From positions 1 to 50,151 of the IMG/VR virus record IMGVR_UViG_3300032240_001755: a stretch of DNA of 50,151 nucleotides. The stretch is one strand, 5' to 3'. Below, one piece after another: positions 1 to 50,151 of this stretch. The stretch comes from a virus. How positions within the stretch are numbered: the first letter of the stretch is position 1; every line of letters starts with the position of its first letter. The translations under genes were made by a program, and so were the position numbers. Below the pieces are notes generated by a model. It saw only the letters and a list, made by a program, of their open reading frames with translations, was not told where the DNA came from and did no database searches.

Positions 1-1956
1 CCAAATGGTACTGGTGCTGTTAACTTAGGTGATACAACGGCTAGTGGTTCGGTCACTACAGGTGCCGCTGCCGCCAACTTAGTTTTAAACACTAACGGTG
101 GTACTAACAGTGGTACTATTACAATGTATGCCGGGGTTAACGGTAATATTAATATTACACCAAATGGTGTTGGTACTGTACTAATTCCAACTATTAACAA
201 TTTAACAATTACTAATAGTAGCGGTACATTAACTATCGGTAGTGCTAAAACTGTTACTATTTCTAATACTCTAACATTTACAGGTACAGATAGTTCAAGT
301 GTTGCATTTGGTAGTGGAGGCACTGTTACTTACACAAGTAATAAACTAAGTGCGTTCTCTTCAACTACAAGTGCTGAACTAGCAACAGTTATTAGTGACG
401 AAACTGGTACAGGTGTGTTAGTATTTGGTACTAGCCCAAGTTTTACAACTGATATTCGTACACCAAAAGTTACTACTGCTAGTGCTGTTAACTTGGTATT
501 AGATACAAACACCGGAACAAATACCGGTAACATTACAATTAATACCGGTGTTAATGCAGACATTGCAGTTACACCAAACGGAACAGGTAATGTTAGAATT
601 GGAGATACCACCGCAAGTGGTGTAGTTACTACTGGTGCCGCGTCTGCTAACTTGACATTAAGCACTAATAATGGAACTAGCAGTGGTACTATTGTTATCA
701 CTGCTGGTGTTAATGGTAATATTAATATTACACCAAATGGTACCGGTATTGTATCTGTTCCAAATATTAACGGTTTAGTAGTTACTAGTAGCACTGGTAC
801 TTTAACTATTGCTAATAGCAAAACACTAACTGCAAGTAATACATTAACATTTACTGGCACCGATGCTACTTCGTTTGCGTTCCCAAGTGTTAGTGGAACT
901 GTTGCTACATTGACTGCTACACAAACATTGACTAACAAAACATTAGTTGATTCTAGTACAACTTTCCAAGATGATGCTGTATCTACTAAACAAATGCAAT
1001 TCCAATTAAGTGGAATTAGTGCAAGTACAACTAGAACATTAACAGTTCCAGATTCCGACGGTACAATTACCTTAAACGGAAATACATTCTTTATTGGTAC
1101 TACATCTATTGCTAATAATCGTGGAAGCGGTTCATTAGATTTACAAGGTGTTAACATTAACGGTAGTTCAGCATATGCAGGATTCCTTAGCTCTGTTGAT
1201 TCTAGAAATACTATAACAACTCCTGAAACTACTAATGCAGGTTGCTTCTTTGATTTTAAAGGTAATTCGACCAGTGGAGAAGTTAACGACGGTGGAAGTT
1301 ATCACGGTGTAATGACATTCCGTCAATACGGTAACGGTACTGACTGGACTGGTGGCAGATCACATCAGTTAGCATTTACAGACAATGATAATGTATGGCA
1401 TCGAAGTGGTACTAGTACAAGCTGGGGCACTTGGTATAAAATGTTACATACCAATAATGTTTCGGCAAGTGTAACTACCTTAGGTGCAATTACTAGTATT
1501 TCAACTGGCGCTGATGCTACTACTGGTACGATACAAGGTAATTGGTCATTAACTGGTACAAGTAAACTACAGGCTACTTATGCTGACTTAGCTGAATACT
1601 ATGAAGGCGACCAAGAATATGAAGTTGGAACAGTATTAATATTTGGTGGTGATAAAGAAGTTACTACCACAACTTCATATGCAGACCGTAGAGTTGCAGG
1701 TGTTGTTTCTAGCACAGCGGCATATTTAATGAATAAAGACTGTCCAGGAATTAAGGCATGTATTGCATTACAGGGGCGTGTTCCAGTTAAAGTTGTTGGA
1801 GTAGTAAGTAAAGGTGATTTACTAGTAACTAGTGAGTTTCCAGGTTATGCTATAGTAAACAATGATCCTAAACCTGGAACAATTATTGGTAAAGCTATTA
1901 GTAATAAAAACAATACTGAAAAAGGTATTGTTGAAATATCAGTAGGACGAACATAA
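1..1956 (+). CDS. Phage tail-fibre-like structural protein, 5' end missing
   Basis: The frame is open from base 1, so the gene enters the window from the left; 651 residues are visible and an internal ATG at 124 is not the true start. The sequence is rich in Thr, Ser, Gly, Asn and Val, and looks like a beta-rich fibre. A block of about 115 residues occurs twice, 191 residues apart (near bases 1-340 and 574-915), sharing GDTTASG, GVNGNINITPNG and NTLTFTGTD. Between them is an SDETGTG-type segment common in phage fibres. The last 130 residues (from base about 1560) form a module with [17 protein letters not shown] and [14 protein letters not shown] that is repeated at the end of the 4235-residue fibre. 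The role in host binding is inferred from this architecture and from the neighbouring fibre genes. The next gene starts in the stop codon. Confidence 0.85.
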   Translation, partial: PNGTGAVNLGDTTASGSVTTGAAAANLVLNTNGGTNSGTITMYAGVNGNINITPNGVGTVLIPTINNLTITNSSGTLTIGSAKTVTISNTLTFTGTDSSSVAFGSGGTVTYTSNKLSAFSSTTSAELATVISDETGTGVLVFGTSPSFTTDIRTPKVTTASAVNLVLDTNTGTNTGNITINTGVNADIAVTPNGTGNVRIGDTTASGVVTTGAASANLTLSTNNGTSSGTIVITAGVNGNINITPNGTGIVSVPNINGLVVTSSTGTLTIANSKTLTASNTLTFTGTDATSFAFPSVSGTVATLTATQTLTNKTLVDSSTTFQDDAVSTKQMQFQLSGISASTTRTLTVPDSDGTITLNGNTFFIGTTSIANNRGSGSLDLQGVNINGSSAYAGFLSSVDSRNTITTPETTNAGCFFDFKGNSTSGEVNDGGSYHGVMTFRQYGNGTDWTGGRSHQLAFTDNDNVWHRSGTSTSWGTWYKMLHTNNVSASVTTLGAITSISTGADATTGTIQGNWSLTGTSKLQATYADLAEYYEGDQEYEVGTVLIFGGDKEVTTTTSYADRRVAGVVSSTAAYLMNKDCPGIKACIALQGRVPVKVVGVVSKGDLLVTSEFPGYAIVNNDPKPGTIIGKAISNKNNTEKGIVEISVGRT

Positions 1957-2207
1957 TGAAAACGTTAGTTAAAAACGGTGTGTCGCTAATTGTGTTAAAC
2001 GATAACACTCCTGTGCAAATTGGAGATTTTGCTGAAATTGGTTGGCCAGTTACTATAAGATTTGACAATACCGATGGATTGATAACCTTGTATGAAAATG
2101 TAACTCCTCCTCCAAATTATCAAGGTAAACGCTTTTTATTTGATGGCAAAGACTGGGATTATAATCACGACTGGCGTAACCCAAATTTGACCGCTGCTAA
2201 ACGATAA
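1956..2207 (+). CDS. Small phage protein of unknown function (83 aa)
   Basis: The ATG shares one base with the TAA of the preceding fibre gene (TAATG), so the two are translationally coupled. The 83-residue product has an N-terminal half rich in Val/Ile and a C-terminal half rich in Trp, Tyr, Asp and Asn (DWDYNHDW). It has no signal peptide, membrane segment or cysteine pair. Its position directly behind a fibre gene suggests a tail accessory or fibre-assembly role, but no family is recognised. The late promoter element for the next gene overlaps its last codons. Confidence 0.75.
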   Translation: MKTLVKNGVSLIVLNDNTPVQIGDFAEIGWPVTIRFDNTDGLITLYENVTPPPNYQGKRFLFDGKDWDYNHDWRNPNLTAAKR

Positions 2208-2210
2208 ATA
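2203..2210 (+). promoter_or_regulatory. T4-type late promoter element (GATAAATA)
   Basis: GATAAATA lies 19 bases before the ATG at 2230 and overlaps the stop codon of the preceding gene. It differs by one base from the T4 late consensus TATAAATA and recurs upstream of several other genes in the window. Confidence 0.65.
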
Positions 2211-2229
2211 TTAAAAAGAGACTAGATTT

Positions 2230-3738
2230 ATGAATCCCCAACTGTTAGCAATCGTAGATGATAAAATTATTATTAACAAAGTTCAGTTAAAATGGACAGA
2301 AGGTCAAATAACCCACCTGGGTAATTTTGATGTACGTGGTAAATTAGTAGCACAGCAACCATCTGTATTTGAATCTGACGTAGCAGTCAACGGACAACTA
2401 GCAGTTGACACTCTTATAGTAAAACATTTAATAAGCGAAACATCTGCAGAAACCGGCTTTGGACAATGGGCTGGAAATACTGAGGAAGATATTACAGAAA
2501 AAGGATTATTCTGGACTTCGGGAAATAATAGTTCAAGATTAGTATACGCTGGCAACAAAAAGATCTTTGCAGATGCACATATAGATTTAAGTTTAGATTC
2601 TACATACAAAATTCACGGTGCCACAGTTCTTAGTGCTACCGCATTAGGCGGTGGTGTTTCTAGCAGTAATCTAAGAAAATTAGGACGTTTAGAAAAGCTA
2701 GATGTTGATGGTAACACTAATCTAGGCGATTTTGCGTTTTTTAATACTGTAGCAAACAGATTAGGTTTAGGAACAGAAGAACCAACACACGACATTAGTA
2801 TTGTAAGCAATAATGTTGAAATTGGTGTTGGAAGTCCGCGATATGGGTTAGCGGTACTAGGTACGGTGTCTAACCACGATGTTAGCATTATTACTGATAA
2901 TACTCCAAGAATTACTGTAAAAAACAACGGCGAAGTTATTATTGGCAATTTAAGCAGTAGAGACGGTGTTCTTAAAATATACGGAACACTACAAGTTGAT
3001 AGCATTATTAGCGATACTAGAGTTGAAAGATCAAGTTCGTTAACTTTTGTTCCAAATTTAGACACTAGTGTTTACGGAAAAGGTGTTGTTTGGGCAGGAG
3101 GTGATGTACAAAAAGAATTAGTATTGCAGGCAGATCCCGATAGGATTAAGTCAACATTGCCTATAGATGTTGCAGTAGGACAGTCATATATGATTGACGG
3201 AACTGTAGTATTAACCGCCGGAGATCTAGGAGTAAATATTACTAGATCAAATCTATCAACTCTAGGAGTACTTGAATCACTAACCGTACAAGGTGATGTT
3301 GACCTACGTAGCAATGTTAATATTGATGTATTAGCTGTTACTGATATAGTCATTAATAAAAATTGGCTAATACATCAACCAGGTATCCAAGCAGGCAGCG
3401 ATTTTAAAATAACCGCTAGTAGTGACAATTTACTAAGTGTAAATACGCAAGCTATTACCGTTGGCGATGTTGCTACATCTAATAAAATTGTAAGAATTTT
3501 TGGAAAAGTTGGCATCGGTATGAACCAACCTGACGAAAGTGTAAGATTAGATGTTAGTGGGCCTGTTAAATTTGATAACAAAAAATTCATCAATGATGTT
3601 GCACCTCCGACATCCGGTATCTTTATGAAAGGTGATATTTGCTGGAACTCTAACCCCCAACCTGGTAATTACATTGGTTGGGTTTGCTTAGTAGACGGCA
3701 CACCTGGAGAATGGTCATCCTTTGGATTAATTAATTAA
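2230..3738 (+). CDS. Tail-fibre-like structural protein with an internal duplication (502 aa)
   Basis: A beta-rich, low-Cys protein with many short Val/Ile/Asn strands. Two related halves can be read: residues about 90-160 (EKGLFW, YKIHGATVLSATALGGG, SSSNLRKLGRLEKLDVDG) and about 285-360 (GKGVVW, YMIDGTVVLTAGDLG, TRSNLSTLGVLESLTVQG). Each half ends with a short LGLG/IGN-type strand resembling phage fibre repeats. The C-terminus (GIFMKGDICWNSNPQPGNYIG) looks like the head domain found at the end of many phage and prophage fibre proteins. The start is supported by GAGACT 10 bases upstream and by the late promoter element before it. The role, a short fibre or baseplate-attached structural protein, is inferred. 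Confidence 0.75.
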   Translation: MNPQLLAIVDDKIIINKVQLKWTEGQITHLGNFDVRGKLVAQQPSVFESDVAVNGQLAVDTLIVKHLISETSAETGFGQWAGNTEEDITEKGLFWTSGNNSSRLVYAGNKKIFADAHIDLSLDSTYKIHGATVLSATALGGGVSSSNLRKLGRLEKLDVDGNTNLGDFAFFNTVANRLGLGTEEPTHDISIVSNNVEIGVGSPRYGLAVLGTVSNHDVSIITDNTPRITVKNNGEVIIGNLSSRDGVLKIYGTLQVDSIISDTRVERSSSLTFVPNLDTSVYGKGVVWAGGDVQKELVLQADPDRIKSTLPIDVAVGQSYMIDGTVVLTAGDLGVNITRSNLSTLGVLESLTVQGDVDLRSNVNIDVLAVTDIVINKNWLIHQPGIQAGSDFKITASSDNLLSVNTQAITVGDVATSNKIVRIFGKVGIGMNQPDESVRLDVSGPVKFDNKKFINDVAPPTSGIFMKGDICWNSNPQPGNYIGWVCLVDGTPGEWSSFGLIN

Positions 3739-3747
3739 CCAATAGCG

Positions 3748-3775
3748 TTGACATACAGTAACAATACTGTATAAT
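3748..3775 (+). promoter_or_regulatory. Sigma70 promoter (TTGACA, 16 bp, TATAAT)
   Basis: TTGACA at 3748-3753 and TATAAT at 3770-3775 are both perfect consensus hexamers separated by 16 bases. The promoter lies downstream of the late fibre genes and about 90 bases before queD, so it probably drives the QueD to UvdE operon early with host RNA polymerase. Confidence 0.85.
3754..3771. promoter_or_regulatory. Perfect inverted repeat inside the promoter, possible operator
   Basis: TACAGTA (3754-3760), four bases, then TACTGTA (3765-3771) is a perfect 7-bp inverted repeat filling the spacer and touching the -10 box. A similar repeat sits at the same place in the promoter before the ClpA-like gene (38031-38046). 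A repressor or other dimeric protein bound here would block polymerase; this is inference. Confidence 0.5.
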
Positions 3776-3861
3776 TACTATAGTGGTCTTACATGGCATT
3801 CATCCCACTTTAAATACTCTGCATGTCATCAAACTTGCTACTTTTTAAAAGGAGACTAGAG

Positions 3862-4392
3862 ATGGCAAAATTTTACTCAACAAAAACTTACGGAAACGAC
3901 CGCGGCTTATCATGCTGTTTTAGACAATGGCGTGCCTCGCACAGTCATTGCTCAACACTACACGGTTACTCAATTGGCATCAAATTAATCTTTGAGTGCG
4001 ACACACTAGATGACAAAAACTGGTGTATGGACTTTGGCGGACTTAAAGAATTCAAAGCGTGGGCAGACTATATGTTTGATCATACTTTGGTTATTGCTCA
4101 AGATGATCCTCATATTAATTTCTTTAAACAAATGTCCAATATGGGAAATATTCCTAGCTCAGGGAATGGAGATCAAGGATTTGATACATTAAAACCATTT
4201 CAACGAGGTGCATTATGCGACTTACGTATTGTGCCAGGCGTTGGCTGCGAAATGTTTGCTAAAATGTGTTACGACAAAATGGCAGAGCTAATAGCAAGCG
4301 GTGATATGCGTTATCCAATTAATTCAACAGTAAGAGTCAAATCAGTTGAAGTATTTGAACACGGTGCTAATTCTGCTACATACGAAGGATGA
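3862..4392 (+). CDS. queD: QueD-like 6-carboxytetrahydropterin synthase
   Basis: The family converts dihydroneopterin triphosphate to 6-carboxytetrahydropterin, the second step to preQ0 and 7-deazaguanine (queuosine) bases. Visible signatures are an early RQWRASHSHC segment, CSTLHGY, NWCMDFGGLK and FDHTLVI, matching the tunnelling-fold synthases in order. The usual zinc motif HGH reads HGY here, a variant I associate with a proteobacterial QueD subgroup; the zinc ligand set should therefore be checked. The start at 3862 is chosen over the in-frame ATG at 3823 because AAAGGAGACT lies 7-10 bases upstream and the extra 13 residues do not fit the family. No queC, queE or folE is in the window, so the enzyme may feed a host pathway or genes elsewhere in the phage. 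Confidence 0.8.
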   Translation: MAKFYSTKTYGNDRGLSCCFRQWRASHSHCSTLHGYSIGIKLIFECDTLDDKNWCMDFGGLKEFKAWADYMFDHTLVIAQDDPHINFFKQMSNMGNIPSSGNGDQGFDTLKPFQRGALCDLRIVPGVGCEMFAKMCYDKMAELIASGDMRYPINSTVRVKSVEVFEHGANSATYEG

Positions 4393-4395
4393 TTA

Positions 4396-4527
4396 ATGAT
4401 CGACAAACAGTGGTTAGAACGGATATCGCTTGCGTACAAAGCATACCCGTATCCTAGCAAAGAAATCGAAAGATTTATTCAATGGCTATATAAACAATAC
4501 GGTATAGTCCAGGATGAAGACAAGTAA
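4396..4527 (+). CDS. Small phage protein of unknown function (43 aa)
   Basis: ATG three bases after the QueD stop opens a 43-residue frame (MIDKQWLERISLAYKAYP...). It is mostly helical and amphipathic, with many Tyr, Lys and Glu. It overlaps the next small gene by 14 bases, which fits the tight packing of a phage operon. No strong Shine-Dalgarno is seen apart from GAAGGATGA, which spans the QueD stop. Function is unknown; it is reported because it fills a gap between two clear genes and has normal codon use. Confidence 0.55.
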   Translation: MIDKQWLERISLAYKAYPYPSKEIERFIQWLYKQYGIVQDEDK

Positions 4528-4678
4528 ATTTTGGCGGATTTGGGCTAAGGCATTAGGTGAAAAATCAGGCAGTTCGGATGCAGAAGCAGACCGAATTGCT
4601 TGCATTCGTACTGTGATTGTGTTAATATACATTATCACAAACTTTTTTATAATCGCAGGCGTCATAAGGCATTGGTAA
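4514..4678 (+). CDS. Small single-pass membrane protein (54 aa)
   Basis: The frame begins with CCAGGATG context and ends in TAATG, giving coupling to UvdE. The product has a basic/amphipathic N-terminal part (residues 1-28), then a hydrophobic stretch of about 20 residues (VIVLIYIITNFFIIAGVI) and a short basic end. It would sit in the inner membrane with one span. No function can be assigned; phage early operons often carry such host-directed membrane peptides. Confidence 0.55.
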   Translation: MKTSKFWRIWAKALGEKSGSSDAEADRIACIRTVIVLIYIITNFFIIAGVIRHW

Positions 4679-5700
4679 TGAAAATAGGCTTCGCATGTAA
4701 ATGGATCGATCATCCACATCAAACTGACGGTATTAAAGTAACAGACGATTGTAAACAATACAATACTGGCACAACTACTATAAGTTGGTTAAATAGACAA
4801 TCAAAAGATGTAGCAGAGCAAAAGCTCTGGGATCTAATGGTGCAAAATTTATCGGCTACACAAAAACTTGTAGACCGTGTAGGAGAACTTAATGAAAATC
4901 TTAGGATGGTTCGCCTTAGTAGCGACATTCTTCCTGCTTATACCGAGCCTAGCTGGAGTTATTTTTGGCGTAAGCCTGACGTTGTCAGCTATCTTGAGCG
5001 CAATTTTAGCCTTATTGGTCATAGTGCTCGTGCAAGCAATACCCGTCTTTCTATGCATCCTGGTCAGTTTGTTGTTCTTGCTAGCATTAACGAAGGTATT
5101 GTTGGGCGATCTATAGAAGAATTTGAATACCATGCGGATATGGCACGTTACATGGGCTACGGCAAATCCTTTCAGGATTTCAAAATCAACGTCCACATCT
5201 CCGGTAAACAAGGTCCAGCCGGTATCCGAAGTGCGTACAAACGACTATCGGCAGAAGCAAGAAACTGTATTACTATCGAAAACGAAGAAAACTCATGGGG
5301 ATTAGATGATTGTCTTACTATTAGTGACTTGGTGCCTATCGTTCTGGATGTGCATCACCATTGGATTAAAACAGGAGATTACATCTCGCCCCTGGACCCC
5401 CGGGTTGATCGGGTTGTTCAGTCTTGGCGTGGTGTCCGGCCTACTATGCACTATAGTGTCAGCCGTGAAGATTATCTCGTGGATCATGACACTAGTGTAA
5501 GCCCTAACTATGTACATCTGCTAGAGTGTGGCTACAAAAAGCAAAAGCTCAGAGCCCACTCTGACTTTTATTGGAATAAAAGTACTAATGAGTGGGCGTT
5601 GGGCTTTTTAAACACACATGATATCATGTGCGAAAGCAAGGGTAAAAATCTAGCTAGCTTTGCTCTACACGAGCAAGCCAAGAAACTTAAACTGCTTTAG
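4678..5700 (+). CDS. uvdE: UV-damage endonuclease UvdE
   Basis: UvdE cuts DNA 5' to pyrimidine dimers and other lesions, starting repair without the UvrABC system. The 340-residue length and the TIM-barrel motifs match: N-terminal GFACKWID, NLRMVRLSSDILP, RLSMHPGQFVVLAS, a metal-site segment ITIENEENSWGLDD, and VLDVHHHWI. The start at 4678 is chosen because MKIGF is the family N-terminus and its ATG overlaps the previous stop; an upstream ATG at 4600 would run through the preceding gene. It is the last gene of the operon from the 3748 promoter. A phage repair enzyme fits a virus of sunlit water, which is inference. The 3' end overlaps the convergent minus-strand gene by 14 bases. Confidence 0.92.
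   Translation: MKIGFACKWIDHPHQTDGIKVTDDCKQYNTGTTTISWLNRQSKDVAEQKLWDLMVQNLSATQKLVDRVGELNENLRMVRLSSDILPAYTEPSWSYFWRKPDVVSYLERNFSLIGHSARASNTRLSMHPGQFVVLASINEGIVGRSIEEFEYHADMARYMGYGKSFQDFKINVHISGKQGPAGIRSAYKRLSAEARNCITIENEENSWGLDDCLTISDLVPIVLDVHHHWIKTGDYISPLDPRVDRVVQSWRGVRPTMHYSVSREDYLVDHDTSVSPNYVHLLECGYKKQKLRAHSDFYWNKSTNEWALGFLNTHDIMCESKGKNLASFALHEQAKKLKLL
4892..5116 (+). CDS. Possible overlapping membrane-protein gene inside uvdE
   Basis: In a different frame from uvdE, an ATG at 4892 follows AGGAG (4881-4885) with ideal spacing and opens 74 residues that are almost wholly hydrophobic (about three membrane spans, one Lys at each end). Embedded small membrane genes are known in phages. Against it: uvdE is strongly constrained here, and alternate frames over such codons are often hydrophobic by chance. 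Confidence 0.2.
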   Translation: MKILGWFALVATFFLLIPSLAGVIFGVSLTLSAILSAILALLVIVLVQAIPVFLCILVSLLFLLALTKVLLGDL

Positions 5701-5956
5701 GCTTACGTGGAGCACGTGGCTTTTTAACAGCCGGTGCTTTTTTTGCCGCAGTAGCCTTCTTAGCTTTAGCTGGCTTAGCTTTAGCAACTGGTACCTCAAC
5801 AACTGGCGCTGGTGTTTCAACAACTGGTGCTTCAACAACTGGGTTTACTACCAATGGGATTGGTGTTGTGGCAGCTGGTTCAGGCACTTTGTAAGGTGCT
5901 GATTCTACTACTGGCTGTTCTGTTTTCTTAAAGAAACTTTTGATAAATTTTAACAT
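5687..5956 (-). CDS. Basic Ala/Pro/Lys-rich protein (89 aa)
   Basis: The reverse-strand gene has a good ribosome site (TGGAGG, 10 bases before ATG) and a GGTAAATA late element just upstream. The protein starts with a short basic helix (MLKFIKSFFKK), continues with Pro/Val/Glu repeats (PVVEAPVVETPAPVVEVP) and ends in a Lys/Ala/Pro tail (KAKPAKAKKATAAKKAPAVKKPRAPRKP) with histone-H1-like composition. This suggests binding to DNA or to an acidic surface, for example during packaging, but no function is established. The opposite-strand frame over the same bases is a shadow. It converges with uvdE, overlapping by 14 bases. Confidence 0.75.
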   Translation of the reverse strand: MLKFIKSFFKKTEQPVVESAPYKVPEPAATTPIPLVVNPVVEAPVVETPAPVVEVPVAKAKPAKAKKATAAKKAPAVKKPRAPRKPKAV

Positions 5957-5976
5957 GGTATATTATCCTCCAAGAT

Positions 5977-5984
5977 TATTTACC
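5977..5984 (-). promoter_or_regulatory. Late promoter element, minus strand (GGTAAATA)
   Basis: Read on the minus strand, GGTAAATA lies 20 bases upstream of the ATG at 5956. It is only two base pairs from the plus-strand late element at 5987, giving a back-to-back divergent pair. Confidence 0.6.
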
Positions 5985-5986
5985 TC

Positions 5987-5994
5987 GATAAATA
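5987..5994 (+). promoter_or_regulatory. Late promoter element, plus strand (GATAAATA)
   Basis: GATAAATA ends four bases before the ATG at 5999. In T4 late promoters transcription starts about five to six bases after this element, so the superoxide dismutase message would start at or next to its own AUG. Confidence 0.6.
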
Positions 5995-5998
5995 CACA

Positions 5999-6559
5999 AT
6001 GTACAATTTTATCAAGCATATCACGCTAAATGAGGGCAAAACTCCTAAAACTTTAACCCAAACAAAGTTGCCCTATAGTCGCGATGATTTAGAGCCAAGT
6101 ATTAGCGAAGACACGATAGATTATCATTACGGCAAGCTATACAAGGCGTATGTTACCCGTTTTAACAACGGAGAAGGCGATGCTGACTTTAATGAAGCAG
6201 GAGCATTTTTACACGATTTATTGTTTACACAGTATCAAACACCTACAACGTCTAACACTCCAGACGGGTCTGCAGGCGAATTTATTACTAAACACTTTAA
6301 AACTTTTGACAAATTTAAAGATGCGTTTCAAAAAGAAGCTATGGCAGTGCAAGGTAGCGGATGGGTTTATTTGGCTCGTGATGGTAAGATCAAAACTATT
6401 ACCAATCACGAAATTAAGATGGATATTGTACTCTTAATTGATTGGTGGGAACATGCGTGGGCACTAGACTACCAAGCTGATAAAAAATCGTATCTCAACA
6501 ACCAATGGAAAATTATCAACTGGAACGTAATTAGTTCTAGAATTGGTCTAGCGTCTTAA
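5999..6559 (+). CDS. sod: Fe/Mn-type superoxide dismutase
   Basis: Converts superoxide to hydrogen peroxide and oxygen. The family layout is clear: LPYSRDDLEPSISEDTIDYHYGK at residues 24-46, a shortened helical region, SGWVYLARDGK, then LLIDWWEHAWALDY and NQWKIINWN. All four metal ligands can be placed: His43, His72, Asp148 and His152. The second-sphere glutamine positions read Gly68 and His137, a pattern closer to His-type (mycobacterial-like) enzymes than to the E. coli Fe or Mn forms, so metal choice is open. The domain joining the two halves is shorter than usual. There is no signal peptide; it should act in the cytoplasm or in the virion. No Shine-Dalgarno is seen before the ATG, which stands almost on the late promoter element. 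Confidence 0.85.
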   Translation: MYNFIKHITLNEGKTPKTLTQTKLPYSRDDLEPSISEDTIDYHYGKLYKAYVTRFNNGEGDADFNEAGAFLHDLLFTQYQTPTTSNTPDGSAGEFITKHFKTFDKFKDAFQKEAMAVQGSGWVYLARDGKIKTITNHEIKMDIVLLIDWWEHAWALDYQADKKSYLNNQWKIINWNVISSRIGLAS

Positions 6560-6824
6560 GACTACTTACAGGCATATCCCATATTTTACGGGATTCAACG
6601 CCTTTCATTTGTGCAAATTTCTTAACATCACACGTACCACACACATGGTAATAATTGTTGTTTAGACGCTTAGGGTCCATATTCCCCTTATCTCTTTTAA
6701 AATATCCTTGACAACAATCGCACTGGAATAGCAATACTGTCTTTTTACGAAGATAAGCATGAACTGTACCGTTCTTACTTTTTCGATAATGACTTTGCTG
6801 TAGATATTCTTGCCCTATGAACAT
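6537..6824 (-). CDS. Cys-rich (zinc-finger-like) phage protein of unknown function
   Basis: A 95-residue reverse-strand protein. It carries CDCCQGYF near residue 35 and HVCGTC near residue 62, a spacing expected for a four-cysteine zinc site, with a basic linker (KRDKGNMDPKRLNNNYYH). Similar small zinc proteins occur in many large phages without known function; DNA or RNA binding is inference. Its ATG follows TGTAAATA by five bases, so as for the superoxide dismutase the late message may be nearly leaderless. The 3' end overlaps the superoxide dismutase gene by 23 bases. Confidence 0.75.
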   Translation of the reverse strand: MFIGQEYLQQSHYRKSKNGTVHAYLRKKTVLLFQCDCCQGYFKRDKGNMDPKRLNNNYYHVCGTCDVKKFAQMKGVESRKIWDMPVSSLKTLDQF

Positions 6825-6828
6825 AGTG

Positions 6829-6836
6829 TATTTACA
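6829..6836 (-). promoter_or_regulatory. Late promoter element, minus strand (TGTAAATA)
   Basis: On the minus strand TGTAAATA is followed by CACT and then the ATG at 6824, nearly the same arrangement (TAAATACAC-ATG) as the superoxide dismutase promoter. Confidence 0.5.
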
Positions 6837-6857
6837 TTAAGATTATAAAAATATTTT

Positions 6858-6865
6858 GCTAAATA
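6858..6865 (+). promoter_or_regulatory. Late promoter element (GCTAAATA)
   Basis: GCTAAATA lies 18 bases upstream of the GTG start of the HesB-like gene and probably also drives the giant fibre gene that follows without another promoter. Confidence 0.6.
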
Positions 6866-6883
6866 TGATATCGAGGGCAAAAT

Positions 6884-7207
6884 GTGATCACAATTACCGA
6901 ATCAGCAAAGACAAAAATCAAGGATCTGCTCCTTGAGGAAAATAATCCCAATTTAGCATTACGCACATTTGTCCAAGGGGGCGGATGTAGTGGCTTTAGT
7001 TACGGGTTTACATTCGACGATGAAATCAACGAAGACGATTTTGAAGTACCACTTGATGGATTTAAAGTATTGGTCGATAGTATGAGTATGCAATACTTAC
7101 AAGGTGCAGAAATAGATTACAAAGAAGAGATAATGGGTTCTAGTTTTACAATTAAGAATCCCAATGCGACAACTACATGCGGCTGCGGTAGCAGTTTCGG
7201 AGTATAA
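6884..7207 (+). CDS. A-type Fe-S cluster carrier (HesB/IscA/ErpA family)
   Basis: A-type carriers hold Fe-S clusters or iron and hand them to target proteins. The 107-residue length and the three invariant cysteines fit: Cys35 in GGGCSGF and Cys99/Cys101 in [16 protein letters not shown] start at 6884 is used, since the ATG two bases earlier is out of frame and stops at once; GAGGG lies six bases upstream. HesB-like genes are known in T4-like marine phages. Here it is placed between a late promoter and the giant fibre gene, so it is expressed late, perhaps to serve a virion or ribonucleotide-metabolism Fe-S protein; that link is inference. Confidence 0.9.
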
Positions 7208-19920
<12,713 letters not shown>

Positions 19921-19921
<1 letters not shown>

Positions 19922-22389
19922 TGACTAAACAAACTATTAATATTGGAACAACATCGAACGATAAAAGCGGTGATCCGTTACGCACCGCTTTTGCCAAAGT
20001 AAATGCAAATTTTACTGAACTATATGCAACAACAGCGGCACAAGTGCCTACACAAACTGGTAATAATGGAAAGTATCTTACTACTAATGGTTCGGCATTA
20101 AGTTGGGTCAATTTGCCAGCGGATGTTGACAATTACGTTACATTAAGCACAACTGGGCAAACAATTACAGATACAACAGGCGGTACAAATTATACACTAA
20201 AAATTGCAAGCGGGACCACTGGAGCAGTGTTTGGTATTGGTACTGGTACTGATGGATACGGTATTGCTAACGATTCATTAAACCATAATGCAAGTGGTTA
20301 TGTTCCGTATAATGCAACTGCTAGCACTATAAGTTTCAATATTCCAGGATACGTTGGAAGTTTAACTATAAATGAAACCGGTGTTGTACGTGTTGCAAAC
20401 GGAATAACTATTGGAGGTGTTACACAAACAACAGCATGGCAAGGGATTACAAATGCATTGCCAAGTCAAACTAGCAATGCTAACAAATATTTAAAAACAG
20501 ACGGTGCTGGTAACCTAAGTTGGGATATAGTTTCTGTTACTCCAAGTACTATGGCTGACAGTAGCGCTACATTTAAACTACAAGCAGCTTCAAATAGAGT
20601 CATAACATCAACCGGAATACGTTACGAATTATTTAATGGTTCAAAATTTGGAGAAGATAATTCATCAACCGCTGTATTAAGTTCAATGACTAGTGGAAAG
20701 TTAGTACTTAGAACCACTAATAGTTTATTAACAACACGTGATTTTGAATTTTCAGACGCTGGTAATTTAACATTGCCGTTAGGCGGAAATATCTATACTA
20801 ACGGAGGTGTTGCATATAATAGTTGGGCTAATATTACAGGAAAAATTGTTGCAGGGGTTGATTACCTTGCGCCGCCAAGTGGTACAAGTATATTAAAAGC
20901 CAACAGTGGCGGTGCTTTGATCAATGCAACAGCTGGTACAGATTATTTGGCTCCGCCAAGTGGTACAAGTATATTAAAAGCCAACAGTGGCGGTGCTTTG
21001 ATCAATGCAACAGCTGGTACAGATTATTTGGCTCCGCCAAGTGGTACAAATATATTAAAAGCCAACAGTGGCGGTGCTTTAGCCAATGCTGTTGCAGGAG
21101 TTGATTATCTAGTTCCTGGCAGTGCATATGGCACTCCATCTTCATTAACGTTGACCAATGCAAGTGGTTTGCCATTATCTGGTCTTACTGGAATAAATTC
21201 AAATATCTCTACATTCCTTGCTAATCCGACATCAGCAAACTTAGCAGGTGCAATCTCTGACGAAACTGGAAGTAATAGTATTGTATTTTCATCTAACCCA
21301 CAAATTTCTAGCAGTATTACTACAGACAGTGTTAGTTTTAACTTATTAGATAGTACTGCTACTACAATTAACTTTGGACGTGCGGCAACTTCAATTGTAA
21401 TGGGAAATAGTAGTGGTAATGGAACAACTAACGTACAAAACAACTTGGCTATTAACGGTGGCTTAACTCGTAGTAGTAACTTCAGTGCTCCGGCTTGGGG
21501 ATTAAACGGTATTGGTTTGAACATGCAAGGTGTTACATTTACAGATACTACATCAACAGGTACTATTGCCAGCACAGCATTATATTCAATTCTTACTCCT
21601 ACTATAGCCGCAAGTAACACTACAACCTATACCAACGCATACACATTGTATGTTGGCGGCAACCCAACAAGTGGTACTAACGTAACACAAGGTAGCTCAT
21701 GGGCGGCATTCTTTGGCGGTCCTATAAACTCTGCTGGTGTAACGTCGACTGGTACTTTAGCATTAACTGGATCTACAACTAGTACAGTGTCACTAGGTAC
21801 AAGTGTAACTTCAGCTACTATTACTATCGGTGGTGGCTCAGGAACAGGTAACATTAACATTGCACCTTCAACAACATCACAAACTGTGCAATTAGGTTAT
21901 GGTGCAACAGCGGCAGCGGCTACACTAGCAATAAACATTGGAACTGGTGCGGCTGCTAGTACTGGTACTAAAAACATAAACATTGGTACTGCTGGACTTA
22001 GTGGATCAACTACCAACATCAGTATTGGCTCTGCTGTCAGTGGTGCGTTAGGTGCTACTACTGTTAACAACTATCTAGTGCATGGTATTAATGCCGCAGT
22101 CACAGCAGCCGGTAATGCTGTACAATCAACTGCTACTGCGTTAGTTAAAGACATAAACATTTTAACAACTGTAACCGCTGGCTCTGCAACCGGTGTTGCG
22201 CTACCAACAGGGGTAGCAGGTATGATTATATACATTTACAACACTACTGCTACAGCCGCTAACGTGTACCCAGTAAACGGTGGTACTGCACAGATTAACG
22301 CATTAGGAGCTAACGCGGCATATTCATTAGCAGGTACTACAGGTGCTAGATTTGTATGTGCAAGTGCTACACAATGGTACACAGTATAA
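19921..22389 (+). CDS. Tail-fibre-like structural protein (822 aa)
   Basis: It starts in the stop codon of the giant fibre and opens with the same N-terminal module (INIGTTSNDKSGDPLRTAFA, then VNANFTELYA). Residues 314-394 contain three near-identical 27-residue repeats encoded by an 81-bp DNA repeat. An ISDETGS-type segment resembles the first fibre gene in the window. The remainder is Thr/Ser/Asn-rich beta repeat, with NINIGTA-like strands. The C-terminus (GMIIYIYNTTATAANVYP ... ARFVCASATQWYTV) looks like a compact beta tip domain seen at the ends of many phage virion proteins. It probably forms another fibre on the same tail scaffold. Confidence 0.82.
20860..21102 (+). repeat. Three tandem 81-bp repeats inside a fibre gene
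   Basis: Units start at 20860, 20941 and 21022 and encode DYLAPPSGTSILKANSGGAL followed by INATAGT or a variant; the first two units are nearly identical in DNA, and a decayed fourth unit begins at 21103. The unit is a multiple of three, so copy number can change without breaking the frame. Confidence 0.9.
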
Positions 22390-22392
22390 TAC

Positions 22393-22400
22393 GGTAAATA
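22393..22400 (+). promoter_or_regulatory. Late promoter element (GGTAAATA)
   Basis: GGTAAATA lies 18 bases upstream of the ATG at 22419, with CGGAG as ribosome site between them. It probably drives the 22419-27842 block, which has no other promoter in its junctions. Confidence 0.65.
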
Positions 22401-22418
22401 TACTAAACGGAGCAAACA

Positions 22419-22982
22419 ATGCCAATACAAGATATTAAAATCGGTGCTTATCCAAATGATGGAACAGGTGACGATCTACGCACAGCATTTAAAAAAATTA
22501 ATGATAATTTTTCAGCAGTAGCAACAACTGTAGCTATTGGTAATGCTACTAACTTGGGAGCAGGTATTGGTTTATTTGCACAACGAAATATTGCCAATTT
22601 AGAATTTAAAAGTTTAACAAGTACTGCTGGTACTGTTGCAATTACAGAAACTGCAACTACAGTTAATCTAAATGCCATTGCTAAGTTAGAAACTGATCTT
22701 GCTCCAAAACTAGGCGCAAATTTAAACTTAAACGGACATGATATGTCTGGCGATGGAAGTATCAATGCCAATGTATGGGGTGCAAATGTTAGAATTATTA
22801 ATACATTAATGTACTTTATATTACGATCATCTGCTATATCAGTTGACTTTGGAACATTTACTACACCTGCAGGTGTAGGGCCTAACGGAACTATTCCTAA
22901 CGGAATTCCGTTAGACATGGGTTCTTTTACAATTTCTACTGGTTCAATTAATAACAATATACTTGACTTTGGTACGTTCTAA
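22419..22982 (+). CDS. Short fibre-like protein with the shared N-terminal module (187 aa)
   Basis: The N-terminus IKIGAYPNDGTGDDLRTAFK, then INDNF, is the same module as in the giant and 822-residue fibres. A short region (AKLETDLAPKLGANLNLNGHDMSGDGSIN) resembles phage fibre 'linker' repeats, and the C-terminus is Ile/Phe/Gly rich (VDFGTFTTPAGVGPNG, LDFGTF). The gene sits between a late promoter and the haem-peroxidase virion protein, whose ATG lies in its stop. It may be the adaptor that joins the next protein to the tail; that is inference. Confidence 0.75.
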   Translation: MPIQDIKIGAYPNDGTGDDLRTAFKKINDNFSAVATTVAIGNATNLGAGIGLFAQRNIANLEFKSLTSTAGTVAITETATTVNLNAIAKLETDLAPKLGANLNLNGHDMSGDGSINANVWGANVRIINTLMYFILRSSAISVDFGTFTTPAGVGPNGTIPNGIPLDMGSFTISTGSINNNILDFGTF

Positions 22983-25900
22983 TGTTAAATGTTTGGACAC
23001 AGCTTTCAGGATATTCTCTAGGGACATTCCAAGAGCAAACATCGATAAATCAGTTACTTCCGGTTGATACATATCTCGGAAGGATACAGCCGCCTGCATA
23101 CGACGGAACTGGCCACCACCCAACTGCACCGTTACGTAATAGTGCTGGTGCACCTTTTGCTCGATACCCGGTGAACAGCTATGCAGATGGTATACATGCC
23201 ATGCGTAACGATTTACCCAATGCCCGAACTATTAGTAATTTAATAGTGTGGGATCAGGCGAATCAGGGCAATGATCCCGACCCTACTGGATATAGTGGAT
23301 TCATGTACGCATGGGGACAATTTTTAACACACGATTTAGAATTTGCTCGACCAGGAACAGGCAACATTGATGTTGTAGTTCCTGTAGGCGACACAAATTT
23401 AACTCCCGGAAGCCATATTCCCGTCACTAGGAATTCTGTGGCTCCGGGAACTGGTACCGATGCGCAACACCCTGCGGTACCGCAAAACGATGTTACTGGT
23501 TGGATTGATGCCAGTGTGGTCTACGGTGTAGCATATCCTCCAGGGGTGACCCAAGGTCCAACCCCTTTCCAGAATCCAGTCAACTTGCGAGAAGGTGGAC
23601 AGATGGCAACCACTGGTAAACTATCAACTACTTCAAACGGACAATACGGGCCAATCACTAATAATAGTTTTGTGTTCGGAGATCCAAGAGGTACAGAAAA
23701 TCCAGACCTAACAAGTATACAGACATTGATGATACGAGAACATAACTGGCATGTTACTCGACTAGCCCTAGCAAATCCGTCGTGGGACGGGGAGCGATTA
23801 TACCAAAGGGCAAGGTCTATTGTTATCGCAGAAATGCAAGCGATAACATACAAAGAATGGTTACCAAAAGTCGTCGGTGCTGGAGCGATTCCTGCATATA
23901 CAGGATTTAAACCTGAAGTTGATGCTAGCATAAAAATAGAATTCGCCGCTGCCGCCATGCGATTTGGCCATAGTATTGTTTCCGGTGCGCAGGATCGTAT
24001 TGACGAGCAAGGCAACATTACAGAATCGTTAACCCTAGCCCAGGCATTTTTCTTAACACCTAGCGAATTTGAACGCAATGGTGGCGCTGATGGATTTTTA
24101 CGTAAACTAGCTGCCGATATCAGTAACAAGCTAGATGTGCATATTATTGAAGATCTAAGAAATTTACTAGACGATCCACCAGCTGCAATGGATCTTGCCG
24201 CAACAAATATTCAACGTGGTCGTGATTTAGGTTTACCTAGTTTAAATCAAATGCGTCAAGTATTAGGTCTAACTGCTTATACCTCTTGGAGTCAGATCAC
24301 GTCTGATACTGTACTTGCGGCTGCGCTACAGGCAGCATATACAGATATCAACGATATAGATCTATGGATAGGTGGATTGGCAGAAGATAGGGTCGTAGGA
24401 GCCATGGTTGGTCAAACATTCCGTACTATTATTGTTGATCAGTTTATCCGTGTTAGAGACGGAGATGCACAGTGGTATGAAAATCTAAATTGGTCAGCTA
24501 GTGATTTAACTTGGCTGCAAAATACCACACTAGCTGATATAATCCTACGCAATACCAATACTGTTAAATTACAAAAAGATGTTTTTATTGCAGTTGAGCG
24601 AGAGTTATTATTGAATGACTCTATACCAGTGGCTACTGCTAGAACAGGCGGTGCTGTTACTGAATACGGTACTTTACCGACATTTAAAGTAATTTCTGGA
24701 AAATTGCCGCCGGGATTACGATTACAAGGTACTTATATAGTTGGTAGCGCATATGAGGTAGCAAGGACTACAGAATTTACATTCTGTATACGGGCTAGTT
24801 TAAACGGCGAGATAAGTGATCGAACTTATAAAATAATTATCGAAGGTCCAGACGCACCAGTATTTGTTTCCCCTGCAGGGGCATTATCAATTGGGGAATT
24901 CCAACAATACTATGTCATGGACAGCAGTTATGTTGATTATCAAATTGAAGCAACAGACTTAGACACTGCCGCTGGGCAAACACTTAGCTTCTTTATTGCA
25001 AGTAATGACGGGGAACTTCCTCCTGGATTAATATTAACACAGGAAGGTAAGATTGTAGGTTATGTAGAGCCAGCTTTAGCAATACCTGTAGATGCAGGCG
25101 ACGGATCATTTGATGCTGGACTATTTGATGCAGTTGCATTTGATTTTGGGACCATTTCAACTAACGGATACGATAGTTTTATCTACGATAGTGTATATTT
25201 TGATTTTAATTTGCCAGCAGTGCGTCCAAAAAAATTAAACAGAAATTATGAATTTATTGTAACCGTTACTGACGGAGATACTTACATTAAACAAAAATTT
25301 GGAATATTTGTCGTAGGAGATGATTTTTTCCGTGCTGATAACACAACATGGCTAGATGGCAACGGATTATTTACTGCCGACGTTACCTACCTAAGAACAC
25401 CAGCTTGGATCACTCCTAGAGATTTAGGATATTTTAGAGCAAATAATTATGCAACAATAAGCATTGAATTTTATCAAACTGCTGAACCGGTTGTTCTTAC
25501 ATTTACAAGCGGCTCTTTACCGCCCGGCTTAACTTTTGATGCAAATCACGGAAAGATTTTTGGATCTATTCCATATCAACCCGCTATTACAAAAACATAT
25601 ACATTTACTATTACAGCTACTAGGTATGGCGATCATGGCGATTTAGTAGAATCTTCTAGACAGTTTACTCTTAGGGTTATTGGAGATATTGACAGTGTTA
25701 TTACTTGGAATAGTACAACTACACTAGGAAAAATCAATGCAAATTTTGTTTCTAATTTTGCTATAAGTGCATCAAGCACAATACCCGATGCTGTATTAAC
25801 ATATACACTAGTAAGTGGAAAATTGCCGCCAGGTTTAAAATTAAATTTAAATGGAGAGATTGTTGGTAAAGTAACACAGTATGGGTTGTATCATACTGTT

Positions 25901-27013
25901 GGACCAACTATAGTTGTTGATAAGATTGGATTAACTTCTTTTAATTCTGATCAAGTTAAAAATCCAACATCTACACATAGAGCAACTACATTTGACGGCG
26001 GTTCATTTAGCCTTGACAGAGTCTATACATTTACTGTCCAAGTCCAAGACCAGTTAGGATATAGTGCAGTTACAAAGCAATTTATTATAACAATTGATGC
26101 CCCAAATCAATTAGTATTCAGTAATATTAAAGTAAAGCCATTTTTAAAATTAGAGCAAAGAAATGCATGGAGGGAATTTATTAACGACCCAGCAATCTTT
26201 ACACCATCAAGCATTTATAGATTTGATGATTCTAATTTTGGTGTTCAAACAGATTTATCACTAATAGTCTATGCAGGGATAGAAACAACCGAGGCACCAG
26301 CATATATTGCTGCCATGGGATTAAATCATAAAGTTAAACGTTTCCAATTTGGTTCTGTTAAAAAAGCAACAGCTATTTTGCCAGGCACAAATACACAACT
26401 TTATGAAATTGTTTATGTAGAAATGATTGATCCGTTAGAAGCTAATGGGAAACATTTACCTTCTACTATAACACGTTTAGAACCCCAACGTAAAACAATA
26501 CTTGCTGATAAATCTAATAGTTATTGGTCAGGTGGATTTCCATATCACAAACCTACACCAACTGCGGGAGAGCAATCTTTAATAGATAATTTAGCTATTC
26601 CTGCGCCATTTGCTCCAAGAGACAACGAATTAATTTCAGCAGACAGCACTGGCTATAAATCTTCAGACCCTAATTCAAAAGTATATTACCCGAGTAGTAT
26701 TAGCCTTTGGAGAGAGCGTATTAAAAATACTATACATCTAGATAGTTCAAAACTAGCTTCAGAACGAAATTATTTGCCGCTTTGGATGCGTAGTATACAA
26801 CCAGGTGAAAAACAAGAATTGGGATTTAAATTAGCAATACCATTATGTTACTGTAAAGTAGGTACAGCTGATACAATCATGTTAAACATAAAATACAGCG
26901 AATTTGACTTCAAACTATTAGATTATACCGCAGATCGTTACATAATAGATTCCGTAGACGGTTATACAGGCGATAAATATCTAGTATTCAAAAACAATAG
27001 GATAACAGTATGA
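22982..27013 (+). CDS. Virion protein with an animal-type haem peroxidase domain and Ig-like repeats (1343 aa)
   Basis: Residues about 35-540 match the animal haem peroxidase (myeloperoxidase/peroxidasin) superfamily. Compared with myeloperoxidase: Gln113 and distal His117 in WGQFLTHDLEF; calcium site Asp118 plus Thr172-Asp176-Ser178 in TGWIDASVVYG; catalytic Arg236 and haem-linking Glu239 in GDPRGTENPDL; the REHN and WDGERLYQRAR motifs; proximal His330 in MRFGHSIV; Asn409 in NIQRGRDLGLPS. The other haem-ester Asp is Thr116 and the sulfonium Met is Asn240, so at most one covalent link is expected. The rest carries four SGxLPPGL-type Ig-like segments (near residues 576, 680, 845, 948) and GEIVGK strands, as in the large T4-like cyanophage structural proteins. 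The N-terminal 28 residues also look like that family, so the peroxidase appears inserted. No signal peptide. Confidence 0.9.
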   Translation: MLNVWTQLSGYSLGTFQEQTSINQLLPVDTYLGRIQPPAYDGTGHHPTAPLRNSAGAPFARYPVNSYADGIHAMRNDLPNARTISNLIVWDQANQGNDPDPTGYSGFMYAWGQFLTHDLEFARPGTGNIDVVVPVGDTNLTPGSHIPVTRNSVAPGTGTDAQHPAVPQNDVTGWIDASVVYGVAYPPGVTQGPTPFQNPVNLREGGQMATTGKLSTTSNGQYGPITNNSFVFGDPRGTENPDLTSIQTLMIREHNWHVTRLALANPSWDGERLYQRARSIVIAEMQAITYKEWLPKVVGAGAIPAYTGFKPEVDASIKIEFAAAAMRFGHSIVSGAQDRIDEQGNITESLTLAQAFFLTPSEFERNGGADGFLRKLAADISNKLDVHIIEDLRNLLDDPPAAMDLAATNIQRGRDLGLPSLNQMRQVLGLTAYTSWSQITSDTVLAAALQAAYTDINDIDLWIGGLAEDRVVGAMVGQTFRTIIVDQFIRVRDGDAQWYENLNWSASDLTWLQNTTLADIILRNTNTVKLQKDVFIAVERELLLNDSIPVATARTGGAVTEYGTLPTFKVISGKLPPGLRLQGTYIVGSAYEVARTTEFTFCIRASLNGEISDRTYKIIIEGPDAPVFVSPAGALSIGEFQQYYVMDSSYVDYQIEATDLDTAAGQTLSFFIASNDGELPPGLILTQEGKIVGYVEPALAIPVDAGDGSFDAGLFDAVAFDFGTISTNGYDSFIYDSVYFDFNLPAVRPKKLNRNYEFIVTVTDGDTYIKQKFGIFVVGDDFFRADNTTWLDGNGLFTADVTYLRTPAWITPRDLGYFRANNYATISIEFYQTAEPVVLTFTSGSLPPGLTFDANHGKIFGSIPYQPAITKTYTFTITATRYGDHGDLVESSRQFTLRVIGDIDSVITWNSTTTLGKINANFVSNFAISASSTIPDAVLTYTLVSGKLPPGLKLNLNGEIVGKVTQYGLYHTVGPTIVVDKIGLTSFNSDQVKNPTSTHRATTFDGGSFSLDRVYTFTVQVQDQLGYSAVTKQFIITIDAPNQLVFSNIKVKPFLKLEQRNAWREFINDPAIFTPSSIYRFDDSNFGVQTDLSLIVYAGIETTEAPAYIAAMGLNHKVKRFQFGSVKKATAILPGTNTQLYEIVYVEMIDPLEANGKHLPSTITRLEPQRKTILADKSNSYWSGGFPYHKPTPTAGEQSLIDNLAIPAPFAPRDNELISADSTGYKSSDPNSKVYYPSSISLWRERIKNTIHLDSSKLASERNYLPLWMRSIQPGEKQELGFKLAIPLCYCKVGTADTIMLNIKYSEFDFKLLDYTADRYIIDSVDGYTGDKYLVFKNNRITV

Positions 27014-27612
27014 CCAGCACAATTAATTATTCAGCAGTAAACACAGCTTACCCAGTAGCCGGAATTGATAACGATAGCCAAGGGTTTCGTGATAATTTTT
27101 CAGCAATTTCAAATGCACTATCTGTTGCAAAAACAGAACTTACATCATTACAAAATAATGCCGTAATTAAATCCACGCTATCGGGAACGCCAACTCCTGT
27201 TGTAAACGATTTACTGGGTAGTACAATAAGTAACGGATTATACAATAATATGTCAGGAGTGACATATGGAACCATCACTGTGCAAGCAAGCTCAGTAATT
27301 GATGTAAATTTATTAAACGGACCCCTACAAATTTATGCATTAAACGGAAATGCGACATTGCGATTTATTAATTGGCCAGGGTCTAACAACTATAGTAAAA
27401 TTCGACTACATATAAAAAGTACAGGAACAGTAGCCGTTCCTGCTGGAACTACATATACTCCTACCTTAGGAACAGAAAATGGCGGGACACTAGTATACGC
27501 CACAGGTTTTCCATCGCTTGCATTAGGAACAACCGGCAAGTACAAAGTTATTGAAGCATGGTCATTTGATGATGGTGTAAATGTTTATGTGAGTTATATA
27601 GGTGAATTTTAA
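27010..27612 (+). CDS. Structural protein with fibre-type N-terminus (200 aa)
   Basis: ATGA overlap with the haem-peroxidase gene. The N-terminus INYSAVNTAYPVAGIDNDSQ followed by GFRDNFSAISNAL is a diverged form of the D..G...R..F..I..NF module at the start of the fibres, and I recall this arrangement behind the large Ig-like structural protein in T4-like cyanophages. The remainder is beta-rich (LNGPLQIYALNGNATLRFIN, VPAGTTYTPTLGTENGG) and ends with VYVSYIGEF. A small tail or baseplate-surface protein is the best guess. The next gene starts in its stop codon. Confidence 0.72.
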   Translation: MTSTINYSAVNTAYPVAGIDNDSQGFRDNFSAISNALSVAKTELTSLQNNAVIKSTLSGTPTPVVNDLLGSTISNGLYNNMSGVTYGTITVQASSVIDVNLLNGPLQIYALNGNATLRFINWPGSNNYSKIRLHIKSTGTVAVPAGTTYTPTLGTENGGTLVYATGFPSLALGTTGKYKVIEAWSFDDGVNVYVSYIGEF

Positions 27613-27842
27613 TGCATCCGTTAGTTGGTGAATTAGCTCATCTTAAAGATGCCGAGTTAGAAAATAAAATTAATGATCTAACTCGAAAATATTTTCAAAC
27701 ATACAATGTAAGTGTTCAAGCCCAAATTGCCGCTGTTCTTGATTCATATAAAGAAGAATTGAACAACCGCAGAGCGGCAGAATACGAAAAAATGATGAAT
27801 ACTCGAGACAAAGGACTTGACAAACTCATCAATGTCAACTAA
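27612..27842 (+). CDS. Small helical phage protein (76 aa)
   Basis: TAATG coupling to the previous gene. The product is charged and nearly all helical (LAHLKDAELENKINDLTRKY, then a Gln/Ala helix and KEELNNRRAAEYEKM), suitable for a coiled coil. There is no membrane segment or cysteine. Its place at the end of the structural block suggests a tail-assembly or chaperone-like role, but nothing in the sequence fixes it. Confidence 0.7.
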   Translation: MHPLVGELAHLKDAELENKINDLTRKYFQTYNVSVQAQIAAVLDSYKEELNNRRAAEYEKMMNTRDKGLDKLINVN

Positions 27843-27851
27843 AATGTTGAC

Positions 27852-28367
27852 ATGCACCTAGACAAATATTCTAATCCAATTTTTAACGAACAAGATTTAA
27901 TCGATGCCTTATATAAAGGTGTCCAGTTTGCACCTGACGACATTGTATTTGTTAGTGAAAAAAATGCTAATATCAAAAACTTTGAAGAAATATCAGGTAT
28001 TAGTTTATTTGAACCAATTAACAGTCCAACATTAACAGTTGAGCAGTTAGATAAAGCATGGCAAGAACAATGGCACATGCCGTTTGAATATAAGCAATTG
28101 GATATCGAAGCATGGTTATTTGAACAAGTACCACCATGGGATCCACAACATACTAGAGTAACAGAAGAGTTAGAAGCGTACAAAGCAAGAAACATGCTAG
28201 ATCTATTACGTTGGCTCAAATACTTTGTAGATGTTTGTTCGAAAGAAAACATTGTATGGGGTGTTGGTCGAGGATCTAGTGTAGCCAGTTATGTACTTTA
28301 CTTAATAGGTGTACATAGTATTGATAGTATCAAATATAATTTGGACTGGCGAGAATTTCTAAGATAA
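27852..28367 (+). CDS. Protein with a DNA polymerase III alpha-like GRGSS segment (171 aa)
   Basis: The last 40 residues (IVWGVGRGSSVASYVLYLIG then IDSIKYNLDWREFLR) closely follow the C-family polymerase motif GPGRGSAAGSLVAYLLGIT...DPL.Y.LLFERFLN. The protein ends just where the polymerase would go on to its catalytic DxD motif, so it lacks the acidic metal ligands and cannot be a polymerase by itself. The N-terminal 110 residues (EQDLIDALYKG, WHMPFEYKQLDIEAW) contain no PHP-domain metal motifs that I can see. It may bind DNA or nucleotide, or mimic the host replicase. No clear ribosome site is present before the ATG at 27852. Confidence 0.65.
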   Translation: MHLDKYSNPIFNEQDLIDALYKGVQFAPDDIVFVSEKNANIKNFEEISGISLFEPINSPTLTVEQLDKAWQEQWHMPFEYKQLDIEAWLFEQVPPWDPQHTRVTEELEAYKARNMLDLLRWLKYFVDVCSKENIVWGVGRGSSVASYVLYLIGVHSIDSIKYNLDWREFLR

Positions 28368-28391
28368 GTATAATACATTAAGGAGATTGCT

Positions 28392-28667
28392 ATGGCAATG
28401 AAAGAACAACAACGTCAAGTTTACCGCAGTATGCAGGGCAAAGAAGTTGATATGCACAAACTTATAATGCAAAATGAGCTTACTGTTGCAGTAGGTAATG
28501 CTAAAGTTAATGCTAGAGGGGATGAGTTAGGGCCTGGTGGCAAAATCATCAAGAAACGTGAAGAAGTATTGCGCGATACAAGTGGCGGCGTTTCCGTACC
28601 CGATCAAATTAATAACAGAAATGCTACAAAAGATGTAGATGATATGGATCCAGAAGGTAAAGAATGA
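28392..28667 (+). CDS. Conserved-type small phage protein of unknown function (91 aa)
   Basis: A strong ribosome site (AAGGAG, 8-9 bases upstream) and a possible -10 box (TATAAT, 28369-28374) precede it. The hydrophilic product has a helical N-terminus (MAMKEQQRQVYRSMQGKEVD) and a Gly/Lys/Asp-rich C-terminus (GPGGKIIKKREEVLRD, DDMDPEGKE). No known domain is seen. It overlaps the GroES-like gene by four bases (ATGA), so they are probably co-expressed; the acidic, disordered end would suit a structural or chaperone-partner role, which is only a guess. Confidence 0.7.
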   Translation: MAMKEQQRQVYRSMQGKEVDMHKLIMQNELTVAVGNAKVNARGDELGPGGKIIKKREEVLRDTSGGVSVPDQINNRNATKDVDDMDPEGKE

Positions 28668-29059
28668 GCAAAGTAACAGGGAAACTGATTCCAATTCGTG
28701 ACAATGTATTAGTCACAGATATGAATTTTGAAGCTCGTGTATCAGCCGGTGGCATTATATTGCCCAGCGATGACGGTAAAAGTGAGGGTGTCCGTCATCG
28801 ATGGTGTCGAGTTTGGGCAATTGGGCCGGAACAACAAGACGTCAAAGTTGGAGACTGGATTTTGCTCGAACACGGACGTTGGACCCGAGGTGTTACTGTA
28901 GTTGAAGAAGACGGCACGGAGATTATTATTCGTCGTGCGGATACTAACGGTATCTTAATGGTCACTGACGAAGATCCAGGTGATAACACTTTTGGTGTGC
29001 ATTCAAAAGTAACTCATCAATCATTTGATTTTGCAGGTGGCCCAGGTTTTGAACAATGA
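28664..29059 (+). CDS. GroES-like co-chaperonin (T4 gp31 equivalent)
   Basis: GroES caps GroEL; T4-like phages encode their own version (gp31) to fold the major capsid protein. Residues 5-20 (KLIPIRDNVLVTDMNFE) form the GroES first strand, residues 23-45 are the mobile loop with the GroEL-contact residues GGIIL, and AIGPEQQDVKVGDWILLEH fits the barrel. Near the end, GTEIIIRRADTNGILMV equals the E. coli EVLIMSESDILAIV strand pair. A tail of about 20 residues (GVHSKVTHQSFDFAGGPGFEQ) goes beyond GroES. No GroEL is seen, so it should use the host chaperonin. Confidence 0.87.
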   Translation: MSKVTGKLIPIRDNVLVTDMNFEARVSAGGIILPSDDGKSEGVRHRWCRVWAIGPEQQDVKVGDWILLEHGRWTRGVTVVEEDGTEIIIRRADTNGILMVTDEDPGDNTFGVHSKVTHQSFDFAGGPGFEQ

Positions 29060-29069
29060 AGGTAATAAA

Positions 29070-29438
29070 ATGACAAATCCATTTCGCGATCAAGAAAAAT
29101 TTATGCGGGCCTGTGATCAAACTGTCGAAGAGTTTAACACAGATCAATTTAATCTTTACATGACATTAATTGAAGAAGAATGTAGAGAACTAGGCGATGC
29201 TGTAGGACAATACGACAAAGTTGAGACACTTGATGCACTAATTGATATCCTAGTTGTTACTATTGGTGCTATTCACTCGATGGGCGCAGATGCCGAAGGT
29301 GCTTGGAAAGAAGTTATGAAAACTAACTTTGCCAAAATTGATAAAGAGACTGGGAAAGTTCGTAAGCGTGAAGACGGTAAGGTATTAAAACCAGTTGGCT
29401 GGACGCCGCCAGAGCTGAGTCCGTTTATTTCTAAATAA
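29070..29438 (+). CDS. MazG-like nucleotide pyrophosphohydrolase
   Basis: The family removes pyrophosphate from nucleoside triphosphates; phage versions may adjust host nucleotide pools. A central helical bundle shows the EExxE...ExxD metal-binding pattern: LIEEECRELGDAV followed by VETLDALIDILVVTIGA. The C-terminal part (KTNFAKIDKETGKVRKREDG, then KPVGWTPPEL) is a familiar ending in phage MazG-like proteins. The start at 29070 is preferred over an upstream ATG at 29025, because GAAGGTAA precedes it and the extra segment would overlap the GroES gene by 35 bases. It is followed by an intrinsic terminator. Confidence 0.8.
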   Translation: MTNPFRDQEKFMRACDQTVEEFNTDQFNLYMTLIEEECRELGDAVGQYDKVETLDALIDILVVTIGAIHSMGADAEGAWKEVMKTNFAKIDKETGKVRKREDGKVLKPVGWTPPELSPFISK

Positions 29439-29441
29439 CTC

Positions 29442-29469
29442 AAAGGGTCTTGACAGACCCTTTCTTTTT
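29442..29469 (+). terminator. Intrinsic terminator after the MazG-like gene
   Basis: AAAGGGTCT (29442-29450), loop TGAC, AGACCCTTT (29455-29463), then CTTTTT. The nine-base-pair stem is perfect. The loop also contains most of the -35 box of the next promoter. Confidence 0.85.
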
Positions 29470-29479
29470 CTCGTATAAT
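29450..29479 (+). promoter_or_regulatory. Sigma70 promoter with its -35 box in a terminator loop
   Basis: TTGACA (29450-29455) and TATAAT (29474-29479) are both perfect consensus, spaced 18 bases. The -35 hexamer straddles the loop of the terminator at 29442-29463. It drives the zinc-peptide to dCMP deaminase operon. Confidence 0.82.
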
Positions 29480-29506
29480 GTAAAAATGTCTATTGGAGAA
29501 AAAATA

Positions 29507-29656
29507 ATGAAATGTACAACTTGCAACAAAGATTACTCACCTAGTTGTGACTACAAGCAAGGAAGATGCCCAATGCATCAACCCATGCTCACGGATTACC
29601 ATTTTAGATTTTATAATCTAGTACAATCAATTAAAAGATTTTTTAAAGTAGTATAA
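29507..29656 (+). CDS. Small Cys-rich (zinc-ribbon-like) protein (49 aa)
   Basis: The ATG at 29507 follows GGAG by eight bases and is about 20 bases after the expected transcription start; earlier in-frame starts (29486, 29450) lie on the promoter itself and are rejected. The protein has a CTTCNKDYSPSC segment followed by GRCPMHQP, giving four cysteines and one histidine able to hold zinc, then a basic aromatic C-terminus. It is the first gene of an early-type operon that goes on to replication functions, so a regulator or host-takeover peptide is plausible but unproven. Confidence 0.65.
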   Translation: MKCTTCNKDYSPSCDYKQGRCPMHQPMLTDYHFRFYNLVQSIKRFFKVV

Positions 29657-29793
29657 TGTATAAAGTTATTTTTTATATGGCTGGTGGAACAAAAGTATCA
29701 AAATTGTTTGATACGTTTCATGACGCTACAATGTTTGTAGTATACAATGTTGGTACCGGTGATGTTTATGATTTTGTAAAGGTTGAAAAATGA
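29656..29793 (+). CDS. Small phage protein (45 aa)
   Basis: Starts in the stop codon of the zinc-ribbon-like gene (TAATG) and overlaps the clamp-loader start by four bases (ATGA), so it is coupled on both sides. The product (MYKVIFYMAGGTKVSKLFDT ...) is predicted beta-alpha-beta, with strands KVIFYM and TMFVVYNV and a C-terminal VYDFVKVEK. No family is recognised. The double coupling argues that it is a real gene. Confidence 0.65.
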   Translation: MYKVIFYMAGGTKVSKLFDTFHDATMFVVYNVGTGDVYDFVKVEK

Positions 29794-30704
29794 AAGAACT
29801 ATGGGTGGAAAAATATCGTCCTAACACAATTGACGGTTATGTGTTTAGAGATGCACATCAAAAAGAACAAGTACAACGCTGGATTAAAGAAGGAACAATT
29901 CCACACTTGCTGTTCAGCGGTAATGCCGGTATTGGTAAAACAACACTAGCTAAAATCTTGTTTAAAGAACTAGATACCAATGATCTAGACGTATTAGAGA
30001 TTAACGCAAGTCGAACTAACTCAGTTGAAGACGTGCGTGATAAAATTGTAAACTTTGTCCAAATGATTCCATTTGGTGATTTTAAGGTAGTACTATTAGA
30101 TGAAGCAGATTATTTGTCGCCTAACGCTCAGGCAGCTTTACGAGGTGTTATGGAAGAGTATCACACTACTGCTAGGTTTATACTTACTTGTAACTATCCC
30201 AACAGAATTATACCAGCTTTGCACAGCAGATGCCAAGGTTTTCACATCGAACGAGTTGATATTACTGAGTTCACTGCTCGTGTCGCTACCATTCTTATGT
30301 CAGAGAACATTGATTTTGAACTCGACACATTAGATACATTTGTTAAAGCAACTTATCCAGATTTGCGTAAGTGTATCAACACAGTCCAGATGAACAGCCT
30401 TGATGGTAAATTGCATAGCCCAGAAAAAGGAGATACAGGCGAAGCTGATTATAAAATACAAATGGTTCAATTGTTCAAAGCAGGTAAGATCAGCGAAGCA
30501 CGTAAACTTGTTTGTAGTCAGGCAAGGCCAGAGGAGATGGAGGAGATCTATCGGTGGTTGTATGATAATATTGCTATCTTTGGTGACGAGCCTACACAAA
30601 ACAAAGCTATCTTAATTATTAAGCAAGGTCTTGTAGACCATACATTAGTTATTGATCCAGAAATTAATCTGGCAGCTACATTAATTAGATTGTCAATGTT
30701 GTGA
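29790..30704 (+). CDS. Sliding-clamp loader small subunit (T4 gp44 type)
   Basis: An RFC-type AAA+ ATPase that loads the sliding clamp for replication and, in T4, late transcription. The 304-residue length is close to T4 gp44. Motifs in order: LWVEKYRPNTIDGYV at the N-terminus, Walker A GNAGIGKTT near residue 44, Walker B VVLLDEADYLS near residue 99, sensor I TCNYPNRIIPAL and the arginine-finger SRC motif (HSRCQ). The gp62 partner and gp45 clamp are not in this window. It is coupled to the next gene by a GTGA overlap. Confidence 0.92.
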   Translation: MKELWVEKYRPNTIDGYVFRDAHQKEQVQRWIKEGTIPHLLFSGNAGIGKTTLAKILFKELDTNDLDVLEINASRTNSVEDVRDKIVNFVQMIPFGDFKVVLLDEADYLSPNAQAALRGVMEEYHTTARFILTCNYPNRIIPALHSRCQGFHIERVDITEFTARVATILMSENIDFELDTLDTFVKATYPDLRKCINTVQMNSLDGKLHSPEKGDTGEADYKIQMVQLFKAGKISEARKLVCSQARPEEMEEIYRWLYDNIAIFGDEPTQNKAILIIKQGLVDHTLVIDPEINLAATLIRLSML

Positions 30705-31144
30705 AAGAAAAATTAGTTAATGCATACATGAAAACCGCAGAAACATTTGCGGAACTTAGCCACGCTCGCAGACTTCATGTAGGTGCTATTGTAGTCAAGG
30801 ATGATCGTATCATTAGTATTGGCTACAATGGTATGCCTGCAGGTTGGGATAACGACTGTGAAGATCAGATCTATGAAGAAGATGGATTTCATATTACTTT
30901 AAAAACTAAACCAGAGGTATTACATGCTGAAACAAATGCAATTGCCAAATTGGCTAAGTCTAACGAATCTGGTATGGGTGCTACTATGTTTATTACCCAT
31001 GCTCCATGTTTGGACTGTGCAAAACTTATATACCAAAGCGGTATTAGCCATGTTTTATATCGCGACTCTTATCGGGATACTAGTGGCATCACATTTCTTG
31101 AAAAATCGGGAGTAGGCGTTACACAAGTAAAAAAGGGCTCCTAA
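30701..31144 (+). CDS. dCMP deaminase
   Basis: Makes dUMP from dCMP for thymidylate synthesis. The zinc motifs are present: LHAETNAI (His ligand and catalytic Glu) and APCLDCAK (two Cys ligands), preceded by RRLHVGAIVVKDDRIISIGYNGMPAG. An insert with DNDCEDQIYEEDG resembles the phage enzymes that carry an extra zinc site. GTG at 30701 is taken as the start because it overlaps the clamp-loader stop and gives the family N-terminus; the first ATG lies further in. It ends in the bidirectional terminator shared with phoH. Confidence 0.9.
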   Translation: MKEKLVNAYMKTAETFAELSHARRLHVGAIVVKDDRIISIGYNGMPAGWDNDCEDQIYEEDGFHITLKTKPEVLHAETNAIAKLAKSNESGMGATMFITHAPCLDCAKLIYQSGISHVLYRDSYRDTSGITFLEKSGVGVTQVKKGS

Positions 31145-31157
31145 GAGCCCTTTTTTT
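31131..31157. terminator. Bidirectional intrinsic terminator between dCMP deaminase and phoH
   Basis: AAAAGGGCTC, loop CTAA, GAGCCCTTTTTTT. T-runs exist on both strands, so it can stop the plus-strand operon and the converging phoH message. Confidence 0.9.
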
Positions 31158-31165
31158 AAGACTTG

Positions 31166-31879
31166 TTAGTCTCCATACACAGATAACACCTCCTTCACTG
31201 CGTTATGGCGTTCAATGTCTTTATGATCAAATTCTACAATATCAATGTGATTTAATTTTTTTCCTTTGAGCAGATTACAAAAATCAATTAAGCCGTTGTC
31301 TTGCAATCGGTCTGCTTGTGCTAAATCTCCAGTGACCACCATCTTACTACCTTCTCCCAAACGTGTAAGTAGCATCTTCATTTGATTCACTGTTGTGTTC
31401 TGACATTCGTCGGCAACAATATATGCATTTTTAAACGTACGGCCACGCATATAGGCCAATGGGCTTATTTCGATAACACCTTCCTCTAGCATTTTTGCTA
31501 TTTCTTTTTGTTGATAATATTCTCCAAATACATCAAATATAGGACGAGTCCACGGTGCCATCTTTTCATTTAAGTCACCTGGTAAAAATCCTAAATCTTC
31601 ATCTACGGAAACGGCGGGTCTTGTAACGACAATTTTATCAACAATACCTTCCTGGAACATTTTAATTCCGTGTTGCACAGCCAACATAGTTTTACCCGTG
31701 CCGGCTGGGCCGATAGCTAGAACAATGCTCTTGCTTTCGTCTTGTAGCTTTTGGAGGTAAATTTTTTGATTGGAATTGCGAGCCTGAATTATAACTCGCT
31801 GCTTCTTCTGCGGCAGATATGGTTGAAAATCAATTACTTTAACGTCTGATGTAAAGCGTTTTTTCACTCTTTTTGTCAT
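31166..31879 (-). CDS. phoH: PhoH-like ATPase
   Basis: PhoH proteins are RecA/helicase-like P-loop ATPases, common in marine phages; RNA or phosphate-stress roles are proposed but not settled. The 237-residue product has Walker A GPAGTGKTM near residue 57, VDKIVVTRPAVSVDEDLGFLPGD, YMRGRTFKNAYIVADECQN (Walker B) and LLTRLGEGSKMVVTGDLAQ, all in the family order. It is the only gene on the minus strand in this part of the genome. AGGAG lies nine bases before its ATG. Its 80-base leader can form a hairpin and a competing pairing with the ribosome site (see separate entry). Confidence 0.93.
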   Translation of the reverse strand: MTKRVKKRFTSDVKVIDFQPYLPQKKQRVIIQARNSNQKIYLQKLQDESKSIVLAIGPAGTGKTMLAVQHGIKMFQEGIVDKIVVTRPAVSVDEDLGFLPGDLNEKMAPWTRPIFDVFGEYYQQKEIAKMLEEGVIEISPLAYMRGRTFKNAYIVADECQNTTVNQMKMLLTRLGEGSKMVVTGDLAQADRLQDNGLIDFCNLLKGKKLNHIDIVEFDHKDIERHNAVKEVLSVYGD

Positions 31880-31888
31880 CTATAGTTG

Positions 31889-31953
31889 CTCCTACTCTTT
31901 ATGGAAAAAGTAGGACTTGTAGCGACCGCCCTTGATAACTACAGAGGTCCTAC
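31889..31953 (-). promoter_or_regulatory. Structured leader of phoH, possible attenuator
   Basis: On the minus strand: GTAGGAC (31953-31947), CTC, TGTAG, a 16-base loop, CTACA, A, GTCCTAC (31916-31910), then TTTTT. This is a 7+5 bp hairpin with a U-run, resembling a terminator. The 3' arm GTCCTAC could instead pair with GTAGG (31895-31891), which contains part of the AGGAG ribosome site. The two pairings exclude each other. Regulation is inferred from complementarity only. Confidence 0.45.
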
Positions 31954-31958
31954 ACTAT

Positions 31959-31966
31959 TATTTACT
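31959..31966 (-). promoter_or_regulatory. Late promoter-like element before phoH (AGTAAATA)
   Basis: On the minus strand AGTAAATA ends six bases before the first base of the leader hairpin, the distance expected from a T4 late element to the transcription start. It is weaker than the G(A/G/C)TAAATA sites. Confidence 0.4.
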
Positions 31967-32009
31967 GATTAATCAAAAAAGTAAACTGTTATGTTATGAT
32001 TTTGATCCA

Positions 32010-32017
32010 GCTAAATA
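32010..32017 (+). promoter_or_regulatory. Late promoter element (GCTAAATA)
   Basis: GCTAAATA lies 26 bases before the ATG at 32044 with AGGGA as ribosome site between. It probably starts the 32044-37109 late block. Confidence 0.62.
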
Positions 32018-32043
32018 AGTATAGTGAATTCTAGGGACTTAAC

Positions 32044-32616
32044 ATGCACCACGATATTTTAGACATTATACGCAATGTACACGATCTTTATGAAAATAAT
32101 AGTAGTTTGGCTGCCCTTAAAGACATGGAACGTGTCTTTGAAGAGATGGATATGTACGTATATAAAAACTGGGAAGAAGGCGAATTAGCCTATGGCCCAC
32201 AAGTAGACCGACACTGGATTACAGCTGGCTTTATGTGGGAAGAAAATAAAATGCCAGATCCTGTAGCCGGAAAAAGATTAACAGAGTTAGGTTGCAAAAT
32301 TCGTTATAAAAAATCACATTTACTAGAAGCTCGCCCTATACGCAGTCCGGACGATCTTAGACCTGGAACTAAGAAAGGTAAACTTGATCGTAAACCTATA
32401 TGGGTTGTTGAAATACAGATGCCTAAAAAAGTAGCATTTGACATGTACAAAGGGTACATGGAAAAAATGAAAAACGAATATAAAGAACAAACTGGTCCTA
32501 AAGAAAGCGCTCAACCACAAGGAGCTCCAGCACCTGTAACACCGGCGGCTCCTCCGGCAGCGGCAACAGGAGCTCCAGCGCCAACAGCAGGAGCGGCGCC
32601 TACACCGGCAGCATAA
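32044..32616 (+). CDS. Phage protein with a Pro/Ala-rich tail (190 aa)
   Basis: Residues 1-145 form a mixed alpha/beta region with many acidic and aromatic residues (FEEMDMYVYKNWEEGELAYG, RHWITAGFMWEE, KPIWVVEIQMPKKVAFDMY). The last 40 residues are Pro, Ala, Gly and Thr only, an unfolded linker-like tail. It follows a late promoter, so it is likely structural or assembly related. No family or catalytic motif is recognised. Confidence 0.72.
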   Translation: MHHDILDIIRNVHDLYENNSSLAALKDMERVFEEMDMYVYKNWEEGELAYGPQVDRHWITAGFMWEENKMPDPVAGKRLTELGCKIRYKKSHLLEARPIRSPDDLRPGTKKGKLDRKPIWVVEIQMPKKVAFDMYKGYMEKMKNEYKEQTGPKESAQPQGAPAPVTPAAPPAAATGAPAPTAGAAPTPAA

Positions 32617-32617
32617 T

Positions 32618-33352
32618 ATGACAACACTATTAGAAAGTTTAAGACCAAACGATTTAGAAGGACTCATTAAAAAAGTCTTTGAAGTCGATGGTTACAAAAG
32701 TAAAATTGGCGACGACGAAGATGTTGTTGTTGTAAGTTTCACTGTTGACGGACAAGAACCTGCAAAAGATTTAGAAAACTTTTTAGAAATGGGTTATGAT
32801 TTTGTGCTAGATGCAGACGTTACTACTGGCGAAACTGATGATGGTTTTTATAAAGTGTTTGTTGAATTAGAAAGAAATAGACACGTTCCAAAACAAATTA
32901 TTGAAATGTTAGATGGTGTTAGTCGCATCAATGGTGGCGAAAAGATGAGATTTAGATATTTCAAAGGATTTAAAAGTCAAGAAGCAACAGAAGAAAATTT
33001 AGCGGCTTCAATTCCTTTAGACAAAGAATCTTATGCAATTGCTACAGAAAAAAACGTATTAGAAAACTTTAGTAATTTTTTCAGTAACAGTTATTTAGAA
33101 GAATTAAGTGTAGTAGAAGAAAGTATTAAATTTAAAAAGGCATGGGCAAATCCTATATCTTTTAAAATTATTACAAGCGGGACTAAATCAGAAGTATATA
33201 CAGGTATAAAAGGTCCTATTATGTTAGAAAATAAAGACATGGCTGAAGTTATGTTTTTAACTAAGTATATTGGAAATTACAATATTACCAAGGTAGGTAA
33301 TACATTTATTTTCGAAAACGGCAATTGGGCCGTAGCAATGGAGCGACTATGA
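32618..33352 (+). CDS. Late phage protein of unknown function (244 aa)
   Basis: One base separates it from the previous stop. The N-terminal part (ESLRPNDLEGLIKKVFEVDG, then DDEDVVVVSFTVDGQEPAKD) looks like an alpha/beta fold; the middle is charged and helical (NVLENFSNFFSNSYLEELSV), and the C-terminus is beta-rich and ends WAVAMERL. No Cys, signal or membrane segment. The upstream late promoter and the tail-to-lysis neighbourhood favour a virion or assembly protein. The endolysin start overlaps its stop (ATGA). Confidence 0.7.
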   Translation: MTTLLESLRPNDLEGLIKKVFEVDGYKSKIGDDEDVVVVSFTVDGQEPAKDLENFLEMGYDFVLDADVTTGETDDGFYKVFVELERNRHVPKQIIEMLDGVSRINGGEKMRFRYFKGFKSQEATEENLAASIPLDKESYAIATEKNVLENFSNFFSNSYLEELSVVEESIKFKKAWANPISFKIITSGTKSEVYTGIKGPIMLENKDMAEVMFLTKYIGNYNITKVGNTFIFENGNWAVAMERL

Positions 33353-33975
33353 GTTTTGAATTCAATTTTACATTAGATAAGTTTAAACAAATTATTGGAA
33401 ATAACCCACATGCTGATCATTGGTTTGAAGCATTATGTGAAGTGTTACCAGATTACGATATTAATACAAAACCACGTGTTGCGGCATTTCTAGCACAAAC
33501 AGCACACGAAAGCGGCGGTTATACTGCTATTAAAGAAAACTTAAATTACAAGGCAGCTAGCCTATGTAAAGTATGGCCAAGGTATTTTCCTAATATGGAT
33601 GTTGCTAATCAATATGCTAACAAGCCAGAAAAAATTGCCAACAGAGCATATGCTAATCGTATGGGCAATGGCCCAGAAGAGTCAGGCGATGGTTGGAAAT
33701 TTTGTGGAAGAGGACTTATTCAATTAACTGGTAAAGACAATTATACACGTTATGCACAAAGTTTAGAAATTAGTCTAGATGAAGCTAGCGAACACTTAAC
33801 AACTTTTGAGGGTTGTGTACAAAGCGCAGCTTGGTTCTGGGAAGCTAACAACTTAAACTCATGGGCAGATAAAGGCGACATGTTAACACTAACAAAACGC
33901 ATTAATGGCGGTACACTAGGTTTAGAAGATCGTATTAAGCATTACAATCACGCACTAGAAGTACTAGGAGCATAA
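33349..33975 (+). CDS. Endolysin, glycoside hydrolase family 19 (chitinase-like) muramidase
   Basis: GH19 phage endolysins cut peptidoglycan to release progeny. Residues 5-35 pair with the family N-terminus, the catalytic glutamate lies in AQTAHESGGYTAIKENLNY, and GRGLIQLTGKDNYTRYAQ and SAAWFWEANNLNSWADKGD follow in order, ending with KRINGGTLGLEDRIKHYNHAL. The start at 33349 is preferred over an earlier one (33325), because GGAG stands five bases before it and it couples to the preceding gene. No signal sequence is seen, so a holin should be needed for release. Confidence 0.92.
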   Translation: MSFEFNFTLDKFKQIIGNNPHADHWFEALCEVLPDYDINTKPRVAAFLAQTAHESGGYTAIKENLNYKAASLCKVWPRYFPNMDVANQYANKPEKIANRAYANRMGNGPEESGDGWKFCGRGLIQLTGKDNYTRYAQSLEISLDEASEHLTTFEGCVQSAAWFWEANNLNSWADKGDMLTLTKRINGGTLGLEDRIKHYNHALEVLGA

Positions 33976-33976
33976 T

Positions 33977-34441
33977 ATGTGGATGCTTGCGTGGGTGCCA
34001 GATAGTTTGCTACTATTAGCTGTTCATGTAGTTCTTATTACTGGAATTGTAGGTACTTTTTTTAGTTTCTTTTTATTACATAGAATTGTAAACTGGATGC
34101 CTGCGCTTGCGCCGTGGCATTTATTACTTCAGATTATCAGTATGGCATTGCTTGTTGGTGGTGTTTATTTTAAAGGCGGATTTGATACCGAAGCTAGTTG
34201 GCGGGCAAAAGTCAAAGAAGCTGAAGATAAGGTAGCAGTTGTAGAAGAACAAAGCAAGGCACTCAATACTCGTTTAGAAGAAGAGCGTAAGAAAAAGCAA
34301 AAAGTAAAAGTTGAGTATTATAATACTGTAAAAACTGAAATTAAAGAAGTTGAAAAACTTATTGATGGTAAGTGTGAACTTGATCTCAAAGTAAACGAAT
34401 TGCACAATAAAGCCGCAACTAATCCGGAGAAAGCAAAATGA
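33977..34441 (+). CDS. Membrane protein with coiled coil, possible inner-membrane spanin
   Basis: GGAG lies six bases before the ATG. Two hydrophobic segments (about residues 9-33 and 47-65) precede a long charged heptad-like region (about 72-130: AKVKEAEDKVAVVEEQSKAL..., ERKKKQKVKVEYY). Classical Rz has one N-terminal span plus a periplasmic coiled coil; the extra span is unusual. The pairing with an overlapping small lipoprotein gene is the arrangement of Rz/Rz1 spanins that fuse the membranes at lysis. Assignment rests on context. Confidence 0.6.
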   Translation: MWMLAWVPDSLLLLAVHVVLITGIVGTFFSFFLLHRIVNWMPALAPWHLLLQIISMALLVGGVYFKGGFDTEASWRAKVKEAEDKVAVVEEQSKALNTRLEEERKKKQKVKVEYYNTVKTEIKEVEKLIDGKCELDLKVNELHNKAATNPEKAK

Positions 34442-34707
34442 AGCGACTAGTATTGCTATTCTCCGCAATTTTATTAACCGGGTGCATGTCAACAGCGCCA
34501 ATAATTCCTAAATGGCCCGATGTTCCTGCAGATTTATTAGAATCATGCCCTGATTTAAAAACTATAGACTCTAAAAACGACAAACTTAGCGTATTTGTTG
34601 AAACTGTGGCAGATAACTATAAAGAATATTATGGATGTAAGGACAAAGTAGATGACTGGGCAACCTGGTATAAGGAACAGCAAAAACTTTGGAAAACACT
34701 TAAATAA
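34438..34707 (+). CDS. Small lipoprotein, possible outer-membrane spanin
   Basis: The N-terminus is a lipoprotein signal, MKRLVLLFSAILLTGC, with lipobox LTGC and the modified Cys at 16. The mature part is about 74 residues, with a Pro-rich start (APIIPKWPDVPADLL), two more cysteines and a helical, Trp-rich end (WATWYKEQQKLWKTLK). It overlaps the preceding coiled-coil gene by four bases. Position after an endolysin and a coiled-coil membrane protein suggests the Rz1-like partner. It shows a Gram-negative host envelope. Confidence 0.65.
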   Translation: MKRLVLLFSAILLTGCMSTAPIIPKWPDVPADLLESCPDLKTIDSKNDKLSVFVETVADNYKEYYGCKDKVDDWATWYKEQQKLWKTLK

Positions 34708-34731
34708 AGTAGTATATTAAGGAGCGAGCGA

Positions 34732-35028
34732 ATGGGAGATAAAAAATTAGTAAAATGGCTATTGCTATTATTGCTATTGCCGTTAGGATTAGCATTATGT
34801 AGTGGAGACAGATTCCGTTACCCATGCCAGGATCCAAATAATTGGGATAAAGATATTTGTAAAATGCCTAGATGCGATGTTACAAGAACTTGCCCGGAAC
34901 ATATTTTTAAAGGGCAACGTGACCCAAGATTAGGACCACCAAAAGATGGACAAACTCAAACACCTACTCAATCATTTACGCCAGCGCCTGCAAGCGTGGC
35001 ATCACAAGGAGCAAACTGTGGAAAATAA
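34732..35028 (+). CDS. Membrane-anchored Cys-rich small protein (98 aa)
   Basis: AAGGAG lies about nine bases before the start. The N-terminus MGDKKLVKWLLLLLLLPLGL is a single hydrophobic anchor or signal. The outside part has six cysteines in a compact segment (YPCQDPNNWDKDICKMPRCD, TCPEHIF), followed by a Pro/Gln/Thr-rich tail. The LALC before the mature region is not a normal lipobox. It belongs to the lysis/membrane cassette by position; function unknown. Confidence 0.68.
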   Translation: MGDKKLVKWLLLLLLLPLGLALCSGDRFRYPCQDPNNWDKDICKMPRCDVTRTCPEHIFKGQRDPRLGPPKDGQTQTPTQSFTPAPASVASQGANCGK

Positions 35029-35593
35029 TAACACATCTGTACTATACACTGAAGAGCAATTGATGGCTCGACTAAAATTCTTTATTGGCATATGTCTTTC
35101 ATTGACATTGTTTGGTATTGTATTTGTTGTGCTATATTCTTTAATATTTGTAACGCAACCGCTTAACGCAATTAGTCCAATTGATCAAAAGTTTTTTGAA
35201 CTTATTGTTCCTATTGCTACATTCTTAACTGGTACACTATCAGGTATCATGTTAGCAGGCGGAGATAAAGATGCACAAAAACAAGCATTACAGGCAGCAA
35301 ATGCAGGTTGGAGTCGACCACCGACACCGCCAGCACCAACAGGGGGATTTGGAAGTGGCGCAACAACAGCATCAACAACAGGATTTTCGAGCGGGACTTC
35401 AGCATTTGGCGCTCCGGCAGCAGGAGGCTTCGGCGCAGCCGGCGGTTTTAATACACCAGCACCAAGTGGCTTTAGCGGAAGCGGGTTTGGAGGCGCACCT
35501 ACAGCAACAGCGTTTGGCGGTTTTCCAGCAACAATAGCAACAACAGCAAGTGGTAAGAAAATTGTTCCAGATTCTCCACAACCCGAGCTATAA
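35018..35593 (+). CDS. Two-span membrane protein with Gly/Pro/Ala-rich tail (191 aa)
   Basis: A GTG start at 35018 is chosen, since AAGGAG is six bases upstream; the longer open frame begins inside the previous gene. Residues about 22-48 (FFIGICLSLTLFGIVFVVLY) and 62-85 (LIVPIATFLTGTLSGIMLAG) are hydrophobic. From residue about 105 the chain is a disordered Gly/Ala/Ser/Thr/Phe sequence (GFGSGATTASTTGFSSGTSA). Two spans and the position near the endolysin allow a holin or holin-regulator role, though the long tail is atypical. The overlap with the previous gene is 11 bases. Confidence 0.62.
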   Translation: MENNNTSVLYTEEQLMARLKFFIGICLSLTLFGIVFVVLYSLIFVTQPLNAISPIDQKFFELIVPIATFLTGTLSGIMLAGGDKDAQKQALQAANAGWSRPPTPPAPTGGFGSGATTASTTGFSSGTSAFGAPAAGGFGAAGGFNTPAPSGFSGSGFGGAPTATAFGGFPATIATTASGKKIVPDSPQPEL

Positions 35594-35612
35594 TTATTTT
35601 AAGGAGCGATAT

Positions 35613-35756
35613 ATGTTAGAAACATTATTTTATATTTTTGTAGGAGCATTTGTAGGGTGGAATTTTCCACAACCTGAATTTGCAAAAAATATTCAAGCCA
35701 AATACTTACAAAAGTATATTGACAAGCTAAAAGTTATTTTATTCTTTTGGAAATAA
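35613..35756 (+). CDS. Small hydrophobic protein (47 aa)
   Basis: AAGGAG seven bases before the ATG at 35613 decides this start over a longer frame from 35550. The N-terminal 17 residues (MLETLFYIFVGAFVGWN) are hydrophobic, followed by a basic amphipathic part ending ILFFWK. A small membrane peptide in the lysis-associated group; function unknown. Confidence 0.6.
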   Translation: MLETLFYIFVGAFVGWNFPQPEFAKNIQAKYLQKYIDKLKVILFFWK

Positions 35757-35758
35757 CT

Positions 35759-35974
35759 ATGAGCTGGTTAAAAAGTATGTTAAATGACGGTACTAATGAT
35801 ACTATTAGTAGCAAACGTGTAATTACACTATTGTCATTTTTATTATGCGCGGCAGCGTTTATTAGCGAAACTTGGTTTAATACTAAGATTGATCTACCTG
35901 TGTTTAATAGTTTAATGTATATTATTATTGCCGGGTTAGGATTTACAGCAAGCGAAAAGTTTGCACCAAAATAA
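35759..35974 (+). CDS. Two-span small membrane protein, holin candidate (71 aa)
   Basis: The ATG at 35759 is used in preference to a TTG twelve bases earlier. Two hydrophobic segments (about 21-38, ITLLSFLLCAAAFISETW; and 48-63, FNSLMYIIIAGLGFTA) flank a short polar loop, with a charged N-terminus and a C-terminal EKFAPK. Size and topology fit class II holins, and the endolysin lies 1.8 kb upstream on the same transcript. The alternative is a non-lytic membrane protein of the type found in many phages. Confidence 0.6.
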   Translation: MSWLKSMLNDGTNDTISSKRVITLLSFLLCAAAFISETWFNTKIDLPVFNSLMYIIIAGLGFTASEKFAPK

Positions 35975-35986
35975 AAAGGAGAAAGT

Positions 35987-36931
35987 ATGGCGACAGAAAT
36001 AGAAAATTTACAGGCACAGATAGATGATATCAAAGCCAAACTTTGTGCAGTAGGCACAATACTCAGCGACTACTGCAAAATTCCAGTAGTAGAAATTCCA
36101 AGCGGTGCCTTTGTACACATCGACGGGTCAAAAGGCAACTCTAATGATCAAACAGGACACGGTTACAACGCTGTGAATCAAGGTGCAACATATAACGCAG
36201 ATCACAAGTGCTGGGACTTTGCCGGTAGCATGAGTGTACAACAGTCATTAGAAATTAAACCAAATACCACTGTTACAAGTATCCCTGGCATGGCACAAGC
36301 AGACTTTGACAAGTTAGCTGTAGGTGCAAGAAATCTTTCTTACAACTGCGGTACAGAACAAAAGCCACGTACTTTCTTAACTTGGGTCAAGTTTAAGCCA
36401 TTTGCATTCACTAACATTGATTCCGACGGCGGCTTTAAGCGTTATCAGTATGTTATTGGATTTGGTCGTTATGAATCAGGCTATCAATTCTCGTTAGGTT
36501 CTACTGCTGATTGCCGTCCATTGATCTATACTGGTATGGAATCAAGCTGGGCCGATCGTGCATTAGGTATAGCACAAAAGCCAGCAGTAGTTGGGGTATC
36601 TAATGCAACTCAGATGGTTGATCAAGCATATCCTGATCAGTGGATTTTGATGACTGTTACTGCTAAAGACATTGGTGGTAGAAGAGGCAATGTAACTATT
36701 GTTATTAACGATAACGAAAAGACTGCATCGTATGATACAGGATTACCAATGGCAACTATTGGAGACAAGTTCTTTATTGGTAAACATTGCTGTCCAGACA
36801 ACACAGGTGCATGGACCACTCAATCATTGAATGGTTCAGTTGGTACTGTTACAGTTTATAACAGAGTACTAACACCTGCTGAAATTAGTCAGTATTATAA
36901 TGCTACTAAAGCAAATTACAAAGGAAAATAA
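35987..36931 (+). CDS. LamG/concanavalin-like domain protein (314 aa)
   Basis: AAAGGAG seven bases before the ATG. A short helical N-terminus (ENLQAQIDDIKAKLCA) suggests coiled-coil oligomerisation, then residues about 40-310 show the jelly-roll features: SGAFVHIDGSKGNSNDQTGH, RTFLTWVKFKPFAF, WILMTVTAKDIGGRRGNVTI, FFIGKHCCPDN and the ending GSVGTVTVYNRVLTPAEISQ followed by YYN. This last motif is very typical of LamG-type domains. The protein may be a virion surface adhesin binding a glycan; it could also be a secreted host-directed lectin. There is no signal peptide. Confidence 0.75.
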   Translation: MATEIENLQAQIDDIKAKLCAVGTILSDYCKIPVVEIPSGAFVHIDGSKGNSNDQTGHGYNAVNQGATYNADHKCWDFAGSMSVQQSLEIKPNTTVTSIPGMAQADFDKLAVGARNLSYNCGTEQKPRTFLTWVKFKPFAFTNIDSDGGFKRYQYVIGFGRYESGYQFSLGSTADCRPLIYTGMESSWADRALGIAQKPAVVGVSNATQMVDQAYPDQWILMTVTAKDIGGRRGNVTIVINDNEKTASYDTGLPMATIGDKFFIGKHCCPDNTGAWTTQSLNGSVGTVTVYNRVLTPAEISQYYNATKANYKGK

Positions 36932-36932
36932 A

Positions 36933-37109
36933 ATGAAAAAACTATTAGCACTATTAGCTATTGCACTTGCTAGCACAGCATTTGCTGGTGGGGAAGTAAA
37001 GAAAGTATGTAACACTGATCCAAAGACTAAAAAAGAAGTCTGCAAGGATGTTAAAACTCATAAGAAAGTAGAAGGCGAAAAGGTTCCAGAACCAGCTAAA
37101 AAGAAATAA
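36933..37109 (+). CDS. Small exported protein (58 aa)
   Basis: The start at 36933 has AAGGA eight bases upstream. MKKLLALLAIALASTAFAGG is a classical signal peptide with cleavage after AFA. The mature 39 residues are very basic and hold two cysteines (VCNTDPKTKKEVCKD) that can form a disulphide in the periplasm. It is a last-gene position before the chaperone operon. Function unknown; a role in envelope modification or superinfection exclusion is a guess. Confidence 0.65.
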   Translation: MKKLLALLAIALASTAFAGGEVKKVCNTDPKTKKEVCKDVKTHKKVEGEKVPEPAKKK

Positions 37110-37126
37110 AAATATTTTATTTGAAC

Positions 37127-37155
37127 TTGACAGGTCCAATTAAATAGTGTACTAT
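37127..37155 (+). promoter_or_regulatory. Sigma70-like promoter before dnaJ-like gene
   Basis: TTGACA (37127-37132) is consensus; TACTAT (37150-37155) at 17 bases spacing is a moderate -10. The -10 lies inside the loop of the inverted repeat at 37132-37172. Confidence 0.55.
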
Positions 37156-37172
37156 ACATTATTATTGGACCT
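37132..37172 (+). terminator. Inverted repeat around the dnaJ promoter, possible terminator
   Basis: AGGTCCAAT (37132-37140) and ATTGGACCT (37164-37172) are perfect nine-base arms separated by 23 bases, followed by TTCTT. Read-through RNA could form this hairpin, whereas RNA started at the internal promoter would lack the left arm. Weak T-run, long loop. Confidence 0.4.
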
Positions 37173-37177
37173 TTCTT

Positions 37178-38029
37178 ATGACTGATTACTATCAAACACT
37201 TGGCGTTAGCGAAACTGCTAGCCCGGATGAAATTAAAAAAGCCTACAGAAGTTTGGCTAACAAGCATCATCCCGATAAAGGTGGTGACCAAGCTAAATTT
37301 AAAGATATTAGTGTTGCCTACGACACGCTAGGCGACCCTAACAAAAAAGCCGAATACGATCAACAACGACAATTTGGCGGTGGACATCAATTCCACTTTA
37401 ATACCAGCAACGGAGGATTTGACCCATTTGCTCACATGTTTGGCGGTGGGTTTGGCAGTGCTAGTCCTTTTGGGGATATATTTGGGCATCCGAGAGGTAT
37501 GCGCCGAAACAGAGATTTAAACATACAATGTCAAATTACATTACTTGATTCGTTTCAAGGAAAACAATTAGAAGCAAAATATCAAATGCCAAGCGGCAAA
37601 ATGCAAACTGTAGCTATTGATATACCTGCAGGCGTAAATCACGGAGACAATATTCGTTACCAAGGTCTCGGCGACGACTCAGTACCCGGTGCACCTCGCG
37701 GTAACCTTAATATTACTGTTATTGTAATGCCCGACCCAAATTTTACAAGGCAGGGCGACGATCTATATACAACAATATTTGTTAATCCAATTGAAGCTAT
37801 GATTGGATGCCAGAAACAAGTACGATTAATTACTGGTGAAACACAAATGATAGATATTAGAGCAGGTGTTGAAACCGGTGTTGAATATGCTATGAACGGC
37901 AAGGGATTTAAAAATTTAAATCACGGACACGTGGGTAGATTTGTCTCAGTAGTTCAAATTAAAACACCTACAATCACAGACCCGGCAATTATTGCAGAAT
38001 TGCAAAGAATTAACCAAAATATTAGATAA
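37178..38029 (+). CDS. DnaJ/CbpA-type co-chaperone
   Basis: A 283-residue J-domain protein. The J domain occupies residues 3-66 with the HPD motif at 31-33 (HHPDKGG), needed to stimulate Hsp70 ATPase. A Gly/Phe-rich linker with FDPFAHMFGGGFG follows (67-112), and the C-terminal region (RDLNIQCQITLLDSFQGKQL, VAIDIPAGVNHGDNIRYQGL) is the substrate-binding fold. The zinc-finger repeats of full DnaJ are absent, as in CbpA. No DnaK is seen, so it would work with the host DnaK. There is no obvious Shine-Dalgarno before the ATG, although the start is fixed by the family N-terminus. Confidence 0.9.
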   Translation: MTDYYQTLGVSETASPDEIKKAYRSLANKHHPDKGGDQAKFKDISVAYDTLGDPNKKAEYDQQRQFGGGHQFHFNTSNGGFDPFAHMFGGGFGSASPFGDIFGHPRGMRRNRDLNIQCQITLLDSFQGKQLEAKYQMPSGKMQTVAIDIPAGVNHGDNIRYQGLGDDSVPGAPRGNLNITVIVMPDPNFTRQGDDLYTTIFVNPIEAMIGCQKQVRLITGETQMIDIRAGVETGVEYAMNGKGFKNLNHGHVGRFVSVVQIKTPTITDPAIIAELQRINQNIR

Positions 38030-38051
38030 CACAGTTACCTAACTGTATAAT
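38023..38051 (+). promoter_or_regulatory. Promoter with inverted repeat before the ClpA-like gene
   Basis: TATAAT at 38046-38051 with TAGATA (38023-38028, four of six matches to TTGACA) 17 bases upstream. ACAGTTA (38031-38037), CC, TAACTGT (38040-38046) is a perfect inverted repeat abutting the -10, and ACTGTATAAT is shared with the promoters at 3748 and 49766. Confidence 0.55.
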
Positions 38052-38076
38052 ATAAACACTTTAACTTAGGAACAGT

Positions 38077-40344
38077 ATGGTAGAACCAAGTGATAACTTA
38101 CAAGCAGTATTTGAAAAAGCAATTGATACTGCAAAAAAACTACACCATGAATATTTAACAATTGAGCATTTATTATTTGCTATGTTGTTAGACGATTCGT
38201 TTAGCAACTCGATCAAAGGGTTTGGTTCTGATAGTGAACAACTTAAACAACATCTCTTAGAATACCTACAGAATAAATGTGGTGAAATTACTATTGAGGA
38301 TATCGTTGTTAAGCCAAAGAAAACACAAAGTGTTGAGCGTGTTTTAAACAAAGCATTTACCCAAGTCTTATTTAATGGTCGTCAGCGCATTGAACCTACA
38401 GACGTATTTCTTGCTATGATGAGTGAAAAACGTTCTTGGGCGTTCTTCTATATCACAGAAGCAGATATACAAAAAGAAAAATTCAGTGAATACCTAAACA
38501 ATACTGCCGAAATTCAAATTGATGAAGAAGGTGGTCAACAATCCGGTAACGACAAAGCACTGGCAGCATTTACAACAAATCTTAACGAACAAGTTAAGAA
38601 AAACAAAATTGATCCAGTTATTGGTCGTGTGGACGAATTAGAAAACATTGCACTAGCAATGGGCCGTCGTAGTAAAAACAACGTAATCCTAGTAGGTGAT
38701 CCGGGCGTAGGTAAAACTGCTATTGCAGAAGGACTTGCATTCAATATTGTTAAAGGGTCTGTTCCGGAATTCTTAAAAGAATACACTGTTTATAATCTTG
38801 ATATTAGTGCTATGCTTGCAGGTAGTAAGTATCGTGGTGACTTTGAAGAAAGATTTAAAGCAGTTGTTAAGGCATTACAGAAAAAAGGTAAGACGGTCTT
38901 GTTTATTGACGAGGCACACATGATCAGTGGTGCAGGATCTGCTAGCAACTCAGCTAACGATCTTGCTAATATGATGAAGCCTGCATTGAGTAAAGGCAAC
39001 ATTAAAGTTGTAGCGTCAACTACCTGGGAAGAGTATCGTAAGCACTTTGAAAAAGATCGTGCTTTAATGCGCCGTTTCCAACGCATTACTGTTGACGAGC
39101 CAACTATGGAAGTTACCAAGCAGATTCTTAAAGGTATTAAGAAATACTACGAAGGTTTTCACAATGTTAAAATTCGTGACGATGCTATTGATGCCGCTAT
39201 TAAACTGTCAATTAAGTATCAAACAGATAAAAAACTACCAGATAAAGCAATTGACTTAATTGATGTAGCTTGCTCACGCTTTAACTTAAAGTTAGCAGAT
39301 GAACGTATTATTGGCGAACGCGAAGTTCAATATGAACTTGCTAAGATGATTCAGATGCCTGAAGAAAAGATTATGGAAACTGAGTCTAATAATCTTGCTA
39401 CGCTACAAGACAAACTTCAAGAAGAAATTTACGGACAAGATATTGCTGTCCAAGAAGTTGTAGATAAAATTATGGTGGCGCAAGCCGGACTTAAATCAGA
39501 AAATAAACCTATTGGATCGTTTGTATTCATGGGGCCAACTGGTTGCGGTAAGACCGAAACTGCCAAGTCTCTTGCTAAGAACTTAGGTGTTAAGCTATTA
39601 CGCTTTGACATGTCAGAATACCAAGAGAAGCATAGCATCTCTAAGCTAATTGGTAGCCCTCCGGGCTATGTTGGCTTTGAAGAAAATGCAGGTTTGTTGA
39701 TTACACAGATTCAAGAAAACCCAAATGCTGTATTGTTATTTGATGAAGTTGAAAAGAGCCATCCGGATGTTAGCACAGTATTACTACAAATGATGGACAA
39801 TGGTTTTATCACTGGTTCAAATGGCAAAAGAGCTGACTGTCGTAACTTGATTCTTATTCTTACTACCAATGCCGGTGCTCAAGACGCTGAAAAGAATGTT
39901 ATTGGATTTGGTACACAAGAAAAAGAATATAGTGACAAAGATTTAAAGAAGTTCTTTACGCCAGAATTTCGAAATCGTTTAGATGGTATTATTACGTTTA
40001 ACAAACTTGGTAAAGAAACAATGATTAAAGTTGTTGAGAAATTTATCAATGAGCTTCGTGAGCAAGTCAAAGACAAAGCAATCCGTATTAAGATTAATAA
40101 AGATGCTGTAGATTTCTTAATTGAAAAAGGCTTTGATCCTAAAATGGGTGCTCGTCCGTTACAACGGGTAATTGACAAAGAAATTAAACGCCCACTAGCT
40201 AAACTAATGTTGTTTAGTGATCTTAAGAATGGCGGTTGGGCTACTATTAGTAGAGATGGTGATCAGTTAATGATTGTTTCTAAAGGTAAAGAACCTAAGA
40301 ATGTCCCATTGCTGGCTGTCGAAGATACTGAGAATGTTGTATAA
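38077..40344 (+). CDS. ClpA-like AAA+ unfoldase
   Basis: A 755-residue Hsp100 protein, the size of E. coli ClpA (758). Residues 1-145 resemble the N-domain, then two AAA+ modules: Walker A GDPGVGKT at 207-214 with VLFIDEAHMISGAGSASNSA, and Walker A GPTGCGKT at 486-493 with SPPGYVGFEENAGLL and AVLLFDEVEKSHPDV. Residues 609-611 read IGF, followed by FTPEFRNRLDGII; this is the position of the ClpP-docking loop (IGL in ClpA), so it could hand substrates to host ClpP. No ClpP is seen in the window. Its promoter has a possible operator. It overlaps the next gene by 11 bases. Confidence 0.93.
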   Translation: MVEPSDNLQAVFEKAIDTAKKLHHEYLTIEHLLFAMLLDDSFSNSIKGFGSDSEQLKQHLLEYLQNKCGEITIEDIVVKPKKTQSVERVLNKAFTQVLFNGRQRIEPTDVFLAMMSEKRSWAFFYITEADIQKEKFSEYLNNTAEIQIDEEGGQQSGNDKALAAFTTNLNEQVKKNKIDPVIGRVDELENIALAMGRRSKNNVILVGDPGVGKTAIAEGLAFNIVKGSVPEFLKEYTVYNLDISAMLAGSKYRGDFEERFKAVVKALQKKGKTVLFIDEAHMISGAGSASNSANDLANMMKPALSKGNIKVVASTTWEEYRKHFEKDRALMRRFQRITVDEPTMEVTKQILKGIKKYYEGFHNVKIRDDAIDAAIKLSIKYQTDKKLPDKAIDLIDVACSRFNLKLADERIIGEREVQYELAKMIQMPEEKIMETESNNLATLQDKLQEEIYGQDIAVQEVVDKIMVAQAGLKSENKPIGSFVFMGPTGCGKTETAKSLAKNLGVKLLRFDMSEYQEKHSISKLIGSPPGYVGFEENAGLLITQIQENPNAVLLFDEVEKSHPDVSTVLLQMMDNGFITGSNGKRADCRNLILILTTNAGAQDAEKNVIGFGTQEKEYSDKDLKKFFTPEFRNRLDGIITFNKLGKETMIKVVEKFINELREQVKDKAIRIKINKDAVDFLIEKGFDPKMGARPLQRVIDKEIKRPLAKLMLFSDLKNGGWATISRDGDQLMIVSKGKEPKNVPLLAVEDTENVV

Positions 40345-40981
40345 AAAAACTACTAAGTTGTTTAAAGGCACATATCAATACAAGATTGTATTGGTGTGTG
40401 CTGGAGCATCATGGTTTAGAAGTGGGGATATGGATGCTACCCTAGAAAATCTTAATAAGGTTCAGATTGACGATAGTCTTAGTGGTAAAATGTACTATTC
40501 TCGCTGGAAGACTAACATAAGAACTAAAGAAGATTTAGATTACGCATTTAAGCTTCAATCAGTATTAAAATCTATTAAAAATATAGACGTTAGAGTAGAA
40601 TCACCATGGATTACTGTTTATACTAATCAAGAATCTGATTTAGATAGTCTTATTAAAATAGATAGTAGCAAAGTTAAATATATTTGCAAACCTCCAACTG
40701 ACACTACATTAGATAAAAACACTATAATAATGCCTAATCGTAATTTTGATTACAAAGTTACATTGGGCAAAACTACTAGTGAGCATAGCTCGTTTATATC
40801 TTGGGCTGAAAAAAGTAATAAACTTAAGATAACTAAGAGCTGTAAATCAGCGTTAACTAAAGATCGTAGCTGGGGAGGCTCACATTTTTACGTTAGCGGA
40901 GAGAATAATCTTCTTATGGTTAAAATGCACTTGGGCGGTTCTATCGTTAAAATAGAGCGAATTGTAAAAGAGAAAGCATAG
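40334..40981 (+). CDS. Phage protein of unknown function (215 aa)
   Basis: The start at 40334 overlaps the clpA-like stop by 11 bases and avoids a longer frame running inside that gene. The N-terminus is basic (MLYKKTTKLFKGTYQYKIVL) followed by VCAGASWFRSGD. The middle (YAFKLQSVLKSIKNIDVRVE, SPWITVYTNQ) looks like alpha/beta; the C-terminus is basic and Ser/Gly-rich (RSWGGSHFYVSGENN, LGGSIVKIERIVKEK). Weak similarity in layout to small nucleic-acid-binding proteins is possible, but no family is recognised. Co-expression with the unfoldase is likely. Confidence 0.65.
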   Translation: MLYKKTTKLFKGTYQYKIVLVCAGASWFRSGDMDATLENLNKVQIDDSLSGKMYYSRWKTNIRTKEDLDYAFKLQSVLKSIKNIDVRVESPWITVYTNQESDLDSLIKIDSSKVKYICKPPTDTTLDKNTIIMPNRNFDYKVTLGKTTSEHSSFISWAEKSNKLKITKSCKSALTKDRSWGGSHFYVSGENNLLMVKMHLGGSIVKIERIVKEKA

Positions 40982-40999
40982 TTAGTTGATTCCAAAAGC

Positions 41000-41007
41000 G
41001 ATAAATA
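41000..41007 (+). promoter_or_regulatory. Late promoter element (GATAAATA)
   Basis: GATAAATA preceded by GC, 48 bases upstream of the ATG at 41056. It opens the 41056-45217 late block. Confidence 0.65.
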
Positions 41008-41055
41008 CTCTAACCAGATGAGTGTTCTTTTGACGGGGATAAACGAGCTTAAACT

Positions 41056-41427
41056 ATGCGTATTAATGATCTATTAGAAGGAAGAGACTTTGACGATTTA
41101 AAATTTGTCAAAGTGACAGGTGATAAGCGTGAAATCGACTACGATTTAACTGAAGACTTATTTCACTTTATGAATAACGACGACGATGTATATCGTCGTC
41201 ACTTGCACCCTGTGATTATGAAATGTCAAGATCGCATGGATATGAAGCTGCCAATTAAACCAGAATTATTCAAACCTGCTATTATAAACAGCTACAAATT
41301 ATACACACAAAAATTCCCAATCCGCGAACTGCCTGTAACATTAGACGAAAAAATGTGTACAGAAATGTGTGGTAAAATACACGAAGAAATTTGCCAGCAC
41401 ATTAAAGACGGAAAATACAAGGAATAA
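41056..41427 (+). CDS. Phage protein with capsid-targeting-like leader (123 aa)
   Basis: The N-terminus MRINDLLE-GRDFDD resembles the short leaders of T4 internal head proteins, which end in a hydrophobic-x-Glu site cut by the prohead protease. The body is helical and charged (EDLFHFMNNDDDVYRRHLHP, then MKCQDRMDMKLPIKPELFKP) with a Cys/His pattern near the end (MCTEMCGKIHEEICQHIKDG) that could hold metal. First gene of the late block. Function unknown. Confidence 0.7.
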   Translation: MRINDLLEGRDFDDLKFVKVTGDKREIDYDLTEDLFHFMNNDDDVYRRHLHPVIMKCQDRMDMKLPIKPELFKPAIINSYKLYTQKFPIRELPVTLDEKMCTEMCGKIHEEICQHIKDGKYKE

Positions 41428-41429
41428 AT

Positions 41430-42605
41430 GTGTTACTAAGAGAACTATTCCTTTTTGAAAACACACAGCCTGTTGCTAAAACATCGGCTGATTACGGACG
41501 ACCGTTTAATCATCCAGAGCACATGGTTTTCTTTGGTGGTGCAGATGGCACCCTAGAAGCTCTTAACAGATTAAAATCTGTTACAACAGAGAAAAAAGGT
41601 AATACTACGTTACGTGTAAAATGGGATGGGGCTCCTCAAGTATACTGGGGTAGAGCTAAGAAAGGCGGGCCGCTCATTCTAGCAGGCCACAATGGTTGGG
41701 CCAGAGGTGCTGCCAGTACGACCCAAGAACAAGTATACGACTTTATTGCTAATCAGAGTGGTAGCCCTAAATCCCCAGAAGAAGCAGAAAAAAGACAAGT
41801 GTTTGCAAAAAACTTTGCAAACTTATATCCATTATTTGATGCGGCTACACCTAAGAACTTTGTAGGATTTGTTTACGCAGATAATTTATTTGGTGTTGAT
41901 TCGAGCAGGCCCAAAACTCTTAAGGATGGTGTATGGACTTTTTGTCCTAATCCGTTGAGTAAAACTTGTTACCACGTAAGTGCAAATAGCGATTTAGGTA
42001 AGCGTGTTGCTCAAGCACAAGTAATGGTAGTAGGGCACGGCACGTTTCCAACATTTGGTGCCAGTGATAGAGAACAACAACCATTAGATGATTTTAGTAT
42101 GTTTAATGGAACGCCTGGATTAATTGTTCAAAGTCCTATCTATACATCACAAGGTCCAGCTGTTGATCAAAGCACAATTAAAGTAATTGACAATGCAATA
42201 AAATATGCAACTACACATGAAGCAGTAATTGACGGCTTTTTAAATAGTTTACCAGATCCTGATAAAAACGGTATATTCTATCCGTTTGCAAATTACTTAA
42301 ACAAAGGCGGAATGTTTGATGCTGCCACTGGCAAAACATTCTTAGATTGGATGACACAAAAAGGTGTTAGTGCCAAGAAACAACAACATATCATTGCAAT
42401 GATACAAGCACATCCTGGCGGATTAGATGCAATTTTATTTCTAATGAAAGAAATTAGAAAAGTAAAAGATGCAATTTATGCTTCTGCTAAATCAAAAGAG
42501 CAACCAGAAGTTTGGGATTCAAACGGTGAAGGATATGTACAGTATGCTCAAAAAGGGCATAAACATGGACACATGAAAGTTGTGCCAACAAGCTGGACAC
42601 CATAA
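41430..42605 (+). CDS. KWDG-motif protein, possible divergent nucleotidyltransferase (391 aa)
   Basis: GTG start at 41430 with AAGGA six bases upstream; the ATG two bases earlier is out of frame. The leader MLLRELFLFE-N fits the (hydrophobic)xE pattern. LRVKWDGAPQVYWGR puts Lys64-Trp-Asp-Gly67 in the KxDG form of motif I of DNA/RNA ligases and capping enzymes. Later NFVGFVYADNLF and TPGLIVQSP could be motifs III and IV but lack the acidic residues, and STIKVIDNAIK could be motif V. Catalysis is thus doubtful. The C-terminus ends basic and Trp-rich. I recall similar proteins in T4-like marine phages without assigned function. Confidence 0.65.
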   Translation: MLLRELFLFENTQPVAKTSADYGRPFNHPEHMVFFGGADGTLEALNRLKSVTTEKKGNTTLRVKWDGAPQVYWGRAKKGGPLILAGHNGWARGAASTTQEQVYDFIANQSGSPKSPEEAEKRQVFAKNFANLYPLFDAATPKNFVGFVYADNLFGVDSSRPKTLKDGVWTFCPNPLSKTCYHVSANSDLGKRVAQAQVMVVGHGTFPTFGASDREQQPLDDFSMFNGTPGLIVQSPIYTSQGPAVDQSTIKVIDNAIKYATTHEAVIDGFLNSLPDPDKNGIFYPFANYLNKGGMFDAATGKTFLDWMTQKGVSAKKQQHIIAMIQAHPGGLDAILFLMKEIRKVKDAIYASAKSKEQPEVWDSNGEGYVQYAQKGHKHGHMKVVPTSWTP

Positions 42606-43615
42606 TGAGACTAAGAGAACTTTTTGAAAACATTTACGAGGCTGGAGAAGATAAGCCATTTGATAATAGTCTAAAAACTATTGGTATTTGCTTTGGTCGA
42701 TTCAATCCACCACATCATGGACACAGAGAAGTGTGGAAGTCTGCGGCTTCTAATCCTATTTGGTATGTAGGCACTAACGATAGTACAAGCGGTCCTAAAG
42801 ATCCATTACCATATGAAATTAAATTGCAAGCAATGGCCGCAGTATGGCCCAAAGTTGCAGGACATGTTATCCCCGAACAAAGTTTATTAACACTAGCAAG
42901 TCGTGTTTATCAAGAACATGGACAGAATGTACATTTAAAAGTTTACACTGACGAAGAATGGCTTTACAAAACATTAGCTCAGTATAACGGTGTCCAAGGT
43001 AAAGCACACGGTACCTATAAGTTTAATCAAATTGATTGGGTTAAAACTCAACGCCTAGCAAGTGCTACTGATTTACGTGCGGCTGTTCGTGCCGGTGATA
43101 GAAAATCTTTCTACCACAACATGGGAATTAAACCTAGCGTTACTATTAATATTAACAATAAAGAATATCCAGTATTTGATGTAGTAGCTCACTACTTAAA
43201 TCAATACCCTGAAGTTAAAAAGAAAGTTGCAGAAGGTACAACAAACGCAGCCGGAATTCGTGCTACCGGAGTAATGAAGAAAATTGATCCTACGCAAAAG
43301 GCCGCAATGAAAAATGCAATAACTCTTCCTGCTATGAATCAAAGCACAGGCTCGGCTTATTTAGGTTGGAGGCTAGGCATTGCACTAGCAGGTGCGCCTG
43401 ACTATCCAACTAAGGCAGAAGCTGATAACTGGATTGGTGGCGATCCTTTATTATCAACATATACTGAAGAAGAATTTGAAATGGTGCAGGCGGCAAGTTT
43501 AGCAGTGGGCGGAGGTAAGATAGAAAACTGGTCTGGCAAGCGTAGCGAAGAAATACCAGGAATACAAAAAGTAAGCCCCACAGCAAAACTTAAACGAAAT
43601 AAGTACGGGATATAA
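42605..43615 (+). CDS. NMN adenylyltransferase-like nucleotidyltransferase with extra C-terminal module (336 aa)
   Basis: Residues 24-40 (KTIGICFGRFNPPHHGH) are the HxGH nucleotidyltransferase signature, PIWYVGTNDSTSGPKDPLPY follows, and QRLASATDLRAAV equals the ISxTxxR motif; the nearest activities are NMN or pantetheine-phosphate adenylyl transfer, most probably NMNAT (NAD salvage). The leader MRLRELFE-N is of the capsid-targeting-like type. Residues about 230-336 form a second module (AMKNAITLPAMNQSTGSAYL, GWRLGIALAGAPDYPT) ending in SPTAKLKRNKYGI, and it recurs in the next gene. The enzyme may be delivered with the DNA; that is inference. Confidence 0.8.
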   Translation: MRLRELFENIYEAGEDKPFDNSLKTIGICFGRFNPPHHGHREVWKSAASNPIWYVGTNDSTSGPKDPLPYEIKLQAMAAVWPKVAGHVIPEQSLLTLASRVYQEHGQNVHLKVYTDEEWLYKTLAQYNGVQGKAHGTYKFNQIDWVKTQRLASATDLRAAVRAGDRKSFYHNMGIKPSVTININNKEYPVFDVVAHYLNQYPEVKKKVAEGTTNAAGIRATGVMKKIDPTQKAAMKNAITLPAMNQSTGSAYLGWRLGIALAGAPDYPTKAEADNWIGGDPLLSTYTEEEFEMVQAASLAVGGGKIENWSGKRSEEIPGIQKVSPTAKLKRNKYGI

Positions 43616-43616
43616 T

Positions 43617-44030
43617 ATGAAAATATTAGAAATTTTAGCTGAGGCTAGTGTAGTAAAAGATATAAGACGCAAAGAGCATCACGACGGTGATGGTAAAGAC
43701 TATGGCTCAACTAAAGAAAAATTGAATCCTGAACAAGATGCAGTTATGAAGGGTGCCATTGGAATTCCAGGAATGGAAAATCCATATAATCTTTATAGAT
43801 TAGGTGTATCTATTGCATCTTCTGAAAGACATCCAGCAAGTATAGATCATTTAGGTCAAGAACCGTTAATATTACCTTTTACAGATGGTGAACATACTCA
43901 TATTAAACACCATATTAAAAAAGCTGGATATAAAAGTAAAAAACTATCATCAAGTAAAAGTTCTGAGCCAAGTTCTGTAAATACTACTAGCCCTACAGCA
44001 AAACCTAAACGAAACAAATACGGAATTTAA
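43617..44030 (+). CDS. Small protein sharing the C-terminal module of its neighbour (137 aa)
   Basis: The N-terminus MKILEILAE-ASVVKD is close to the T4 internal-protein leader ending in IAE-A. The rest is a reduced version of the preceding protein's second module: AVMKGAIGIPGMENPYNLYR and LGVSIASSERHPAS align with the neighbour, and the end SPTAKPKRNKYGI is almost the same, with matching DNA (43581-43615 against 43996-44030). It has no enzyme domain. A packaged head protein or tag-only partner is inferred. Confidence 0.68.
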   Translation: MKILEILAEASVVKDIRRKEHHDGDGKDYGSTKEKLNPEQDAVMKGAIGIPGMENPYNLYRLGVSIASSERHPASIDHLGQEPLILPFTDGEHTHIKHHIKKAGYKSKKLSSSKSSEPSSVNTTSPTAKPKRNKYGI

Positions 44031-44031
44031 C

Positions 44032-44472
44032 ATGGATCAAAAATATCATTTAGCATTAAAAACGGCATTTGCAAGCGAATACGCATTTGCATTAAAAGCG
44101 CAAAACTTTCACTGGAACGTAGAAGGTGCAAGTTTTCCGCAACTACATATATTGTTTGAAAAAATCTACGACGAAGTGTATGGAAGTATTGATACATTTG
44201 CAGAACAACTTCGCGCACTACAGATGTACACACCTGCAAGTTTAGCCAAGTTTAGTATGCTTACCAAAGTTGAAGATGAAAATACAGAAGGTATGGATGC
44301 TGGACAAATGGTTGCAGAATTACTACAAGATAGCGAAAAGATGGCTGGTATTTTTAAGTTAGTATTTGCCATGGCTGAACAATCCGGTGATCATGGATTA
44401 AGTAACTTTTTTGCAGATCGTCAAGATGCACATAAAAAACACAGCTGGATGTTACGCAGTACATTAAAATGA
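44032..44472 (+). CDS. dps: Dps-like ferritin (146 aa)
   Basis: Dps forms a dodecamer that oxidises and stores iron, uses peroxide and can bind DNA. The di-iron ferroxidase residues match E. coli spacing exactly: His in FHWNVEG (position +0), His +12 (QLHILF), Glu +16 (Asp in E. coli), Asp +27 and Glu +31 (SIDTFAEQL). The length and the five-helix layout fit, without the Lys-rich DNA-binding tail. It starts one base after the previous stop and lies among proteins with head-targeting-like leaders; its own N-terminus (MDQKYHL) lacks that motif. Confidence 0.88.
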   Translation: MDQKYHLALKTAFASEYAFALKAQNFHWNVEGASFPQLHILFEKIYDEVYGSIDTFAEQLRALQMYTPASLAKFSMLTKVEDENTEGMDAGQMVAELLQDSEKMAGIFKLVFAMAEQSGDHGLSNFFADRQDAHKKHSWMLRSTLK

Positions 44473-44747
44473 AACAGTATAGGATTACAACAGAGCATTT
44501 AAATCAATCATCTGACGACGACTGTTATCTTGCACCTGAAGATCCTATACATGAATTAAAAGCAATTCAGCACTTGGCAGGTCTAGGTGCTGATGCTAGA
44601 TTACACGAAATGCGTGGAAGTAATCCTAGTGTTACTGGAAGCGATAACGGACGTATACAAAGAGAGCAAAATATTAAACCGGGTACACCTGAATGGTTTA
44701 AACTATGGTTTAGTTTACCATACATGACTGGGGAGAAAAAAATATGA
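44469..44747 (+). CDS. Phage protein of unknown function (92 aa)
   Basis: ATGA overlap with dps and with the next gene, so it is coupled on both sides. A soluble acidic protein (LNQSSDDDCYLAPEDPIHEL, NIKPGTPEWFKLWFSLPYMT). One cysteine, no membrane segment. The order dps, this gene, next gene looks like a conserved late-structural run in T4-like phages, but no function is known. Confidence 0.68.
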   Translation: MKQYRITTEHLNQSSDDDCYLAPEDPIHELKAIQHLAGLGADARLHEMRGSNPSVTGSDNGRIQREQNIKPGTPEWFKLWFSLPYMTGEKKI

Positions 44748-45217
44748 AAATGTCAGATTTAGATGAAAATTGGAATCGCCGAAGTGCTTATCAACGCGAC
44801 TACGACTCAAGCGTAAGCGGAATGGGCAAGCGTGATAGTTTAGCCTACCAGTTAGACGGTGGCGCTAACGATGAAGGGTGGGATCGAGAAGAGCCTAGAC
44901 AGCACAGACAACCTGCTGCCGATGTTCCGCACGATGTACATATTAATGGTAAAAAGTGGAAAACTTTTGGATCCCACAGTCATGCTAGCAATGTTGCTAA
45001 AAAGATCAAAGGAGCTACTGTACATCGATCAATTTCAGAAAATGCTACTGCCGGCGCCACTAGCGCAGGGTCGGTGAGTGTAGGTAATGCTATATACAAA
45101 AATAAGCCAGCAAAATCTGCCAAAAATAAAGATGGAACGGTTAAAAACGCACAAGATATGGATGTAAATCTAATTACAGGCGGAAGTATCGGCAAGCAGT
45201 CATTCATCAAACGATAA
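44744..45217 (+). CDS. Phage protein with repetitive, disordered regions (157 aa)
   Basis: The N-terminal half is charged and Asp/Arg/Gly-rich (DYDSSVSGMGKRDSLAYQLD, GWDREEPRQHRQPAADVPHD). Residues 64-94 (VHINGKKWKTFGSHSHASNV, AKKIKGATVHRS) could form a small beta-alpha fold. The segment ENATAGATSAGSVSVGNA followed by a Lys-rich stretch is of a kind I recall in T4-like phage head-associated proteins. Late promoter of the next gene overlaps its stop codon. Function unknown. Confidence 0.66.
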   Translation: MKMSDLDENWNRRSAYQRDYDSSVSGMGKRDSLAYQLDGGANDEGWDREEPRQHRQPAADVPHDVHINGKKWKTFGSHSHASNVAKKIKGATVHRSISENATAGATSAGSVSVGNAIYKNKPAKSAKNKDGTVKNAQDMDVNLITGGSIGKQSFIKR

Positions 45218-45220
45218 ATA
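45213..45220 (+). promoter_or_regulatory. Late promoter element (GATAAATA)
   Basis: GATAAATA overlaps the preceding stop codon, 23 bases before the ATG at 45244, with CGGAG as ribosome site. Confidence 0.65.
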
Positions 45221-45243
45221 TATAAAGAAAACGGAGTTTACCC

Positions 45244-46803
45244 ATGCCACTAGAACCAAGCGAAATGAATCCAGCAATGAGCCCAGATATGGCTGCACCT
45301 GCACAAGGATTTGATTTACCTACAGGACAACCAGATCACGAAGGCGCAATGGCCAAAGCTGATCTTTATAAATTAGCAAATTATAGCTTAAAATTGTTTA
45401 AGCAAATGGACGATAGCACACAATTAGAATCTTGGGTTCAAGCTAAGATTACTAAAGCCGCTGACTACATTGCCAGCGTATATCACTATTTAGAATACGA
45501 AATGAAATTTAGTGAGTACGGTCATCATTTGGATAACAGCGATACATTAAACGAGGCGCAAAAAATGAGAATTAAAGAATTACTAGCTGAAGCTAAAGAT
45601 AAGATGAAGGCGCTGAAAAAGCAAGATGCTGAAAAAGCAAAGAAAGTTGAAGAAGGCATCTTAAGTGGTGGTGATCGCCCATGTACAGAATGTGGTGGTA
45701 CTGGTATGGTTTATGAAGAACCTAAACCAATTCCGGCGCACGTACAGGGTAAAGTTGAAAAATACAAGCGTTTAACAAAAGCAACCCATGCCGCTCACAA
45801 GCGTTTAGATAAAAATCACAACGGTATTCCAGATGACGAAGAATTAGATGAGTTAACAGCAGAGTATCCAGGTGGCAGTACAAATTTCAGCACAGGCGAA
45901 GTTAAAGGTTCATATACTCCAACTGCGCCAGCAACGGGACAAGATAAACCCACTAAAGAAAGTTTTGACGAAAAATCAAAAGTTGGTGATACCAAAAAAA
46001 CCCGCACAGGTGTAATGACTAAGACTGACACTGGCGTTAAACATACTAACACTAGCTATCACGATGATGGCGAAGCTGAAGAAAAATCAGGTAAAGGTGT
46101 TAAGAGTCATGCTAAATCACAATCTGCCTCTGAAAAGAAAGATCGTGCTCCAGCTCTAAAGCAAAGTCCTAAGAGTGCTAAGACATGGGGTATGAAAGAC
46201 GGTTCAAAATTTGATAACCGCGATAAAGTTGACGAAGCCAAAAAGAAGGGCGACGGTAATTTGGCTAACAATGCTAAACCATATGACAAAATAACACGCG
46301 GTGATGTTATTGCCGGACGTCTTGGTAAAGACGAAAAAGGTGGCAAGGAAGTTAAAGAAGCCGCAAAGCCAAGCGCAGGACTAAGTGCCGCTAAAAAATC
46401 TGCTGTTGTTAAGAAAGCTAAAGCAGGTGGAGATATTGGTAAGCCAGGTAAGAGCTTTGACAAGGTAGCTAAGGCTGCGGGCGGTGGTAAGAAAGGCGAG
46501 AAAATTGCCGCTGCCGCTATGTGGAAAAACATCAAAGAAACTACTGCTTACATTGCTGAAAAAGCAAAAGCAACTAAAGATTTGCCAGGTAATCAGGAAA
46601 AGATTGATGCAGATCACGACGGTAAAATTGAAAAATCAGATTTAGCCGCATTACGTGCTAGTAAAAAAGAAACAGTTAAAGAGTCTACAGAATTTACACG
46701 TATGCAAGAGCAATTAAGTCGTTTAAATCGTAACGAAAACTTGCAAGTAACCGAATCTTCTGAAGTTGCACAACTACGCAAGTTGACAAAATTACTAGGA
46801 TAA
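45244..46803 (+). CDS. Large late protein with EF-hand-like loops and one zinc motif (519 aa)
   Basis: N-terminal residues 35-110 are a helical region (KADLYKLANYSLKLFKQMDD, WVQAKITKAADYIASVYHYL) that I associate with T4-like marine phage virion proteins. CTECGGTG near residue 147 is half of a DnaJ-type zinc site. Two DxDxDG-type loops, DKNHNGIPDDEEL (near 189) and DADHDGKIEKSDL (near 456), resemble EF hands or dockerin calcium loops. The middle is Lys/Gly/Ser/Asp-rich and probably disordered. MWKNIKETTAYIAEKAK near 430 is a conserved-type helix. A structural or packaged role is inferred from the late promoter and composition. Confidence 0.68.
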   Translation: MPLEPSEMNPAMSPDMAAPAQGFDLPTGQPDHEGAMAKADLYKLANYSLKLFKQMDDSTQLESWVQAKITKAADYIASVYHYLEYEMKFSEYGHHLDNSDTLNEAQKMRIKELLAEAKDKMKALKKQDAEKAKKVEEGILSGGDRPCTECGGTGMVYEEPKPIPAHVQGKVEKYKRLTKATHAAHKRLDKNHNGIPDDEELDELTAEYPGGSTNFSTGEVKGSYTPTAPATGQDKPTKESFDEKSKVGDTKKTRTGVMTKTDTGVKHTNTSYHDDGEAEEKSGKGVKSHAKSQSASEKKDRAPALKQSPKSAKTWGMKDGSKFDNRDKVDEAKKKGDGNLANNAKPYDKITRGDVIAGRLGKDEKGGKEVKEAAKPSAGLSAAKKSAVVKKAKAGGDIGKPGKSFDKVAKAAGGGKKGEKIAAAAMWKNIKETTAYIAEKAKATKDLPGNQEKIDADHDGKIEKSDLAALRASKKETVKESTEFTRMQEQLSRLNRNENLQVTESSEVAQLRKLTKLLG

Positions 46804-46807
46804 TTTT

Positions 46808-47143
46808 ATGGACATGAAGCGCATACTACAGGCGATGGATGGCGTTGCTACAAAGCCTGTAGTAGGTGCTGACAACATGTCTAAATTTTTGTCTATTGTA
46901 GACAAAAATGCCAGTGTTCAAATTCTTAACGAAGCCACTCCGCATAAAGTATCATTGCCAGTACAAATGGCAATGCAACATTATCAACAACCTACAAAAA
47001 TGTTAGAGCGTAAAGAATCTCTCATTTACAAATACTTTACACAAGTAGAAGAAGAAAAATTACAAGAACAAGTAAACAAACGTCAATTAATTAACCAGTA
47101 TGCAGGTCAAATTGCAGAGCGTGTATTAGGAAAAAACAAATGA
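46808..47143 (+). CDS. Helical phage protein with leader-like N-terminus (111 aa)
   Basis: The first residues MDMKRILQAMDGVATKPV resemble the start of the next protein (MNIKDLISKMDAIEQGSDKP): Met, basic, amphipathic helix, then Met-Asp. The rest is helical and rich in Gln, Glu and Lys (LPVQMAMQHYQQPTKMLERK, EEEKLQEQVNKRQLINQYAG). No known domain. It overlaps the next gene by four bases. Possibly a head-assembly or packaged protein. Confidence 0.66.
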   Translation: MDMKRILQAMDGVATKPVVGADNMSKFLSIVDKNASVQILNEATPHKVSLPVQMAMQHYQQPTKMLERKESLIYKYFTQVEEEKLQEQVNKRQLINQYAGQIAERVLGKNK

Positions 47144-49710
47144 ATATAAAAGACCTTATTTCTAAAATGGATGCCATCGAACAAGGCTCTGATAAACCAG
47201 TAATGGAAATTGCACCGCTGGTGGCTGCGGCATTAGGTGGTGGTCTTGGTTATTTGGCTAGTCAAGGTGGTAGCAGTGAAGATCCAGGTGCACCACCTAC
47301 TGAAATAGTACCTACTCACTTTCATAAAGGAAACCTTGGTAATATTATACCATTGATGATGACTAAACCTGGTGTTTTTTGGTGGATGGGTTCGTCACAA
47401 AATGCAGAAGGTGGTCGAGGAGGTGGTCGAGAAATACAGCGTTGGAATGGAAATACAAAAAATCGTTCTGCTTGGAACCCAGCAAGTGTTGACGGTGTTT
47501 ATATTGATGGCAAACCTGTTGAATTTCCAGAAGGCGTAACCTGGGATACATATAAGCCTCCGGTTAAACCTGATGCTCCAGTTAAACCTGATGCTCCAGT
47601 TACCCCAACTCCAGTTACTACAGTTACCCCAGACAGCGGGCAAGGCGGTAATACAGCACCTTGTGCTGAAAAGATTGCCAAACTAAATTCACTATTGAAA
47701 AAATTAGAAGCAGCCAAAAAAGGCGGTCCAACACTAGACTCGGGACAAGCTGGCAAACCCACTGACGACGTTATGAAACGTTTGGCAGGTGTTGGGGTTC
47801 CCGTTAAAGAAGATATATCGTTAGGCATTGAGCAACAACTATTATTAGAGTTTGGTTATCATGAACTAGACGAATATAGTATGCAACAATTTGGACAAGA
47901 TGCTAGTGATTTTGGCCGAGGTGCATTTAACGGTGTTACTTTAGGTGCCGGTGACAACATTGTTGCAGGCGGCAAAAGTCTTATTAAAGGTACAAAATAC
48001 AAAGACGAATTAGGTAAAGAACTTGCGGCCACTAAAGATGCCGAAGAGCGTAGTCCTTATTTGTATGGCGGCGCTAATCTTGCTGGATCTATTCTTGCAC
48101 CAATTCCAGGTGGATTTGCAGGAAATTTAGCTGTTAAAGGTGCTAAGGCAGCAGGAGTTACAAGCAAACTTGGCTTAGGCGCTGTAAATCTTGGAACTCA
48201 GGCAGCGGCAAATATTGGCGCAACATATGCCGCAGATAAGGCAATTCAAGCACACAATGCTAATGTATTGGGTACTCCTGATCAACCTCAACAAGGTGGT
48301 AAGCCACAAGGTGATCCTAAAGTATATGCACTACAACAAAAATTAATTGCAGCCGGTGCTAAGATTAAAGCAGACGGAATTATGGGACCTGCTACACAAA
48401 CAGCTATGAAACAATTCCCTACTGTTAAAGAATCAGTTGCAGAATCAATGGCTAGTTTACGAGATCGTCTAGCAATGCTAGAACAAGAAAAATCTTTAGA
48501 TGAAGCAGGTAAGTTAGATCTAGCAACTAAAGGTGCTGATTGGCTTTCTAGTAAAATTGGCGGATTATTTGGCAAAGGCGCAGATGATGCCGCTACGGCC
48601 GCAACTAAAGCCGCTGACAAAGTAGCGCCAGCCGCAACTAAAGCCGCTGACAAAGTAGCGCCAGCCGCAACTAAAGCCGCTGATACGTTACCGACAACTG
48701 TTAGACTATCAGGCGAAACTTGGACTAAAAACGGTAGTAACTATCTTAGCAATACTGGTAAGTCTATGTCAGTAGATAAGATGGCAGCAAAACTTGGAAA
48801 AACTGATGCTAAATTAAGTCCGGGTGGTACAAAAGTTCAAGGTCAAGGGACCGCTAATGCAAATGCTGGAGCCCGTACTCAAAGTGCTATGGCTAATATG
48901 GTAAAAGGTGGCGCCGACGATGCTGCCAAAGCAGCCGGTAAGGCAGCAGATGATGTTGCTGGAGTAGCCGGTAAGGCAGCAGATGATGTTGCTGGAACAG
49001 GTGGTAAAGCAGCCGGTAAGGCAGCAGATGATGTTGCTGGAACAGGTGGTAAAGCAGCCGGTAAGGCAGCAGATGATGTTGCTGGAGCAAGTTCTTCAGC
49101 TAGCTCAAGTGCAAGCTCAAGTGCAAGTAGAAAAGTATTAACAGGTGCAGAAAAAGCAGAAAAAGAAGCAGTTCAAGCATTAGGACCATTAGAAAAGAAA
49201 TCCTGGATTAGACGTAACCCTGGAAAGGCGCTTACATACGGACTAATAACTACCGCAACTGCATATGCATTATACAGAATGCTTTCAGGTGATGACGGTC
49301 AAGGGCCAAATCCAGAGCCAGTTACACCAACTACAGTTACACCAACTCCAGTTACACCAACTACAACAAATACAACAGATATTGAAAACGAAATTGGGCA
49401 GTTAATGTCTGACTTAGCACAACAGCCAGAGTGCCAAAAAGAATTGGCGGCGGCAAGGCAAGAATTAGCTAGAATTACTGGTAATACTGCAATTGGTTCA
49501 TTAGATGCTAAATCAACAGCACCGACACGTACACAAGTGCAAACAGATGACGAAGGTAATCATATGATTACTACGCCAGATGGAAAAACTATAGTTGTTG
49601 GGCCAGATGGTAAGCCTCTAGAAAACGGTGGTAAAATTCCAGCAAAAGCTCCTGCTACATTAGGCGAAACTGACGAATTAGCTCGCTGGTTGAAAATAGC
49701 CCGCGGTTAA
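47140..49710 (+). CDS. Modular late protein with peptidoglycan-binding-like domain and repeats (856 aa)
   Basis: Segments in order: leader-like N-terminus, a Gly-rich hydrophobic helix (LVAAALGGGLGYLASQGG, about 27-44), a Trp/Gly/Arg region, Pro/Val repeats (PVKPDAPVKPDAPV), an amphipathic membrane-active-looking region (GAFNGVTLGAGDNIVAGGKS, ANLAGSILAPIPGGFAGNLA), and a PG_binding_1-like stretch (VYALQQKLIAAGAKIKADGI, then MGPATQTAMKQF, near 397-428). Then Ala/Lys repeats, a polar repeat, a transmembrane segment (LTYGLITTATAYALYRML, about 705-722) and a C-terminal helical part. Two hydrophobic regions and a wall-binding motif would suit a protein ejected into the envelope with the DNA, but this is inference. 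Confidence 0.68.
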   Translation: MNIKDLISKMDAIEQGSDKPVMEIAPLVAAALGGGLGYLASQGGSSEDPGAPPTEIVPTHFHKGNLGNIIPLMMTKPGVFWWMGSSQNAEGGRGGGREIQRWNGNTKNRSAWNPASVDGVYIDGKPVEFPEGVTWDTYKPPVKPDAPVKPDAPVTPTPVTTVTPDSGQGGNTAPCAEKIAKLNSLLKKLEAAKKGGPTLDSGQAGKPTDDVMKRLAGVGVPVKEDISLGIEQQLLLEFGYHELDEYSMQQFGQDASDFGRGAFNGVTLGAGDNIVAGGKSLIKGTKYKDELGKELAATKDAEERSPYLYGGANLAGSILAPIPGGFAGNLAVKGAKAAGVTSKLGLGAVNLGTQAAANIGATYAADKAIQAHNANVLGTPDQPQQGGKPQGDPKVYALQQKLIAAGAKIKADGIMGPATQTAMKQFPTVKESVAESMASLRDRLAMLEQEKSLDEAGKLDLATKGADWLSSKIGGLFGKGADDAATAATKAADKVAPAATKAADKVAPAATKAADTLPTTVRLSGETWTKNGSNYLSNTGKSMSVDKMAAKLGKTDAKLSPGGTKVQGQGTANANAGARTQSAMANMVKGGADDAAKAAGKAADDVAGVAGKAADDVAGTGGKAAGKAADDVAGTGGKAAGKAADDVAGASSSASSSASSSASRKVLTGAEKAEKEAVQALGPLEKKSWIRRNPGKALTYGLITTATAYALYRMLSGDDGQGPNPEPVTPTTVTPTPVTPTTTNTTDIENEIGQLMSDLAQQPECQKELAAARQELARITGNTAIGSLDAKSTAPTRTQVQTDDEGNHMITTPDGKTIVVGPDGKPLENGGKIPAKAPATLGETDELARWLKIARG
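48598..48684 (+). repeat. 33-bp tandem repeat in coding sequence
   Basis: Units at 48598 and 48631 are complete and 48664 partial, encoding AATKAADKVAP. In-frame, so copy number can vary; the residues form an Ala/Lys helix. Confidence 0.85.
48937..49086 (+). repeat. Tandem repeat encoding GKAADDVAG units
   Basis: A 27-bp core starting GGTAAGGCAGCAGATG occurs at 48937, 48970, 49015 and 49060. The last two units are 45 bp apart and encode GTGGKAAGKAADDVA; the first are 33 bp apart. The repeats lie in frame and code for an Ala/Asp/Lys helix. Confidence 0.85.
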
Positions 49711-49716
49711 TCAAAT

Positions 49717-49743
49717 AAAATGGCAGACTAGTTCTGCCATTTT
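49717..49743 (+). terminator. Intrinsic terminator after the late block
   Basis: AAAATGGCAGA, loop CTAGT, TCTGCCATTTT: an 11-bp perfect stem with a T-run at its 3' end. It closes the 45244-49710 transcript. Confidence 0.8.
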
Positions 49744-49765
49744 CACCTTTAAAATTTCTAAGAGC

Positions 49766-49794
49766 TTGCATTTATAAGATAAGTACTGTATAAT
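49766..49794 (+). promoter_or_regulatory. Early-type promoter before the DsbA-like gene
   Basis: TATAAT (49789-49794) with TTGCAT (49766-49771) 17 bases upstream. Upstream of the -10 it shares TACTGTATAAT with the 3748 promoter. Confidence 0.55.
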
Positions 49795-49819
49795 AGGCTT
49801 ATACATTAGGAGATTTACA

Positions 49820-50077
49820 ATGGGTGGTCGTTCATACGGTGCAGAAGAAAAGGCAAAATTAGAAAGATTAATCAGCGAAGGCTCTACAGTACTTCGTGAA
49901 GTAGAAGATTTACAAGAAGGCTTAAAAGAAACTGTTAAGGCAGTAGCAGAAGAATTACAAATTAAACCCAGTGTTATTAACCGTGCAATTAAGATTGCCC
50001 ATAAAGGTGATTGGGCGGCTTACAATGAAGATTGGGAAGAAATTGAAGCAATTTTGGATATTACAAAACGTATCTAA
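49820..50077 (+). CDS. dsbA: DsbA-like double-stranded DNA-binding protein
   Basis: T4 DsbA is a small (89 aa) DNA-binding protein thought to help late transcription. This 85-residue protein has the same length and layout: charged N-terminal helix (KLERLISEGSTVLREVEDLQ), a middle DELG-like segment (VAEELQIKPSVINRAIKIAH) and a C-terminal acidic helix (DWEEIEAILDITKR). The name is based on recall of DsbA in T4-like phages, and T4 sequence identity is low. GGAG lies nine bases before the ATG, and the promoter is the TATAAT type, fitting expression before late genes. Confidence 0.6.
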   Translation: MGGRSYGAEEKAKLERLISEGSTVLREVEDLQEGLKETVKAVAEELQIKPSVINRAIKIAHKGDWAAYNEDWEEIEAILDITKRI

Positions 50078-50151
50078 ACCTGCTGTAATATAAAGGCAAG
50101 GCGGGCCATAATCCGCCATATAGGTGTTTGTCAGCCCTAAATGACATAAGG
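50078..50151 (+). other. Window end, no complete gene
   Basis: A short GGCGG (50100-50104), eight-base loop, CCGCC (50113-50117) hairpin lacks a T-run; it may be a weak terminator. TAATAT near 50086 could be a -10 box for a gene starting beyond the window. Nothing else is supported. Confidence 0.3.

Follow-up and report, generated by a model that had tools for sequence, protein, structure and literature searches.

What is an enzyme of the myeloperoxidase family doing inside a probable structural gene of a bacteriophage, and how did it come to be there? The question is raised by a single gene in the stretch of viral DNA analysed here, hereafter called the window (50,151 nucleotides, IMG/VR record IMGVR_UViG_3300032240_001755). 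Its parts, its two neighbours and the residues of interest are listed below; loci with and without the peroxidase insert are called filled and empty.

22419-22982, + strand: upstream gene, the start of which matches a "baseplate wedge tail fiber connector" profile; conserved next to the scaffold gene whether the locus is empty or filled
22982-27013, + strand: whole gene (1343 amino acids, ATG start), Ig-like scaffold protein with inserted haem peroxidase
22982-23065, + strand: N-terminal strands of Ig-like domain 1 (residues 1-28), common to the empty homologues
23084-24601, + strand: peroxidase insert (about residues 35-540), with the Pfam An_peroxidase match at 23099-24586
23327-23329, + strand: Thr116 in place of the haem-ester Asp (Thr in 19 of 19 phages, Asp in 77 of 78 bacteria)
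23330-23332, + strand: distal His117 (19 of 19 phage domains)
23495-23515, + strand: calcium loop T172-x-W174-x-D176-x-S178
23687-23698, + strand: catalytic Arg236 and ester Glu239, RxxE (19 of 19 phage domains)
23969-23971, + strand: proximal His330 (19 of 19 phage domains)
24206-24208, + strand: Asn409, partner of the proximal His (19 of 19 phage domains)
24665-24847, + strand: rest of Ig-like domain 1 (LPPGL and the following strands, residues 562-622)
24848-26116, + strand: additional Ig-like (He_PIG) domains of the scaffold, from Pfam and the fold model of homologue L018
26117-27010, + strand: conserved C-terminal domain (NFG..., LPLWMRS), present also in more than 500 IMG/VR stretches and in the Atu_ph07 and Phosso protease proteins
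27010-27612, + strand: downstream gene, conserved neighbour at empty and filled loci

An earlier note, made from the sequence alone, had described a complete animal-type haem peroxidase at this place. The Pfam search agrees: residues 40-535 of the window protein matched An_peroxidase (E=7.8e-118; 394.8 bits, cut-off 25) over essentially the entire profile (positions 4-530 of 530), and the residues named in that note (His117, Asp118, Thr172, Asp176, Ser178, Arg236, Glu239, His330 and Asn409) all stand where it had put them. Solved relatives in the PDB include 8s6c 'Lactoperoxidase' (1.1e-84), peroxinectin A (1.1e-72), dual oxidase and myeloperoxidase. By homology, the open reading frame contains a full animal-type haem peroxidase of the myeloperoxidase family. 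An AlphaFold model of residues 1-670, built on a 16-row alignment of near relatives, had a mean pLDDT of only 40, with most of the peroxidase part below 50 and the Ig flanks as the sole confident part; the fold is for this reason taken from sequence homology. The same note had assigned the flanks to an LPPGL Ig-like protein of T4-like phages, in keeping with the He_PIG (Ig) match in the C-terminal part of the protein (E=4.6e-17) and with the empty homologues described below. The scaffold has about four Ig-like (He_PIG) domains, and the peroxidase is nested within the first. The G+C content of the insert is 0.445, against 0.356 in the remainder of the gene, residues 1-545 contain no cysteine, and one peroxidase copy was found in a search of the window's own record.

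Most genes of the window have homologues in the same order on a 223-kb record (that of L007), which carries a T4-like gp23 (E=1.4e-79); the counterpart in Sinorhizobium phage Phosso shares 72.7% identity with it, and those of CBB, GAP32 and relatives about 68%. The carriers are assigned to the T4-like jumbo myoviruses close to the Rak2-like phages; no capsid gene was recognised within the window, and its own placement thus rests on synteny. Both genes upstream of the peroxidase gene start with matches to baseplate-wedge profiles, and the flanking genes are identical in kind at empty and filled loci. In Atu_ph07, the virion proteins detected by mass spectrometry are mostly encoded in three clusters, among them CDS 284-329 (PMC6102473). 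The Atu_ph07 homologue, a protease-scaffold fusion, is gp329, and from this cluster limit we infer its presence in the virion. From gene context and this homologue, the window protein is probably also a component of the virus particle.

Several other genes of the window were recorded. Two fibre-like proteins (124-1956 and 7214-19921, one of 4235 amino acids) have similar C-terminal regions, and the former has a match to Peptidase_G2, a self-cleaving domain, slightly under the cut-off. A 171-residue open reading frame (27852-28367), at the same place in relatives, matches only part of the NTPase domain of DNA polymerase III alpha and is perhaps a piece of a split polymerase gene. A Dps/ferritin-like gene (44032-44472) has a counterpart of 73% identity in the related 223-kb record.

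The insertion itself can be followed by comparison with the same scaffold protein lacking the peroxidase, found in the same gene neighbourhood in L006, L015 and L018. When the domain was excised by script, the flanks of most carriers met at residue 25 of L018, between two strands of Ig-like domain 1; L012 and L021, whose domain limits overran the domain, were left out of this analysis. This position corresponds to the insertion just after residue 28 that the earlier note had proposed. In L006, the nearest empty relative, the DNA match with the window (87%) stops at 23036 and resumes at 24752 (79%), and the upstream protein is 90% identical to its window counterpart. The search for the same insertion in similar Ig-like proteins, which the note had suggested, thus returned three empty homologues and, on the filled side, 18 loci in a whole-protein scan of IMG/VR and 27 in a peroxidase-domain scan; together with L005 these make at least 28 other carrier records, all of them uncultured contigs and some near-duplicates. 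The identical junction recurs in many contigs from different metagenomes.

A second site was found in three phages (L031, L033 and L034/L035), which carry the same peroxidase clade at L018 residues 501-504, about 480 scaffold residues downstream of the first site. In these carriers nothing interrupts Ig-like domain 1 (LPxGL at residues 42-45 and 146-149), and the second site falls in a low-confidence loop (485-523) of the L018 scaffold model. The occurrence of one clade at two sites of one scaffold implies that the link with the scaffold is conserved, and not a single position. Ig-like domain 1 of the carrier L011 (frame of 1642 amino acids, 9986-14911) holds an extra insertion behind the peroxidase.

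In a tree obtained by a short search without bootstrap and rooted at the midpoint, the 19 phage domains cluster together (SH-aLRT 100) and divide into a first-site group (92) and a second-site group (100); their neighbours are enzymes of Bradyrhizobium, Mycobacterium and Comamonadaceae. The simplest reading of this tree is that the domain was acquired once from bacteria and later moved from one site to the other; it may also have been acquired twice, from close donors. The nearest bacterial rows (Bradyrhizobium, Mycobacterium MAGs and Comamonadaceae) belong to the animal-type haem peroxidases of the peroxidase-cyclooxygenase superfamily, are about 44-51% identical over the domain and share the catalytic residues; their frames, in contrast, have no phage scaffold and keep the haem-ester Asp.

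Seven insert-bearing records each contained one An_peroxidase copy, and the domain was absent throughout seven large empty-scaffold records (146-364 kb); records of both kinds may be incomplete. In the genome scan, phage-only patterns retrieved no relative, and mixed patterns retrieved relatives. The earlier note knew of no described phage example. A tblastn search of 50,697 catalogued phage records with the whole protein and with the domain gave no peroxidase at E<=10, only one spurious match of 56 residues, and no published report of a phage enzyme of this type was found in the literature searched, which mostly excluded subscription journals and preprints. On another viral contig, L399, a 482-residue animal-type haem peroxidase (2869-4317) with the usual GQFLDHD motif is unfused to the scaffold and adjoins DNA polymerase III alpha-like and helicase-like genes; it represents another, independent occurrence in viruses unless the contig was mis-assigned.

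Eighteen distinct usable phage domains and that of the window (19 in total) were compared with 78 bacterial relatives. All 19 phage domains have the distal His, the Arg, the Glu, the proximal His and the Asn, together with the calcium Thr and the second calcium Asp. The first calcium Asp (Asp118) is replaced by Glu in 7 of the 19 and the calcium Ser by Thr in 4; the full calcium loop ascribed to the window protein is therefore present there, but its Asp118 does not extend to all the phages. Myeloperoxidase and lactoperoxidase have the distal His, Arg, Glu, proximal His, Asn and calcium loop in common with the phage enzymes, which differ in having neither the Asp ester residue, nor the Met sulfonium residue (Asn240 in the window protein), nor cysteines (residues 1-545).

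The phage motif is GQF[LI]TH[DE], against GQxxDHD in the family, with Thr at the ester-Asp position in every phage domain. The motif Gln, put forward for halide binding (PMC4420034), is conserved in the phage domains (Gln113). The same source calls GQxxDHD with its haem-ester Asp typical and exempts families 4 and 7 (PMC4420034), so the change from Asp to Thr is a derived variant and does not exclude the phage domains from the An_peroxidase superfamily. Of the myeloperoxidase set (Asp and Glu esters and a Met sulfonium link), the window protein has Thr116, Glu239 and Asn240. The loss of covalent haem links suggested earlier accordingly holds for the Asp ester and the Met, but not for the Glu of the RxxE motif, the second haem-ester residue, which is retained in 19/19, so that one covalent link stays possible. 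Between the window and L002, the nearest pair, dS is 0.85, dN 0.073 and dN/dS 0.086, a pattern indicative of purifying selection on a gene retained for function.

The scaffold is far more common than its peroxidase. Its C-terminal part is encoded in 517 and at least 531 IMG/VR stretches in two scans; the peroxidase was absent from 79 newly fetched scaffold stretches, which are those nearest L018, so that 0/79 is not an unbiased frequency. Among catalogued phages, tblastn detected the scaffold in Atu_ph07 and Phosso only, fused in both to a subtilisin-like Peptidase_S8 domain (L045 9511-13266 and L046 9373-13236). Atu_ph07 gp329 and the Phosso 'S8 family peptidase', from related jumbo phages, have a homologous Ig-like scaffold and C-terminal domain, with 24.6% identity over the scaffold; they differ in carrying an N-terminal subtilase where the window protein has a peroxidase in a loop. 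Because the protease stands at the N-terminus, outside the peroxidase loop, it is a parallel case and not the same insertion. A CBM5/12 domain was found in scaffold homologue L099 (33.1 bits, Pfam cut-off 26.2), and CBM5/12-like matches below the cut-off in L096, L071, L076, L031 and L034.

In the fold model of the empty L018 scaffold (mean pLDDT 68, pTM 0.33), Ig-like sandwiches follow one another in a chain and the C-terminal part is alpha/beta. Structural relatives of the model in a viral library included the Atu_ph07 protease (1.8e-33) and an uncharacterised protein of Klebsiella phage K64-1 (3.7e-24), with the low TM-scores usual for flexible chains; the PDB gave only generic cadherin/Ig matches, also with low TM-scores. 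It is quite possible, if a little short of probable, that jumbo phages use the scaffold as a general platform for display, with cargo varying by lineage (peroxidase in either loop, N-terminal subtilase, CBM5/12-like modules) and giving redox-active virions in some of them.

What, then, would the peroxidase do? The explanation towards which we lean, with modest confidence, is that a scaffold of the tail, baseplate or whisker region shows a bacterial-type peroxidase on the outside of the particle for peroxide-driven oxidation of the host envelope or matrix. We infer the virion location, haem loading, activity and target of the enzyme along the following lines. In the particle of this Rak2/T4-like jumbo myovirus, the scaffold would most likely belong to the tail, baseplate or whisker region, with the bacterial haem peroxidase domain inserted in a loop of its first Ig-like domain. 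During assembly, the cysteine-free domain would fold around host haem in the cytoplasm and then be carried outside on the virion. Hydrogen peroxide near the host surface or in the water would serve as the oxidant source, and oxidants or radicals made from halide, thiocyanate, phenolic or tyrosyl groups, or Mn might modify the host envelope or surrounding matrix.

A virion-displayed oxidase is favoured by the extracellular, surface-acting character that the peroxidase shares with the other cargo, the subtilase and the carbohydrate-binding modules. Phage virion depolymerases and virion lysins are likewise particle-borne enzymes that act on the cell surface, a likeness that for the phage peroxidase is a proposal; the known ones are hydrolases, lyases or proteases, and to our knowledge there is no haem oxidoreductase among them. 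In bacteria, enzymes of the wider family are able to oxidise Mn(II), and one of them needs no peroxide to do so (PMC6247904), so that the donor cannot be read from the sequence. Some points count against the proposed role. Thr116 and the change of Asp118 to Glu in 7/19 phages could reduce activity or redox potential. The particle is assembled in the cytoplasm, where there is little of the calcium that these enzymes bind. The AlphaFold model, lastly, failed to show the peroxidase fold.

The window also contains a gene similar to Fe/Mn superoxide dismutase (5999-6559; Pfam 3e-23) with Ser instead of His at its first metal-ligand position. A motif match over 80 SOD-like reading frames gave Ser at this position in 52 and Ala in 18, and the DxWEH ligand motif in all. 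The protein was considered as a supplier of hydrogen peroxide for the peroxidase; the replaced ligand (70/80) and a far wider spread, with relatives in 597 IMG/VR stretches, weaken this idea. It is possibly an inactive or repurposed SOD fold widespread in phages.

Other functions can be weighed against the same evidence, chief among them peroxide disposal and cross-linking. Peroxidases use up peroxide, and the window holds genes of a stress type (Dps/ferritin-like and UvdE), so a virion-borne enzyme might instead remove hydrogen peroxide that would otherwise harm the particle or the infection by oxidation. This is unlikely: peroxidases require a reducing donor and are poor general scavengers compared with catalase, disposal has no need of a structural-scaffold fusion at two sites, the sister scaffolds bear a protease and carbohydrate-binding modules and no redox enzymes, and the SOD-like neighbour lacks one of its metal-ligand His residues. 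Peroxidasin and peroxinectin have roles also in adhesion or matrix, and the phage enzyme might similarly cross-link fibres internally, or join the virion to the host surface, through covalent bonds of the dityrosine kind. The joining of about four Ig-like domains to a peroxidase recalls peroxidasin, where a peroxidase is combined with four Ig domains (PMC3533774). The likeness appears convergent, however, as the phage domains group beside bacterial homologues in the tree; the phage Ig domains are of the He_PIG family, the peroxidase is nested inside one of them, the origin is separate, and the leucine-rich repeats and C-type Ig domains of peroxidasin are absent from the window protein, in which Pfam found He_PIG and An_peroxidase only. 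Cross-linking is given little weight.

That the fusion protein acts outside the virion, within the cell or released at lysis, on host or competitors, seems very improbable to us given the baseplate and tail-fibre neighbourhood, the homologue in the Atu_ph07 virion cluster and an Ig-like scaffold of a type found in tail proteins. The loss of the ester Asp and the substitution of Asp118 in some phages would suit an inactive structural remnant or an assembly artefact; this is hardly credible beside a dN/dS of about 0.09, catalytic residues all invariant in 19/19, and one junction in many contigs of different metagenomes.

The enzyme family and the presence of enzymes on virions are already known; the combination of the two, the two insertion sites and the phage-wide change from Asp to Thr appear new against the phage records and papers searched. 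If the display platform is real, it would provide redox-active virions, a kind without an earlier description found in the literature searched. A haem oxidoreductase in a virion protein would also raise the question of how a virus loads haem and calcium in assembly. One enzyme in two loops of one scaffold is a natural case that may be useful for understanding enzyme display. Known virion enzymes are mostly cutters of polymers or proteins. If the preferred explanation is true, a conserved haem oxidoreductase in a tail-module protein would add redox chemistry to the abilities of the phage particle.

Follow-up and report, generated by a model that had tools for sequence, protein, structure and literature searches.

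The DNA studied is the 50,151-base virus record IMGVR_UViG_3300032240_001755, itself a fragment; we refer to this whole stretch as the window. The phage is a freshwater relative of T4, and its T4-like character shows in the window, which encodes a clamp loader of T4 type (phrog_168) together with a member of the transcription regulator family phrog_639. A near-DNA search of phages with the window gave no match. Ten genes on the plus strand, from 41056 to 49710 (41.0-49.8 kb), form the cluster analysed here, and encode a 123-aa protein, a DUF6267 protein, an NMNAT/cytidylyltransferase-like enzyme, a 137-aa module protein, a Dps-like protein and five further proteins. A ClpA-like AAA+ protein is encoded at 38077-40344, with DnaJ-like and GroES-like genes close by; we identified 528 stretches related to it in IMG/VR contigs, indicating that the lineage is very abundant.

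A sequence-only reading of the cluster had singled out N-termini resembling the T4 capsid-targeting leader, and all of these lie where it placed them: MRINDLLE-G (41056), MLLRELFLFE-N (41430), MRLRELFE-N (42605) and MKILEILAE-A (43617), together with two looser forms, MDMKRILQAMD (46808) and MNIKDLISKMDAIE-Q (47140). Two further leaders had been overlooked, MKMSDLDE-N at 44744 and, outside the range considered, MYNFIKHITLNE-G at 5999.

The leader of the 123-aa protein (41056-41427; leader codons 41056-41079) is strictly maintained. In 40 aligned relatives R2, L6 and E8 are invariant and I3 and L7 nearly so, and both L6 and E8 are found in 96 of 96 homologues, with the next residue mostly G, N or S. 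In the structural model the first ten residues have a pLDDT of 53 and are followed by a helical domain, for which a fold search against the PDB returned no significant match.

The adjacent gene (41430-42605; leader 41430-41459) encodes a DUF6267 protein (PF19782, E 3.5e-16, 60 bits against a cut-off of 27) with a predicted nucleic-acid ligase-like fold. The invariant residues of the family include K64-W65-D66-G67, the KWDG of motif I (41619-41630), as well as E367-G368 and K383. Leader residues R4, E5, F7 and E10 are conserved in at least 90% of relatives, the linker at positions 11-22 varies more than both the leader before it and the body after it, and in the AlphaFold model residues 1-20 have pLDDT below 50, with a confident core from about residue 23. 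The leader is thus an appended, independent piece of the protein. Homologues in S-CAM9 and S-SZBM1 are leaderless, their sequence opening directly with the domain (MAKNTHLEHLEDD), and the Melnitz homologue carries a leader, MLTLINFSKYITED, in front of the same domain. All 50 of the best VIA-align matches listed for the model are RNA or DNA ligases (Z 4.9-7.4, the best being 7.4 over 181 residues); the best Foldseek match, at E 0.28, is not significant. On this modelling it is moderately likely that DUF6267 is a ligase-like covalent nucleotidyltransferase; our literature search found no paper naming the family. The start codon is GTG in the window and in about 30 relatives, and overlaps an out-of-frame ATG placed directly after the stop codon of the previous gene.

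The NMNAT/cytidylyltransferase-like enzyme (42605-43615; leader 42605-42628) matches phrog_3041 (E 2.2e-15), with PF01467 under the cut-off, and contains the HxGH motif (GRFNPPHHGH); a sequence search against solved structures gave no match. Its relatives mostly begin M[RK]LR[EQ]LFE-[NS], and a second possible cut site, IYE|A at residue 12, gives it two candidate sites. The C-terminal module of the enzyme (43277-43612) recurs in the 137-aa module protein (43617-44030), which consists of the leader, a copy of the module and the tail KRNKYGI. The earlier statement that the leader-bearing proteins share little else is partly wrong, as this pair have the module (34% identity over 112 aa) and the tail in common. 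The tail KRNKYG[IV] occurs in 83 lineage ORFs, 74 of which have the strict leader and most of the others a leader-like start. The AEASVVK of the module protein is identical to residues 9-15 of T4 IPIII, so that the two match across the cut site (MKILEILAEASVVK aligned with MKTYQEFIAEASVVK). Neither this protein nor that at 47140 had a match among named phages.

The remaining genes differ in how closely they conform. Relatives of the 157-aa protein (44744-45217; leader 44744-44767) begin MKINDLLGE-G, MKVTEILSE-M, MKMYELDE-N and MRIKELLE-N. An 856-aa low-complexity protein (47140-49710), with a weak peptidoglycan-binding match and the C-terminus DELARWLKIARG, represents a weaker case judged by its N-terminus: the start fits only as a longer leader, which in relatives (MNIRELLDRIDTLAE-A, MNLRDIMTKLDAIEE-G) closes with LAE|A, with LSE|A or with IEE|G. 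The other looser form, in a 111-aa protein (46808-47143), was rejected as a gp21-type leader; MDMK[KR]ILQA[MLI]D is kept in relatives, and Glu is absent both there and in the window. The Dps/ferritin-like protein in mid-cluster (44032-44472; PF00210, E 2e-20) has no leader, its relatives listed likewise being leaderless and beginning MD/ME-KYHLALKTAFAS, and neither has the gene at 44469. A low-complexity protein at 45244-46803 contains MRIKELLAEA near residue 109, resembling an internal gp21-type site.

Outside the cluster, on the plus strand at 5999-6559 (leader 5999-6034), we identified an Fe/Mn superoxide dismutase (PF00081/PF02777) in which the Sod_Fe_N match starts only at residue 22, behind the appended leader. 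Its relatives have Glu at position 12 in 76 of 81 cases and Gly at position 13 in 75 of 81. The enzyme is probably a further cargo protein. In the superoxide dismutase of PA5oct a comparable position reads ISIAE|A, and the record of that protein mentions ESI-MS/MS.

The shared N-terminal leader is real and far beyond chance. A pattern composed after the window was inspected, M-x-Φ-x-[DE]-Φ, occurs at the N-terminus of six of the ten cluster genes and one of the 34 other genes of the window (Fisher 2e-4), against a rate of 0.9% when the interior of these proteins is scanned (binomial 1e-10). If the complete leader with its closing Φ-x(0-2)-E is required, the counts are four of ten and none of 34 (internal rate 0.6%, p 3e-7). 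In seven related contigs the pattern is found in 27 of 142 genes (p 7e-21, with related genes counted repeatedly), including genes to which nothing in the cluster closely corresponds (MRAKEFLAE, MYIREFSEG, MKINELIS). When about 100 related contigs were scanned, ORFs of at least about 55 aa yielded 225 leader matches, every one on the gene strand, a few families accounting for most. The leader is found on the otherwise unrelated DUF6267, NMNAT-like, 41056, 44744 and superoxide dismutase proteins, and in homologues across many related contigs the leader and its Glu are among the best-kept residues, followed by a variable linker. Both recurrence on unrelated proteins and conservation in homologues, which the sequence-only reading had proposed to look for, were accordingly found.

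The form of the leader corresponds to what is known in T4, where internal proteins are directed to the core by leaders 10-19 residues long, with gp21 cutting behind L/I-x-E (PMC9026906), and where ip genes were discovered by their capsid targeting signal (PMC12373910). T4 record sequences begin MKTYQEFIAEA (IPII and IPIII), MELITELFDED (Alt) and MAKINELLRES (gp24). The window sites (LLE|G, LFE|N, LAE|A, LDE|N and LNE|G) have the form Φ-x-E|[AGSN], which fits the gp21 rule (PMC9026906) and supports capsid targeting, as does the disorder of the leader and its separation from the DUF6267 fold in the model. At 8-14 residues the window leaders are slightly short beside the T4 length of about 10-19, and their hydrophobic residues stand at positions 3, 6 and 7, as opposed to 4, 7 and 8 in IPIII.

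No head genes, including a gp21-type protease, were found in the 50-kb window fragment, and gp21 and gp23 searches of the first, smaller related contigs were also empty. The protease is present in the lineage, however: gp21 (PF03420) and gp23 (PF07068) were identified in four large contigs (161, 345, 223 and 161 kb) and in one of 98 kb. Both the His and the Ser motif are preserved in lineage gp21 (GE[VL]xHP and GVSSRG). A site of the cut type, YLME|S, lies around residue 41 of gp23, and gp22 contains 8-10 of them. In one 161-kb contig (G008) the gp21 gene (45201-45829) is split by a stop, which may belong to the phage or only to its sequence data. In the four large contigs a small gene between the portal and gp21 genes, the position of T4 gp67, starts MILRELFYID, a version of the DUF6267 leader whose tenth residue is Asp; in T4, Asp at this position permits targeting and blocks cutting (PMC9026906).

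We compared these leaders with the virion proteomes of cultured cyanophages. For S-CREM2, virion proteins were taken from the available part of Table 3 of PMC10665884. With annotated gene starts, on which three of the five leaders depend, and a regular expression composed after the virion list was known, a leader with T4 IPIII spacing was found in five genes, all five virion-detected, and in none of 167 undetected genes (Fisher 4e-5), where undetected may mean low abundance. These genes encode a SAM hydrolase (MKDFDSFLEE), gp13 (MKDLHSFLTE), an APH-like kinase (MKRFDAFLTE), gp136 (MQTFSMFFSE) and a cytidylyltransferase (MKNFSSFLTEA). In a sixth protein of the list, a Cas9-like nuclease, PLRFASFMAEA follows a few residues after the start, and many of the virion proteins listed are leaderless.

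Because the S-CREM2 expression was made after the list had been seen, we examined two more genomes. The sole leader gene in a 57-gene stretch of S-SCSM1 is the virion NMNAT (MKSFLQFLKEA, in both strict and loose forms), and the sole leader gene in an 85-gene stretch of S-SZBM1 is again the virion NMNAT (MRFRQFIIEAV, loose form); the leaderless DUF6267 homologue of S-SZBM1 is undetected in the virion data available for that phage. In the accessible part of PMC3037559, a 'citidylyltransferase' is also reported in virions of S-SM1. Leader-bearing proteins, either homologues of those in the window, such as the NMNAT, or others, are thus detected in the virions of three cultured Kyanoviridae (S-CREM2, S-SCSM1 and S-SZBM1), as far as the published excerpts extend. 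The virion NMNATs of these three, which have the leader, and of S-SM1 are homologous to the window enzyme, although identity to it is only 25-28%. Motif, conservation, lineage gp21 and virion detection of leader-bearing homologues together support the proposal that these N-termini are T4-type targeting leaders.

We consider it likely, on the combined analysis, that the leaders act as T4-type capsid targeting signals, with the enzyme cargo cut by a gp21-type protease and delivered with the DNA. During head assembly the amphipathic leader would bind the prohead core, the gp21-type protease would then cut after its Φ-x-Glu, and the freed enzyme would remain alongside the DNA inside the head, entering the next host upon infection. 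The proposed cargo comprises the ligase-fold DUF6267, the NMNAT-like enzyme, the small proteins and probably the superoxide dismutase at 5999, so that several unrelated leader-bearing enzymes would probably be packed in the particle and delivered with the DNA. The targeting half of this putative mechanism is strongly supported by the sequence comparisons; core binding is inferred, as are cleavage at the Glu and ejection of these exact proteins, the latter two by analogy with T4.

Other explanations of the leader were weighed against this. Chance or compositional likeness of the N-termini would be conceivable insofar as short motifs easily arise and the first examples were picked by eye, but the enrichment in the window and its relatives, the restriction of all 225 matches to the gene strand and the conservation of the leader in homologues contradict it, leaving it extremely improbable. 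It is also rather unlikely that the N-terminal helix serves to dock the proteins onto another complex, for instance the replisome or an enzyme assembly common to them, and that they act only where they are made. Short conserved amphipathic peptides are often docking motifs, and in other phages the cassette adjoins replication genes; this explanation nevertheless leaves unaccounted for the conservation of the Glu with a small residue behind it, the agreement with established gp21 sites, the occurrence of this leader on the gp67-position gene, and the virion association in S-CREM2.

Alternatively, the proteins might be targeted to the prohead and processed there to serve head assembly only, without delivery as active enzymes. 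The T4 core proteins gp67 and gp68 have leaders or cut sites and no known host role, and the proteins at 47140 and 45244, the latter with its internal MRIKELLAEA, resemble low-complexity core proteins. Set against this are the conserved catalytic residues (K64, D66 and G67 invariant in DUF6267, HxGH in the NMNAT) and the ejection of T4 proteins of this kind (PMC9026906), and we regard a purely structural role as unlikely. For cargo delivered by capsid targeting, guesses from the folds would be nucleic-acid repair, NAD supply and oxidative protection in the host. More tentatively, abundant freshwater T4-like phages might preload an enzyme kit (ligase-like, NMNAT-like and superoxide dismutase) by means of a single head-targeting leader that can be exchanged between proteins. 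Deployed as the DNA enters, this kit would counter damage or defence in the host, for example cleavage of RNA, depletion of NAD+ or oxidative stress; we offer this as a doubtful but conceivable extension.

The class of mechanism is known from T4, and the lineage, the leader spacing and the cargo are new. As with T4 IPI-III and Alt, a short leader with hydrophobic positions and a Φ-x-E site is carried by unrelated proteins in a lineage with a gp21-type protease. In contrast to T4, the cargo, consisting of the ligase-fold DUF6267, NMNAT-like, superoxide dismutase and small proteins, has no recognised IP homologue, and a C-terminal module is common to several cargo proteins. In most cases the leader reads M[KR]Φ-x-E-L-F/L-E, which makes it shorter by one residue than that of IPIII and nearer to those of gp24 and Alt. 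SPN3US/phiKZ-type ejection proteins are similarly packed with the DNA and have propeptides removed by a prohead protease, according to the accessible part of PMC5694885, although these phages belong to a different head lineage from that of the window.

Cyanophage virion proteomes, in the parts available, repeatedly show NMNAT-like enzymes, kinases and SAM hydrolase, and their authors leave CsCl carry-over as an open alternative and, in those parts, offer no packaging signal; the leader would provide a testable mechanism. In our literature search for capsid targeting and cyanophages, only the T4 review PMC9026906 joined both. Since the leader marks all five such proteins of S-CREM2, it might serve as a simple sequence rule for predicting injected proteins in a very large, mostly unknown phage group, directly checkable through N-terminal peptides. 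DUF6267 and similar families would then act at the start of infection, suggesting functions for them.

We additionally noted similarities at the C-termini. The lineage scaffold gp22 ends IIDIRKLAGLKI, and similar ends or starts are found in several cassette and other proteins (DELARWLKIARG at 47140, ELYKWLTIAGLK and MDDLSRLKKLAGI), perhaps representing a second assembly signal; scanning for LAGL, the motif at the gp22 C-terminus, brought up some suggestive but only weakly enriched cases, on which we build no claim. Sequences like the T4 leader also occur at the C-termini of proteins in the available virion lists, with KTFRDFLN in the Cas9-like nuclease of S-CREM2 (stretch L016:7704-10313) and RTFKEFLEYIE in S-SCSM1_93 (stretch L242:31627-31836).
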